A DNA stretch of 54,870 bases, from NCBI GenBank assembly GCA_003557505.1, contig PWOH01000009.1, positions 1-54,870 on the forward strand, in the 5' to 3' direction. The notes under the pieces were generated by a model. It ran no database searches. It was not told where the DNA came from and saw only the letters and a list, made by a program, of their open reading frames with translations. This DNA comes from Mollicutes bacterium (GTDB lineage Bacteria > Bacillota_I > Bacilli_A > Izemoplasmatales > Izemoplasmataceae). Both the position numbers and the translations under genes were made by a program. Shown in pieces: positions 1-54,870 of this stretch. Within the stretch, counting starts at the first letter, position 1. Each line of letters opens with the position of its first letter.

Positions 1-23
1 AAAATGTTTTTTTATGCGTTATG

Positions 24-52
24 TTGACAAGTGTATGTAAACATAGTAGAAT
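24..52 (+). promoter_or_regulatory. Promoter of the tRNA array
   Basis: TTGACA (24-29), a 17-nt spacer and TAGAAT (47-52) make a near-consensus vegetative promoter about 33 nt before the first tRNA. It shows that the array does not depend on readthrough from an upstream rRNA operon. Confidence 0.85.
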
Positions 53-84
53 ATTACACGCACTTATCTTCAAAAAATGGTTAG

Positions 85-161
<77 letters not shown>

Positions 162-165
162 TTTT

Positions 166-241
166 GGGGCTTTAGCTCAGCTGGGAGAGCGCCTGCTTTG
201 CACGCAGGAGGTCAGCGGTTCGATCCCGCTAAGCTCCACCA
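166..241 (+). tRNA. tRNA-Ala(TGC), copy 1
   Basis: A 76-nt cloverleaf with anticodon TGC at 199-201, CCA encoded and acceptor GGGGCTT/AAGCTCC. It differs from copy 2 (600-675) only at one acceptor base pair, T-A here and C-G there. Confidence 0.97.
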
Positions 242-251
242 TATAACGCCT

Positions 252-327
252 GGAGGATTAGCTCAGTTGGGAGAGCACCTGCCTTACAAGCAGGGGGTCA
301 GTGGTTCGAGCCCGCTATCCTCCACCA
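252..327 (+). tRNA. tRNA-Val(TAC)
   Basis: A 76-nt cloverleaf with acceptor GGAGGAT/ATCCTCC, anticodon stem CCTGC/GCAGG around anticodon TAC, and an encoded CCA. It follows tRNA-Ala after 10 nt. Confidence 0.97.
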
Positions 328-332
328 TTTAT

Positions 333-408
<76 letters not shown>

Positions 409-416
409 TGTTTTAT

Positions 417-492
417 GTCCTGTTAGCTCAGTCGGTAGAGCATCTGACTTTTAATCAGAGGGTCAGAGGTTCGAATCCTCTACAGGACACCA
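417..492 (+). tRNA. tRNA-Lys(TTT)
   Basis: A 76-nt cloverleaf with acceptor GTCCTGT/ACAGGAC, anticodon TTT in loop CTTTTAA between TCTGA and TCAGA, and an encoded CCA. Confidence 0.97.
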
Positions 493-496
493 CTAT

Positions 497-583
497 GCCT
501 GGGTGGTGGAATTGGTAGACACGTTGGACTTAAAATCCAATGGCAGCAATGCCGTGCCGGTTCGAGTCCGGCCCTAGGTACCA
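497..583 (+). tRNA. tRNA-Leu(TAA)
   Basis: An 87-nt class II tRNA with a long variable arm, anticodon TAA between TTGGA and TCCAA, acceptor GCCTGGG/CCTAGGT with G-T pairs, and an encoded CCA. Confidence 0.95.
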
Positions 584-584
584 T

Positions 585-698
585 CATTGCCCAACGCGTG
601 GGGCCTTAGCTCAGCTGGGAGAGCGCCTGCTTTGCACGCAGGAGGTCAGCGGTTCGATCCCGCTAGGCTCCACCACTTTTTTTACCGCGTGGGCAATG
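585..698. repeat. Imperfect inverted repeat flanking tRNA-Ala copy 2
   Basis: The left arm 585-598 and right arm 686-698 can pair: CATTGCCCA (585-593) with TGGGCAATG (690-698), and CGCG (595-598) with CGCG (686-689), with one bulged A at 594. The arms enclose exactly the second tRNA-Ala gene. No other gene in the array has such flanks. This could be a precursor-processing stem or the footprint of an insertion. Confidence 0.7.
600..675 (+). tRNA. tRNA-Ala(TGC), copy 2
   Basis: A 76-nt cloverleaf with anticodon TGC. It is identical to copy 1 except for a compensatory acceptor change (GGGGCCT/AGGCTCC). It lies inside an inverted repeat (585-698) and is followed by a run of T. Confidence 0.97.
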
Positions 699-724
699 GG
701 GTTATGAATGACCAAACCATGCAC

Positions 725-801
725 GGCGGTGTAGCTCAGTTGGTCAGAGCATTCGGTTCATACCCGAAGGGTCAGGGGTTCGAATCCCTTCGCCGCTACC
801 A
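725..801 (+). tRNA. Elongator tRNA-Met(CAT)
   Basis: A 77-nt cloverleaf with anticodon CAT between TTCGG and CCGAA. The acceptor GGCGGTG and end CGCCGCTACCA resemble the elongator tRNA-Met of Bacillus as I remember it. It lacks the initiator hallmark of an unpaired first base. Confidence 0.9.
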
Positions 802-805
802 TGAG

Positions 806-882
806 GGACCCGTAGCTCAGTTGGTCAGAGCTCCCGGCTCATAACCGGTTGGTCGCAGGTTCGAATCCTGCCGGGTCCACCA
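806..882 (+). tRNA. tRNA-Ile2(CAT), probable lysidine-modified isoacceptor
   Basis: A 77-nt cloverleaf with anticodon CAT. The acceptor GGACCCG/CGGGTCC and the segment CTCATAACCGG followed by GGTCGCAGGTTCGA match the pattern of Firmicute tRNA-Ile whose CAU is converted to lysidine by TilS to read AUA. It is therefore unlikely to be a second tRNA-Met. The outermost anticodon-stem pair (C-T) is mismatched. Confidence 0.8.
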
Positions 883-898
883 ATCGTAATCAATACAC

Positions 899-991
899 GG
901 AGGAATACCCAAGTCTGGCTGAAGGGATCGGTCTTGAAAACCGACAGGGCGTGCGAGCGTCGCGGGGGTTCGAATCCCTCTTCCTCCGCCA
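899..991 (+). tRNA. tRNA-Ser(TGA)
   Basis: A 93-nt class II tRNA with a long variable arm, acceptor GGAGGAA/TTCCTCC, discriminator G, anticodon TGA between TCGGT and ACCGA, and an encoded CCA. Confidence 0.96.
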
Positions 992-1020
992 TTGACAATT
1001 AAACCATAAGTTGGTATGAT
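992..1020 (+). promoter_or_regulatory. Internal promoter before tRNA-fMet
   Basis: TTGACA (992-997), a 17-nt spacer and TATGAT (1015-1020), with a TG extension at 1012-1013, lie in the widest spacer of the array. It would start transcription about 20 nt before tRNA-fMet and give fMet, Asp and Phe a separate supply. Confidence 0.75.
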
Positions 1021-1048
1021 TAGTTAGGCAATACAGAAACAACGATAT

Positions 1049-1125
<77 letters not shown>

Positions 1126-1129
1126 AAAA

Positions 1130-1205
1130 GGTCCTGTGGTGTAGCGGTTAACATGCCAGTCTGTCACACTGGAGATCGCGGGTTCGATTCCCGTCAGGAC
1201 CGCCA
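1130..1205 (+). tRNA. tRNA-Asp(GTC)
   Basis: A 76-nt cloverleaf with acceptor GGTCCTG/CAGGACC, discriminator G, anticodon GTC between CCAGT and ACTGG, and an encoded CCA. Confidence 0.97.
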
Positions 1206-1209
1206 TTTT

Positions 1210-1285
1210 GGCTCAGTAGCTCAGTTGGTAGAGCAATGGACTGAAAATCCATGTGTCGGTGGTTCGATTCCGCCCTGAGCCACCA
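1210..1285 (+). tRNA. tRNA-Phe(GAA)
   Basis: A 76-nt cloverleaf with acceptor GGCTCAG/CTGAGCC, anticodon GAA between ATGGA and TCCAT, and an encoded CCA. It is the last gene of the array. Confidence 0.97.
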
Positions 1286-1300
1286 TTAAACAAACTGTTA

Positions 1301-1322
1301 AGCCTTTAAAAGGCTTTTTTTT
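1301..1322 (+). terminator. Intrinsic terminator of the tRNA array
   Basis: The stem AGCCTT/AAGGCT with a short AT loop is followed directly by seven T (1316-1322), 15 nt after tRNA-Phe. Confidence 0.9.
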
Positions 1323-1374
1323 ATGTGAAAAAAAGCATACATTTAATTAATCAATGGTGTAATAATATTATCTA

Positions 1375-1403
1375 TTCACTTAAATTATCCATTTAATTAT
1401 AAT
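1375..1403 (+). promoter_or_regulatory. Possible promoter of the 1476-3360 cassette
   Basis: TTCACT (1375-1380), a 17-nt spacer and a perfect TATAAT (1398-1403) lie in an AT-rich gap after the tRNA terminator. The -35 box matches only four of six bases. Confidence 0.55.
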
Positions 1404-1475
1404 TAAAAAAGAAAAATAAACATTTTGGATGTATAAATATTAATGAACACAAAAAATTATAACGAGGTGCTAATT

Positions 1476-2138
1476 ATGTTTTCCAAAAATGCTATGCTAT
1501 CTTTTAACAATCTTGATGAGTTTACAAAGTTTTACAATGACTTAGACATTTATGATAACTGGAAGATTACAGATGATGCTATTAATTTAAGGGGTGAAAA
1601 GGTCCGTAATTCTCATTATATTAACCTTTTTAGAACATTATTCAATGATAAACATCTATTTAGAAAAAGCGTTTCTATAGGTGAATTAGTTTCATTTGTT
1701 GATAATTATTATCTGATGAATAAGCTAGCAGAAAAGTTAAGGGCAAGATTATCTGTGGAAAATTTTAAAAACATTAAAATCTTCTCAGAATATAAAATTA
1801 TGATGTCTAAAAATAGAAGAATTGACTTTATTTTAAATTATGGACAAAAGACACTACTGATTGAGTTTAGAATTTCAAATAAATTTCCTAATTTATCTAA
1901 TGTTTGGCAAAAGAAAGAAGCAGAGTTATTAATATATAAAGAACTTATATCAAACTATTTACCTGATGACAACTCTGTTTATATTTATGCTTTTATCGGT
2001 ATGCCTGAATTCAAAAACAAACAGCCTATAAAAAAACACATTAATTATAATGATAATAACTTGGATCACTTAGCAAGATACATAGATTTATTCTTAATTC
2101 GAAATAAAAGTGATATTTGTGACTATTCTATACAATGA
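1476..2138 (+). CDS. Hypothetical protein, weak PD-(D/E)XK nuclease-like pattern
   Basis: I do not recognise this 220-residue soluble protein. The start at 1476 is preferred over an in-frame ATG at 1443 because GAGGTG lies 6 nt before it and nothing suitable precedes 1443. Near the middle, RIDFIL (Asp117) and LLIEFR (Glu130, Arg132) lie on two predicted strands 13 residues apart, followed by a helix with WQKKEAELLIYK. That is the spacing and fold order of the PD-(D/E)XK nuclease core, but Arg stands where Lys is usual, so the reading is only suggestive. There is no signal peptide or membrane segment. It is rich in Asn, Lys, Ile and Tyr, and more AT-rich than the ribosomal genes. The surE-like gene follows 60 nt later, so the two are probably co-transcribed. 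It could equally be a non-enzymatic accessory protein. Confidence 0.75.
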   Translation: MFSKNAMLSFNNLDEFTKFYNDLDIYDNWKITDDAINLRGEKVRNSHYINLFRTLFNDKHLFRKSVSIGELVSFVDNYYLMNKLAEKLRARLSVENFKNIKIFSEYKIMMSKNRRIDFILNYGQKTLLIEFRISNKFPNLSNVWQKKEAELLIYKELISNYLPDDNSVYIYAFIGMPEFKNKQPIKKHINYNDNNLDHLARYIDLFLIRNKSDICDYSIQ

Positions 2139-2198
2139 GTATTGCAAAATCGATATATAGGGTATAGAATAATATTTGTATTTAAAGGAGGTGTCTTA

Positions 2199-2867
2199 TT
2201 GAATATTCTATTAGTCAATGATGATGGAATTGATTCTACTAGATTAAAATTTACTGAAAAGGTACTATCTCACTATGGTCAAGTTACTGTCGTTGCACCA
2301 AAAGTACAACAATCAGGAAAAAGTGTTGCTATTTCCATGGGGAGTATAAAATTTAAGAAACATGATGATTATCATTACGCGGTTGAAGGAACACCCGCTG
2401 ATTGCGTGACATTTGCTTTGTACGGTCTTAATGTCCAGCCAGATATTGTTGTGTCCGGTGTAAACAATGGATACAACATAGGGGTAGATACAATGTATTC
2501 TGGTACAGTTGGTGCTGCTATGCAGGCTAACTATCATGGGTATTCTTCTATTGCGCTTTCTGCTGATCACAAAGGATTTGAAATAGTCGAACAAGAGTTA
2601 AGTCATGTCATAACGCATATACTAGACCATAAACTATATTCAAATGAATTTGTGCTGAATGTTAATTTTCCCAAGAATAAATTTGATAAATCAAAAGGTA
2701 TTATTAATACTAAGACTGCTTTTTTGAAATATGAAGTTTATTCTAGAATTGAGAATGATACTTTTTATATTGAGCGCGAATTAATTACAGACGATATACC
2801 TAAAGATAGTGATAGATATGCTATAGAAAACAGCTATATTTCTATTGCAAAGATTAAACTGTTTTAA
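2199..2867 (+). CDS. surE: SurE-like 5'-/3'-nucleotidase
   Basis: The SurE family are metal-dependent phosphatases that remove the phosphate from nucleoside monophosphates and sometimes short polyphosphate. The TTG start at 2199 follows AAAGGAGG and makes the protein begin MNILLVNDDGIDS, as in the family; the longer frame from 2142 adds an unrelated tail. Visible signatures are the metal-binding Asp8-Asp9, Ser39 in QQSGKS, and the loop SGVNNGYNIG. At 222 residues it is shorter than the usual 250 or so and probably lacks part of the C-terminal dimer-swap region. SurE is normally a housekeeping gene. Here it sits between an unknown protein and a Nudix-like protein, which suggests a small nucleotide-related unit, but that is inference. 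Confidence 0.88.
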   Translation: MNILLVNDDGIDSTRLKFTEKVLSHYGQVTVVAPKVQQSGKSVAISMGSIKFKKHDDYHYAVEGTPADCVTFALYGLNVQPDIVVSGVNNGYNIGVDTMYSGTVGAAMQANYHGYSSIALSADHKGFEIVEQELSHVITHILDHKLYSNEFVLNVNFPKNKFDKSKGIINTKTAFLKYEVYSRIENDTFYIERELITDDIPKDSDRYAIENSYISIAKIKLF

Positions 2868-2904
2868 TACTAATATTTTTATAATTTTTTACTGGAGGAT
2901 ATTA

Positions 2905-3360
2905 ATGAGTTCAGAAAGTTCTAGTGTCGAAAAAAAGCAGAAAGTAGCTTTTTTACTGAGAAACAGAAGACTTAAATTACTAGTGTGTCAACCGTACGAT
3001 ACCGTCGATAATGTGAGTGGTGGTAAATGGTCATTACCTTCGACAGATGTTTATGAAGGTGAATCCCATCAAACTGCTTTAAAGCGTTTAACTGAATCAA
3101 ACTTCTTTTTTGAAGGGATTGTAGGAGATTTACAAACAACCCATAAATACTATGAAAATGGTGTTGAAGTTGAACTTTTTATTTATAGAGTTAAAATTAA
3201 GTATGGTGAACCACGTAACAAATCTATTTATAAAGATCAAAAATCGTTGAGAATTGATAAAATCGTTGATAATGATTTTGCTTATCCATATAATGAGATA
3301 ATAATGGATAAACTATTTGGTTTTTTAGTTGAAATCAAATCAGTCACCGGGGGATATTAG
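2905..3360 (+). CDS. Nudix-like protein with degenerate Nudix box
   Basis: The protein has 151 residues starting at ATG 2905, with GGAGG 6 nt before it; the frame open from 2845 overlaps surE and lacks a ribosome site. The layout is Nudix-like: VAFLLRNRRLKLLV, then GGKWSLPSTDVYEGES, then QTALKRLTES. In active enzymes the last part reads REUxEExG. Here the Arg-Glu pair is replaced by Lys-Arg and the second Glu of the EE pair by Ser, so the metal-binding set is incomplete. It may bind a nucleotide without hydrolysing it, or use a different chemistry. Its stop codon lies inside the terminator stem that ends the cassette. Confidence 0.65.
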   Translation: MSSESSSVEKKQKVAFLLRNRRLKLLVCQPYDTVDNVSGGKWSLPSTDVYEGESHQTALKRLTESNFFFEGIVGDLQTTHKYYENGVEVELFIYRVKIKYGEPRNKSIYKDQKSLRIDKIVDNDFAYPYNEIIMDKLFGFLVEIKSVTGGY

Positions 3361-3379
3361 CCTCCGGTTCTTTTTTTTT
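3346..3379 (+). terminator. Intrinsic terminator after the Nudix-like gene
   Basis: ACCGGGGG (3346-3353) pairs with CCTCCGGT (3361-3368) with one G-T pair and a 7-nt loop, and nine T follow from 3371. The 5' arm is the end of the coding sequence. Confidence 0.9.
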
Positions 3380-3385
3380 GATAGA

Positions 3386-3412
3386 ATGTAAGGGTTTTTA
3401 TGATATCATATC
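3386..3412 (+). promoter_or_regulatory. Repeated element and extended -10 promoter before ord
   Basis: The segment from AATGTAAGGG to TTTTTATGATAT recurs without a mismatch over 22 nt before ortA (around 4557-4578). It ends in TG-A-TATCAT (3401-3409), an extended -10 box, while no good -35 box sits 17 nt upstream. A promoter with a weak -35 plus a conserved upstream box suggests an activator-dependent promoter or an operator for a regulator of the arginine/ornithine locus. Confidence 0.65.
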
Positions 3413-3442
3413 AGTGTATGATTATTTTAAAGGAGTGTGAAA

Positions 3443-4480
3443 ATGCAAAATATTAATGTTGTTATATGGGGATTCGGTGCAATGGGCCAAGGTATTGGGT
3501 CGATGCTATTAGAAAAAGAAGGTGTGACAATCAAAGGGGTTTGTGATTTGAATCCAACCTACGAAGGAAAATCAATTTCTTCTATTTTAGAGAAACCATC
3601 AAAAGTCTCAGAAACGTTTGTTTCAAAAGAAATAGAAGAGTTATTAACATCTGATGTTGACGTTGTATTTCTAGCTACAGATTCGTTTACAAAAAAGTCA
3701 TATCCAAAAATAAAACAGATATTGGAACAAAATATTAACGTTATTAGTACGGCTGAAGAAATGGCATACCCATATGCCAGTGAACCTGAATTATCAAAAG
3801 ACATCAATGAGTTAGCGATAAAAAATAATGTTACGGTATTAGGGACTGGGATAAACCCAGGGTTTGTCATGGATTTACTTGCAATTACGCTTTCTGGTGC
3901 AATGGTTGATGTTGAATCAATTGAAGTTAGAAGAGTAAATAGTCTTTCCCCATTTGGTAAAACAGTTATGGATGAACAAGGAGTTGGCATTTCAATCCAA
4001 GAATTCGAAGAAAGAATAAAAAGCGATTCTTTAGCGGGTCATGTTGGGTTTAAAGAGAGTGTCTACATGATAGCTGATGCTCTTGGGGTTAAAATTGATC
4101 ATTTTGACCAACAAATGAAACCAATTGTAACCAGCGTTGACCGCAAAAGTAAATATGGCGAAGCAAAAAAAGGGAATTTAGCAGGTATAGATATGACCGC
4201 TCAAGCTACGGTTAAAGGGAAGCCGTTTATAGATATGAAGCATCCACAACAAATTGAGCCGGAAATCGAAGGGACGGAAACAGGCGATTATATAATATTA
4301 AAAGGAACTCCAAATATTGAAATGAAAATTTCACCTGAAATTGAGGGGGGATTAGGAACGATAGCCATGTGTGTCAATATGTTGCCACATGTAATAAATG
4401 CTAGTCCTGGTTTAAAAACAATGATTGATTTACCGGTGCCTCGAGCAATTAAAGGTGACATAAGAAAATTAATCAAATGA
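3443..4480 (+). CDS. ord: 2,4-diaminopentanoate dehydrogenase
   Basis: It oxidises (2R,4S)-2,4-diaminopentanoate to 2-amino-4-ketopentanoate with NAD(P)+, releasing ammonia: the third step of oxidative ornithine fermentation. The 345-residue protein opens with a Rossmann dinucleotide loop, VVIWGFGAMGQG. It continues as a dihydrodipicolinate-reductase-like fold with FLATDSF and the substrate-side stretch GTGINPGF. I chose ATG 3443, 7 nt after AAAGGAG, over GTG 3437, which nearly touches that site. The identification rests on family resemblance plus the neighbours ortA, ortB, oraS and oraE. It is transcribed from its own promoter and closed by a strong terminator, so unlike the rest of the pathway it is a single-gene unit. 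Confidence 0.93.
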   Translation: MQNINVVIWGFGAMGQGIGSMLLEKEGVTIKGVCDLNPTYEGKSISSILEKPSKVSETFVSKEIEELLTSDVDVVFLATDSFTKKSYPKIKQILEQNINVISTAEEMAYPYASEPELSKDINELAIKNNVTVLGTGINPGFVMDLLAITLSGAMVDVESIEVRRVNSLSPFGKTVMDEQGVGISIQEFEERIKSDSLAGHVGFKESVYMIADALGVKIDHFDQQMKPIVTSVDRKSKYGEAKKGNLAGIDMTAQATVKGKPFIDMKHPQQIEPEIEGTETGDYIILKGTPNIEMKISPEIEGGLGTIAMCVNMLPHVINASPGLKTMIDLPVPRAIKGDIRKLIK

Positions 4481-4492
4481 TTTAACGTTATA

Positions 4493-4527
4493 AAGATAAA
4501 CTCATGACGAATGGGTTTATCTTTTTT
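4493..4527 (+). terminator. Intrinsic terminator between ord and ortA
   Basis: AAGATAAACTCAT (4493-4505) pairs with ATGGGTTTATCTT (4511-4523): 13 pairs with one G-T and a GACGA loop, and the T run continues to 4527. It separates ord from the downstream operon. Confidence 0.92.
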
Positions 4528-4555
4528 GGTAATCTATTGAAAACGAAAAGCGATG

Positions 4556-4582
4556 AAATGTAAGGGTTTTTATGATATTATA
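4556..4582 (+). promoter_or_regulatory. Repeated element and extended -10 promoter before ortA
   Basis: This is the second copy of the element found before ord, identical over 22 nt and ending in TG-A-TATTAT (4573-4581). As before ord, no clear -35 box lies at the right distance. It would drive the long operon ortA to arcB, which has no terminator until 14637. Confidence 0.65.
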
Positions 4583-4618
4583 AGAAAGTGTAGAAAACCT
4601 AGAAAAAAGGATGATATT

Positions 4619-4921
4619 ATGCTAGTTGAAAAAGGAAAGTTTGTAAGAATAAGAAGTCATTTAATCTTACCTGAAAATCGAAATACTGATTTACCAGAAA
4701 GCACTCAAAAAGTTCCATATAAAATGTGGGCAAAAGGCTATTTATTAGATGAAGCGGAACTTTATGAAGAATCAACGATTGTTACAGCTACAAATAGGGT
4801 GATAACTGGAATATTAAAAGAAGTCGAACCTAAGTATAAACATTCTTTTGGTGATTTTGTCACTGAAATCAATGTAATGCGGTCAATAATCTTAAAAGAG
4901 GTATGGGGTAATGATGATTGA
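4619..4921 (+). CDS. ortA: 2-amino-4-ketopentanoate thiolase, small (alpha) subunit
   Basis: With OrtB it cleaves 2-amino-4-ketopentanoate with coenzyme A to acetyl-CoA and D-alanine. The 100-residue protein starts MLVEKGKFVRIRSH. The start at 4619 has AAAAAAGG 8 nt upstream. An in-frame ATG at 4553 would place coding sequence over the repeated promoter element and is rejected. The length fits the known small subunit. It overlaps ortB by 11 nt, consistent with translational coupling of a two-subunit enzyme. Confidence 0.9.
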   Translation: MLVEKGKFVRIRSHLILPENRNTDLPESTQKVPYKMWAKGYLLDEAELYEESTIVTATNRVITGILKEVEPKYKHSFGDFVTEINVMRSIILKEVWGNDD

Positions 4922-6329
4922 TACATTAGATATTAAAGGTTTAGATCGGCGTAAGTATAACATTATTAAAAAATCAGTTGGATTAGATTATAAAAAGTTT
5001 GAAAGACCAGGAATAGGGTTTGATTATGATCAAATGATGAACGACACAGGTGTTTCATTTGAGGATGTTAAAGACATACAAAAGAAGGTCATGGTCGGTA
5101 ACACGCCACTGATTGAGCTAAATAACATTACTAAGTATGCAAGAAAGTTTTCGAAAGAGGGGTATGGTGCTCGTATATTTTTGAAAGATGAAGCCTCTAA
5201 TTTAAGTGGTTCATTTAAAGCAAGAAGGGCGGCTATTAGTATACATCAAGCTAAAAAAATGGGGTATAAAGGGGTAATTGCTGCTACAAGTGGAAACTAT
5301 GGTGCTGCAGTTGCTGCATTGGCTGCTAAACATGGGCTTAAATGTATTATTGTCCAAGAGTGTTTCGATTCTAATAATGTTGCTCAGCCAGAAATATTAG
5401 AGAAAGCTAGAGCTTGTGAAGCCTATGGTGCTGAAGTGATACAGTTAAGTGTTGGTCCAGAGTTATTTTATGCATTTTTGGACTTACTAGAAAAAACAGG
5501 TTATTTTAATGCATCGCTTTATTCACCTTATGGAATTATGGGTATAGAAACTTTAGGTTATGAAATTGCTAATGAACTTACAGTAAGTGAAGGTAAATTT
5601 CCAGAAGCTGTTATTTGTACTAATGCTGGTGGAGGAAATTTAACTGGAACCGCAAGAGGGTTGTTAAGAGCAGGGGCGAAAGAGACAAAAGTTTATGGGG
5701 CATCTGTAAATTTACAAGGGCTTCACATGGCCAGTGATCTAGATTTTAATAGGAAATCTTTTACAACTGGACATACAGGGTTCGGGATTCCTTTTGCCAC
5801 CAACCCTGACCGTAGTGATGTTCCAAGAAGTGCAGGTCGACCAATGCGTTATATGGATAGATATTTCACAGTTAACCAAGGCAGTGTCTTTTTTATAACA
5901 GAGGCTTTGGCAATATTAGAGGGTTTAGAACGGGGGCCAGCTGGTAATACTTCCTTAGCGGTAGCTTTTAAACTAGCTCAGACAATGAAAAAAGATGAAA
6001 TTATCGTTGTACAAGAATCTGAATATACCGGTGCTGGAAAACACCATCAACCACAACTTTCGTTTGCTAGAAATAATAAAGTTGATCTTATATTTGGTAA
6101 TCCCTTAGAAGAAATACCAGGGAAAAACATTATTTTTCCTAAATCTGGGAAAGATATCGACATTCGTGAGATACCTTTAGATAAAATCCGAAAATCTTAT
6201 CTGCGTAAATACAACGATAAATCACTTACTGATGAAGATATTAAATTTTTATGTGATGAACTAAAAATATCTAATACAAACGTCACTAAACTTATTCAGG
6301 AGGTCAACAATGAAAGAAAGAAAAGATGA
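4911..6329 (+). CDS. ortB: 2-amino-4-ketopentanoate thiolase, large (beta, PLP) subunit
   Basis: The catalytic subunit of the thiolase that ends ornithine oxidation. It is a fold-type II PLP enzyme of 472 residues related to threonine synthase. Lys103 in LSGSFKARR is the PLP lysine, TSGNYGAAVAALAAKHG is the phosphate-region loop, and TNAGGGNLTG is the glycine-rich loop. ATG 4911 overlaps the end of ortA; an ATG three bases later is equally possible. The end overlaps oraS by 20 nt. Acetyl-CoA made here can give ATP through phosphotransacetylase and acetate kinase, which are not in this window. Confidence 0.93.
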   Translation: MMIDTLDIKGLDRRKYNIIKKSVGLDYKKFERPGIGFDYDQMMNDTGVSFEDVKDIQKKVMVGNTPLIELNNITKYARKFSKEGYGARIFLKDEASNLSGSFKARRAAISIHQAKKMGYKGVIAATSGNYGAAVAALAAKHGLKCIIVQECFDSNNVAQPEILEKARACEAYGAEVIQLSVGPELFYAFLDLLEKTGYFNASLYSPYGIMGIETLGYEIANELTVSEGKFPEAVICTNAGGGNLTGTARGLLRAGAKETKVYGASVNLQGLHMASDLDFNRKSFTTGHTGFGIPFATNPDRSDVPRSAGRPMRYMDRYFTVNQGSVFFITEALAILEGLERGPAGNTSLAVAFKLAQTMKKDEIIVVQESEYTGAGKHHQPQLSFARNNKVDLIFGNPLEEIPGKNIIFPKSGKDIDIREIPLDKIRKSYLRKYNDKSLTDEDIKFLCDELKISNTNVTKLIQEVNNERKKR

Positions 6330-6675
6330 TTATTTAAATAGAAGGAAGCACTTAGAAAATAAAAACGGGGAAGAATTAAAAAAATATTTTTATGAGTTAT
6401 CTGAAAAAGTAGTGAGTGAATTAGTAGACTTAGGTCATGATTACACATCCAAATCAATCGAGAGAAGTGTCTTATTAAGAATGGGCTTCTCTAGTATTGA
6501 AGCTAAGAGTATAGTTGATATATTAGGTGATAATGATTTACTTCGAAAAGGTGCAGGCCATTGTGTTTATAAAGTCTCCTTGATCAAGAAAAAGCCAATT
6601 AGATTATCAGGAACAGAGATAGCAGCAGGAAATCATATTGAGTTTTTAAAAAAGGAGTTTAAAATCTATGAGTAA
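6310..6675 (+). CDS. oraS: D-ornithine 4,5-aminomutase, small subunit
   Basis: The small subunit of the adenosylcobalamin- and PLP-dependent mutase that moves the delta-amino group of D-ornithine to C4. Its 121 residues match the family size. The sequence is helical and charged, with the stretch GAGHCVYKVS near residue 80. The start at 6310 follows CAGGAGG, inside the end of ortB. It overlaps oraE by 8 nt, so both subunits should be made together. Confidence 0.92.
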   Translation: MKERKDDYLNRRKHLENKNGEELKKYFYELSEKVVSELVDLGHDYTSKSIERSVLLRMGFSSIEAKSIVDILGDNDLLRKGAGHCVYKVSLIKKKPIRLSGTEIAAGNHIEFLKKEFKIYE

Positions 6676-8881
6676 ATTGCAACCTAATCATAAATTAGAT
6701 GTTCGTAATATATTGGAGAATCTTGAGAATTATCATCCTCAAAAGCGAGGTTGGACTTGGAGAAAACAAGGGGCTATTAAACTGGGAAACTTTGAATATG
6801 CACAAGCAAGTCCTTCACTTAAAAACTCTGTGCCTCTACAAAGTGCAGCATTTCTAGGTAATATTGATCCTCAACCTGATTCAGTCATAACAGCTGAAAT
6901 CGCTTCTGGTCGTTTTGAAGACGATATAAGAAGAATGCGGATGGCTGCGTATCATGGTGCTGATCATATTATGGTTATACGTACTGCAGGTCAATCACAC
7001 TTCGATGGATTATTAGAGGGCACTCCACAAGGAGTGGGGGGTATACCAATCACAAGGAAACAACTAAGAGCACAACGAAAGGCACTAGATTTAATTGAAG
7101 AAGAGGTTGGTCGAAAAATTAACTATCATTCCTATGTGTCTGGTATAGCAGGACCTGAAATAGCGGTTTTGTTTACTGAAGAAGGTATTAATGGCGCCCA
7201 TCAAGACCCACAATACAACATTTTATATAGAAATATTAATATGGTTAGAAGTTTTGTTGATGCAGCAGAAAGTAAAAAAGTGATGGCGTATGCTAACATC
7301 GCTCAAATTGACGGAGCTCATAATGCGAACGCTACAGCTAGAGACGCTTGGAAAGTAATGCCTGAGTTACTTGTTCAACATGCAATTAACTCTGTATTTA
7401 GTGAAAAAATAGGCATTAAGCCAGAGAATATTGCTTTGTCTACTGTACCCCCTGCTGCCCCACCTTCTCCAGACATTAAATTAAACCTTCCTTACGCTCT
7501 TGCGCTACGTGAGTTCTTTGATAAATATAAAATGCGTGCACAAATGAATACAAAATATATGGATTCCTCTACTCGTGAAGCTACTGTAACACATGTTTTG
7601 AATCTACTAATTTCTAGGTTAACATCAGCTGATATTCAAAGCACAATTACTCCGGATGAAGGTCGAAATGTACCATGGCATGTTTATAATATAGAAGCAC
7701 TTGATACGACTAAACAAGCTATGGTCGGTATGGATGATTTATTAAGTATGGTTGGAATAAAAGATAGTGGTTACGTTCAAAATAAGAAGCGAGAAATACA
7801 AGAACGTGCAATTTTAATGCTGGAAGAAATTATTGAATTAGGTGGATATTTTAATGCTGTTGAATCCGGCATGTTTGTGGATAGCGGAGAATATCCTGAA
7901 CGACATGGTGACGGCATTAAGCGTGAAATAGAAGGGGGTATAGGAGCAGGAAGTATTATAAAACGTGATAAAGATTACATGGCTCCGGTAACTGCTCATT
8001 TTGGATATAACAACCTAAGTCAATATGGTGAAAACTATAAAAATAATCCCTCTAAATTAATTGAAGGATCAACGTTTGAAAAACCAGAGAAAATTCAATT
8101 TATTGATGAACTTGATGACAGTGATAATGTTTATTTAAGGATGGATGACACTGAAAAGTATCGAAACACTAATCTATTAAAGCCAGAAGTCGAATGGTTA
8201 GGAGATGGTGTTGTTACAGTCGATTTATTCTTTCCAATAGAAAAAAGAATAGCGCGAGAAGCAGCTATAAAAACAGGGGAAAATATGAATCTTCAAGATG
8301 TTGAAGTTATTCATGTAGAAATATTACATCCGTCTGAGGGTACTAGGGTTCAAATTAAAGGTAGAGTTAATTTTGATGTCAATATCGATGATTTAACAAT
8401 TCCAGAAGAAATTGATACTATCTCCGAGGATGAAATCTTTGATTATATCAAAAAATATCCAATGAGTGTTGTTGCAGGTACAGCGGGGGATGATGAACAC
8501 AGTGTCGGTATCAGAGAAGTGCTAGATATCAAGCATGGTGGTGTTGAAAAATATGGAATTAAATATACTTACCTGGGTACCAGTGTTTCTATTGAAAAAT
8601 TTGTTGATGCAGCGGTTGAGATGGATGCTGATGCAATACTAATGTCAACCATTATTTCACACGATGATGTTCATTATAAGAATATGAAAAAGTTACATGA
8701 TTATGCAGTTGAAAAAGGAGTTAGAGACAAGCTGATACTAATTGCGGGGGGTACGCAAGTAACGCCTGATATAGCAAGAAAAAATAATGTTGATCAAGGA
8801 TTTGGTCGCGGTACTAAAGGTCTTCATATTGCTAGCTTTTTAGTGAATAAACACAAAGAGAAGATAAAGAATGAAAATTGA
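6668..8881 (+). CDS. oraE: D-ornithine 4,5-aminomutase, large subunit
   Basis: The catalytic subunit, 737 residues, converting D-ornithine to 2,4-diaminopentanoate by a radical mechanism. The first 560 or so residues form the PLP-binding barrel. The C-terminal part is a Rossmann-type cobalamin domain with the motif D-E-H-S-V-G. His611 is the lower cobalt ligand. Lys622, eleven residues later in DIKHGG, has the same spacing as the PLP lysine in the characterised Clostridium sticklandii enzyme (His618/Lys629). Both key residues are therefore intact. The ATG overlaps oraS and the end overlaps the reactivase gene by 11 nt. The host needs a B12 source; no cobalamin riboswitch is seen upstream of ord or ortA. 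Confidence 0.96.
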   Translation: MSKLQPNHKLDVRNILENLENYHPQKRGWTWRKQGAIKLGNFEYAQASPSLKNSVPLQSAAFLGNIDPQPDSVITAEIASGRFEDDIRRMRMAAYHGADHIMVIRTAGQSHFDGLLEGTPQGVGGIPITRKQLRAQRKALDLIEEEVGRKINYHSYVSGIAGPEIAVLFTEEGINGAHQDPQYNILYRNINMVRSFVDAAESKKVMAYANIAQIDGAHNANATARDAWKVMPELLVQHAINSVFSEKIGIKPENIALSTVPPAAPPSPDIKLNLPYALALREFFDKYKMRAQMNTKYMDSSTREATVTHVLNLLISRLTSADIQSTITPDEGRNVPWHVYNIEALDTTKQAMVGMDDLLSMVGIKDSGYVQNKKREIQERAILMLEEIIELGGYFNAVESGMFVDSGEYPERHGDGIKREIEGGIGAGSIIKRDKDYMAPVTAHFGYNNLSQYGENYKNNPSKLIEGSTFEKPEKIQFIDELDDSDNVYLRMDDTEKYRNTNLLKPEVEWLGDGVVTVDLFFPIEKRIAREAAIKTGENMNLQDVEVIHVEILHPSEGTRVQIKGRVNFDVNIDDLTIPEEIDTISEDEIFDYIKKYPMSVVAGTAGDDEHSVGIREVLDIKHGGVEKYGIKYTYLGTSVSIEKFVDAAVEMDADAILMSTIISHDDVHYKNMKKLHDYAVEKGVRDKLILIAGGTQVTPDIARKNNVDQGFGRGTKGLHIASFLVNKHKEKIKNEN

Positions 8882-10229
8882 TTGTTTGGTTGCTGAAATT
8901 GGAAGCACCACAACATTAATTAGTGCGTTTAATATTCACAAAGATATTAAGTATCTTGGTAATGCAATGGCTTCAACTACAGTTGATACTGATGTTACAG
9001 AAGGATTGAAGGAAGCCGTTCAACTGTTAAAATCTACATTAAATACTCAATCTTTAGAGTATGATGAAATGTTTGCCTCGTCAAGTGCGGCAGGAGGCTT
9101 GAGAATGTCAGTTTCTGGTCTCGTTTATGAAATGACTGTTAAAGCTGCGAAACAAGCTGCTAGCAATGCTGGTGCTAATATTCATCACATTTCCGCAGGA
9201 GACTTATCTAAGGATGACCTTGAACAAATAAAAGACATTAATCCTAATATTGTACTGGTGTCAGGGGGTACAGATTACGGTGAAAAAAATGTTGCTTATA
9301 ATAATTTGATTAAAATCGAAGGCCTTAATCTTGATGTTCCGATTATTTATGCTGGTAACGTTGACAATCATTATAGAATAAAAAAATATTTCTCAAATAG
9401 TAAACAGCGTGCTTACTTAACAATTGTTGAAAATGTTTATCCTAGAGTAGATTATATGAACATTAATCCGGTACGCAAAGCGATATATACAAAATTTGAA
9501 GAACATATCATTCATGCTAAGGGTATGCATAAAATAAAGGAAATGGTTAACAGTAATATTATGCCTACCCCTGGTTCTGTGATGGAATCGGCAATACTAA
9601 TGCATGAGTTCCTTGGTCATTTATTGGTTATAGATGTAGGGGGCGCAACAACAGACATTCATTCTATTACAGAACCGAGCGAAGAGTACCGTGAACACCT
9701 CGAAGGAGAACCATTTGAAAAGAGGACTGTGGAGGGGGATTTGGGGGTATATATAAACCATAGAAATGTTGTGAACTCAATTGGAAAAACCGCTTTATCT
9801 AGAAAGCTGGATATTTCTATAGATAAATTAGAAACCCTACTTAAAAACTATAAGTACAAACCAAATACCCAAGAAGAAAGAGTTTTAGTATTCGAATTAA
9901 CTAGACATTGTGTAGAAATTGCATTGGATAGACATATCGGTGATTTGCGAAACATATATACATCGGGCGGACAAAAAGTTATTCCAGATGGGAGAGATTT
10001 ATCTCAAGTGAACCATATTGTATTAACTGGCGGTTCTTTGATAAACCTGGAAAATACCGATCAAATTATTATTGATTATCTTAAAAAAAGGCCTAAAAAG
10101 ATGATTCCCAAACACTATGAAATTCATGTTGATCAAGATTATATTTTGTCTAGTGCGGGCGTGCTTTCATTAAAATATCAACAGGCTGCTACACAACTTA
10201 TTAAACAATCTATTCATTTTAAGGGGTGA
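8871..10229 (+). CDS. MutL/GlmL-type ATPase, probable aminomutase reactivase
   Basis: A 452-residue protein of the ASKHA ATPase fold, in the MutL/GlmL family found beside glutamate mutase and ornithine aminomutase. The two phosphate loops are visible: AEIGSTTTLIS at residue 5 onward and VIDVGGATTDIHS near residue 256. VSGGTDYG and LTGGSLINL are the later glycine-rich loops. Related proteins exchange damaged cobalamin for fresh cofactor on B12 mutases. Its fixed place directly after oraE, with an 11-nt overlap, supports that role here, although it has not been shown for most relatives. Confidence 0.85.
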   Translation: MKIDCLVAEIGSTTTLISAFNIHKDIKYLGNAMASTTVDTDVTEGLKEAVQLLKSTLNTQSLEYDEMFASSSAAGGLRMSVSGLVYEMTVKAAKQAASNAGANIHHISAGDLSKDDLEQIKDINPNIVLVSGGTDYGEKNVAYNNLIKIEGLNLDVPIIYAGNVDNHYRIKKYFSNSKQRAYLTIVENVYPRVDYMNINPVRKAIYTKFEEHIIHAKGMHKIKEMVNSNIMPTPGSVMESAILMHEFLGHLLVIDVGGATTDIHSITEPSEEYREHLEGEPFEKRTVEGDLGVYINHRNVVNSIGKTALSRKLDISIDKLETLLKNYKYKPNTQEERVLVFELTRHCVEIALDRHIGDLRNIYTSGGQKVIPDGRDLSQVNHIVLTGGSLINLENTDQIIIDYLKKRPKKMIPKHYEIHVDQDYILSSAGVLSLKYQQAATQLIKQSIHFKG

Positions 10230-10233
10230 AACC

Positions 10234-11301
10234 ATGTATCCACGATTAATAATTAATACTGAAAAATACCGTCACAACTTAAAAGTGATCAAAAACTTAA
10301 CATCAAAACATGGTCTTTCCCTTATGGTTGTAACTAAGGTGTTTTGTGCTGAAAAACCATTAACTGATATTATTAAAGAAGAGTCTGTTGATTTTATTGC
10401 GGATTCAAGGATTAAAAACTTAGAAAAATTTTCAACAAACATCCCAAAAGCGCTTTTACGACTTGTTTCATTATATGAGGTAGAACGAGCAGTCAATGTT
10501 GCGGACATTTCTTTAAATTCAGAGATGGAAGTAATCCGGGGATTAAATAATGCAGCTGCTAAGTATCGACGGATTCATGAGGTTATATTAATGATAGATA
10601 TTGGGGATTTGCGCGAGGGGTATTTCTACAAAGAAGATGTTTTTGCTGCAATCAAAGAAATTTTGAGGATGAAAAATATTAAGTTAAAAGGATTGGGTAC
10701 AAATTTAACTTGTTACGGAGGTATTATCCCAACCGAAAAAACTTTAAAAAAATTAATTGATTTAGTAAATGAAACTGAACAGAAATTTGATATTGAACTG
10801 GAAATAATATCGGGTGGAAACTCCTCACATTTGTATTTGCTTGAGAAAGACATTCATTTAGACAGAATAAACAATCTAAGAATTGGTGAAGCAATTGCCC
10901 TGGGACGAGAAACAGCATACGGTTCGATAATTGAAGACTTATATGACGATGTTTTCATATTGGAAGCTGACATTATCGAATATAAGAAAAAACCTTCAAT
11001 GCCTGAAGGCGATGTTGGTATGGATGCTTTTGGGAAAACACCTGATTTTGAGGACTTAGGGGTCGTGAATCGTGCCATTCTAGGAATCGGAAAACAAGAT
11101 GTCGATTTTTATGAACTTAAATCGCTAGATAAGAATATCTCTTTATTAGGAAGTAGTAGCGATCATATAATTGCAGGGATATGGGATAGCCCAAGTTTGT
11201 ATAAAGTTGGTGATGTTTTACGCTTCAAGCTAACATATGGGAGTCTATTATCACTAATGACGTCAGAATATGTGGAGAAATACTATGTCAAAACACTATA
11301 G
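10234..11301 (+). CDS. orr: Ornithine racemase
   Basis: It converts L-ornithine to D-ornithine, the substrate of OraSE. It is a PLP enzyme of the alanine-racemase-like barrel family: 355 residues, with the PLP lysine Lys35 in LMVVTKVFCAE and a phosphate-binding GGNSSH near residue 195. It differs from the adjacent alanine racemase, which has the classical VVKANAYGHG motif, so the two genes are not simple duplicates. ATG 10234 follows AAGGGGTG. The end overlaps alr by 17 nt. Confidence 0.9.
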   Translation: MYPRLIINTEKYRHNLKVIKNLTSKHGLSLMVVTKVFCAEKPLTDIIKEESVDFIADSRIKNLEKFSTNIPKALLRLVSLYEVERAVNVADISLNSEMEVIRGLNNAAAKYRRIHEVILMIDIGDLREGYFYKEDVFAAIKEILRMKNIKLKGLGTNLTCYGGIIPTEKTLKKLIDLVNETEQKFDIELEIISGGNSSHLYLLEKDIHLDRINNLRIGEAIALGRETAYGSIIEDLYDDVFILEADIIEYKKKPSMPEGDVGMDAFGKTPDFEDLGVVNRAILGIGKQDVDFYELKSLDKNISLLGSSSDHIIAGIWDSPSLYKVGDVLRFKLTYGSLLSLMTSEYVEKYYVKTL

Positions 11302-12370
11302 AAAGACTCATTTAGAGATCAATTTAATTAACTTACATAAGAATTTAACGATGATCCAAAACATATTAAGTCCCAAAAGCGTTATTCCTGTTGTAAAGGC
11401 TAACGCATATGGACATGGGTTGAAAGATGTATGTAAATATTTAATTGATAAAGGGGTTAGATACTTTGCAGTCGCGATGATTGAAGAAGCGTTAGAAATT
11501 CGTGAAATAGATTCGACCGTTGATATTTTAGTCATGGGAGTAGTTTCTTCTGCTGACCTAGATACACTGTCTAAAAATAACCTAACATTTACGTTACATA
11601 ATGAATCTTTATATAATGCAGTACTAAGATATGATAGACCTATCAAATTTCATATTAAAATAGATACCGGTATGAATCGGTTAGGCTTCAAGTCATTCGA
11701 TAAAGCGAAAGAGGTTTTAATAAATTGCAACAAAACAGATTTAATGGACGTAGAGGGGGTATATACTCACCTCGCCACCGCAGATAGCAATCACGCATTC
11801 GCGATGAAACAAATCCAACGGTTCCAAACATTTCTTGAAGCCATTCCTAAATCGGAACTTCCTAAAATGATTCATTTATCCAATTCATCTGGAGCGCTTA
11901 AATACGAAAAAAATATTAATTTTACTACCCATGTACGTGTAGGAATATCCTTGTATGGTGAGACATTGGAAGAGGATATAGATTATCTTTTACCAACGTT
12001 TGTTTTAAAATCTCAAATTGTTGAAATTAAAAGATTACAAAAAGGGGATAAAGTGGGGTATGATATTACATACGAAGCCTCTGAAGATGAAACAATAGGA
12101 ATTCTTCCGATTGGCTATGCAGATGGGGTATACAGGCATAATCAGGGTGGACATATTAAGGTGTCAAATCGCACTTATCCCATTATTGGACGAATATGTA
12201 TGGACCAATTATTCATAAAAATAGATAAATTTGTTAAAATAAATGATATAGTAGTTTTAATGGGAATAGGCGAAACTAATATTAGACACATAGCCAAAAG
12301 ATTGAATACTATACCACACGAAGTATTATGTAGTGTTTCTTCTAGAGTCCCACGTGTTTACAAAAAATAG
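11285..12370 (+). CDS. alr: Alanine racemase
   Basis: It interconverts L- and D-alanine. The 361-residue protein has the PLP lysine Lys38 in VVKANAYGHG, the barrel motif THVRVGISLYG and the C-terminal motif GILPIGYADG. ATG 11285 is chosen because TGGAG lies 7 nt upstream; ATG 11270 has no such site. In this operon the likely job is catabolic: OrtAB yields D-alanine, and this enzyme would feed it to L-alanine and pyruvate. It may also serve cell-wall synthesis if the organism has a wall. The orr stop lies inside its start region. Confidence 0.93.
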   Translation: MSKHYRKTHLEINLINLHKNLTMIQNILSPKSVIPVVKANAYGHGLKDVCKYLIDKGVRYFAVAMIEEALEIREIDSTVDILVMGVVSSADLDTLSKNNLTFTLHNESLYNAVLRYDRPIKFHIKIDTGMNRLGFKSFDKAKEVLINCNKTDLMDVEGVYTHLATADSNHAFAMKQIQRFQTFLEAIPKSELPKMIHLSNSSGALKYEKNINFTTHVRVGISLYGETLEEDIDYLLPTFVLKSQIVEIKRLQKGDKVGYDITYEASEDETIGILPIGYADGVYRHNQGGHIKVSNRTYPIIGRICMDQLFIKIDKFVKINDIVVLMGIGETNIRHIAKRLNTIPHEVLCSVSSRVPRVYKK

Positions 12371-12381
12371 GATGTGATACC

Positions 12382-13593
12382 ATGATTAACGTTTATTCAG
12401 AAATTGGACAACTAAAAACTGTCTTACTACATAGACCGGGGAAGGAACTTGAAAATCTAACCCCTTCTGTATTAGATAGACTATTATTTGATGATATTCC
12501 ATATTTGGAAATCGCCAGACAGGAACATGATTTTTTTGCAGAAACTTTGAAAAGCGAAGGCGTTGAAGTGCTGTATTTAACGGATATGCTAGCTGAAGCA
12601 CTCATTAACAACCCGGAAGTCGTCGATCATTTTATTAAAGAGTTTATTGATGAAGCAAGGATAAAATCTCGTCAAGTTAAAGACGCTGTGTTTAGCTATC
12701 TTAAAGCGATGGAAATTAAACCAATGATAGAAAAAATGATTGCTGGAATTCGGACAAAAGAAGTGCCGATAAAAGCCGGGGATTCAATTATGGATATGTT
12801 GGAGAAAGAATACCCCTTCTATACTGATCCTATGCCTAATATATTATTTCAAAGAGATCCTTTTGCAAGTATTGGTCGTGGTGTCAGTGTTCATAAAATG
12901 AATACTTTGGCACGGCAAAGAGAAACTATATTCGCAAACTATTTGTTAAAATATCATCCACGTTTTCAAAAAGAAGATTTTCCTTTTTATTTTAATAGAA
13001 CGGAAGAAGAATCTTTAGAAGGTGGAGATATTTTAGTATTAAATGAAAATACACTTGCAATCGGAATTAGTGATCGTACTAATCCATATGCAATTGAGAA
13101 GCTCGCGAAGAAATTATTCGCTAAACGTGAAACCTTTAAAACAGTACTAGCGTTTAATATTCCAAAAACAAGAGCGTTTATGCACCTTGATACCGTGTTC
13201 ACACAAGTTGACCATGGTGTTTTCACTATTCATCCTGGCATCATGAAATACCTCACTGTTTTTGAAATTACTCAAGATGGGGATTCGATTAAAATCAAAA
13301 AAGTTGTTGCTACACTAAAAGAGATTCTCGAAAAACATTTGGGACGTGACGTAGAGTTAATTCATTGTGGTGGAAATGATGTTGTTGATAGCGAAAGAGA
13401 ACAATGGTCAGACGGTGCAAACACACTCGCGGTTTCTCCTGGTGTTGTAATCGCTTATTCACGAAACAAAATCACGAATAAACTTCTAAAAGACAAAGGG
13501 ATTAAAGTATTAGAAATACCTTCGTCTGAGTTATCTAGAGGACGTGGTGGACCACGTTGTATGAGTATGCCAATTATTAGAGAAAAAATATAA
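12382..13593 (+). CDS. arcA: Arginine deiminase
   Basis: It hydrolyses arginine to citrulline and ammonia in the cytoplasm. The 403-residue protein carries the guanidino-group-modifying fold with [19 protein letters not shown], the catalytic histidine in [14 protein letters not shown], and the nucleophile Cys393 in GGPRCMSMP near the end. ATG 12382 lies 11 nt after the alr stop. Placed downstream of ornithine racemase and upstream of arcB, it joins the deiminase pathway to ornithine oxidation, so arginine can be fully used. Confidence 0.96.
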
Positions 13594-13610
13594 AAAAGAG
13601 AGGTATTACA

Positions 13611-14627
13611 GTGAATTTAAAAGGCAGAAGTTTTAATACATTGTTAGACTTTACCAAGCAAGAAATTGAGTATCTCCTTGATTTATCCGAGCAACTCAAG
13701 AAAGAGAAACGAGAAAATAAAGCGCATAAACACTTAGAAGGCAAAAATGTTGTTTTGCTTTTCCAAAAAGATTCGACAAGAACACGGTGTGCCTTTGAAG
13801 CAGGCGCTTATGATTTAGGCATGGGTGTTACTTATTTGGGCCCGAGTGGCTCTCAGATGGGCAAAAAAGAATCAATCAAAGATACTGCGAGAGTGTTGGG
13901 TAGAATGTATGATGGTATCCAGTTCCGTGGGTACTTGCATTCAGACGTAGAACAACTTGCAGCACATTCGGGTGTCCCTGTATGGAATGGGTTGACTGAC
14001 ATGTATCATCCTACACAGGTGCTTGCGGATTTCTTAACGATGAAAGAAAACTTTGGTTCACTTAAAAACCTTAATTTCACCTATATAGGTGATGCGAGAA
14101 ACAACATGGGTAATAGTTTGATGATTGGCTGTGCCAAGCTGGGTATCAATTTTACTGGGGTTGCTCCTAAGGCGCTTTGGCCAGAGTCCTCATTAATTGA
14201 TCACTGCAAAAATCTTGCCAAAGACAGTGGAAGTCAAATTAAATTCACTGAAGATAAATGGCAAGGCACTAAAAATACCGATGTTATTTATACTGATGTT
14301 TGGGTTTCTATGGGAGAAGCTAAAGAAGTATGGGAAAAACGTCTCGAAGAGCTTCATGAATATCAGGTAGATAAAGCCTTAATGGAGAACGCCTCTAAAA
14401 AAGCTATTTTCATGCATTGTCTTCCGGCTTTCCATGGAAACGATACTGAAATTGGTGCGCAAATTGCCAGTGCGTTTGGTAAGCTTTACCCCCGCGTTAA
14501 AAACGGTGAAATGGAAGTCACTGATGAAGTAATAGAATCACAGCAAAGTAAAGTGTTTGATGAAGCTGAAAACAGAATGCATACCATTAAAGCTGTAATG
14601 CTAGCAACAATGACAGATAAGATTTGA
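13611..14627 (+). CDS. arcB: Ornithine carbamoyltransferase, catabolic
   Basis: It splits citrulline with phosphate to ornithine and carbamoyl phosphate. The 338-residue protein has the carbamoyl-phosphate loop Ser55-Thr-Arg-Thr58, HPTQ at 133-136, the ornithine loop SMG at 233-235 and HCLP at 269-272. The GTG start at 13611 follows AGAGAGG. It is named arcB rather than argF because of arcA beside it. Carbamate kinase (arcC), which would make ATP from the product, and an arginine/ornithine antiporter are not found in the window. Confidence 0.95.
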
Positions 14628-14636
14628 TTTTAATAT

Positions 14637-14669
14637 AGCGCTTCTCTCATTATGGGGAGCGCTTTTTTT
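14637..14669 (+). terminator. Intrinsic terminator of the ort-ora-arc operon
   Basis: AGCGCTTCTC pairs with GGGGAGCGCT around a short loop and is followed by seven T (14663-14669), 10 nt after arcB. Confidence 0.92.
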
Positions 14670-14690
14670 ATCGCAAAAATAATCAGAGAG

Positions 14691-14699
14691 TGCTATAAT
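14691..14699 (+). promoter_or_regulatory. Extended -10 promoter of the CmpB-family gene
   Basis: TGC followed by TATAAT (14694-14699), 21 nt before the start codon. The -35 region at the usual distance reads TCGCAA, a poor match, so recognition would rely on the TG extension. Confidence 0.65.
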
Positions 14700-14720
14700 A
14701 TAAAATGATGAGGTGAGTGT

Positions 14721-15599
14721 ATGCCACTAATACTAACGTTTTTCATTTATGCGTTTTTTGGTTGGATTATTGAAGTAATTTACTACATGTATAAAGAAAA
14801 GCGATTCGTGAATAGGGGCTTTTTGAATGGCCCACTTATACCCATATACGGATTGAGTATGGTTTTTTTACATTTAATCATATATTCTACATACCCCCGT
14901 TTTAATCCGGAATACCCCTTTAATATAGTTTCGGTATTTCTTATCATAGTAGTTTTATCAACTACTTTGGAGTTTATTGGTGGTGTGATTTTATATCATT
15001 TATTTGAGACACGATGGTGGGATTATTCTCATTTGAAGTTTAATTATAAAGGATTTGTATGTTTGCGTTATTCATTGATTTGGGGCGTGATGGGCACAAT
15101 TGGTTTTTCTTATCTTCATCACTATCAGATATATCCTTATATTGAAACAATGAATGAGCGGTTGATCGCAATCATTAACACTTCACTTATCATAGTGTTT
15201 TTCATAGATTGGATGTTTACGATAATTTCATTGATCAATTTCAAGAAAATGCTTGTTGACTTAAAAAGAAAAGTGTTATTAATATCCCATGACAGCACCA
15301 ATTTGAAAGAAAAACTAGGCCGCACACGTTTTAATGTCTTGCGTTCTAATGTGAATACAATCGTAGACAATTTCAAGAATGATGAACGATATACTAAAGT
15401 GAAATCTCGTATTGAACAATTAAAAGATTTTTTTGTTTCTCCTAAGGCGAAAGAGGAAAGAAGAGAGTTTGAATCTTTACGGAAACTGGCAGATAAAATC
15501 TCATCCAGCCGTCTTTATAAAGCTTTCCCTGAGATTAAACTAGCGCTAAAGGAGGATGAAGAATCTGACAAAAAAGAAGAAAAAGACTCAAAAAAATGA
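14721..15599 (+). CDS. CmpB/DUF1113-family membrane protein
   Basis: The family is annotated as putative ABC-transporter type IV, but its function is not established. The first 170 residues hold about five hydrophobic segments with the family signatures FGWIIEVIYY, NRGFLNGPLIPIYG, TLEFIGG, RWWDYS and GFVCLRYSLIWGVMG. The remainder, about 120 residues, is a charged cytoplasmic tail, probably helical, ending in a Lys/Glu-rich run. ATG 14721 follows GAGGTGAG. Its last 44 nt overlap the HD-domain gene, which points to coupled translation. Confidence 0.82.
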   Translation: MPLILTFFIYAFFGWIIEVIYYMYKEKRFVNRGFLNGPLIPIYGLSMVFLHLIIYSTYPRFNPEYPFNIVSVFLIIVVLSTTLEFIGGVILYHLFETRWWDYSHLKFNYKGFVCLRYSLIWGVMGTIGFSYLHHYQIYPYIETMNERLIAIINTSLIIVFFIDWMFTIISLINFKKMLVDLKRKVLLISHDSTNLKEKLGRTRFNVLRSNVNTIVDNFKNDERYTKVKSRIEQLKDFFVSPKAKEERREFESLRKLADKISSSRLYKAFPEIKLALKEDEESDKKEEKDSKK

Positions 15600-16107
15600 T
15601 ATGAATGAATATGCTGAGTTTTTTGAACTGGGATTTGATGTATTAATGCATCCTTTATTTATAAGGCAGAATAATTATTTCCAGCATAACACCACGACAC
15701 TTTTTGAACATTCCATCTTAGTCGCGTATATTGCTTATCTTGTGGGAAGTAAACTAGGCTTAGACACACAAAGTATAGTTAGAGGTGCATTGTTACATGA
15801 TTTCTTTTTATATGACTGGCATACAGAGGGAAAGAAAGTTAAAAAGCCCATTCACAAAAAGCATGGCTTCAAACATGCTAAGTATGCTTATGAAAATGCG
15901 AGTTTCTATTTCACAATCAATCAAAAAGAAAAAGATATTATAACTAAACATATGTTTCCCCTCAATATAAAACCGCCAATCTATTACGAAAGTTGGCTTG
16001 TTAACTTCGTAGATGATTACGTTACCTTTTCAGAATATTTTAAAAACAATAAAAATAAGTATAATAATTTAATTGAATATATTTATGCCAAACTTAAAAC
16101 AAGTTAA
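15556..16107 (+). CDS. HD-domain phosphohydrolase
   Basis: A small HD protein whose substrate is unknown. It shows HSILVAYIAYLVG with the first His, then the metal pair in LLHDFFLYDWH, and a later KHMFPLN helix typical of these Firmicute HD proteins. The start is uncertain: ATG 15556 sits directly against GGAGG with no spacing, while ATG 15601 gives MNEYAEFFELG, closer to where the family usually begins. The longer form would be 183 residues with a very Lys-rich head. It overlaps the CmpB-family gene. Confidence 0.82.
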   Translation: MKNLTKKKKKTQKNDMNEYAEFFELGFDVLMHPLFIRQNNYFQHNTTTLFEHSILVAYIAYLVGSKLGLDTQSIVRGALLHDFFLYDWHTEGKKVKKPIHKKHGFKHAKYAYENASFYFTINQKEKDIITKHMFPLNIKPPIYYESWLVNFVDDYVTFSEYFKNNKNKYNNLIEYIYAKLKTS

Positions 16108-16131
16108 ACGATTAAAGTTTACTTGTTTTTT
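16099..16131 (+). terminator. Intrinsic terminator after the HD gene
   Basis: ACAAGT-T-AAAC pairs with GTTT-ACTTGT (one bulged T) and a T run follows to 16131. The 5' arm overlaps the last codons of the HD gene. Confidence 0.8.
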
Positions 16132-16296
16132 GTCATAATAATAAAAGGTTTACTGCAGAAATAAAGGTATGTTCAAAATAATTCATTCCATTTATAAATC
16201 CTATTGCATTTCTTTTTTTCCTTTACCTGAAGGGTTCTAAGATTTCAGTAAAACCTAATTAATCATCCCAAAATTAATATTTTTAAAAAAATAATC

Positions 16297-16321
16297 AAAA
16301 AGACTTGAAAAGGGTCTTTTT
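16297..16321. other. Stable hairpin overlapping the rpsJ promoter
   Basis: AAAAAGACTT pairs with GGGTCTTTTT around GAAA. As RNA from upstream it could act as a second terminator, since it is symmetrical and ends in T. As DNA it includes the TTGAAA box used by the rpsJ promoter. Apart from this hairpin, the promoter and the leader, I see nothing else in the gene-free stretch 16132-16469. Confidence 0.55.
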
Positions 16322-16333
16322 ATTTGGTAACAT
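16305..16333 (+). promoter_or_regulatory. Promoter of the S10-spc-alpha block
   Basis: TTGAAA (16305-16310), a 17-nt spacer and TAACAT (16328-16333), with a TG extension at 16325-16326. Transcription would begin near 16340, leaving a leader of about 130 nt. Confidence 0.7.
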
Positions 16334-16339
16334 ATCAAA

Positions 16340-16469
16340 GACTTTGAGAAAAGTCCGGCTGTGAAGTGGGAGGTTGTTGACACACCGATAGGCGTTGTCT
16401 TGATAGTGCTGTCGAGAAATTTCCGCGGAGCAAGTCTATAAATGATTGTAGGCGAAAGGAGGAACTTAC
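16340..16469 (+). promoter_or_regulatory. Structured leader of rpsJ (candidate ribosomal-protein autoregulation site)
   Basis: At least three hairpins can form. GACTTT pairs with AAAGTC around a GAGA tetraloop (16340-16355). GACA/TGTC encloses CACC/GGCG around GATA (16379-16399). CTTGA pairs with TCGAG (16399-16416). A self-complementary TCCGCGGA follows. S10 operon leaders in several bacteria are bound by L4. The position and structure fit such a role, but I cannot match it to a defined family from sequence alone. Confidence 0.5.
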
Positions 16470-16775
16470 ATGGCAAACCAAAACATTCGTATTAGATTGA
16501 AGTCATATGATCACAGATTACTTGACCAATCAGCGAAAAAAATTGTTGAAACGGTAAAAAAGACAGGTTCTAAAGTATCTGGTCCTATTCCGTTGCCAAC
16601 CGAAAAAGAGGTGTTCACGATTTTGCGTAGCGTACACGTTAACAAAACATCACGTGAACAGTTCGAACGAAGAACGCATAAGCGTTTAATCGATATTGTG
16701 GATCCAAATCCTCAAACTATCGATAGTTTAATGCACTTGGACTTACCATCCGGTGTAGATATCATTTTGAAATAA
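16470..16775 (+). CDS. rpsJ: 30S ribosomal protein S10
   Basis: S10 sits in the head of the 30S subunit and, as NusE, also pairs with NusB in transcription antitermination. The 101 residues show the family opening [21 protein letters not shown] and the exposed loop segment [12 protein letters not shown] 16470 lies 7 nt after AAAGGAGG. It is the first gene of the S10-spc-alpha block and stands behind the structured leader. Confidence 0.98.
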
Positions 16776-16793
16776 TAATTAGGAGGTGTACTC

Positions 16794-17480
16794 ATGGCCA
16801 AAGGTATCTTAGGAACAAAAGTAGGAATGACACAAATTTTTGATGATGCAGGACGTTTAGTCCCAGTCACAGTGATTAGTTGTGAACCTAATGTTGTTCT
16901 GCAGAAAAAGACAAATGAAATTGATGGTTACGAAGCTATTCAACTTGGCTTCAAAGACAAACGTGAACGTTTGGCGAACAAACCTGAACAAGGACATGCC
17001 GCTAAAGCTAACTCAAACCCTAAGCGCTACGTTAAAGAAATTGCCGGAAATGAAATGAGCAATTTCGAAGTAGGTCAAGAGATTGGAGTTAATATATTTG
17101 AGGCTGGCGAAATCATTGATGTAACTGGAACTTCTAAAGGAAAAGGATTCCAAGGAAACATCAAACGTCATAATCAGGGACGCGGACCAATGACGCACGG
17201 TTCTCATTATCATAGAGGGCCTGGTTCAATGGGACCAATTGATCCAAACCATGTTCGTAAAGGGAAGAAACTTCCTGGACATATGGGACATGAAACTGTA
17301 ACCATTCAAAATTTACAAATTGTCAAAGTCGATACGGATAAAAACCTTTTATTAGTAAAAGGAAATGTCCCAGGACCAAGAAAAGGATTGGTTGAAGTGA
17401 AAAACGCTGTTAAGCAAGATGACATCAAACCACTTGATCCAAGCCAATTTACCAAAGAAGAAACTAAAGACGAATCGTAA
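16794..17480 (+). CDS. rplC: 50S ribosomal protein L3
   Basis: An early assembly protein at the 3' end of 23S rRNA. It shows [15 protein letters not shown] at the start and the central loop [19 protein letters not shown] that reaches toward the peptidyl-transferase centre. At 228 residues it is about 20 longer than usual; the extra part is an acidic C-terminal tail after VKNAV. The ATG follows AGGAGGTG. Confidence 0.97.
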
Positions 17481-17509
17481 AAGTTCAGTACTTGAAAGGA
17501 GGATTTGAA

Positions 17510-18133
17510 ATGCCAAAAGTAGCATTGTTAAATCAAAGCGGACAAAATGTTGGCGAAGTCAACTTGGAAGATAAAGTATTTGGTATCGAACCAAATCAAC
17601 AAGTCCTATATGATGTTGTAAAAGCTATACGCGCAAACAAACGTCAAGGAACTCACAAAGTGAAAAGCCGTGGCGAAGTTCGTGGCGGAGGACGCAAACC
17701 ATGGCGTCAAAAAGGAACCGGTCGTGCTCGTCAGGGCTCAACTCGTTCACCACAATGGGTCGGTGGAGGCGTCGTTTTCGGACCAACCCCACGCGATTAT
17801 ACATTGAAAGTTAACCGCAAAGTAAGAAAACTTGCTTTGAGAAGTGCACTTTCAATCAAGGTTCAAAACGAAAAAATGATTGTTTTGGATAAGTTCAGCA
17901 TCGAATCACCAAAAACAAAAACGATGGTTGACATCTTCAACAATCTTAAAATCAACGAGAAAGTGTTGATTATCCTGCCTGAAAGTGACATGAACGTGGA
18001 ACTTTCTGCAAGAAACATTCCTAACACACTCGTTACAACTGTTTCACAAGCTAGTGTTTATGACATTATGCATAGCACTGTTGTGATTACAACCGAAGAT
18101 GCAGTTAAAAATTATGAGGAGGTGCTTGTGTAA
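17510..18133 (+). CDS. rplD: 50S ribosomal protein L4
   Basis: L4 lines the peptide exit tunnel and is the autoregulator of S10 operons in several bacteria. The start is ATG 17510 (MPKVALLNQ). The frame is open from TTG 17492, but that stretch is the ribosome site AAAGGAGG itself. The tunnel loop [19 protein letters not shown] is intact. The length of 207 residues is standard. The stop shares bases with the rplW start (TAATG). Confidence 0.97.
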
Positions 18134-18417
18134 TGTTATCCTCAGAAATCATTAAGCGCCCGATTATCACCGAAAAAAGTATGCAACTTGTTGAAAATGA
18201 AAACAAATATACGTTTTCAGTCGACAAACGTGCAAACAAAATTCAAATTAAAAAAGCTGTTGAGGAATTATTTGATGTTAAAGTCTTAAACGTCAACGTG
18301 ATCAATACAAAACCAAAGAAAAAGCGCGTTGGACAATATCAAGGGTATAAAGCCGAAGTGACAAAAGCTGTCGTTCAACTTGATAAATCAGACAAAATCG
18401 AAATTTTCTCATCATAA
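18133..18417 (+). CDS. rplW: 50S ribosomal protein L23
   Basis: L23 lies at the tunnel exit and is the docking site for trigger factor and SRP. The 94 residues include [14 protein letters not shown] and the rRNA-binding [19 protein letters not shown]. The ATG overlaps the rplD stop, with GAGGAGGTG just before it inside rplD. Confidence 0.97.
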
Positions 18418-18445
18418 GCAATAATCGAAAAAGGAGGTTACCGTA

Positions 18446-19276
18446 ATGGCTTTAAAGAAATATAAACCAACCACTAACGGTCGCAGAAACATGACCAGCC
18501 TTGATTTCGCTGACATTACTGCGAAAGAACCCGAAAAGTCTCTCGTTGTAAAATTAAGTAAGAAATCAGGTAGAAATAATCAAGGAAAAATCACTGTTCG
18601 TCATCATGGTGGCGGTGTGAAAAGAAAATATCGTATTATTGATTTCAAACGCAATAAAGACGGTGTTCCAGGTCGTGTTGCAACGATTGAATATGATCCG
18701 AACCGTAGCGCCAACATCGCATTGATTCATTATGCAGATGGTGAAAAACGTTATATTTTAGCCCCTAAAGGTTTGAAAGTTGGGATGACCGTTGAAAGTG
18801 GCGATCAAGCCGATATTCAAATCGGAAATGCTAAAATCTTGAAAAACATTCCTGTTGGTACAACTGTACACAACATTGAACTCACGCCACAAAAAGGCGG
18901 ACAACTTGTTCGTAGTGCGGGGACTCGTGCTCAAATTCTTGGACGCGAAGACAAGTACGTACTTGTAAAACTTGCAAGTGGTGAAGTGAGAAAAATCCTC
19001 GGAACCTGCCGCGCCACTATTGGTGTTGTAGGGAATGAAGACCATGAACTTGTTAATGTTGGTAAAGCGGGTCGTAACCGCTATAAAGGTATTAAACCTA
19101 CAGTACGCGGTTCTGTTATGAACCCGACTGACCACCCACACGGTGGTGGAGAAGGACGTCAACCAATTGGTATGCCTTCACCAGTATCCCCATGGGGTAA
19201 AAAGACACTCGGTCTTAAAACTCGTAAAAAGAAAAAAGCAAGTAGTCGTCTAATCGTAAGACGTAAGAAAAAATAG
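18446..19276 (+). CDS. rplB: 50S ribosomal protein L2
   Basis: L2 is needed for subunit joining and peptidyl transfer. The 276 residues contain the RNA-binding core and the conserved [20 protein letters not shown], whose histidine is critical in other bacteria, followed by a basic tail. The start follows AAAGGAGG. Spacing to rpsS is 18 nt. Confidence 0.98.
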
Positions 19277-19294
19277 GAAAGGAGGAACTCATTT

Positions 19295-19573
19295 ATGGCA
19301 CGTTCAGTTAAAAAAGGACCATTTTGTGACGAGCACCTAATGAACAAAGTGGAGAAAATGAACCAAGAAAGTAAGAAAAAGGTAATTCAAACGTGGTCAA
19401 GACGATCAACAATTTTCCCGGATTTCGTCGGACATACTATTGCAGTATACAACGGAAAGGAACATGTCCCTGTATATGTTACAGAAGATATGGTCGGCCA
19501 CAAACTAGGAGAGTTCGCTCCTACCAGAACATATCGTGGACACGAAAAAGACAAGAAAGCTAAGAGAAAGTAG
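19295..19573 (+). CDS. rpsS: 30S ribosomal protein S19
   Basis: It forms a head complex with S13 near the A-site tRNA. The 92 residues open [19 protein letters not shown] and contain [20 protein letters not shown] and [15 protein letters not shown], all family hallmarks. AAAGGAGG precedes the ATG. Confidence 0.98.
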
Positions 19574-19584
19574 AGGAGGATATT

Positions 19585-19920
19585 ATGGAAGCTAAAGCAC
19601 AAGCCAAGACAGTTCGCATATCTTCTCGCAAAGTTCAACTAGTCATTGACCTTATCCGTGGTAAAAATGTCGGCGAAGCGTTTGCGATTTTGGCACACAC
19701 GCCAAAAGCTGCTGCCCCAATGGTTACAAAACTTTTGAAATCAGCAGTTGCGAATGCAGAACACAACTATGACATGGATGTAGAAAATCTATATATCAAA
19801 GAAATCTTTGTCGGCGAGGGGCCAACGATGAAACGTATTAGACCCCGTGCCCAAGGAAGTGCCACACAAATCTTGAAAAGAACCAGCCACACTACAGTTG
19901 TAGTGGCTGAGAAAGAGTAA
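19585..19920 (+). CDS. rplV: 50S ribosomal protein L22
   Basis: L22 contacts all 23S domains and its hairpin narrows the exit tunnel, the site of some macrolide-resistance changes. The 111 residues show [17 protein letters not shown] and the hairpin [20 protein letters not shown] without an insertion. GAGGAGG precedes the ATG. Confidence 0.97.
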
Positions 19921-19933
19921 AGGAGGGAATCTA

Positions 19934-20581
19934 ATGGGTCAAAAAGTAAATCCAGTCGGACTACGAGTTGGAATTATTCGAGATTGGGATTCTCGTTGGT
20001 ACGCCAATAAAAATGATGTTGCCGATCTTTTGCATGAAGATATTAAAATTCGTGAATTATTAGAAGAACTATATGTAAACTCTGCAGTAAGCAGAATTGA
20101 AATAGAACGCTTGAAGAACCGTATCGTTATTACAGTGCATACCGCTAAACCTGGTATGGTAATCGGACGTGAAGGTTCTGTGAAAAAACAAGTTGTTGCT
20201 AAATTAAAAGAATTGACAAACAAAGAAATCATCTTAAATGTAGTTGAAATCAAGAAACCTGAACTTGACGCTAAATTAGTTGCTGAAAGTATTGCTAAGC
20301 AGCTTGAAAACCGCGCGTCTTTCCGCCGTGTACAAAAAATGGCAATCCAACGCGCTATGCGCAGTGGAGCCAAAGGGTGTAGAACGCTAGTTTCCGGACG
20401 TTTAGGTGGAGCAGAGATGGCTCGCAGCGAGGGGTATAATGAAGGAAATGTACCACTTCATACTTTGCGTGCAGACATCGACTATTCAAATGTAGAAGCT
20501 CGCACCACTTACGGTAAATTAGGTGTTAAAGTTTGGATCTACAAAGGTGAAATTCTGCCTAAGAAAAGGGGGGCCAATTAA
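19934..20581 (+). CDS. rpsC: 30S ribosomal protein S3
   Basis: S3 forms part of the mRNA entry channel and its helicase activity. The 215 residues have the opening [21 protein letters not shown], a KH domain with the GxxG loop VIGREGS near residue 77, and the C-terminal [10 protein letters not shown]. It ends 2 nt before the rplP start codon. Confidence 0.98.
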
Positions 20582-20583
20582 TT

Positions 20584-21012
20584 ATGTTAATTCCTAAAAG
20601 AACAAAATACAGACGCCCTCACCGTGTATCATATGAAGGAAAAGCTAAAGGCGGAACAACAGTAAGCTTTGGTGATTATGGACTTCAATCGCTGGAAGGC
20701 GCTTGGATTACTAACCGCCAAATTGAATCCGCTCGTATCGCGATCAACCGTTACATGAAGCGTCAAGGTAAAGTATGGATCAGAATTTTCCCACATATGG
20801 CCAAGACGGCTAAACCATTAGAAGTTCGTATGGGGTCCGGTAAAGGGTCTCCTGAAAGCTTCGTTGCAGTCGTTAAAGAGGGAACTGTAATGTTAGAAGT
20901 TGCAGGTGTCACTGAAGAAGTAGCTAATGAAGCTCTTCGTTTGGCTGCTCATAAGTTGCCTGTCAAAACGAAAGTGATTAAGAAAGAAAGTGGTGATTTT
21001 AGTGAAAACTAA
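20584..21012 (+). CDS. rplP: 50S ribosomal protein L16
   Basis: L16 organises the A-site tRNA region of the 50S subunit. The 142 residues include [12 protein letters not shown] at the start and [10 protein letters not shown] in the loop facing the tRNA. AAGGGGGGCC at the end of rpsC serves as the ribosome site. It overlaps rpmC by 11 nt. Confidence 0.97.
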
Positions 21013-21193
21013 TGATATTCGTGAAATGGATACAGCTAAAATCAACGAAGAAATAGTTACATTAAAAAAAGAATTGTTCGATCTTCGTTTTCAACAAGCG
21101 ACCGGACAACTCGAAAACACAGCTCGTATAAGTAATGTTAAAAAGGCTATTGCGCGTATGAAAACCGTTCTAAACGAGCGCGATGCCAAATAG
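21002..21193 (+). CDS. rpmC: 50S ribosomal protein L29
   Basis: A two-helix protein by the tunnel exit. I place the start at GTG 21002, giving [17 protein letters not shown] and 63 residues, the usual form. The frame is open from GTG 20990, but the extra four residues do not belong to the family. The gene overlaps the end of rplP. Confidence 0.9.
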
Positions 21194-21210
21194 GACGAGA
21201 GGAGAATTTT

Positions 21211-21471
21211 ATGGAACGTAATGATCGTAGAATCCTAACTGGAACTGTTGTCGCACAAAACGCGGATAAAACAATTGCGGTTATGGTTGAAAACTATATC
21301 AAACATCCAAAATATGGAAAGCGCGTCAAGCAATCTAAAAAGTTTGCGACGCACGACGAGAACAATCAAGCGAAAGTCGGAGATGTTGTCAAGATTATGG
21401 AAACTCGTCCATTATCAAAAACAAAACGCTTCCGTCTGCTTGAAATCGTAGAAAGCAAGGTTCTCGTTTAG
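21211..21471 (+). CDS. rpsQ: 30S ribosomal protein S17
   Basis: A primary binder of the 16S 5' domain with an OB fold. The 86 residues contain [19 protein letters not shown] and [27 protein letters not shown] precedes the ATG. Confidence 0.97.
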
Positions 21472-21495
21472 TAGAGCTAAAAGGAGGTTCTTAGG

Positions 21496-21864
21496 ATGAT
21501 TCAACAGGAATCAAGATTAAAAGTCGCTGACAATTCCGGTGCAAGAGAAATACTAGCCGTCAAGATCCTCGGCGGAACCGGTAGAAAATATGCATCAATT
21601 GGAGATATCATCACTGCGACAGTTAAACATGCCACACCAGGTGGCCAAGTCAAAAAAGGTGATATCGTTAAAGCCGTAATCGTCCGCACAGCTAAAGAAG
21701 TGCGTCGTAAAGACGGAACATATATTAAATTCGACGACAACGCTGCTGTCATCGTGCGTGATGACAAATCACCACGTGGAACCCGTATTTTCGGACCGGT
21801 AGCGAGAGAGTTACGTGAAGAAGGATTCATGAAAATCCTATCACTAGCTCCGGAAGTACTATAA
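21496..21864 (+). CDS. rplN: 50S ribosomal protein L14
   Basis: L14 forms an intersubunit bridge and is the docking site of the silencing factor RsfS. The 122 residues start [19 protein letters not shown] and include [11 protein letters not shown] and [15 protein letters not shown]. The gene follows rpsQ after 24 nt with AAAGGAGG. Confidence 0.98.
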
Positions 21865-21883
21865 AAGAGTAGGAGGAAGACGT

Positions 21884-22210
21884 ATGAAAATCAAAAAGGG
21901 TGATACTGTCCGTGTTATCTCTGGTGAAGACCGAGGTAAAGAAGGCAACGTCATCAAAACCTATCCCAAGGCAAACCGTGTCTTGATCGAAGGCGTCAAT
22001 ATCGTCAAGAAAAACCAAAAGCCTACTCAAGCAAACCCTGATGGGGGCATCTTAGAATTTGAAGCGCCAATTCACGCATCAAACGTGATGCTCGTTGATA
22101 AAAAAGGTACAACAAGAGTAGGATTTAAAACAATTACAGAAACTGAAAAGAAAAAAGAAGTAACTAGAAAAGTTCGTGTATCGAAAAAAACCGGTGAGGT
22201 TTTAGACTAA
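21884..22210 (+). CDS. rplX: 50S ribosomal protein L24
   Basis: An assembly initiator of the 50S subunit. The KOW motif is visible at the start ([20 protein letters not shown]), followed by [17 protein letters not shown]. It has 108 residues. AGGAGG precedes the ATG. Confidence 0.97.
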
Positions 22211-22230
22211 TAGAAAGGAGGCATTAGTGG

Positions 22231-22970
<740 letters not shown>

Positions 22971-23007
22971 AAATTAAATTCCTTATATTGGGAGGAGGCA
23001 ATTCAAT

Positions 23008-23403
23008 ATGGTAATGACAGATCCTATTGCTGATATGTTAACGCGTATTAGAAACGCGAATCAAATGAAAGCTCAAACAGTCGATATGCCAGCAAGCAAA
23101 GTTAAAAAACAAGTGCTTGAGCTATTACGCGATGAAGGATATATTGCAAAAGTAGAAGAAATTAAAGGAAAGCCGGTCAACACATTACGTGCGACCCTTC
23201 GCTACGTTCAAAACGAACGTGTTGTTAAAGGATTGAAACGTATTTCAAAACCCGGTTTGAAAGTATACGCTAAGAGCGGTGAGATTCCAAAAGTCCTCAA
23301 TGGTCTAGGTATCGCCGTAATTTCAACATCTAAAGGTATTATTACAGACCGAGAAGCTCGCAAACAAAATGTCGGCGGCGAAATCTTGGCATACGTATGG
23401 TAA
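23008..23403 (+). CDS. rpsH: 30S ribosomal protein S8
   Basis: S8 binds the central domain of 16S rRNA and in E. coli also represses the spc operon. The 131 residues include [15 protein letters not shown] and the end [17 protein letters not shown] lies before ATG 23008; a second ATG at 23014 is also possible. Confidence 0.97.
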
Positions 23404-23425
23404 TTAAATAAAGGAGGTACAAACC

Positions 23426-23962
23426 ATGAGTCGTATTGGGAATAAACCAATAAACTTACCTCAAGGCGTTACAGCAACACTGGAAAACCAGGTTGTCACT
23501 GTAAAGGGCCCTAAAGGAACGTTAAGCATGACTGCACACGAGTCAATGAACATTAACATCGATGACGATGCGATTACTGTTCAAAGACTAGATGATACAA
23601 AAACTCAACGCACATTGCACGGTACTACCCGTTCACTTCTTGTCAATTTAGTCGAGGGTGTTACTGAAGGCTTTAAAAAACAACTAAAAATGGTTGGTGT
23701 CGGTTATCGTGCCCAAATGCGTGGCAATAAACTCGTAATCAACGCGGGGTATTCAAACCCTGTTGAAATGGATATTCCTGAAGGCATCACAGTTGAAGTA
23801 TTGAAAAATACCAACATCACAGTCTCAGGAATTAACAAGCAGCTTGTTGGTGAATATGCTGCAAACGTACGTGCTGTACGCAAACCGGAACCTTACCTAG
23901 GTAAAGGAATTCGCTACATCGATGAACAAGTACGTCGTAAAGAAGGAAAAACTGCTAAATAG
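23426..23962 (+). CDS. rplF: 50S ribosomal protein L6
   Basis: L6 sits near the sarcin-ricin loop and elongation-factor site. It has two repeated domains in 178 residues. [15 protein letters not shown] opens it, and [23 protein letters not shown] closes it. AAAGGAGG precedes the ATG. Confidence 0.98.
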
Positions 23963-23980
23963 TAGTTAGGAGTGACGAAG

Positions 23981-24343
23981 ATGATTAACAAAATATCTAG
24001 AAATCAAATGCGCAAGAAAAGACATTTGAGAGCGAGACAAACATTAGTCGGAACAGCTTTGCGTCCACGTCTTAGTGTTTTCCGTTCAAACAAACATATT
24101 TACGCACAATTGATAAACGATGTCAGTGGAGAAACACTCGCGAGTGCATCTACACTTGAAAAAGAATCAGCTACTGAAAACAAGAGTAATGTTGAAGGTG
24201 CAACGTTTGTAGGAGAAAACCTTGCAAAACGCGCCATTGAAAAAGACATTAAAAAAGTTGTTTTTGATCGTAGTGGATATCGTTATCACAGACGCATCAA
24301 AGCATTAGCTGACGCTGCCCGCAGTGCAGGATTAGAATTCTAA
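23981..24343 (+). CDS. rplR: 50S ribosomal protein L18
   Basis: L18 binds 5S rRNA with L5. ATG 23981 gives 120 residues and lies 8 nt after TTAGGAG. GTG 23972 overlaps that site and is rejected. [17 protein letters not shown] and [20 protein letters not shown] are family signatures. Confidence 0.96.
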
Positions 24344-24358
24344 TAAGGAGGTAAGCCA

Positions 24359-24871
24359 ATGCAAAGAAATCGTAAGAAACGCAAAAAAGAAGAAAACATT
24401 TATGAAGAACGCGTAGTAGATATCGCCCGTGTCACAAAAGTTGTCAAGGGTGGACGTCGTTTCCGTTTCTCTGCCTTAGTCGTTGTCGGCGACAAAAAAG
24501 GACAAGTGGGATTCGGAACCGGAAAAGCGCAAGAAGTACCTGACGCTATTAAAAAAGCGATTGAAGAAGCAAAGAAAAACTTTGTTAAAGTACCAATGTA
24601 CGGCAACACCATTCCTCATGAAATTACAGGGATTCATGGTGGAGGCCGCGTATTCCTTAAACCGGCTGCGGAAGGTTCTGGTGTTATCGCCGGAGGTCCA
24701 GTACGTGCCGTAGTAGAAGCCGCTGGTGTGGCGGACATTCTATCGAAATCACTAGGCTCTGATTCCCCAATTAATATCATTCGTGCGACATTCAACGCGA
24801 TCGATAATTTACGTACTGCTGAGCAAGTTGCTCGCACACGTGGAAAAACTGCCAAGGAGATACTTTCATAA
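24359..24871 (+). CDS. rpsE: 30S ribosomal protein S5
   Basis: S5 acts in decoding accuracy and mRNA unwinding. The 170 residues carry [19 protein letters not shown], the spectinomycin-region loop, and [19 protein letters not shown]. The stop shares an A with the rpmD start. Confidence 0.98.
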
Positions 24872-25050
24872 TGAAAAACTTGGAAATCACATTAAAGAAG
24901 AGTCTAATCAGAACCACACCAACACAAAGAAAAACAGCCCAAGCATTGGGCTTAACTAAAATCAACAGATCAGTTGTACGCAAAGACACTGAAACCACTA
25001 GAGGCATGGTTAGAATCGTTGCTCACCTAGTGGAAGTTGTTGAAAAATAG
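24871..25050 (+). CDS. rpmD: 50S ribosomal protein L30
   Basis: A short gene of 59 codons plus stop, from ATG 24871 to TAG 25050. The protein has the L30 pattern LEITLKKSLIRTTPTQRKT followed by ALGLTKINRSV and VVEK near the end. It overlaps rpsE as TAATG, and AAGGAGA lies inside rpsE. Confidence 0.95.
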   Translation: MKNLEITLKKSLIRTTPTQRKTAQALGLTKINRSVVRKDTETTRGMVRIVAHLVEVVEK

Positions 25051-25062
25051 GAGGGACTCAGT

Positions 25063-25503
25063 ATGAACTTACACGAACTCAAACCTACGCCCGGTTCAAC
25101 AAGAAATCGTAAACGTGTCGGACGCGGAATGTCTAGTGGAAATGGTAAGACAGCTGGACGCGGTCATAACGGTCAAAACTCACGTTCAGGCGGACGCGTT
25201 CGTCTTGGTTTTGAAGGTGGACAAACACCCCTTTACAAACGACTTCGTAAAGTCGGTTTCAAAAACCCACATCGTAAAGAATATGCAACCGTTAATATCG
25301 AACGTTTAAACAAATACGAAGACGGTACAGTCATTACACCAGAAGTATTACTTAACGATCGTCTTATCTCAAAAATTGAAGCCGGTGTCAAAATTCTCGG
25401 AAACGGGAAGCTTGAAAAGAAACTCACTGTTAAAGCAAACAAATTCACGGCATCAGCCGAAGAAAAAATCAAGGCTGCTGGTGGAACACTCGAGGTGATT
25501 TGA
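25063..25503 (+). CDS. rplO: 50S ribosomal protein L15
   Basis: A late assembly protein in 146 residues. The basic glycine-rich N-terminal extension runs through [19 protein letters not shown], followed by [17 protein letters not shown]. Its TGA stop overlaps the secY ATG. Confidence 0.97.
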
Positions 25504-26819
25504 TGGAGACAATCAAAGCGGTATTCAAGAACACAAGCCTGATGAAAAAAATTCTTTTCACATTAATGGTCTTTTTAATCTACCGTTTTGCAACGTATAT
25601 TCATGTCCCACTCATTAACCCCGCCGTCATCACGCAGGTCTTTGAAGATCGTTTTGGTGAAGCGGGATTCTTCGGTATTATGGACGCCTTTACTGGGAGC
25701 GCCCTATCGAACTATTCGATTATCGCTTTAGGAATAGGTCCATACATTACTGCATCCATTGTTATTAACTTACTACAAATGGATATCGTTCCAATCCTTA
25801 AGGAATGGAGCCAAGAAGGTGAAACAGGAAAACAAAAAATCAACCAAGTGACACGTTATCTAGCTTTAGGGCTTGCGTTTATTCAATCGCTCGGGATGAC
25901 TTATGGTTTCGCATTGACCGGAGATTCTATCTTTGATATCGGTGTTGACGCGAACTTCCTTACTTACACTTATTTGGCATTAATTATGACAGCTGGTACG
26001 GCATTCTTGCTATGGCTTGCTGATCAAATCACCCTTAAAGGAATCGGAAACGGAACGTCGATGATTATCGTCGCAGGGATTATTGCCGGACTTCCGGGTA
26101 TGTTCACATCATTGACCCAAGAATATGTTATCGGATCAGGAACTGGTGCGATGGATTATACTATCTTTGGTGTCGTTGTACTCATGTACATCCTTATTAT
26201 TGTCGGTGTGACGTATATGCAATCAGCGACAAGAAATATTCCTGTTCAATATTCAAACCGACCAACAAGCTCTAAATTTAAAGGTAAATCAGGATCTAAT
26301 ATTCCCTTGAAGATAAATTCAGCGGGTGTTATTCCAGTTATCTTCGCAGTGACCATCTTGTCATTGCCGCAAACGATTTTGAGCTTTGTGCCGCAAATTC
26401 AACAATCGACTGCGGGTCTATGGTTGAATGAAATGTTCAACTATCAACGCCCACTAGGATATGTTGTATATGCCACATTAATTGTTGTATTTACATTCTT
26501 TTATTCCTTTGTTCAAATCAATCCGGAGAAAATTTCGGATAACTTACAAAAACAAAATGCCTTTGTTCCAGGCGTACGTCCTGGGATTGAAACTGAAAAC
26601 TACGTCTCAAAACTGTTGTTTAAAATAACGGTTGTTGGCGCGACATATCTGTTAATTGTTGCATCCATTCCAATTTTTGTAGGCGCTATTTTCGGACTTC
26701 CACCTTATATTCAAATTGGCGGAACATCTATCTTGATTGTTGTCGGGGTCGCTATTGAGACTACCAAACAAATTAAAACCGATGTTCAAGGCAAAAGCTA
26801 TAGTGGATTCATAAGATAA
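25503..26819 (+). CDS. secY: Preprotein translocase channel SecY
   Basis: The membrane channel for protein export, partner of SecE (gene at 52986) and SecA. The 438-residue protein has ten hydrophobic segments. The N-terminal plug region has GSALSNYSIIALGIGPYITASI, and the cytoplasmic loop GKSGSNIPLKINSAGVIPVIFA is conserved. Start ATG 25503 shares bases with the rplO stop, with GAGGTGA just before it. Confidence 0.97.
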   Translation: METIKAVFKNTSLMKKILFTLMVFLIYRFATYIHVPLINPAVITQVFEDRFGEAGFFGIMDAFTGSALSNYSIIALGIGPYITASIVINLLQMDIVPILKEWSQEGETGKQKINQVTRYLALGLAFIQSLGMTYGFALTGDSIFDIGVDANFLTYTYLALIMTAGTAFLLWLADQITLKGIGNGTSMIIVAGIIAGLPGMFTSLTQEYVIGSGTGAMDYTIFGVVVLMYILIIVGVTYMQSATRNIPVQYSNRPTSSKFKGKSGSNIPLKINSAGVIPVIFAVTILSLPQTILSFVPQIQQSTAGLWLNEMFNYQRPLGYVVYATLIVVFTFFYSFVQINPEKISDNLQKQNAFVPGVRPGIETENYVSKLLFKITVVGATYLLIVASIPIFVGAIFGLPPYIQIGGTSILIVVGVAIETTKQIKTDVQGKSYSGFIR

Positions 26820-26831
26820 GGGGGCATTAAC

Positions 26832-27482
26832 GTGAAACTTCTAGTGATGGGCCCCCCAGGTGCTGGAAAGGGCAGTCAATCTCGGAAGTTGGTTAAAGAA
26901 TTTAACCTGACCAACATCTCAACGGGAGAAATGTTCAGACAATCTTATGAGCGCGGTGAAAATCTTGGGATTGAAGCCATGAAATTCATCGATAATGGCA
27001 ATCTCGTCAGTGATGAGATTACCAATGAAATTGTTAGAAAGCGTCTGTTTGAAGAGGGCAAAGAAGAAGATTTTCTGCTTGATGGTTACCCTCGTACGGT
27101 TGCACAAGCCAAAGCGCTCGATGGCATGCTTAATGAAATGAACGCGAAACTCGATGCGGTGATCAACATCGTTGTCGATAAAGAAAATATTCTCGAACGC
27201 ATGGTAGGCCGCAGAGTTTGCCGTAAATGTGGATATACTTACCACACAAAGTTCAAACCCTCTCATCAAGAGGGCGTGTGCGATAAATGTGGTGGCGAAC
27301 TTTATCAAAGAGTTGATGATCAACTCGAGTCAGTCCGCAATCGTTTAAAGATTTATGAAGAAAAAACTAGACCAATCATTGATTACTATAAAGGTCGCGG
27401 TGTACTATTAAACATCAACGGCATGCAGTCGTTTGAAGCTGTTTATCGCGATATCAAAAAAGCATTGAGGGATATCACGTGA
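26832..27482 (+). CDS. adk: Adenylate kinase, zinc-lid type
   Basis: It interconverts ATP, AMP and ADP. The 216 residues have the phosphate loop GPPGAGKGS (7-15), the AMP-binding DGYPRT and a long lid holding four cysteines (130, 133, 150, 153) that bind zinc, as in many Gram-positive bacteria. The GTG start follows AAGGGGGC. The end overlaps map by 4 nt. Confidence 0.97.
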
Positions 27483-28249
27483 TTACACGAAAAAGCACAC
27501 GCGAAATTGAACTCATGAAAGAAGCTGGGCGTATTGTCGCCTTAGCACATCAAGCCGTTAAAGATAACGTCAAAGTCGGCATGAGTACCCATGATATTGA
27601 TACCATAGTCGAACAAGTTGTTGTTTCAAACGGCGCCACCCCTTCCTTCAAAGGGTATGGTGGTTTCCCAGGCAGCGCATGTACATCAATCAATGAAGAA
27701 GTTGTACACGGTATTCCTTCCAAAGAACGCATCTTAAAACAAGGTGATATATTGAAGGTTGATATCGGCGCGAACTACAAAGGATATCACGGCGATTCAG
27801 CTTGGACCTACCCAGTTGGCGAGATTACCGAGGAGACGAAGCAACTGCTTGAAGTCACCGAAGCATCTCTGTTTGAAGGACTCAAACATGCCAAAGCGGG
27901 TAACCGCCTAACAGATATATCACATGCGATTCAAACGTATGCAGAATCGAAAGGCTTCAGCATTGTCCGGGAATTCGTTGGACACGGCATCGGGAAAAAC
28001 TTACATGAAGACCCACAAATTCCTAATTACGGTCCCCCAGGAAAAGGTCCTACATTAAAACCTGGGATGGTACTAGCTATTGAGCCAATGGTCAACAGCG
28101 GAAAAAAAGAGGTAAAAGTCCTCTCTGATGGCTGGACAGCCGTAACCGTTGATCGATCAAATAGCGCTCATTACGAACACACAGTATTGATAACTGAAGA
28201 GTCCTATATGCTTTTAACTGTGCTAAAAGGAGGAGATCATCATGGCTAA
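27479..28249 (+). CDS. map: Methionine aminopeptidase, type I
   Basis: It removes the initiator methionine from new proteins. The five metal ligands are present: Asp95, Asp106, His169, Glu202 and Glu233. They lie in [25 protein letters not shown] and YEHT. It has 256 residues. The GTG start sits in the adk stop (GTGA), and the last codons overlap infA by 8 nt. Confidence 0.96.
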
Positions 28250-28460
28250 AGAAGAAAAAATCGAAATGGAAGGTAAAATTGTCGAAGCATTACCGAACAC
28301 TGAATTTTTAGTGGAACTCGACAATGGCCATAAGATTAAAGCTCACGTTTCGGGTAAAATCCGTATGTATTACATACGCATTCTACCTGGTGACAAAGTA
28401 ACGGTTGAACTCTCACCGTATGATTTAACACGTGGGCGCATAACGTATCGCCACAAATAA
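28242..28460 (+). CDS. infA: Translation initiation factor IF-1
   Basis: A 72-residue OB-fold protein that occupies the A site during initiation. [22 protein letters not shown] and the end [15 protein letters not shown] are typical. AAAAGGAGGAG, inside the map gene, precedes the ATG. Confidence 0.97.
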
Positions 28461-28495
28461 TTATTTATTGAGAGGCTCCAAAGGAGGAAATTTAA

Positions 28496-28609
28496 ATGAA
28501 AGTAAGACCATCTGTAAAAAAAATATGTGATAAATGCAAAGTAATCAAGCGCAAGGGAAAAGTCATGGTTATTTGCGACAATCCAAAGCATAAACAAAGA
28601 CAAGGTTAA
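28496..28609 (+). CDS. rpmJ: 50S ribosomal protein L36, zinc type
   Basis: A 37-residue gene. The start [15 protein letters not shown] and the set Cys11, Cys14, Cys27, His32 show the zinc-binding form. AAAGGAGG precedes ATG 28496 and TAA ends it at 28609, 14 nt before rpsM. Confidence 0.96.
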
Positions 28610-28623
28610 TAGGAGGTGCATGT

Positions 28624-28989
28624 ATGGCACGTATCGCAGGAGTAGACATCCCCAGAGAAAAACGTATCGTAATTTCATTAACATATATTTTCGGAATCGG
28701 TAGAAATTTGTCACAAGACATTTTAGCTGAAGCGAAAGTCGATGAGAACACTCGTACTAGAGATCTTAGTGACGACGAACTCAAACGCATTCGTGAAGCG
28801 GTATCCGCACGAAAAACCGAAGGAGACCTTAGACGCGAGGTATCTCTAAATATTAAACGATTACAAGAAATCGGAAGTTATCGAGGAATGCGTCATCGTA
28901 GAAAGCTACCAGTTCGTGGTCAAAAAACTCGCAACAATGCCCGTACACGTAAAGGACCAAAGAAAACTGTAGCTAAGAAGAAGAAATAG
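28624..28989 (+). CDS. rpsM: 30S ribosomal protein S13
   Basis: S13 lies in the head with S19 and touches P-site tRNA. The 121 residues contain [20 protein letters not shown], the helix-hairpin-helix region IFGIGR, and the basic tail [25 protein letters not shown] precedes the ATG. Confidence 0.98.
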
Positions 28990-29002
28990 GAGGCGAGATT
29001 AA

Positions 29003-29395
29003 ATGGCACGTAAAAGTAAAACAAGAACTAAACGTCGCGCAAAGAAAAATATTCCTTCCGGAGTTGCACACATTCATTCGACTTTTAATAATACAATCAT
29101 CACAGTGACTGATCCAAACGGTAATGCAATCGCTTGGACAAGTGCAGGCGCTCTAGGATTTAAAGGAAGCCGTAAATCAACACCATATGCTGCACAAATC
29201 GCCAGCGAAGCTTGTGCAAAGGCCGCCATGGAACATGGTGTTCAAAAAGTAGAAGTTTCAGTCAAAGGACCGGGTCCTGGACGTGAAGCAGCAATTCGCT
29301 CATTACAAACCGCGGGATTAGAAATTACAGCGATTAAAGATGAAACACCAATTCCACACAACGGATGTCGTCCACCAAAACGACCTCGTGGATAG
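29003..29395 (+). CDS. rpsK: 30S ribosomal protein S11
   Basis: S11 forms the platform where mRNA exits. The 130 residues include [21 protein letters not shown] and the C-terminal [18 protein letters not shown], in which NG is the usual site of an isoaspartyl change. AGGAGGCGAG precedes the ATG. Confidence 0.98.
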
Positions 29396-29425
29396 TTTTG
29401 AAACAAAACAAGGGAGGTTGTTCAT

Positions 29426-30385
29426 TTGAAAGATCTAAAATTTGAAAAACCAGAAACGAAAATCATATCAGACGGTGACACGAAAGGTGAATTTGAAATC
29501 ACCCCATTGGAACGAGGCTATGGCATTACTTTAGGTAACGCATTACGCCGTATCCTACTTTCAAGCTTACCGGGCGCCGCAATTGTTAACGCACAAATAG
29601 ATGGCGTTCAACATGAGTTCTCCTCATTGGACGGCGTTATAGAAGACATCACCACCATTGTTTTGAATCTTAAAGATGTGGTCATGACCATCGACAGTGA
29701 CGATCCCAATGCGGAACGCACACTCGAGATTGATGTGGAAGACCCTAAAGATATCACAGCCGGAGACATTATTGTCAAAGGTATGGATGACGATGTCACC
29801 ATCGTTAATAAAGACCAGCATATTGCAACGCTTACAAAAGGACATTTCCGTGCTGTATTGACTGCCCGCAAAGGGATTGGTTATGTTAGCGCAGAGAAAA
29901 ACAAGGTCTTTAATAAAGCGGTTGGTGTAATTCCAATCGACAGTATCTACACCCCAGTTCAACGTGTTAAATACGACGTTGAGAAGACTCGTGTTGAAGA
30001 AAGTGCAGATTTTGATAAACTCTACATCGAACTCGAAACTAACGGGTCAATCACGCCTAAAGAAGCACTGGGTGTCGCTGCTAAGATGATGATCAGTCAC
30101 CTTGACTTGGTCGTTGAACTTAGCGAAAAAGCGAAAGAAGAAGATTACATGGTTGAAAGAGAGTCCGAACAAAACTCTCAAATTCTAGAAATGCAAATCG
30201 AAGATTTAGATTTATCGGTTCGTAGTTACAACTGCTTAAAACGCGCAGGGATCAATACCGTCCAAGAACTGACACACAAAACTGAAGAAGACATGATGAA
30301 AGTTCGCAATCTCGGTAAAAAATCCCTCAAAGAAGTTAAGCAGAAACTCGAAGATCTCGATCTTTCTCTTGCAAGACATTCATAG
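29426..30385 (+). CDS. rpoA: RNA polymerase alpha subunit
   Basis: The 319-residue alpha subunit. The N-terminal dimer domain has [23 protein letters not shown]. The C-terminal DNA-binding domain from about residue 250 has [17 protein letters not shown], whose first Arg corresponds to the UP-element contact. The start is TTG at 29426, 8 nt after AGGGAGG. The less efficient start codon may reduce its output relative to the ribosomal genes around it. Confidence 0.97.
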
Positions 30386-30397
30386 GAGGTTTATACA

Positions 30398-30760
30398 ATG
30401 GCTACTTATCGTAAACTAAACCGTAGAAGCGATCAGCGTAAAGCGATGCTCCGCGACTTGGTTACTGCGCTCATTACGCATGAACGCATCGAAACCACAC
30501 ATAAAAAAGCCAAAGAGCTTAGTCGCTTGATGGATAAGATGATTACATTAGGTAAGAAAAACACGCTAGAATCACGTAGAGATGCGGCCAAAACGGTCCG
30601 TTTCACTGAAACTGATTCAGGGAAAAACGCTTTACAAAAACTGTTTGAAGACATTGCACCGCGTTTTGAAAACCGTAACGGTGGATATACGCGTATTCTC
30701 AAAAAAGGTCCTCGTCGTGGGGATGCTACTGAGATGGCAATCATTGAGATAGTTGAATAA
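30398..30760 (+). CDS. rplQ: 50S ribosomal protein L17
   Basis: The last gene of the S10-spc-alpha block. The 120 residues begin [21 protein letters not shown] and end with [26 protein letters not shown] precedes the ATG. A terminator follows after 24 nt. Confidence 0.98.
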
Positions 30761-30784
30761 TCACGAAATTGTGAATTCATAACG

Positions 30785-30811
30785 GTGGCACCTTTGTGTG
30801 CCACTTTTTTT
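30785..30811 (+). terminator. Intrinsic terminator of the S10-spc-alpha block
   Basis: GTGGCAC (30785-30791) pairs with GTGCCAC (30798-30804) and seven T follow. Confidence 0.93.
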
Positions 30812-30824
30812 ATATTTAAATACT

Positions 30825-30853
30825 TCGCAATTTAGGGGCAAATTTGATATAAT
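30825..30853 (+). promoter_or_regulatory. Promoter of the ecf-truA operon
   Basis: TATAAT (30848-30853) with TGA directly before it, an extended -10. The -35 position reads TCGCAA, the same poor box as before the CmpB-family gene. The start codon follows 29 nt later. Confidence 0.7.
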
Positions 30854-30882
30854 GGTTACGATTTTGAGGAGTTGATGTCTCG

Positions 30883-31692
30883 ATGAAACCGATAATAGAA
30901 ATCAAAGATGTTTCATTCGCATATTCAAAGCAACAAGACGTTTTAAAAAACGTTAATTTAACCATACAAAAAGGGGAATGGATTACTATTCTCGGGCACA
31001 ATGGGAGTGGCAAAAGTACCCTATCAAAATTATTGATAGGCTTATTAAAAGCAAAAACAGGTACCATTCATGTCGATGGCATTGAACTTAACGAAGACAG
31101 TGTCTATGACATTCGCAAAAAAATAGGCATCGTTTTTCAAAATCCTGACAATCAATTTGTCGGTGTTACGGTTCGTGATGACATTGCCTTTGGACTTGAA
31201 AATTTACAAATCCCCCGCGAAGAAATGATTGAACGTATTGATAAATTCAGCAAAAAAGTAGATATGTTCGAATACTTAAATAAAGAACCCCAACAGCTTT
31301 CAGGGGGACAAAAACAACGCGTAGCCATTGCCGGCATTCTCGCGATGAAAACCGATGTGATTATCTTTGATGAATCCACCAGTATGCTCGACCCCAAAGG
31401 CCGTAAAAAAATCTTGGAATACATGAAACAACTCAATGATGAAGGCACAACCATTATAACGATTACTCATGATATGAAAGAAGCCGTATCAAGTGATCGT
31501 GTCGTCGTACTGAAACACGGCGAAATATTGAAAGTTGATACCTCAACAAACATACTACGCGACAAAACAACCCTTGAACAATCTAATTTGGAGCTCTTAC
31601 TTCCCTTGGAATTGCTCCATTATATGGATTCAAATAACGTTGACCATCAATCCTTGAAGGACTTTTTATGGGCATCAAGTTTGAACGTGTAA
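30883..31692 (+). CDS. ecfA1: ECF transporter ATPase A1
   Basis: One of two ATPases of the energy-coupling-factor module that powers uptake of vitamins and metals with separate S subunits. The 269 residues have the phosphate loop GHNGSGKST (38-46), QNPDNQFVG, the signature LSGGQKQRVAIAGIL and Walker B IIFDESTSMLDP (Ser where Ala is common). No S component is next to it, so it is probably shared among several. It overlaps ecfA2 by 25 nt. Confidence 0.94.
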   Translation: MKPIIEIKDVSFAYSKQQDVLKNVNLTIQKGEWITILGHNGSGKSTLSKLLIGLLKAKTGTIHVDGIELNEDSVYDIRKKIGIVFQNPDNQFVGVTVRDDIAFGLENLQIPREEMIERIDKFSKKVDMFEYLNKEPQQLSGGQKQRVAIAGILAMKTDVIIFDESTSMLDPKGRKKILEYMKQLNDEGTTIITITHDMKEAVSSDRVVVLKHGEILKVDTSTNILRDKTTLEQSNLELLLPLELLHYMDSNNVDHQSLKDFLWASSLNV

Positions 31693-32531
31693 GTTATCAA
31701 TACCAAGGGATCGATCAGCGAGGCTATCTCGCCATCGGAGACATCAATCTTTCAATAAATGCAGCCGGAGAATTCATTACACTAATCGGTGAAACTGGCA
31801 GTGGAAAAAGTACGCTGGTTCAACATATGAATGCTTTGTTGTTACCAACAGAAGGTCGAATGAAATTATTCGGTCTGACCATCGATAAAAATACTAAGAA
31901 AAACAAAAAAATAAAACTCAATCCAATTCGAAAAAAAGTAGGACTTGTTTTTCAGTTCCCGGAATATCAACTGTTTGAAGAAACCGTTCTGAAAGACATT
32001 ATTTTCGGTCCGAAAAACTTTGGAGTATCCGAAGAAGAAGCAATTAAACGCGCTAAAAAAATGATTGAAGTTGTTGGGCTTGATGAAAGCTACTTATCAA
32101 GAAGTCCGTTTAACTTATCAGGTGGTGAAAAAAAACGTGTTTCTATCGCTGGTATTCTTGCGATGGAACCGGATGTGTTGATTCTTGATGAACCAACGAG
32201 TGGACTTGACCCAATGGGAAGAAACGCTTTACTTGAAGTGTTTTATGATATTCATAAGACTCTGAATAAAACCGTCATTATCATTACCCATGATATGAAT
32301 ACGGTCTATGAGTATGCACAACGTGCTCTCGTTATGCGAGAAGGTGTCCTTGTGTATGATGGGGATCCATTACAGTTGTTCTCAAAAAAGAATATTGATA
32401 ATTGGAATTTGGAAACCCCAGATATTTTAGCATTAAGCAAGGCAATGGAGACCAAGTTTGACATTACTTTCTCGACACCACCACGTAGTCGAAAAGCGTT
32501 ATTTACGGAAATAAAGGAGGTCCTTAAATGA
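31668..32531 (+). CDS. ecfA2: ECF transporter ATPase A2
   Basis: The second ATPase of the pair, 287 residues. It has GETGSGKSTLVQ as phosphate loop, the typical A2 stretch VGLVFQFPEYQLFE, LSGGEKKRVSIAGIL, and Walker B ILDEPTSGLDP. ATG 31668 lies within the end of ecfA1. Its own end overlaps ecfT by 4 nt. Confidence 0.94.
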   Translation: MGIKFERVSYQYQGIDQRGYLAIGDINLSINAAGEFITLIGETGSGKSTLVQHMNALLLPTEGRMKLFGLTIDKNTKKNKKIKLNPIRKKVGLVFQFPEYQLFEETVLKDIIFGPKNFGVSEEEAIKRAKKMIEVVGLDESYLSRSPFNLSGGEKKRVSIAGILAMEPDVLILDEPTSGLDPMGRNALLEVFYDIHKTLNKTVIIITHDMNTVYEYAQRALVMREGVLVYDGDPLQLFSKKNIDNWNLETPDILALSKAMETKFDITFSTPPRSRKALFTEIKEVLK

Positions 32532-33493
32532 AGAATATAGTCATTGGACGTTATGTTCCCGGCAAAGGATTCCTTTATGATTTAGACCCGCGCACAAAAC
32601 TGATTGCCTTACTAGTGTTAATGGCCGCAACGTTTATCATCGATGAGCTTATTCATATGGCAGCCGCGATATTGTTAATAGGCGTTATTCTTGTCATTGG
32701 CCGCATCAGTGTAAAACGTGTCTATCTAGGGTTGAGACCGTTATTATTCTTATTAATATTTACATTCGCTTTTCAGATTTTATTTAATACACAAGGAGAC
32801 TTATTGTTTGAAACGCCACTTTATTATTCACCCATAACATTAGGATTGGTTGTAGTAATCGTCTTGATATGGGGATTTACTAAGCGTTTCATTAAATTTA
32901 AATTACTGTATTTCTTAGCGACTGTGTTTCTATCACTTTTCGTATTGAATACATTCACAGAACCACTTGTCTTTGCCACAGGAACATTCAGTATATATGA
33001 AGACGCCCTTGAGATGGCATTATTTATTATGTTGCGACTGATTATCATCGTGACGCTTTCTACTATCCTTACCATTACAACCAAGCCAACCGATTTGAAT
33101 CTTGGCCTTGAATCAGTTCTCAAACCGCTTAAAGTTATACGTGTTAATACCGAAGAAATTGCGATGATTATATCCATTGCCTTGCGTTATATTCCCACCT
33201 TGCTCGATGAAGCGAACAAAATTATGCTTGCCCAAGCTTCTAGAGGGGTTGATTTCCAAGAAGGAAAACTAAAAGAAAAAGTCATGCAGATTGTCTCATT
33301 GTTAGTGCCAATGTTTATTATTTCCTTTAAACGGAGTGATGAGTTGGCCAATGCCATGGAAGCGCGCAGTTTTATCCCGGGACATCCACGGACACGTCTA
33401 CATCTTCTTACCTGGAAAACATTAGACACTGTCGTGCTTGTAGTCAGTCTAACACTCCTTATTTCTAGCATCAGTATCAGAGTGTTCTTATGA
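32528..33493 (+). CDS. ecfT: ECF transporter transmembrane subunit T
   Basis: The scaffold that joins the ATPases to substrate-binding S subunits. Several hydrophobic segments follow the start GRYVPGKGFLYDLDPRTKL. The coupling helices end in short Ala-Arg motifs, here ASRGVDF and MEARSF, the second with Ser in place of the usual Gly. At 321 residues it is longer than the common 265 or so. GGAGG at the end of ecfA2 serves as ribosome site. Confidence 0.93.
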   Translation: MKNIVIGRYVPGKGFLYDLDPRTKLIALLVLMAATFIIDELIHMAAAILLIGVILVIGRISVKRVYLGLRPLLFLLIFTFAFQILFNTQGDLLFETPLYYSPITLGLVVVIVLIWGFTKRFIKFKLLYFLATVFLSLFVLNTFTEPLVFATGTFSIYEDALEMALFIMLRLIIIVTLSTILTITTKPTDLNLGLESVLKPLKVIRVNTEEIAMIISIALRYIPTLLDEANKIMLAQASRGVDFQEGKLKEKVMQIVSLLVPMFIISFKRSDELANAMEARSFIPGHPRTRLHLLTWKTLDTVVLVVSLTLLISSISIRVFL

Positions 33494-34488
33494 TCCAACA
33501 ATTTTTTGAGGCCATCGCCACTAAGGATGTCCCTACCCTCCATAAAATGTTTGATAGTCCTGTCTTCTTCCGTGATAAAGATAAAACAATCTATACTGAT
33601 CCTGAGATTATTACCGAAAAACTTTTAACATATCACACCTGTCATTTTGATCAAATCGTTCCTTATGAATCGTTAAATATTGTTCGCTTATCAAAACAGT
33701 TGTTTATGAAAGTTAAAACCAAAAATAATGCTATTTCGAAAATTTACCTTAGAGAAGTGCCCGAGGGTCAAAAACGTTTGCGCATAGATTTTTCCTATGA
33801 TGGGTCTCATTATTATGGCTTGCAACGTCAACCTACAAAGCAACCAACTATTCAAAAAGAAATAGAGAAGGTCTTAAAACATATATTGCAGCACGATTTA
33901 ACCGCCATATTTGCAGGCCGCACAGACAAAGGGGTTCATGCGCTTCATCAAGTTGCCCATTGCGACAGCACATCCCCAATACCAACTAAAACAATCCTGC
34001 AACTGATGAATAAGATGTTGCCTAATGATATTCATATACATACTGTCTCAGAGGTACCACCGGTTTTCCATGCCCGTTACGACTGTTTAAGAAAAACCTA
34101 CCTCTACATATTAGCACATGAGAAAAAACCGTTTGACGCCCATTATACCCACATTGTGGATGCTGTAAATATTGATAGACTCAAGGCCTTGCTCAATCAG
34201 TTAAAAGGCACTCATGATTTTATTGGTTTTTCCAAGTTATCTGCTGGAAAACCAACAATTAGAACAATTGACGCCATAGATGTTAAATCGTTCAACCAAC
34301 AAACGCATATTGAACTGACCTCAAAAGGGTTTTTACGTCATATGGTCCGTATAATTGTCGGGAACGCTTTAAAGGATTTATTCCAAGAGACTTCTACGAT
34401 TAAGGACGCATTGTCGAATCCTTCCAAAAACAATATTAAGTACATGGCTCCACCACAGGGGTTGTACTTAAAAAAACTTCAATATTAA
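33490..34488 (+). CDS. truA: tRNA pseudouridine synthase A with extra N-terminal domain
   Basis: TruA makes pseudouridine at tRNA positions 38-40. From residue 97 the protein is a normal TruA: LRIDFSYDGSHYYGLQRQP, the catalytic Asp146 in FAGRTDKGVHA, and FLRHMVRIIVG. The first 96 residues are not part of TruA. They start MIQQFFEAIATKDVPTLHKMF, which looks like the first helix of NTF2/SnoaL-like domains. ATG 33490 overlaps the ecfT stop, so the long form fits the operon. A separate start at TTG 33778, 9 nt after GAGGGT, is possible and would give an ordinary TruA. The whole stretch is in one frame without a stop. Confidence 0.9.
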   Translation: MIQQFFEAIATKDVPTLHKMFDSPVFFRDKDKTIYTDPEIITEKLLTYHTCHFDQIVPYESLNIVRLSKQLFMKVKTKNNAISKIYLREVPEGQKRLRIDFSYDGSHYYGLQRQPTKQPTIQKEIEKVLKHILQHDLTAIFAGRTDKGVHALHQVAHCDSTSPIPTKTILQLMNKMLPNDIHIHTVSEVPPVFHARYDCLRKTYLYILAHEKKPFDAHYTHIVDAVNIDRLKALLNQLKGTHDFIGFSKLSAGKPTIRTIDAIDVKSFNQQTHIELTSKGFLRHMVRIIVGNALKDLFQETSTIKDALSNPSKNNIKYMAPPQGLYLKKLQY

Positions 34489-34527
34489 AAAATAATTTTC
34501 TCCTACAGGTGAAAATTATTTTTTTTT
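34489..34527 (+). terminator. Intrinsic terminator after truA
   Basis: AATAATTTTC (34491-34500) pairs with GAAAATTATT (34511-34520) and a T run follows. An A run before the stem makes it potentially two-way. Confidence 0.88.
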
Positions 34528-34558
34528 AATGAATAAGGCGGATAATTCAAATTTAGAT

Positions 34559-34587
34559 TTGTAATACGGGTTTAAACGTTGTATTCT
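34559..34587 (+). promoter_or_regulatory. Promoter of the antiporter operon
   Basis: TTGTAA (34559-34564), a 17-nt spacer and TATTCT (34582-34587), 32 nt before the first start codon. Each box matches four or five of six consensus bases. Confidence 0.6.
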
Positions 34588-34619
34588 ATAAACGTACTAA
34601 ACAAAAGGGTGTGAGTATT

Positions 34620-35123
34620 ATGAAAAAAAGGTCTGATACGAATGCGGTAGGCATGTTTGTGCTATTGCTTCTTTTTTGGATGATTATCGCTTCAGAGTTA
34701 TCTTTTTTACAACTTTTTGTCGGTGTTTTAGCTTCAGGATTTATTGTCATTTACGGATGGGATTTACTTTTTAATCGCCAACAACACACCAAACTGACTT
34801 TAAGAAGTCTTAAAGCCTTTATTGTGTTGTTTTTTATATTGCTAAAAGAGATGATTATTGCGAATATCAATGTCGCATTAATTGTGCTTTCGCCCAAAAT
34901 GCCGATCAGTCCCAAAATAGTGAAGATTAAACAACCACTCAAAAAGGATTTGAACCGAGCATTGTATGGGAATTTCATTACATTGACTCCTGGAACACTG
35001 ACTATCGATACAACTGAAGATTATGTTATTGTGCATGGATTAACTGAACATCATGTTGATGCATTAACACATAGTCCGCTTCAAAAAGCGTTCATTAATT
35101 TTGAGGGGGATAAACATGACTAA
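34620..35123 (+). CDS. mrpE: Mrp/Mbh antiporter subunit E (MnhE-like)
   Basis: A small membrane subunit of the Mrp-type cation/proton antiporter. The 167 residues hold about three hydrophobic segments followed by a soluble domain with ALYGNFITLTPGTLTIDT and VHGL, the signature of the E subunit (MbhA of hydrogenase complexes). ATG 34620 is preferred over GTG 34611, which lies within AAAGGGTGTG. It overlaps mrpF by 8 nt. Confidence 0.9.
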   Translation: MKKRSDTNAVGMFVLLLLFWMIIASELSFLQLFVGVLASGFIVIYGWDLLFNRQQHTKLTLRSLKAFIVLFFILLKEMIIANINVALIVLSPKMPISPKIVKIKQPLKKDLNRALYGNFITLTPGTLTIDTTEDYVIVHGLTEHHVDALTHSPLQKAFINFEGDKHD

Positions 35124-35379
35124 TTTCATTTATTTTTCGATTGTATTCTTGATCGTTCTTGGGTTTGTAGCGCTTTATCGTGCTTATAAGGGTCCACAAG
35201 CATCAGATAGAGTTGTAGCGATTAACGTTATCACCACAAAAGCGGTGACGATTATTGTGTTGATTGCGGTTATCACAGCTCAAGATTCTTACTTGAATGT
35301 CGCACTGCTTTATGCGTTGGTGGGATTTATGACGACCATCGGGGTTGGCAAATATTTAATGAAAGGCAAACTTGGATAG
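35116..35379 (+). CDS. mrpF: Mrp/Mbh antiporter subunit F
   Basis: An 87-residue membrane protein with three hydrophobic segments and the F-subunit motif YRAYKGPQASDRVVAINVIT. ATG 35116 follows GAGGGGGAT. The frame upstream to TTG 35101 is inside mrpE and covers that ribosome site. Confidence 0.9.
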   Translation: MTNFIYFSIVFLIVLGFVALYRAYKGPQASDRVVAINVITTKAVTIIVLIAVITAQDSYLNVALLYALVGFMTTIGVGKYLMKGKLG

Positions 35380-35387
35380 GTGATTTT

Positions 35388-35705
35388 ATGGATATTTTAG
35401 TGCATACCATCGTTATCATTTTTATTGTTTTAGGTTTGTTTTTCTTTATGGTTGGGACTGTTGGATTGATTCGGTTGCCTGATGCATTTACACGAATGCA
35501 TGCGACGACGAAATGCGATACATTAGGTGCAGGCTTAGTACTGCTTGGGGTTATCATCTGGCAAGGTTTTGGTTTTGTCAGTTTGAATGTTTTAGTTATT
35601 TTAACGTTTATTTGGCTGACGAATCCGACCGCTGCGCATTTTATTGCGAAAACGCAGTACCAACTTGATCAACAAAACACGAAGGATAAGGAGGAATCAC
35701 TATGA
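35388..35705 (+). CDS. mrpG: Mrp/Mbh antiporter subunit G
   Basis: A 105-residue membrane protein with three segments and the G-subunit signature GTVGLIRLPDAFTRMHATTKCDTLG. It overlaps the next gene by 4 nt. Confidence 0.92.
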   Translation: MDILVHTIVIIFIVLGLFFFMVGTVGLIRLPDAFTRMHATTKCDTLGAGLVLLGVIIWQGFGFVSLNVLVILTFIWLTNPTAAHFIAKTQYQLDQQNTKDKEESL

Positions 35706-35941
35706 TTGTATTAAATGTTATGATTGTGATTTTTCTTATTGTAGCGGCTTTGGCCATTGAACGCACAAAAGATTTGTTAAGTGCAGTGATTATTTTTTCA
35801 GTTTACTCACTGATGATGTCGGTGCTATGGTTGATTTTAAAAACCCCTGATGTTGCTTTGACAGAAGCGGCGATTGGGGCCGGGGTAACCTCTATATTGT
35901 TTATTGCAGTAATAAGTCGCACCCAGAGGTATGAAAAATGA
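35702..35941 (+). CDS. MbhD-like antiporter subunit (MrpA middle-domain equivalent)
   Basis: A 79-residue protein with three hydrophobic segments and TKDLLSAVIIFSVYSL plus LKTPDVALTEAAIGAG. This matches the MbhD/DUF4040 domain that in Bacillus Mrp systems is fused into the C-terminal half of MrpA. Here it is a separate gene, as in hydrogenase operons. It overlaps its neighbours by 4 nt on both sides. Confidence 0.85.
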   Translation: MIVLNVMIVIFLIVAALAIERTKDLLSAVIIFSVYSLMMSVLWLILKTPDVALTEAAIGAGVTSILFIAVISRTQRYEK

Positions 35942-36243
35942 AAAAACCATTTATTATGCTTATGTTTATTGCGTTATTTGTAGTCTTAGTAATCAATATT
36001 ATGCGCATGCCTGCCGGGCTTGGAACGGATAGTTTATCGTATAATGATGCCACAGAACATTATATACAATACTCTGCGGAAGAGACAGGGGTTACGAATA
36101 TTATCGCCGCAATATTAACGGATTACAGAGCGTTTGATACGTTAGGTGAAACCATTATACTGTTTACTTCTATTGTGGCTGTCATATCTGTGTTACGACC
36201 CGATAAAAAGCCTGAAAATGAGGGGCGTGTTTCTCATGAATGA
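35938..36243 (+). CDS. MbhE-like antiporter subunit (MrpA C-terminal equivalent)
   Basis: A 101-residue protein with a hydrophobic segment at each end and NIIAAILTDYRAFDTLGETIILF between, the pattern of MbhE and of the end of MrpA. With the preceding gene it supplies what a full MrpA has beyond its NuoL-like part. It overlaps mrpB by 8 nt. Confidence 0.83.
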   Translation: MKKPFIMLMFIALFVVLVINIMRMPAGLGTDSLSYNDATEHYIQYSAEETGVTNIIAAILTDYRAFDTLGETIILFTSIVAVISVLRPDKKPENEGRVSHE

Positions 36244-36664
36244 TATTATTGTCAAGAGTATCACGCGTCTTGTAATTCCTTTTTTACAACTTTATGGGAT
36301 TTATATCATCTTACATGGTCATATTTCACCGGGTGGTGGTTTTTCCGGTGGCGCATTGATTGGGAGTTCTTTAATACTATATACACTTGTTTTTGGGGTG
36401 GACCGTGCTCAAAAAAAGTTTTCGCATCGTGTGAGTGAGATTGCGGAAAGTGGTGGCATCTTGCTTTATTTGTTTGTCGGGGCATTAGGCATTGCCTTGA
36501 CAGGTAATTTCCTAAGCAATAAAGCCGCAGGATTTCCACTCGGTGAACTTGGGAGTTTACTTAGTGGCGGCATCATACCAGTCTTGATGATAGGGATAGG
36601 GATTAAGGTAGCTTCGACAATGATTACCTTGTTTCATGTCTTGATACAGGAGGAAAGCCAATGA
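36236..36664 (+). CDS. mrpB: Mrp/Mbh antiporter subunit B
   Basis: A 142-residue membrane protein with four segments and the B-subunit signature YGIYIILHGHISPGGGFSGGA. ATG 36236 follows GAGGGG. The open frame further upstream lies in the preceding gene. It overlaps mrpC by 4 nt. Confidence 0.9.
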   Translation: MNDIIVKSITRLVIPFLQLYGIYIILHGHISPGGGFSGGALIGSSLILYTLVFGVDRAQKKFSHRVSEIAESGGILLYLFVGALGIALTGNFLSNKAAGFPLGELGSLLSGGIIPVLMIGIGIKVASTMITLFHVLIQEESQ

Positions 36665-37038
36665 ATTTAGTTAATGATATCCTTGCCCATGTAAATTTTA
36701 TAGGCGCCATGGCGTTATTTGTGATTGGCTTATATATGGTAGTTACGCATTCGAATCTTATTAAACGTATTATGGGGATTAATATTATGGGGACCGCAAT
36801 ATTTTATTTTTTCATAGCGGTTGGAAATGTTGAGGATGGTGCTCCGCCTTTATTGGATCCTGATGGCAATGCGCTCACCTTTATAAATCCATTGCCTTCA
36901 GTATTAATTCTTACTGGAATTGTCGTTGTAGTTTCTATTACGGTGTATTCACTGAGTTTAGTGGTAAGAATTTATGAAACTTATGGAACAATCGATCAAA
37001 AAGAGATGGCACAAATAGAGGCTGAAGACGATGATTGA
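36661..37038 (+). CDS. mrpC: Mrp/Mbh antiporter subunit C (NuoK-like)
   Basis: A 125-residue protein with three hydrophobic segments related to complex I subunit NuoK, with GLYMVVTHSNLIKRIMGINIM and a C-terminal ALTFINPLPSVLILTGIVV. It overlaps mrpD by 8 nt. Confidence 0.92.
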   Translation: MNLVNDILAHVNFIGAMALFVIGLYMVVTHSNLIKRIMGINIMGTAIFYFFIAVGNVEDGAPPLLDPDGNALTFINPLPSVLILTGIVVVVSITVYSLSLVVRIYETYGTIDQKEMAQIEAEDDD

Positions 37039-38515
37039 ACAATTACCGATTATTAATCTGATTTTATTACTGACGACCGCGTTGGTTATTCCATTGTTTA
37101 AAAAACAACGCTTTATGGTGACGTTGATTTTGAGTTTTGTGGTGCTTTTTATCGTGTGGTTGAGTGCGCTATATTTACTGTATCATGTCAACACAACAGG
37201 TGCTTTTTATTACCGGTTTGGTGGGTATTCTCCCACGATTGGCCTTGAATTATTAATTAATCCTTTCTCTGCTTTATTTACGTTCTTTGTGATAACTTTA
37301 TTGATGATTATATTTATATACTCTACAGCGGATGCTTCTGATGGGATTCACGAACGCGAGTATGGTCGATATTATATATTGATGTTTATTTTATTGTTTG
37401 CGATGTTTGGTATTATTTACACTAATGACTTATTCAATACGTACGTGTTTATGGAAATCTTATCGATTACGACCTGTGCGATTATTTCCATTAAACGTAA
37501 GAAGAAGAATTATGCGGCGGCTTTCCGTTATGTGATGCTTAATGAAATGGGATCATTATCCTATTTGTTTGGTGTGGCACTCCTATATATGGTTACAGGG
37601 TATACAAACATTGAACTGGTTTTTCAAGGGGTTCAGGATGTTTGGGTAATCTATCCGACAAACATTATTATTGCGGCGATCTTTATGATTGTAGGCTTAG
37701 GACTTAAAGCTGCGATCTTTCCGTTGCATATTTGGTTGCCCGATGCGCATTCTGCCGCACCGAGTTCATCGAGTGCGATTTTATCCGCTATTGTGGTTAA
37801 AGTGTATTTGATTATATTAGTAAAAGTATTGTTTAGCGTTTTTGGCATCACGATTATTGAAGCGTTACATATTCCGAGTCTTCTTATGGTGATAGGAGCA
37901 GTAGGAATTGTGATGGGATCGTTTTTTGCGATTGCACAACATGATATCAAACGGATGCTAGGTTATTCTTCTGTTGCTCAAATAGGCTACATAGTGTTAG
38001 GGATTGGGTTGGCTTCCTCATTAGGGTTAAGAATAGCGTTTTATCATGTGTTTTCACATGGTATTATGAAATCCGTGCTATTTTTAAGTGTCGGAGCGGT
38101 TATATATCAGCGTAACTTAAGGAAGGTAACTGCGTATAATGGGATAGGCTATATGATGCCGTTGTCGATAGGGATGTTTACTTTAGCCGCCCTAGGTATG
38201 ATTGGCATTCCACTCACTAGTGGCTTTATTTCAAAGTTTAATTTAGGCATTGCAGCACTGGATGGTGGACAGGGAATTTATATTATTATCCTTGTTGTAA
38301 GTGGTATCCTTAATGCCATCTATTATTTGCCGATTATTATTGCGGCCTTCCTACGTGAAAATCCTGAAAATCAAATTTATGTAAGTAAAGACAAAGTTCC
38401 ATTGTTAATGATTATGCCTATTTTAATTTTAGGCGCGTTTATTGTTATTATCGGGGTTTACCCTGCAATTATTTTTGATTTGGTAGACAGTGCTGTGTCT
38501 ACGTTTAGTTTTTAA
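37031..38515 (+). CDS. mrpD: Mrp/Mbh antiporter subunit D (NuoN/NuoL-like)
   Basis: A 494-residue polytopic membrane protein of the proton-translocating antiporter family shared with complex I. FMEILSITTC holds the conserved TM5 glutamate, AAIFPLHIWLPDAHSAAPS the TM7 lysine region, and FYHVFSHGIMKSVLFLSVGA the later lysine segment. AGGCTGAAGACG precedes it weakly; the overlap with mrpC suggests coupled translation. Confidence 0.94.
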   Translation: MIEQLPIINLILLLTTALVIPLFKKQRFMVTLILSFVVLFIVWLSALYLLYHVNTTGAFYYRFGGYSPTIGLELLINPFSALFTFFVITLLMIIFIYSTADASDGIHEREYGRYYILMFILLFAMFGIIYTNDLFNTYVFMEILSITTCAIISIKRKKKNYAAAFRYVMLNEMGSLSYLFGVALLYMVTGYTNIELVFQGVQDVWVIYPTNIIIAAIFMIVGLGLKAAIFPLHIWLPDAHSAAPSSSSAILSAIVVKVYLIILVKVLFSVFGITIIEALHIPSLLMVIGAVGIVMGSFFAIAQHDIKRMLGYSSVAQIGYIVLGIGLASSLGLRIAFYHVFSHGIMKSVLFLSVGAVIYQRNLRKVTAYNGIGYMMPLSIGMFTLAALGMIGIPLTSGFISKFNLGIAALDGGQGIYIIILVVSGILNAIYYLPIIIAAFLRENPENQIYVSKDKVPLLMIMPILILGAFIVIIGVYPAIIFDLVDSAVSTFSF

Positions 38516-38530
38516 TGGGTGGTGTTTATA

Positions 38531-40630
38531 ATGTTTCAACCAAAATATAAGTGGTATGATAATTTTACAACCTTAACAGGTGGGTTAATCATTTTGGGGG
38601 CAATAATACTGGTTTATGTCCTTGCGGGGTTAAACGGATCTTTTGGCTTGAATAATCCGTTTGAGCGCTTTACAATGCTTAAGACGCTTTCTGAGTTTAA
38701 ATGGATGCCACTCTTGATTATTTTTACACCGGCTGTTGGTGGCGGGATACAACTGTTTTTCTCAAGGAAAACATGTTATTCGCGTGATACAGTCGTTATT
38801 GTCATGAGCTTTTCAACCATTTTAATGACATTACTAATGTATCCTACTGCTTTGGATGGCGGTCAATTGTTAAGTTTTCCGGGCTTTTTAGGCTTAGGGC
38901 TTAGTCTAAAAGTCGATATGCTTAGTCTTGTGATGTTGTTGATCACCTCCATTCTTTGGTTTTTGGTGATGGTTTACGCGCATGCTTACATGATTAAAGA
39001 AAAACGATGCAATCGTTTCTTTTTCTTCATGGCGCTCACGTATAGTTCTGTACTGGGAACGTTAGTTTCAGCCGATCTATTAACGATGTTTTTGTTTTTT
39101 GAAATGATGACGATTACTTCATATATGCTTGTGACGCATGGTCAAAAAGAAGAATCCTATAGTGCTGGTTATAATTATATTTTTATGGGGCTATTAGGAG
39201 GCTTTGCGATTTTTGTGGCACTTGTTTTGATGGTTGTTTATGTCGGAGATTTGTCTTTTACCTCAGCGATCGTTGCACTGCAAGCTACCGGCAGTATTCG
39301 TTATTGGATTATTGGTTTGTTGGTCATGGGCTTTGGAATCAAAGCGGGGATGGCGCCTGTGCATGTTTGGTTACCTAGAGCCCATCCCGTTGCCCCAACG
39401 CCAGCAAGCGCATTGCTTTCAGGGATTATGATTAAGGTTGGTGCATATGGCGTTTTACGAGTGGCAACCAGTTATTATTTCCCAGTGAAAAATACAGTTG
39501 ATTCACGGTTCGATCCGATATGGCTGACAAGTGAGACTATCGGTTTTTCGATTATATGGCTCGGCATGATTACGATGGCAATTGGGGTGTTTTTAGCCTT
39601 GCAACAATCCAACATCAAACGGATGCTGGCGTATCATTCGATTTCTCAAATGGGGTATATAGTTATGGGGATTGGGGTAGCCCTCTATTTGGGATATTAT
39701 GGTGCAATGGGCTTTGCGGGCAGTTTATATCATATTATTAATCATGCCTTGTTTAAATCATTATTGTTTATGGTGGCTGGTTCTGTTTATCTGCATACCA
39801 GAGAAAATGATATGTATAAACTTGGTGGGCTATGGCGTAAATTACCCTTAAGTGCCACTGTTGCGTTAATTGCGGCTTTAGGCATAAGTGGTATTCCTTT
39901 GTTTAATGGATTTGTCTCTAAAACAATTCTGCATCATGGGATTGTTGAAGCGTATGAATACGGTCATGCATCTTTCCGATATGCGGAATGGATATTTATC
40001 GTGATTAGTGCAGGGACCGTGTGTTCTTTTATAAAACTGTATTATTATGTATTTTTAGGCAAAATGCCGGATATCTATAAATCCATTAAACCAAAACTTA
40101 ACTCTTTAGATGTTTCGATGGCGGCGATTGCGATGATGATTCTATTTATTGGATTGAATCCATCCTTGATTTTAGATTTGTTCATTATTCCAGAACTCCG
40201 GGTAATCAGTTATGATCCTCAGTTTATCAACACCTATATTGTAGGTATGTCTGTCTTTACAGTGAGTGATATGAGTATTATGGTACCGATTGTCATATTG
40301 GGATTTTTGATATTTATCGCAGGGACTAAGTTCCATTTGTTCCATTTGAAATTACCGGGATGGCTGCGCATTGAATATATTTTCTTTTATCCATCCTTTC
40401 ATTTGATGCGTGGTGCATGCAGATTGTTATATGGTGATCAATGCCCGATAGATAAAAAAGAATACTTTAAAATGGATATTAAGCATAATTATGATGTAGG
40501 ATTTTTAGATCGTTTTGTGGTGTTATCACACATGTTTGACAAACGCTTTGAAAAAAAGATAATCAACAGTGACGCACTGATTTATACGATTTTAATCACT
40601 TTGGTCATTATAATTATGATGTTTGTTTAA
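38531..40630 (+). CDS. NuoL/MrpA-type antiporter subunit
   Basis: A 699-residue polytopic protein of the same antiporter superfamily. FFEMMTITSYMLV carries the TM5 glutamate, AGMAPVHVWLPRAHPVAPTP the TM7 region, and LYHIINHALFKSLLFMVAGS the TM8 region. It would stand in for the N-terminal part of MrpA, with an extra C-terminal stretch of about 150 residues. ATG 38531 is used because GGGTGGTG lies 7 nt before it; the GTG codons at 38519 and 38522 are part of that site. It closes the cluster. No hydrogenase subunit follows. Confidence 0.9.
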   Translation: MFQPKYKWYDNFTTLTGGLIILGAIILVYVLAGLNGSFGLNNPFERFTMLKTLSEFKWMPLLIIFTPAVGGGIQLFFSRKTCYSRDTVVIVMSFSTILMTLLMYPTALDGGQLLSFPGFLGLGLSLKVDMLSLVMLLITSILWFLVMVYAHAYMIKEKRCNRFFFFMALTYSSVLGTLVSADLLTMFLFFEMMTITSYMLVTHGQKEESYSAGYNYIFMGLLGGFAIFVALVLMVVYVGDLSFTSAIVALQATGSIRYWIIGLLVMGFGIKAGMAPVHVWLPRAHPVAPTPASALLSGIMIKVGAYGVLRVATSYYFPVKNTVDSRFDPIWLTSETIGFSIIWLGMITMAIGVFLALQQSNIKRMLAYHSISQMGYIVMGIGVALYLGYYGAMGFAGSLYHIINHALFKSLLFMVAGSVYLHTRENDMYKLGGLWRKLPLSATVALIAALGISGIPLFNGFVSKTILHHGIVEAYEYGHASFRYAEWIFIVISAGTVCSFIKLYYYVFLGKMPDIYKSIKPKLNSLDVSMAAIAMMILFIGLNPSLILDLFIIPELRVISYDPQFINTYIVGMSVFTVSDMSIMVPIVILGFLIFIAGTKFHLFHLKLPGWLRIEYIFFYPSFHLMRGACRLLYGDQCPIDKKEYFKMDIKHNYDVGFLDRFVVLSHMFDKRFEKKIINSDALIYTILITLVIIIMMFV

Positions 40631-40704
40631 TGGCATAACGCACTTAAGTTGTGAAGGAAGAACTAATGTGTATTTATAAGACCGCCCCATTATCTAAAAT
40701 GATA

Positions 40705-40733
40705 TTTAAAAAGGGGTCAAAATATGCGATAAT
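40705..40733 (+). promoter_or_regulatory. Promoter of the tmk operon
   Basis: TTTAAA (40705-40710), a 17-nt spacer and GATAAT (40728-40733) with TGC directly before it. I see no clear terminator for the antiporter operon in 40631-40704. Confidence 0.6.
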
Positions 40734-40762
40734 ATATAAAAGACCATAAGGAGTGACTGCAT

Positions 40763-41380
40763 GTGAAAAAGAAGTTTATTACCTTTGAAGGACCGGAAGG
40801 GTCTGGGAAAAGTACGGTGTTAAAAGCGGTTGAAGAAGCTTTGAAAAAAGACAATATAGATGTACTTTCTACCCGTGAACCAGGTGGAATTCGTATAAGC
40901 GAACAAATCCGTAATGTAATATTAGATGTTCACAACACTGAAATGGACGCCAGAACTGAAGCATTGTTGTATGCGGCCGCAAGACGACAACACATTGTTG
41001 AAAAAATTAACCCTGCCTTGGAAAATGGACAAGTCGTCTTGTGTGATCGTTTCATAGATTCTTCCTTGGCTTATCAAGGCTATGGCCGGCAACTTGGTAA
41101 AGACAATATTATGAATGTTAATGCGTTTGCGATTGAAAACAGAATGCCGGATTTAACGATTTTTATTGATATACCACCCCGTGTTGGGCTAGACCGAGTA
41201 TTCGATAACCAACGTAATGTCGACAGACTTGACTTAGAATCTATGGACTTTCATGAACGGGTATACCTTGGGTATAAACAATTGCTGAAAGAATACCCCC
41301 AACGCATCATGGTTGTGAATGGTAATCGTCCCATTCAGGAAGTTGTCGATGATGCCTTAAGAATCATACGTAATAGCTAG
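40763..41380 (+). CDS. tmk: Thymidylate kinase
   Basis: It phosphorylates dTMP to dTDP. The 205 residues have the phosphate loop FEGPEGSGKSTV, the motif TREPGG, and DRFIDSSLAYQGYGR. The start is GTG 40763, 9 nt after AAGGAG. An ATG two bases earlier runs straight into TGA, a start-stop pair over the true start. The gene opens a block with holB and ricT in the order known from Bacillus. Confidence 0.95.
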   Translation: MKKKFITFEGPEGSGKSTVLKAVEEALKKDNIDVLSTREPGGIRISEQIRNVILDVHNTEMDARTEALLYAAARRQHIVEKINPALENGQVVLCDRFIDSSLAYQGYGRQLGKDNIMNVNAFAIENRMPDLTIFIDIPPRVGLDRVFDNQRNVDRLDLESMDFHERVYLGYKQLLKEYPQRIMVVNGNRPIQEVVDDALRIIRNS

Positions 41381-41392
41381 AAGGTGAGTTTT

Positions 41393-42385
41393 ATGGAGAT
41401 TGATGCCTTAAGAGAAGCGCAAAAAGAAGCGTTTAAAACCCTCGAAAATAGCTTCAAGAAAAATCGTTTATCGCATGCTTATATTTTCGAAGGTGACGCA
41501 GGGACCATGAAATTCGATGCGGCCCTTTTTTTTGCTGCGAAATTATTGTGTCAGGAAACGCAAAGTCCGTGTATGGACTGTAAGCAATGTAACCGAATAA
41601 AAAACATGACACATCCTAATCTTTATGTGGTAAAACTTCGCAAAACTGAAATTGTAAAAGAGGATATCAAGGCTCTTCAAACAGAGTTCTCCAAAACGGC
41701 GCTTGAAGAAGGCCCAAAAATATATATTATTGAATCAGCCGAGCGTATGAATGCATACGCACAAAATGCGTTATTAAAGTTTTTAGAAGAACCCCACAGT
41801 GAAACCTACGCAATCTTACTAAGTGAAGACGCAAATAAAATGTTACCGACCATTCAATCACGCTCACAACGTGTGCCGTTTCATCGTCTTAGCGAATCAT
41901 CAATAGAAAAACATCTTCTCCAAGAAGGGTTTGAACAGACTCAAGCACGCTTGGCTTCACGAATGCGTGCTACACTTGAGGATGCCAAAGCATTACTTGA
42001 AGATGTCTATCTTGAAGAGTTAATTGATATTGCCCATGCCATATACGATGCGTTGGCGACTAATCAGTCTGCATTAATTACGCTCCATAACGAAGCGGAT
42101 CAACTATTCAACGACAAAGAAAAAGTTGATGTGTTTATTGATGTTCTCACACACTACCAAAAAGACTTGATTTATGGTAAAATAAACAATCACAACCAAA
42201 TGATTTTCGCAGAGTTTATCGAGACCATAGAAACGCTTTGTGAAAAGTATTCATTGAACTATTTGATTCATGTGCTTGAAAGAATGCTTACCATTAAGGT
42301 ACGTCAACGGAACCATATCAATATGCGTTTAGCATTCGACAACCTCATGATTGCTTTGGAAAGAGGAGAAGCTTATGAAAAATAA
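41393..42385 (+). CDS. holB: DNA polymerase III delta' subunit
   Basis: Part of the clamp loader. The 330 residues have the zinc set CMDCKQCNRIK preceded by another Cys, and the late motif ERMNAYAQNALLKFLEEP with SRSQRVPF. The phosphate-loop region reads EGDAGTMKFDAA, lacking the usual GxGKT, as expected for a delta' subunit that does not hydrolyse ATP. ATG 41393 is preferred over GTG 41384, which lies in AAGGTGAG. It overlaps ricT by 11 nt. Confidence 0.9.
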   Translation: MEIDALREAQKEAFKTLENSFKKNRLSHAYIFEGDAGTMKFDAALFFAAKLLCQETQSPCMDCKQCNRIKNMTHPNLYVVKLRKTEIVKEDIKALQTEFSKTALEEGPKIYIIESAERMNAYAQNALLKFLEEPHSETYAILLSEDANKMLPTIQSRSQRVPFHRLSESSIEKHLLQEGFEQTQARLASRMRATLEDAKALLEDVYLEELIDIAHAIYDALATNQSALITLHNEADQLFNDKEKVDVFIDVLTHYQKDLIYGKINNHNQMIFAEFIETIETLCEKYSLNYLIHVLERMLTIKVRQRNHINMRLAFDNLMIALERGEAYEK

Positions 42386-43241
42386 AGTTGTTGGAGTTCG
42401 TTTTAAAGAAGCGGGGAAAAAATATTATTTTGATCCGCTTGATATAGCATTAACCGTAGGAGAAAAAGTCGTCGTTGAGACAGTTCGTGGTGTTGAACTG
42501 GGAGAAGTGATGGAACCAGTTAAGACAATCGAGGAAAAATCATTGATAGCCTCACTAAAACCAATTATTCGCAAGGCTACTGATGCAGATATTAATAAAG
42601 ACAAAGACAATGAAGAAGCGATTGTTCAAGTATTGAAATCGTGTCGATATCACATTAAAAACCATCAACTTGAGATGAAGTTATTGTCGGCTGAATATAC
42701 GCTTGATCGTTCTAAGTTAATCATCTATTTCAACGCAGAAGGCCGCATCGACTTTCGTGATTTAGTCAAAGATCTTGCGAATGAATTTAGAGTGCGAATT
42801 GAGCTTAGACAAGTTGGTGCGCGTGACGGGGCGAAATTCCTCGGTGGTATTGGCCCGTGTGGATACTTACTATGTTGTAACGCATTTTTAGGTGAATTCG
42901 ATACTGTTTCAATTAAAATGGCCAAAAACCAGAATTTATCCTTAAATCCATCCAACATCTCAGGCCTTTGTGGAAAATTACTATGTTGCATTCGCTATGA
43001 GGATGACACCTATAGTGAAATGCGTGAAGGATTACCCAAAATGATGTCTTATGTCAAAACAGCGGATGGCCGTGGGAAAGTCATCGGTGTTAATATTTTA
43101 GAGCGCCGTGTGAAAGTCCAGCTTGAAGAAACAGTAAAAGTTTTCAACGTCGAAGATTTAAAAGCCATTGAACAATATGATTCCTTGGATTTTGTAAGTA
43201 ATGGCAACGGTTCTAACAATGAAGTCCCAAGAAATAATTAA
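42375..43241 (+). CDS. ricT: PSP1-domain protein RicT (YaaT)
   Basis: In Bacillus, RicT works with RicA and RicF as an iron-sulfur complex that assists RNase Y in mRNA maturation. The 288-residue protein has the PSP1 domain and two cysteine groups, GPCGYLLCCN and GLCGKLLCC, the cluster ligands. ATG 42375 follows AGAGGAG; the longer frame from 42351 is inside holB. No ricA or ricF is in the window. Confidence 0.92.
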   Translation: MKNKVVGVRFKEAGKKYYFDPLDIALTVGEKVVVETVRGVELGEVMEPVKTIEEKSLIASLKPIIRKATDADINKDKDNEEAIVQVLKSCRYHIKNHQLEMKLLSAEYTLDRSKLIIYFNAEGRIDFRDLVKDLANEFRVRIELRQVGARDGAKFLGGIGPCGYLLCCNAFLGEFDTVSIKMAKNQNLSLNPSNISGLCGKLLCCIRYEDDTYSEMREGLPKMMSYVKTADGRGKVIGVNILERRVKVQLEETVKVFNVEDLKAIEQYDSLDFVSNGNGSNNEVPRNN

Positions 43242-43947
43242 TCCATTACTGAATACCGGGCTTAGCATTATTCAACGTCCTGATATGTTTAATTTTTCCC
43301 TTGATTCAACACTGCTGGCCCATTTTGCGAAACCAAAGTTAACAACAACGAATCTCATCGATTTGGGATGCGGCAATGCGGCGGTTTTACTCTTTTTATC
43401 ACAAAAAACGGAAGCTGCCCTTCACGGGGTAGAAATCCAACAAGATGTCTATGCACTTGCTAAACGCAATGTTGCCTTGAATGATTTAAATAACCGCATC
43501 ACAATCGTAAACGACGATGTAAAACATATCATGAATCATTACGAGGATTCATCTTTTGATATGGTACTATGCAACCCACCGTTCTTTAAACATCGACCGA
43601 CCAGTAATATCAACGATAGCGATTATAAAACCATCGCCCGGCACGAAGTTAAAATAACCCTCGATGATTTACTAGAGAAAGCTGCGACATTACTGAAACA
43701 AAAGGGGCGTCTCATTATGGTTCATCGTGCATCAAGACTTGCGGAGCTCTTCGAGTCTTTTAAACGGTTCAACCTTAGCCCCTCACGAATGCGCTTGGTA
43801 TACACAAGAGCGCACAAAAACGCATCGATGGTCTTGATCGAAGGGATGTATCAATCCAACGCAACCCTAACAGTCGAAGCGCCCTTTATCATTCATGCTG
43901 ATGCAGGATATTCAGCGGAATACCTTGAAATATTCAATGGAAAGTAG
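43201..43947 (+). CDS. tRNA adenine N6-methyltransferase-like (TrmN6/YabB family)
   Basis: A class I methyltransferase of 248 residues, expected to act on a tRNA adenine. LIDLGCGNAAVLLFLSQK is the AdoMet loop, and MVLCNPPFFK the N6-adenine type catalytic motif. The start is not settled: ATG 43201 (41 nt inside ricT) and ATG 43219 are both poor in ribosome-site signal. The place between ricT and rsmI is the same as yabB in Bacillus. Confidence 0.88.
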   Translation: MATVLTMKSQEIINPLLNTGLSIIQRPDMFNFSLDSTLLAHFAKPKLTTTNLIDLGCGNAAVLLFLSQKTEAALHGVEIQQDVYALAKRNVALNDLNNRITIVNDDVKHIMNHYEDSSFDMVLCNPPFFKHRPTSNINDSDYKTIARHEVKITLDDLLEKAATLLKQKGRLIMVHRASRLAELFESFKRFNLSPSRMRLVYTRAHKNASMVLIEGMYQSNATLTVEAPFIIHADAGYSAEYLEIFNGK

Positions 43948-43954
43948 GTCGCCA

Positions 43955-44815
43955 ATGAAAAGACATTCATCCTTTCAACATAAAACTGCGACATTATATA
44001 TTGTATCGACGCCGATTGGGAATATGCAGGATATATCTTTGCGTGCGATTGACATCCTTAAGTCCGTTGACATTATACTGGCTGAGGATACGCGAAATAG
44101 TGGACAGCTTTTAAAATATCACGGCATTGATACTCCGTTAAAAAGCTATCACGAACATAATGAAACCACGATGAATCCCAAAATCATTGATAGACTTAAA
44201 GCGGATCAAACCATCGCCTTAATCTCTGATGCGGGGACCCCGCTCCTTTCTGATCCTGGAGAATCATTGGTTCGTTTGGTTCGGGCATCTGGGTTTACTG
44301 TCAGTGCCATTCCCGGAGCCAGTGCACTGCTTGCTGCGTTGGTCATGAGCGAACATGTGACGCATCCCTTTACGTTTTTAGGGTTTTTACCTCAAAAAAA
44401 CAGTGCCAAGGACCAACAACTTAAACAATTAAAAACCCATCCTTATACAATGGTATTTTATGAAAGTCCCAAGCGTATTTCCAAAACTTTGAAAACAATG
44501 TATGATATATTTGGAAATAGAAACGCCACTATTGTACGGGAGTTAACGAAACTATACGAAGAAACTATTACCTTGACGCTCAATGAGCATGAGAGCGTTC
44601 CTGAGCTAAAAGGAGAAATTGTCCTCATCGTCGAAGGAGAACAAAAGGCTCCCTTGCAAGAAGGCGACATGGTTGAACATGTCGAATTACTGATTGAAGA
44701 TGGCCATCGCGAAATGGACGCCATCAAACAAGTCGCAAAACTAAGACAATTGAAAAAGAATAAGGTCTATATGGCCTATCACCAACATAAATCAAGTGGA
44801 AACAACGAGGAGTGA
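43955..44815 (+). CDS. rsmI: 16S rRNA (cytidine-1402 2'-O)-methyltransferase
   Basis: It methylates the P-site nucleotide C1402 of 16S rRNA. The 286 residues include LYIVSTPIGNMQDISLRA, LAEDTRNSGQLL and ALISDAGTPLLSDPG, and a Ser/Gly-rich AdoMet loop IPGASALLAAL. ATG 43955 lies 8 nt after the previous stop; the frame open further upstream overlaps that gene. Confidence 0.95.
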   Translation: MKRHSSFQHKTATLYIVSTPIGNMQDISLRAIDILKSVDIILAEDTRNSGQLLKYHGIDTPLKSYHEHNETTMNPKIIDRLKADQTIALISDAGTPLLSDPGESLVRLVRASGFTVSAIPGASALLAALVMSEHVTHPFTFLGFLPQKNSAKDQQLKQLKTHPYTMVFYESPKRISKTLKTMYDIFGNRNATIVRELTKLYEETITLTLNEHESVPELKGEIVLIVEGEQKAPLQEGDMVEHVELLIEDGHREMDAIKQVAKLRQLKKNKVYMAYHQHKSSGNNEE

Positions 44816-44819
44816 GACC

Positions 44820-46754
44820 ATGAATAAAACATATTATATTACGACCCCCATTTATTATCCGAGTGGAAAGCTGCACATAGGGAATACCTATACGACAGTG
44901 TTTTGCGATGCCTTACGTCGCTATAAAGATTTAAAAGGTTACGATAGTTATTATCTAACAGGAATGGACGAACATGGTAAAAAGATTGAGACTGTCGCTA
45001 AAGAACGTGACATGAGTCCTTATGATCATGTGGATGAGATGGCCAGTGATACCAAAGCACTTTGGGATCGTCTCAATATTTCTTACGACGATTTCATCCG
45101 TACCACTGAGAAGCGTCATAAAACTGTCGTGCAAAAAATCTTCGAACAATTACTGGAACAAGGCGATATTTACCTTGGAACCTATAAAGGCTATTATTGT
45201 ATGCCTTGTGAATCTTTCTTTACAGATAGCCAGCTTGGTGAAAACAATACGTGTCCGGATTGCGGACGCGAAACGTCACAGCTCGAAGAAGAAAGTTACT
45301 TCTTGCGATTAAGTAAGTATCAGGATCGTCTCCTCAAGTTTATTGAGGATAATCCTGATTTCATAACCCCTGAGTCAAGAAAAAACGAAGTTCTTTCCTT
45401 CATTAAACAAGGACTTAATGATTTAAGTGTATCCCGTACGACGTTTGATTGGGGGATTAAAGTTGTCTCTAACCCTAAACATGTTGTTTATGTTTGGATT
45501 GATGCCCTTAGTAACTATATTAGTGCCCTAGGCTATAACACCAATGACGATTCGCTGTATCAAAAGTATTGGCATGGCGATGAAGTCGTTCATGTTGTCG
45601 GGAAAGATATTCTTAGATTTCACGCCATCTATTGGCCGATTATGTTAATGGCGCTTGATATTCCTGTGACATTTAAACTTCATGCCCATGGTTTTTACAT
45701 GATGAAAGAAGGAAAAATGAGTAAGTCTAAAGGCGGCGTGATATATCCTGACACCATCATTAATCACTACGGCCTTGATGAACTGCGTTATTTCCTTTTA
45801 CGTGAACTGCCTTATGGTTCGGATGGGGTTTTCACTCCCGAATCATTCATAGAACGTATCAATTATGATTTAGCCAATGACTTTGGTAATCTGCTTAATC
45901 GCACCATTTCTATGATTAATAAATACTTTAATGGCGCTGTTGAATATGATCCTAATGTGAATAATGAATTTGATGAAACATTGGAAACATTAATCACACA
46001 AACGGTTGCTGATTATCGTGAAAATATGGAAATATTAAAAGTCAGTGAAGCGATTAAAAGCGTTTGGAAGCTTGTGAGCCGAACCAATAAATACATCGAT
46101 GAAACGACCCCATGGATTCTTGCGAAAGACCCAAATAAAAAGGCCGAATTACAAAATGTGATGTATCACCTGGCAGAATCGCTTAGACATATTGGCGTAT
46201 TACTGATTCCTATCTTGTTGGATGCCAGCGAATCTCTATTTAAACAATTAGGCATTCCCGAAGAGTTAAGAACATGGGATTCACTTGAATTCGGTGCGCT
46301 CAAACAAGTTGATGTCGTTAAAAAACCTTCTCCATTGTTCCCGCGATTAGATGGTGAAAAAGAAATTAAAAAACTTCAAAGCATTTTACGCGGTGAAGAC
46401 AAAGAAACGCAAAAACCTGTCGATGAATCCAATCTCGCTACTATCGATGATTTCAATAAACTCGATTTACGGATCGCTAAAGTACTTAGCGCAAAATATC
46501 ATCCGAATGCCGATAAATTACTGATTTTAAAGGTTGATGCCGGTGAAAAAGAACCGCGTCAAATTGTTGCTGGAATTGCAAAGCATTACAAACCTGAAGA
46601 TTTAGAAGACAAAAAAGTTGTTGTTATCGTTAATTTAGAACCGGTGAATTTACGTGGAGAAAAGAGCAACGGAATGCTATTGGCGGGCTCCAATAAGAAA
46701 GAATTGAAGGTTTTAACCGTGGATGGATTAAAGCCTGGAGATGCCGTCTCATAA
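44820..46754 (+). CDS. metG: Methionyl-tRNA synthetase
   Basis: A class I synthetase of 644 residues. It has the HIGH-type KLHIGNTYTT, a zinc knuckle with two CxxC pairs near residue 130, and KMSKSKGG. The last 100 residues or so form a tRNA-binding OB domain (LDLRIAKVLSAKYHPNADKL) that supports dimer formation. ATG 44820 follows GAGGAGTGAG. No T-box leader precedes it. Confidence 0.96.
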   Translation: MNKTYYITTPIYYPSGKLHIGNTYTTVFCDALRRYKDLKGYDSYYLTGMDEHGKKIETVAKERDMSPYDHVDEMASDTKALWDRLNISYDDFIRTTEKRHKTVVQKIFEQLLEQGDIYLGTYKGYYCMPCESFFTDSQLGENNTCPDCGRETSQLEEESYFLRLSKYQDRLLKFIEDNPDFITPESRKNEVLSFIKQGLNDLSVSRTTFDWGIKVVSNPKHVVYVWIDALSNYISALGYNTNDDSLYQKYWHGDEVVHVVGKDILRFHAIYWPIMLMALDIPVTFKLHAHGFYMMKEGKMSKSKGGVIYPDTIINHYGLDELRYFLLRELPYGSDGVFTPESFIERINYDLANDFGNLLNRTISMINKYFNGAVEYDPNVNNEFDETLETLITQTVADYRENMEILKVSEAIKSVWKLVSRTNKYIDETTPWILAKDPNKKAELQNVMYHLAESLRHIGVLLIPILLDASESLFKQLGIPEELRTWDSLEFGALKQVDVVKKPSPLFPRLDGEKEIKKLQSILRGEDKETQKPVDESNLATIDDFNKLDLRIAKVLSAKYHPNADKLLILKVDAGEKEPRQIVAGIAKHYKPEDLEDKKVVVIVNLEPVNLRGEKSNGMLLAGSNKKELKVLTVDGLKPGDAVS

Positions 46755-46779
46755 TTATTGAAAATATATTTAAATTCGT

Positions 46780-46808
46780 TTGACATTTAATATCAAATAA
46801 GCTATCAT
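46780..46808 (+). promoter_or_regulatory. Promoter of rplM-rpsI
   Basis: Consensus TTGACA (46780-46785), a 17-nt spacer and TATCAT (46803-46808). Transcription would start near 46813-46816. Confidence 0.85.
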
Positions 46809-46812
46809 ATAC

Positions 46813-46850
46813 GTCGGTACATTTGTAAGAAACTCCACTTATAGCCCGAC
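46813..46850 (+). promoter_or_regulatory. Candidate L13-type leader structure
   Basis: GTCGG (46813-46817) pairs with CCGAC (46846-46850) around a small inner hairpin TAC/GTA and the segment CCACTTATAG. A short structured leader before rplM is a known ribosomal-protein leader in Firmicutes (L13 leader). The segment TTTGTAAG followed by CCACTTATAG resembles what I remember of it, but no alignment was done. Confidence 0.55.
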
Positions 46851-46879
46851 TATGAGAAAATAATAGGAGGCTAATCACT

Positions 46880-47320
46880 ATGAACAACAAAACATACATG
46901 GCGAATAAACAATCCGTCGACCGCAAGTGGTTTGTGATTGATGCTAAAGATCAGACACTAGGACGCTTATCATCCGAAGTTGCTGCAATCCTTAGAGGAA
47001 AACATAAACCAACCTTCACACCACACGTGGACTGTGGAGATTATGTCATTGTCGTTAATGCCAAGGATATCAAACTCACTGGTAAAAAATGGCAACAAAA
47101 GAAATATTACACGCACTCACAATACCCAGGGTCACTCAAAGAAAGCACTGCGCTTGAGATGAACACAAAACATCCAACACGTATGCTTGAACTTGCAATC
47201 AAAGGTATGCTGCCACACAACAAATTGGGACGTCAACTTTACAAAAAACTATATGTGTATGAGTCGGACACTCATCCACACCAAGCTCAACAACCTGAAG
47301 TTTTAGAGCTTAGAGGGTAG
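46880..47320 (+). CDS. rplM: 50S ribosomal protein L13
   Basis: An early 50S assembly protein, 146 residues. [25 protein letters not shown] and [17 protein letters not shown] are family signatures. AGGAGG precedes the ATG. It forms an operon with rpsI 12 nt later. Confidence 0.98.
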
Positions 47321-47332
47321 GAGGAATTATTT

Positions 47333-47728
47333 ATGGCTAACGAAGTACTTTATCGCGGCACAGGCCGCAGAAAAAATTCCATTGCACGCGTCATGTTAAG
47401 ACCAGGTAGTGGGAATATTACTGTAAATAATCGTCCGTTTGAAGATTACATCCCGTCCGCAGCTACTCGTCTTGATGTTTTTCAACCACTTGAATTAACT
47501 GAAAACCAAAAATCATTTGATATTGTTATTACCGTTAACGGTGGCGGAATTACTGGTCAAGCCGGTGCAATTCGTTTAGGAATCGCGCGTGCGCTTTTAG
47601 AAGTAAACAGCGATTATCGCAAGCCTTTGAAACAAGCTGGTTTAATCACCAGAGACCCACGTGCAGTAGAACGTAAAAAATACGGACTTAGAAAAGCACG
47701 TCGTGCACCACAATTCTCAAAACGTTAA
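47333..47728 (+). CDS. rpsI: 30S ribosomal protein S9
   Basis: S9 reaches the P-site tRNA with its C-terminal tail, here ending in the usual SKR-like form FSKR. The 131 residues include [16 protein letters not shown] and [25 protein letters not shown] precedes the ATG. Confidence 0.98.
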
Positions 47729-47735
47729 TATTTCG

Positions 47736-47763
47736 AAAAAGCACGTTCATTCGTGCTTTTTTT
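47736..47763 (+). terminator. Intrinsic terminator after rpsI
   Basis: AAAAAGCACG pairs with CGTGCTTTTT around TTCATT, with more T to 47763. Confidence 0.93.
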
Positions 47764-47773
47764 ATGTCTGTTA

Positions 47774-47802
47774 TTGAGCAAAAACCTAAAACATACTATA
47801 AT
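47774..47802 (+). promoter_or_regulatory. Promoter of gltX
   Basis: TTGAGC (47774-47779), a 17-nt spacer and TATAAT (47797-47802), 32 nt before the start. Confidence 0.8.
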
Positions 47803-47834
47803 GAATAAGTAATCTCTTGAGGAGGAATCTATAT

Positions 47835-49262
47835 ATGAAAAATATCCGTGTGCGCTACGCACCAAGCCCAACTGGGCATCTACACATCGGGAATGCCAGA
47901 ACGGCATTATTCAATTATCTTTTTGCCAGAGCCAATGATGGGAAATTCATTGTGCGTATAGAAGATACCGATATATCCAGAAACGTTGAAACTGGTATCG
48001 ATAGTCAAATGTCATACTTGAAATGGCTCGGTTTAGATTGGGATGAATCGATCAATAAAGATGGTGGCTATGGTCCTTATCGTCAACTAGAGCGCTTAGA
48101 TATCTATCAGAAGTATGCTGAGCAATTACTAGAGATGGGACTGGCTTATAAATGTTATTGCAGTGCTGAAGAACTTGAAGCTGAACGTGAAGCGATGAAA
48201 GATAAGGGATATGACAAACTGCATTATTCCCGTAAATGTTTAGGGAAACCCGATATGGATAAACCCCATACGATTCGTTTTAAAGTCCCAGATAATAAAG
48301 AATATACCTTTAATGATCTCGTTAAAGGGGATGTCACATTCAAAAGTGAAGATATTGGTGATTGGGCCATTTTAAAACGCAATAAAATTCCAACGTATAA
48401 TTTTGCCTGTGCGGTGGATGATTACCTCATGGAAATCTCTCATGTACTAAGAGGGGAAGATCATATTACCAATACCCCTAAACAACTCATGGTACTTGAT
48501 GCCTTTGAATGGGAACGTCCCATCTACGGACATATGACATTGATTGTGAATGAGAACAATAAAAAACTCTCAAAACGTGATGAATCAATTATTCAGTTCA
48601 TTGAACAATATCATCAAAAAGGTTTCTTACCCGAAGCCCTGTTCAATTTCATTTCATTGTTAGGTTTTTCACCGGAATCAAAAGAGGAAATACTCTCAAA
48701 AGAAGAAATTATTAACTTATTCAATGCCAAAAGACTCTCGACATCTCCAGCAACATTTGACAAAGATAAACTCCATTATATTAACAACCGCTACGTCAAA
48801 ACGCTCAGTGATGAGGAGACTTTGTCCTTGTGTAAACCGTTCCTCGATAAAGCGGGCATTGGGGAAGGACAAGAGGATGATTGGTTTGTCAGTTTAATCA
48901 AAGTCTTTAAAGACCGCTTGGTATATGGTGAGCAAATCGTCAGCCTATATCATGATTTCTTTGAACAACCATACGCTTTAGAAGACGAAGCGTTTGCATT
49001 TATGCAACAAGAAGGCGTAAAAACACTTGTTGAAACCTTCAAATCGAAGATAGAAAGCCTTGATTCTTTTACTCCGGATACGATTAAAACGACTATTAAG
49101 GAAGCAGGGAAAGCGACGCAAATGAAAGGGAAAATGCTTTTCATGCCAATTAGAATAGCGGTTAGTGGCAGTATGCATGGCCCTGATTTACCACAAATGA
49201 TGAACCTTATGGGCAAAGCGTTACTGCTAGAAAACTTGGATAAAACGCTGCAAAAACTGTAG
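47835..49262 (+). CDS. gltX: Glutamyl-tRNA synthetase
   Basis: A class I synthetase of 475 residues with YAPSPTGHLHIGNARTAL and the KMSKS-type NKKLSKRDES. ATG 47835 follows GAGGAGG; the open frame to TTG 47817 covers that site. No glutaminyl-tRNA synthetase is in the window, so this could be the non-discriminating form that works with the amidotransferase GatCAB. The sequence alone does not settle that. Confidence 0.96.
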   Translation: MKNIRVRYAPSPTGHLHIGNARTALFNYLFARANDGKFIVRIEDTDISRNVETGIDSQMSYLKWLGLDWDESINKDGGYGPYRQLERLDIYQKYAEQLLEMGLAYKCYCSAEELEAEREAMKDKGYDKLHYSRKCLGKPDMDKPHTIRFKVPDNKEYTFNDLVKGDVTFKSEDIGDWAILKRNKIPTYNFACAVDDYLMEISHVLRGEDHITNTPKQLMVLDAFEWERPIYGHMTLIVNENNKKLSKRDESIIQFIEQYHQKGFLPEALFNFISLLGFSPESKEEILSKEEIINLFNAKRLSTSPATFDKDKLHYINNRYVKTLSDEETLSLCKPFLDKAGIGEGQEDDWFVSLIKVFKDRLVYGEQIVSLYHDFFEQPYALEDEAFAFMQQEGVKTLVETFKSKIESLDSFTPDTIKTTIKEAGKATQMKGKMLFMPIRIAVSGSMHGPDLPQMMNLMGKALLLENLDKTLQKL

Positions 49263-49301
49263 AAATCCGCACCAATATGTGATTTACCACTTGAAAAATA
49301 T

Positions 49302-49330
49302 TTGCATTTTTAAAATTGGCATTGTATAAT
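49302..49330 (+). promoter_or_regulatory. Promoter of the cold shock gene
   Basis: TTGCAT (49302-49307), a 17-nt spacer and TATAAT (49325-49330), with TG directly before the -10 box. Confidence 0.78.
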
Positions 49331-49366
49331 GACATTATCAAAAGAAAAAAGGAGATTTTTATTCAC

Positions 49367-49567
49367 ATGACAGGAACAGTAAAATGGTTTAATTCAGAAA
49401 AAGGCTACGGTTTCATCACTACAGATGAAGGAAATGATATTTTCGTTCATTACAGTGCAATTAAAGAAGAGGGATTCAAAACGCTTAACGAGGGCGAAAA
49501 AGTTGAATTTGAAGTTGTTGAAGGCGATCGTGGTCCTCAAGCTTCAAACGTAGAAAAAATTTCATGA
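49367..49567 (+). CDS. Cold shock protein, CspA family
   Basis: A 66-residue single-strand nucleic-acid binder. It has the RNP1-type KGYGFIT and the RNP2-type DIFVHYSAI, with the opening [11 protein letters not shown]. The ATG at 49367 gives the usual length; the open frame upstream (from 49316) runs over the promoter. GGAG lies 12 nt before it, a little far. It is a single-gene unit between gltX and cysS. Confidence 0.95.
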
Positions 49568-49580
49568 ATTAACGAAGCTT

Positions 49581-49611
49581 AGCAGGGGGTTAGTAGCCTC
49601 CTGCTTTTTTT
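49581..49611 (+). terminator. Intrinsic terminator after the cold shock gene
   Basis: AGCAGGGGG pairs with CCTCCTGCT around a short loop, followed by seven T. Confidence 0.92.
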
Positions 49612-49656
49612 GTGAATACCGCAGCAACCCAATGAAATTGATTAGCAATATCATTT

Positions 49657-49683
49657 TTGAAACCCTATAGATTGTGTTACAAT
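49657..49683 (+). promoter_or_regulatory. Possible promoter of cysS-mrnC
   Basis: TTGAAA (49657-49662) and TACAAT (49678-49683) with a short 15-nt spacer, 50 nt before cysS. The short spacer lowers confidence. The leader is too short for a T-box. Confidence 0.5.
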
Positions 49684-49733
49684 ATATTTGACCTAAAAGA
49701 ACCTGATATAAGATAAAGGAAAAGGTGAAGGCC

Positions 49734-51068
49734 ATGAGAATTTTCAATACATTAACCAACAAACTCGAAACATTCAAACCGATACATAAAGATACGGTTA
49801 ATATGTATGTTTGTGGGCCTACTGTGTACAACTATATTCACATTGGAAATGCCAGACCAGTTATATTCTTTGACGTCGTTAGACGCTATTTTGAACATAT
49901 GAATTATACGGTTAATTTTGTGAGTAATTTTACTGATGTGGACGATAAAGTCATTACTAAGGCACTCGAAGATGAAATGAGTGAACAAGAAATCGCGAAT
50001 AAGTTCATTGATGCCTTTTATCGTGACGCTCAGCGCGTTGGAAGTTCCACGAAATATCTCGCACCACGTGTAACGGAATATATGTCGTCAATTATTTCTT
50101 ATATTGAACGACTGATTGACAAAGGATACGCCTACCAAGTAGAAGGCGATGTGTATTTCCGTGTGACTAAAATCACAGATTATGGGGTATTATCCGGCCG
50201 CAAGGTTGATGAACTCAAAGCCGGAACACGCATCGAATCAAACGACAAGAAAGAAAGTCCGTTGGATTTTACCTTGTGGAAAAAAACGGATGTCGGTATC
50301 ACATGGCCATCGCCATGGGGAGAAGGTCGTCCCGGATGGCATACTGAATGTGTGGCTATGATTAACGATATTTTTGGCGGTAAAATTGATATTCACGGTG
50401 GGGGCTCAGAAATTAAGTTTCCGCATCATGAAAACGAACTCGCGCAAAATAAAGCGCTTGAAGGCGCAGATATTGCGAATATCTGGATGCACAATGGTCA
50501 GTTAAACATCGATGATAAAAAAATGTCCAAAAGTGAAGGACGCGTTATTCTTGTCAAAGATTTGGACTATGACTACATGGGATTTAGACTATTCACCTTA
50601 TCGACACATTATCGCAGTCCCATTAATTATACCGATGAGACTTTGACAAATTATGTCAAAGAATGGGAAAAAATTCGTCGTGTTTATAAACAAAGCTTTT
50701 ACACACTGGACTTGAAAGATGCCCTGGAAGTTAAAGCTGAACAATCTCCGATGTTAAAAGGCATTGAACTGAAATTCATGGATGCGATGGACAGTGATTT
50801 TAATACCGCAAATGCGATTACGGAATTACAAAACCTTGTAAAACATACCAATCAGATATTACGAAAAAAAGATACTGAAGCGGAACTCAAATCTGCCATA
50901 GAATTATTTGATACATTCTTTAAAATTCTTGGGCTTAATCCTGGGGTTACTAAACTTTCTGCGAGTGACAAAGCGATTTATATGGCTTGGCATGATGCAC
51001 GGAAAAATAAAGATTTCGACAAGGCGGACCGCCTGCGCGAACAATTACAGTCGCGTGGCATACTCTAA
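49734..51068 (+). CDS. cysS: Cysteinyl-tRNA synthetase
   Basis: A class I synthetase of 444 residues. MYVCGPTVYNYIHIGNARP has both a zinc cysteine and the HIGH-type motif. HTECVAM and FPHHENE complete the zinc site, and KKMSKSEGR is the KMSKS loop. ATG 49734 is chosen; GTG 49725 lies in the ribosome site AAAGGTG. The stop overlaps mrnC as TAATG. Confidence 0.96.
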   Translation: MRIFNTLTNKLETFKPIHKDTVNMYVCGPTVYNYIHIGNARPVIFFDVVRRYFEHMNYTVNFVSNFTDVDDKVITKALEDEMSEQEIANKFIDAFYRDAQRVGSSTKYLAPRVTEYMSSIISYIERLIDKGYAYQVEGDVYFRVTKITDYGVLSGRKVDELKAGTRIESNDKKESPLDFTLWKKTDVGITWPSPWGEGRPGWHTECVAMINDIFGGKIDIHGGGSEIKFPHHENELAQNKALEGADIANIWMHNGQLNIDDKKMSKSEGRVILVKDLDYDYMGFRLFTLSTHYRSPINYTDETLTNYVKEWEKIRRVYKQSFYTLDLKDALEVKAEQSPMLKGIELKFMDAMDSDFNTANAITELQNLVKHTNQILRKKDTEAELKSAIELFDTFFKILGLNPGVTKLSASDKAIYMAWHDARKNKDFDKADRLREQLQSRGIL

Positions 51069-51424
51069 TGTTACAGTATAACGGTCAAACCCTCGCTTAT
51101 ATCGGTGATGCAGTCTATGAACTGCACATCCGTGAAAAACTCCTGCAAACCGGTAAAGTTCATCCCAATGCATTGCATCAAGCCGCTATTGAACTTACCA
51201 ATGCCTCAGGACAATTTAGAGCTTTGAAACAAATTGATGGCATCCTAAGCGAAGAAGAAAAAGCCATTGTCAACCGTGGTCGTAATGCCAGCTCTTCAAG
51301 AAAACCAGGAAAAGCCGATCTAAAAACTTATAAAATGGCCACTGGCCTTGAAGCGCTCATCGGCTACTTGTATTTAGACAATCGCCAGGACCGCTTAAAT
51401 GAAATACTGAATTTAATCTATTAA
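51068..51424 (+). CDS. mrnC: Mini-ribonuclease III
   Basis: A 118-residue protein with only the RNase III catalytic domain and no double-strand-binding domain. It matures 23S rRNA in Bacillus. LAYIGDAVYELHIRE and GLEALIGYLYL carry the acidic metal-binding residues. It is coupled to cysS, the usual Firmicute arrangement. Confidence 0.95.
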   Translation: MLQYNGQTLAYIGDAVYELHIREKLLQTGKVHPNALHQAAIELTNASGQFRALKQIDGILSEEEKAIVNRGRNASSSRKPGKADLKTYKMATGLEALIGYLYLDNRQDRLNEILNLIY

Positions 51425-51447
51425 AACTGCGATGCGTTCGCAGTTTT
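51423..51447 (+). terminator. Weak intrinsic terminator after mrnC
   Basis: AAAACTGCGA pairs with TCGCAGTTTT, but only four T follow before ATATT, so release may be partial. Confidence 0.6.
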
Positions 51448-51470
51448 ATATTAAGGGTCAAAACAATTCG

Positions 51471-51497
51471 GTTTTATCAAATTCGTATTGATAAAAC
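51471..51497. repeat. Perfect inverted repeat upstream of rlmB
   Basis: GTTTTATCAA (51471-51480) and TTGATAAAAC (51488-51497) are exact reverse complements 7 nt apart. The repeat ends 3 nt before the extended -10 box of rlmB and covers the -35 position, where an operator would be expected. There is no T run after it. Confidence 0.7.
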
Positions 51498-51499
51498 TG

Positions 51500-51508
51500 T
51501 GCTACAAT
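51500..51508 (+). promoter_or_regulatory. Extended -10 promoter of rlmB
   Basis: TGC followed by TACAAT (51503-51508), 19 nt before the start. No -35 box is seen at the right distance; the inverted repeat occupies that place. Confidence 0.6.
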
Positions 51509-51526
51509 GAGAAAGAAGGGAACACT

Positions 51527-52228
51527 ATGTTGATCTACGGTACCAATCCAGTCAAAGAAGCATTCAACGCTAATCGTAAAATCTATGAGTTGTTTCACGT
51601 TAAGGATACCCATAAAGATATTATCGCCTTAGCGAATAAACAAAACATTAAAACCTCACTGTTAGACAAACAGGCAATGAACCGAAAGTTCGGGGCTATG
51701 CATCAAAATATCGCAGCGAATGTTGCGGATTATGAAGCGATTTCCCTGCAAACCGCTTTGGAAAAAGAAGGCAAAAAGCTGTTTGTTATGCTTGATGGGG
51801 TTGAGGATCCACACAATCTTGGTGCGGTAATTCGTAATGTCGATGCGTTTGGAGCTAGTGGGATCATTCTTCCTAAAAACCGTAGTGCGAGTGTGAATCC
51901 CACAGTCGTTAAAGTGTCTTCTGGTGCCATTGAATATGTAGATATTATTCAAGTAACCAATCTTAATCAAGCGATTAGAACCTTGAAACAACACAACGTA
52001 TGGGTGGTAGGGCTTGATGTCGATACCGAAGACTCGCTTGATGACATCTTTGTGGATACCGATATTACCTTGGTCTTTGGGAATGAAGGCAAAGGTATCT
52101 CCAGGCTCGTCAAAGAAAATTGTGACTATTTGGTAAAAATCCCAATGCAAGGAACGGTGAATTCGTTAAATATCAGTGCGTCTGCAGCGGTCGCACTTCA
52201 TGATATAAAAAAACGACAAAGGGGTTAA
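51527..52228 (+). CDS. rlmB: 23S rRNA (guanosine-2'-O)-methyltransferase, SpoU/RlmB family
   Basis: A knotted SPOUT methyltransferase of 233 residues. The N-terminal substrate-binding domain begins LIYGTNPVKEAFNANRKIYE. The catalytic domain has NLGAVIRNVDAFGASGIIL, LVFGNEGKGISR and SLNISASAAVALH. ATG 51527 follows GAAGGG; the open frame back to 51488 crosses the promoter. It is related to Bacillus yacO in the same place. The exact rRNA target is inferred from family. Confidence 0.92.
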   Translation: MLIYGTNPVKEAFNANRKIYELFHVKDTHKDIIALANKQNIKTSLLDKQAMNRKFGAMHQNIAANVADYEAISLQTALEKEGKKLFVMLDGVEDPHNLGAVIRNVDAFGASGIILPKNRSASVNPTVVKVSSGAIEYVDIIQVTNLNQAIRTLKQHNVWVVGLDVDTEDSLDDIFVDTDITLVFGNEGKGISRLVKENCDYLVKIPMQGTVNSLNISASAAVALHDIKKRQRG

Positions 52229-52233
52229 GTAAT

Positions 52234-52773
52234 GTGAGAGATCATAACGACTACGAGATTATCCTGCAGGTAAAGGAGGGTAATCAAGAAGCGTACGAGT
52301 TACTGGTCTCAAAGTACTCGAAGTTTATTGCTAAAATTATTCATAAATTCAACTTGGCCTATCATTTCGAAGACTTGCATCAAGAAGGACTGATCTTGCT
52401 TTATAAGCTGTCGATTACCTTTGATGAAAGCTATAACAAATCTTTTACACGCTATTTTGAACTTGCGTTCAAACGCCAATTAATGAGTTATATTGACACC
52501 TTGAAACGAAGAAAAAATAAAACCGTTCATTTTCGCGGATGTATAGCGGATAACAATCATTGCGTTCGTGAAAATTCGGTTTACTATGAAATTCACGTCA
52601 AAGAAATTGCTCAAATATTGACACCGACAGAGTTTAGTGTTTATACTTTAAGAGAACTAAAAAACTTAAGTATCCACACAATTTGTCAAGAAGTAAAACT
52701 CACGGAAAAGAAAACCTACAATGCTTTATATCGTGCAAAGGCGAAAATACGCCAACATTTTGCGACGGAATAA
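52234..52773 (+). CDS. RNA polymerase sigma factor, SigH-like
   Basis: A 179-residue sigma-70 family protein lacking region 1. Region 2 includes YHFEDLHQEGLILLYKLSITFD. Region 4 runs from LTPTEFSVYTLRELKNLSI to the helix-turn-helix LTEKKTYNALYRAKAKIRQ. Its place between rlmB and rpmG is that of sigH in Bacillus, but it is about 40 residues shorter and diverged. In Bacillus the factor serves sporulation and competence entry; relatives in some Mollicutes drive recombination genes. The start is GTG 52234 after AAAGGGG, with an ATG-TGA pair overlapping it. No anti-sigma gene is adjacent. Confidence 0.85.
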   Translation: MRDHNDYEIILQVKEGNQEAYELLVSKYSKFIAKIIHKFNLAYHFEDLHQEGLILLYKLSITFDESYNKSFTRYFELAFKRQLMSYIDTLKRRKNKTVHFRGCIADNNHCVRENSVYYEIHVKEIAQILTPTEFSVYTLRELKNLSIHTICQEVKLTEKKTYNALYRAKAKIRQHFATE

Positions 52774-52774
52774 G

Positions 52775-52803
52775 TTGACAAACAGGTTCCTTTTTGGTAG
52801 ATT
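52775..52803 (+). promoter_or_regulatory. Promoter of rpmG-secE-nusG
   Basis: TTGACA (52775-52780) overlaps the end of the sigma gene region; a 17-nt spacer and TAGATT (52798-52803) follow. Confidence 0.8.
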
Positions 52804-52827
52804 ATATATTTGCAAGGTTGTGATATC

Positions 52828-52974
52828 ATGCGTCAAAAAATTCGCTTGATTTGTGAAACATGCTTATCGAGAAACTACACGACATTTAAGCACAAAGATA
52901 ACAAAGAAAGAATGACCATTAAAAAATACTGTAGCCGGTGCAAAAAGCATACGGTGCACAAAGAAAGTAAATAG
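52828..52974 (+). CDS. rpmG: 50S ribosomal protein L33, zinc type
   Basis: A 48-residue gene from ATG 52828 to TAG 52974. Cys9, Cys12, Cys35 and Cys38 (CETC and CSRC) bind zinc. The sequence [19 protein letters not shown] is typical of L33. The zinc form suggests that a zinc-free paralogue may exist elsewhere. It is followed by secE after 11 nt. Confidence 0.95.
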
Positions 52975-52985
52975 GAGCGTTAATT

Positions 52986-53411
52986 ATGGCTGAGAAACAA
53001 GACGATAAAATTGGAAAAGTAATATCGATATTAAAAAAAGAATATCCGTTTGAAGGACTCCTTCTTGGGGTGCTTGGGGCTTTAGTATTAGTGCTGGGGA
53101 TCTACATATTTGAAGGGGAAATTCTTGAAATCCGTTTAACAAGCTGGTTCATATTTGCTACGGATTTACGTATTAGCATCTTCTCAATCATTGTGATGCT
53201 CATTGGGGCGGTTGCCTTGATTATTGCTATGGCACCATTCTTTGTGCCAGGGCTTAAGGAAATGCGTAAGGTCTCATGGCCGACTCGTAAGGTTTTACAA
53301 AATCATACAGCAAGAGTCTTTGGATTTATGATTGTGCTTGCGATTATGTTTATCCTATATGATCTAGTCTTCCAACCAATCTTTGAATATCTTTATGGAT
53401 TGGGTGCGTAA
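52986..53411 (+). CDS. secE: Preprotein translocase subunit SecE, long form
   Basis: SecE clamps the SecY channel. The essential part is at the end: GLKEMRKVSWPTRKVLQNHT followed by one membrane segment. Most Gram-positive SecE proteins are about 60 residues with one segment. This one has 141 residues with two extra hydrophobic segments (about 24-43 and 60-85) before it, a three-segment form like that of E. coli. GGAG precedes the ATG. Confidence 0.9.
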   Translation: MAEKQDDKIGKVISILKKEYPFEGLLLGVLGALVLVLGIYIFEGEILEIRLTSWFIFATDLRISIFSIIVMLIGAVALIIAMAPFFVPGLKEMRKVSWPTRKVLQNHTARVFGFMIVLAIMFILYDLVFQPIFEYLYGLGA

Positions 53412-53414
53412 CCT

Positions 53415-53963
53415 ATGAGTTATTTGGATGAAAAAAAATGGTATATTGTCCAAACCTATTCAGGTCAGGAAAGTTCTGTAAAGATCAATCTTGAACGACG
53501 CATTGAATCAATGCAAATGGAAGATAAAATTTTCCAGGTCGTTATTCCTGAAGAAACAGTGTTGGAGAAAAAACCAGACGGATCTACAAAAGAGAAAGTC
53601 AACAAAATCTATCCTGGGTATGTGTTCGTCGAAATGATCGTCACGGATGATTCATGGTTTGTTGTTAGAAACACCCCGGGTGTTACAGGATTCTTAGGAA
53701 GTAGTGGTGGCGGTACCAAGCCTGTGCCACTGCCACAAGATGAAATCAATCCAATTCTTAAAAGAGCGGGTGTAATCCATACACCGAAACTTGATATTGA
53801 GAAAGGTCAAAAAGTCCGTGTGACGGCAGGACCCTTCATGAATCAAGTTGGCGTGGTTGAGGCGATTGATCACGAGAAAGAGTTGGTCACAGTCCTCGTT
53901 GAAATGTTCGGACGTGAAACGCCGAAACAAATGACTTTTGATGAAATTGATACAAATGTTTAA
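53415..53963 (+). CDS. nusG: Transcription termination/antitermination factor NusG
   Basis: NusG travels with RNA polymerase and affects pausing and termination. The 182 residues have the NGN domain (KKWYIVQTYSGQESSVKINLE and YPGYVFVEMIVTDDSWFVVRNTPGVTGF split by a loop) and a KOW domain (KGQKVRVTAGPFMNQVGVV). It follows secE after 3 nt. Its stop codon lies within a 12-bp inverted repeat. Confidence 0.97.
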   Translation: MSYLDEKKWYIVQTYSGQESSVKINLERRIESMQMEDKIFQVVIPEETVLEKKPDGSTKEKVNKIYPGYVFVEMIVTDDSWFVVRNTPGVTGFLGSSGGGTKPVPLPQDEINPILKRAGVIHTPKLDIEKGQKVRVTAGPFMNQVGVVEAIDHEKELVTVLVEMFGRETPKQMTFDEIDTNV

Positions 53964-53996
53964 AATCCATCTCATTTTATTGACATGGATTTTAAA
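53959..53996. repeat. Perfect 12-bp inverted repeat at the nusG/rplK junction
   Basis: TTTAAAATCCAT (53959-53970) and ATGGATTTTAAA (53985-53996) are exact reverse complements. The first arm covers the nusG stop codon, the loop holds most of TTGACA, and the second arm lies between the -35 and -10 boxes of the rplK promoter. With no T run behind it, it may be an operator or a 3' end stabiliser rather than a simple terminator. Confidence 0.75.
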
Positions 53997-54008
53997 CTAA
54001 TGTATAAT
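53980..54008 (+). promoter_or_regulatory. Consensus promoter of rplK-rplA
   Basis: TTGACA (53980-53985), a 17-nt spacer and TATAAT (54003-54008), with TG directly before the -10 box. Both boxes match the vegetative consensus exactly. Confidence 0.92.
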
Positions 54009-54011
54009 ACC

Positions 54012-54040
54012 TAAGCGTGTCGTATGACATGCTTATTTTT
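54012..54040 (+). promoter_or_regulatory. Hairpin with T run at the 5' end of the rplK leader
   Basis: TAAGCGTGTC (54012-54021) pairs with GACATGCTTA (54026-54035) around GTAT, followed by five T. It starts at the predicted transcription start, so it could cap the mRNA or act as a very early attenuator. Confidence 0.6.
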
Positions 54041-54043
54041 AGA

Positions 54044-54079
54044 GTGGAAGGACCAAAAATTAAGGTCCGTTGACCACAT
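54044..54079 (+). promoter_or_regulatory. Candidate L1-binding site before rplK
   Basis: GTGG (54044-54047) pairs with CCAC (54074-54077), and within it GGACC (54050-54054) with GGTCC (54064-54068). The segment TCCGTTGACCACAT recurs before rplA with one inserted A. In bacteria L1 represses the rplK-rplA mRNA by binding a site that mimics 23S rRNA. Confidence 0.6.
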
Positions 54080-54103
54080 CACGACCATAGGGAGGTGTCT
54101 ATC

Positions 54104-54529
54104 GTGGCTAAAGAAATCAAGACTGTTGTTAAGTTACAAATCCCAGCAGGAAAAGCAAATCCCGCTCCACCAGTTGGTCCAGCATTGGGTCAAGCAGGTG
54201 TGAACATCCAAGACTTTTGTTCAAAGTTCAACGACGCAACAAAAGATAAGATGGGGAATGTCATTCCAGTAGAAATTACTGTGTATGATGACAGATCATT
54301 TACATTTGTAACAAAAACACCACCAGCAGCTGACTTATTAATGAAAGCTGCCGGCGTAAAAAAAGGTGCAAGTAATCCTTTAACTGAAAAAGTTGGAAGT
54401 GTTACTCGTGACCAATTGCGTGAAATCGCGGAAACTAAGTTGCCCGATTTGAACGCAAATGATGTTGAAGCGGCAATGAGAATCATCGAAGGTTCCGCTC
54501 GTAACATGGGAATCACCATTAAAGACTGA
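54104..54529 (+). CDS. rplK: 50S ribosomal protein L11
   Basis: L11 forms the stalk base where factors bind and where the stringent response senses uncharged tRNA. GTG 54104 gives 141 residues, the standard length; GTG 54095 lies within the ribosome site [33 protein letters not shown] is the thiostrepton-region linker start, and ARNMGI marks the rRNA-binding C-terminal domain. Confidence 0.97.
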
Positions 54530-54560
54530 AGCAACTAGTTGTTTTATACAACAGCTAATT

Positions 54561-54587
54561 GTGGGAGGAGATTCCGTTAGACCACAT
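54561..54587 (+). promoter_or_regulatory. Candidate L1-binding site before rplA
   Basis: GTGGGAGGA (54561-54569) is followed by TCCGTTAGACCACAT (54573-54587), with GTGG pairing to CCAC (54582-54585). This is the familiar shape of the L1 site in Firmicute rplA leaders, and it is nearly the same as the site before rplK. Confidence 0.65.
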
Positions 54588-54601
54588 TTAGGAGGTAAAT
54601 C

Positions 54602-54870
54602 ATGGCTAAAAATGGAAAAAAATATAGCGCTGCGTTAGAAAAAATCGACCGCACAAAAAGCTATAAAATCCAAGATGCAATCGAACTACTCAAAGATGTA
54701 TCATTTGAAGGTTTCGATGCTTCTGTCGAATTGGCGATTCGCTTGAACGTCAATCCTCGTAAAGCTGAACAAAACCTACGTGGAGCAATTGTACTTCCGC
54801 ACGGAACTGGGAAAACCAAACGTGTATTAGTATTTGCTCAAGGGGACAAAGCTAAAGAGGCTGAAGAAGC
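54602..54870 (+). CDS. rplA: 50S ribosomal protein L1 (cut by window end)
   Basis: L1 forms the mobile stalk that handles E-site tRNA and represses its own operon. Only the first 89 codons are present. The opening [20 protein letters not shown] and [20 protein letters not shown] are family signatures, as is [11 protein letters not shown] 54602 follows AGGAGG. The gene continues beyond the window. Confidence 0.96.

Follow-up and report, generated by a model that had tools for sequence, protein, structure and literature searches.

A stand-alone group 3 Mrp gene cluster in Mbh-like order with two antiporter-like subunits in an Izemoplasmatales genome

Nine consecutive genes of an Izemoplasmatales/Peloplasma-like mollicute very probably encode one complete, stand-alone Mrp complex of group 3, most likely an electrogenic secondary Na+/H+ antiporter that has no redox partner. 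They lie on a 54,870-nucleotide contig (C95; this whole stretch is the window below) of a 1.53-Mb MAG that is 91% complete; among named records it stands closest to Peloplasma aerotolerans and to Candidatus Izimaplasma MAGs, several of which come from soda-lake sediments. Group 3 is defined by the lack of mrpA together with one or more mrpD genes, or by an irregular gene order (PMC5703873, PMC8415708). Because MrpA-less, irregularly ordered clusters with multiple mrpD genes are already a published group, the implied oddity is small, and the cluster is a new member and not a new kind.

Translation and Pfam searches identified nine plus-strand genes in the order E-F-G-MbhD-MbhE-B-C-D-L, as in the initial annotation, which named the second antiporter-like subunit NuoL; we call it L. 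Each of the nine proteins scored above its Pfam cut-off, and the E-values, between 2e-9 and 7e-60, exclude a chance assignment. The gene mrpE (34611–35123; PF01899 MNHE, E 6e-28) more likely starts at the ATG at 34620, the coordinate given by the initial annotation, whose end point, 40630, is exact. It is followed by mrpF (35101–35379; PF04066, E 4e-16), for which the likelier start is the ATG at 35116 behind GAGGGGG, and by mrpG (35388–35705; PF03334, E 2e-28; TIGR01300 above cut-off). The mbhD-like gene (35702–35941; PF13244, E 2e-22) corresponds to part of the C-terminal TM17–21 of MrpA and the mbhE-like gene (35938–36243; PF20501, E 2e-9) to the remainder. Next come mrpB, the MbhF equivalent (36236–36664; PF04039 MnhB, E 7e-30), mrpC, the MbhG/NuoK equivalent (36661–37038; PF00420 Oxidored_q2, E 3e-21; PRK07375 family), mrpD for the first antiporter-like subunit (37031–38515; PF00361 Proton_antipo_M, E 7e-60) and the gene for the 703-aa L (38519–40630; PF00361, E 1e-56, and PF00662 Proton_antipo_N). 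MrpB to MrpG are thus all encoded, with more than one mrpD-type gene, an irregular order and no large mrpA; the single MrpA of about 800 aa and the order A–G of Bacillus group 1 are not found here.

The nine genes share one strand and are separated by a few bases or overlap. Upstream of mrpE lies truA, and a terminator-like A/T-rich stem with a T run (34484–34530, plus strand; −12.8 kcal/mol, z −4.9 against shuffles) stands between the two, which suggests that the nine genes are transcribed as a separate unit. Downstream of L are tmk, holB and ricT; the interval between L and tmk holds no clear terminator and its fold energy is not better than that of shuffles. A promoter scan of the operon gave no more sites than shuffled sequence, and searches of the operon returned no Rfam family and no tRNA. 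No hydrogenase gene adjoins the cluster, which stands alone next to tmk as first described. Elsewhere in the window we observed an array of 13 tRNA genes (85–1285) and a gene for a single 737-aa chain resembling D-ornithine 4,5-aminomutase (6668–8881; Lys-AminoMut_A, OAM_dimer and B12-binding).

Both antiporter-like subunits retain the expected channel residues, namely a TM5 Glu, TM7 Lys, TM8 Lys, TM11 His/Lys and TM12 Lys. The alignment of conserved Lys and Glu residues proposed in the initial annotation recovered all six in D (E142, K226, K257, H343, K347 and K402) and in L (E195, K275, K306, H409, K413 and K468), where they are invariant among 18 and 24 sequences, respectively. Those of D were matched to MbhH/MrpD, and those of both subunits align with PDB chains. 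Residues of the same kinds have been described for MrpA and MrpD of B. pseudofirmus (PMC9568556). Motifs of the predicted sodium path are conserved as well. The mrpF product keeps the Asp of GPxxxDRVVA (aligned with 6u8y_B, 6cfw_B and 6z16_F), the mbhD-like product keeps TPDVALTEAAIG with the motif PDVALTEA (aligned with 6u8y_D and 6cfw_D, and weakly with MrpA 636–696), and the mbhE-like product keeps DYRxFDTLGE, also given as DYRxxDTLGE (aligned with 6cfw_E and MrpA C-termini).

L has one extra N-terminal helix and an MrpA/NuoL-like C-terminal extension. Its AlphaFold model has a pTM of 0.84 and a mean pLDDT of 80, falling to only 51–63 at the C-terminus, and its best PDB matches are the MrpA chains 9a6h_A and 7qru_A over 611–658 columns. 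Many NuoL/NdhF chains score nearly as high, so the match speaks for position more than for ancestry, and by position and modelled fold L may be equivalent to the energy-input module of MrpA. The description of the cluster as carrying a split MrpA holds for domain content, with MbhD and MbhE resembling the MrpA C-terminus and L bearing an MrpA-like extension, but it is not clearly true of ancestry, as L falls outside the MrpA group in our tree.

Since the gene order equals that of Mbh and Mbs, the module might be an orphaned membrane arm whose redox arm was lost in the window's genus. We searched for the subunits that such an arm would join. PF00346 (NuoD/MbhL, the [NiFe] large-subunit family) had no match in the window's own genome, and PF00146 (NuoH/MbhM) had none there or in five other genomes of the genus (0/6); for the own genome these are protein family searches of a MAG that is 91% complete, from which a partner could be missing. 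NuoH is present in 14 of 49 family genomes, and other genera of the family do have true Mbs-type complexes, in which it is linked to NuoB, NuoC, NuoD and NuoI. Two of their loci (L081 and L082) read E-F-G-D-(E/F)-C-D-L-NuoH-NuoB-NuoC-NuoD, followed 3′ of NuoD by ferredoxin domains fused to a GltD/NfnL-like pyridine-nucleotide oxidoreductase.

The phylogeny of D and L suggested in the initial annotation separates these complexes from the window cluster. D and L of the family Mbs-type complexes fall together with MbsH and MbsH′ of P. furiosus (support 100/99 and 99/94), whereas window D and L form clades apart from Mbs and group with clostridial sequences (100/100); branches are long and the deeper order is unsure. 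Window D and L are just 24–30% identical to family Mbs D and L, and the TM7 position is Lys in window D but Glu in Mbs-type D. Moreover, the clostridial orthologues likewise stand alone. We therefore rejected a hydrogenase or Mbs remnant on the genome searches, the tree and the residues, and give the orphaned arm hardly any credence. Relatives with the same order and linked hydrogenase genes had been named as evidence that would count against the initial annotation; a redox-linked cluster does exist in the family, but it is not orthologous. Of the two alternatives first proposed, the stand-alone Na+/H+ antiporter with Mbh-like order is supported, and the respiratory-complex remnant is not, given the lack of NuoH in six genus genomes and of NuoD/MbhL in the own genome, the stand-alone orthologues and the separate clades. 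Mbh gene order alone is thus no signal of a hydrogenase remnant, because a stand-alone antiporter lineage keeps the same order.

Free-living mollicutes share that lineage with Clostridia, and several of these organisms come from soda-lake sediments; the clusters of the lineage stand alone in every mollicute and clostridial relative read. The window-type cluster occurs by itself at seven loci (L036, L037, L039, L041, L087, L089 and L094), the examined flanks of which lack NuoH, NuoB, NuoC and NuoD, and in another (L092) L is located upstream of E. The cultured Peloplasma aerotolerans has the same cluster, with 67% identity in D. The system is patchy, since only 8 of 392 genomes drawn from the phylum have D at E-values up to 1e-90. 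One further L-type subunit is found in L088 and in clostridial and Bacillota loci (L042–L045, L047 and L051), bringing these stand-alone Mrp clusters to three antiporter-like subunits, D, L and L′ (L042:11670-15554, for example); an actinomycete locus (L049) possibly has four.

Among 61 related genomes, 19 have window-type L, 14 have Mbs-type L and none has both (Fisher p 0.003, a value that ignores relatedness). Within genus g9, the window type is found in one genome (G033, 99% complete), as against Mbs in two others (G013 and G027, 99%, one contig each) and NuoH/Mbs in a fourth (G072). It is possible, though doubtful, that the two-antiporter Mrp and the ferredoxin-linked Mbs are interchangeable sodium/proton solutions in Izemoplasmatales, with real replacement events in genus g9. 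If so, the lineage would allow related membrane machines that run with a redox arm to be compared in nature with others that run without one; the apparent exclusion between the two in a single family gives a modest clue to redox-arm gain and loss in the complex I superfamily. Five of the Mbs loci (L081:4133-15865 in G013, L082, L083, L084 and L090) encode a fusion of a NuoI-like subunit with a GltD/NfnL-like NAD(P)H oxidoreductase (Fer4_7, Fer4_20 and Pyr_redox_2), which suggests a ferredoxin:NAD(P)H-linked Mbs in Izemoplasmatales. In L081–L084 a conserved 300-aa protein without a Pfam match precedes the fusion.

The window cluster is not the only Mrp locus of its host. PF00361 matched no MrpA-sized protein in the own genome; its matches are window D, window L, a D divided between contigs C124 and C48, which we joined through an identical overlap, and an orphan D-like protein on contig C96. 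The joined contigs carry a second Mrp operon, E-F-G-MbhD (200 aa)-MbhE/B fusion-C-D, in Mbh order and with a single antiporter-like subunit. A classical mrpABCDEFG operon, whose presence would have weighed against the initial annotation, is therefore absent, yet a second Mrp operon is present, and for this reason the role proposed below is not assignable to the window copy alone. The MbhD of the second operon (L068, C124, joined to L066, C48) is extended at its C-terminus by about 100 aa of soluble sequence, and L089 has a long MbhD of this kind with 208 aa. The orphan (L067:935-2566) is a 543-aa MrpD-like gene outside the Mrp operons that groups with the second-operon D. Two such D-like genes, lying on separate contigs or in separate places, are also found in several relatives, so the orphan may supply a missing second antiporter subunit.

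Other loci of the genome point to sodium. Contig C35 carries an Rnf operon (C-D-G-E-A-B) and contig C87 an Rnf/Nqr-like D-G-E set, and the F-ATPase c-subunit, encoded on C69, shows Gln, Glu-Thr-Thr and Tyr at Na+-ligand positions, which we take to be those of the Ilyobacter Na+ ligands. Together with the second Mrp operon, these features make a sodium-based economy of the host cell likely. Na+-binding F-ATPases have been predicted in Izemoplasmataceae MAGs from a serpentinizing spring, a site from which many MAGs were reported to have Mrp and/or Nha antiporters (PMC10308030). The complex could instead carry mainly K+ or Ca2+, given that Ca2+/H+ activity is known for one Mrp system (PMC5703873) and that some Mrp use K+ (PMC8415708); the c-subunit residues and the Rnf/Nqr-type pumps favour Na+, the motifs of F, MbhD and MbhE match those of Na+-linked Mrp and Mbh, and we consider the K+ or Ca2+ reading very unlikely. 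The presence of Rnf and the Rnf/Nqr-type locus, as well as the NuoE/F and group A hydrogenases of Peloplasma (PMC11122141), would also fit a split respiratory complex, in which redox subunits from other loci, such as Rnf or the Peloplasma NuoE/F-hydrogenase set, attach to the module. Such docking is extremely improbable: the known link between Mrp modules and redox subunits, the NuoH-type and NuoD-type adaptors, is missing (NuoD from the own genome, NuoH from the six genus genomes), and the MrpA and MrpD positions are already filled by L and D. We also know of no system in which Rnf or Nqr uses an Mrp module.

For the stand-alone antiporter we infer the following working scheme. The nine products would assemble into one complex in which protons are conducted by the two antiporter-like subunits MrpD and L, the equivalent of the Bacillus MrpA C-terminus is provided by MbhD and MbhE, MrpB, E, F and G form a sodium-translocation module and MrpC joins these. 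H+ would be exchanged against Na+, driven by whichever gradient is larger. The Na+ gradients would probably come from Rnf and the second Rnf/Nqr-type system and be consumed by the Na+-type F-ATPase, and the complex would couple this Na+ cycle to cytoplasmic pH. A role in pH homeostasis with use of Na+ was shown by deletion for the stand-alone group 3 Mrp of P. furiosus (mrpEFGBB′CD; PMC8415708).

This P. furiosus system (PF1147–1153) has the same order as the window cluster, E-F-G-(MbhD/E)-B-C-D, and both have MbhD/E equivalents, no MrpA gene and no hydrogenase (PMC8415708). They differ in that MbhD and MbhE are fused in P. furiosus, which has one antiporter-like subunit, whereas they are separate in the window, where L is added. 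Like the window cluster, the group 3 clusters of Aphanothece halophytica (mrpCD1D2EFGAB) and ‘Ca. Nitrospira alkalitolerans’ contain a complete Mrp set plus additional antiporter-like genes, in the latter two NuoM/NuoL-like genes downstream of mrpD, but their gene order differs; the Aphanothece system is a shown Na+/H+ antiporter, the window system a predicted one. Bacillus group 1 Mrp (mrpABCDEFG) has the same domain inventory, with the L fold similar to the N-terminal part of MrpA and MbhD and MbhE similar to its TM17–21, although in the window the MrpA content is spread over three proteins and the order starts E-F-G. The membrane arms of Mbs and Mbh, from P. furiosus and, for Mbs, from other Izemoplasmatales, share the order A–H, Mbs with an extra antiporter H′; the window is set apart from them by the absence of subunits M, J, K, L and N, by the TM7 Lys of D as against Mbs and by its separate clades.
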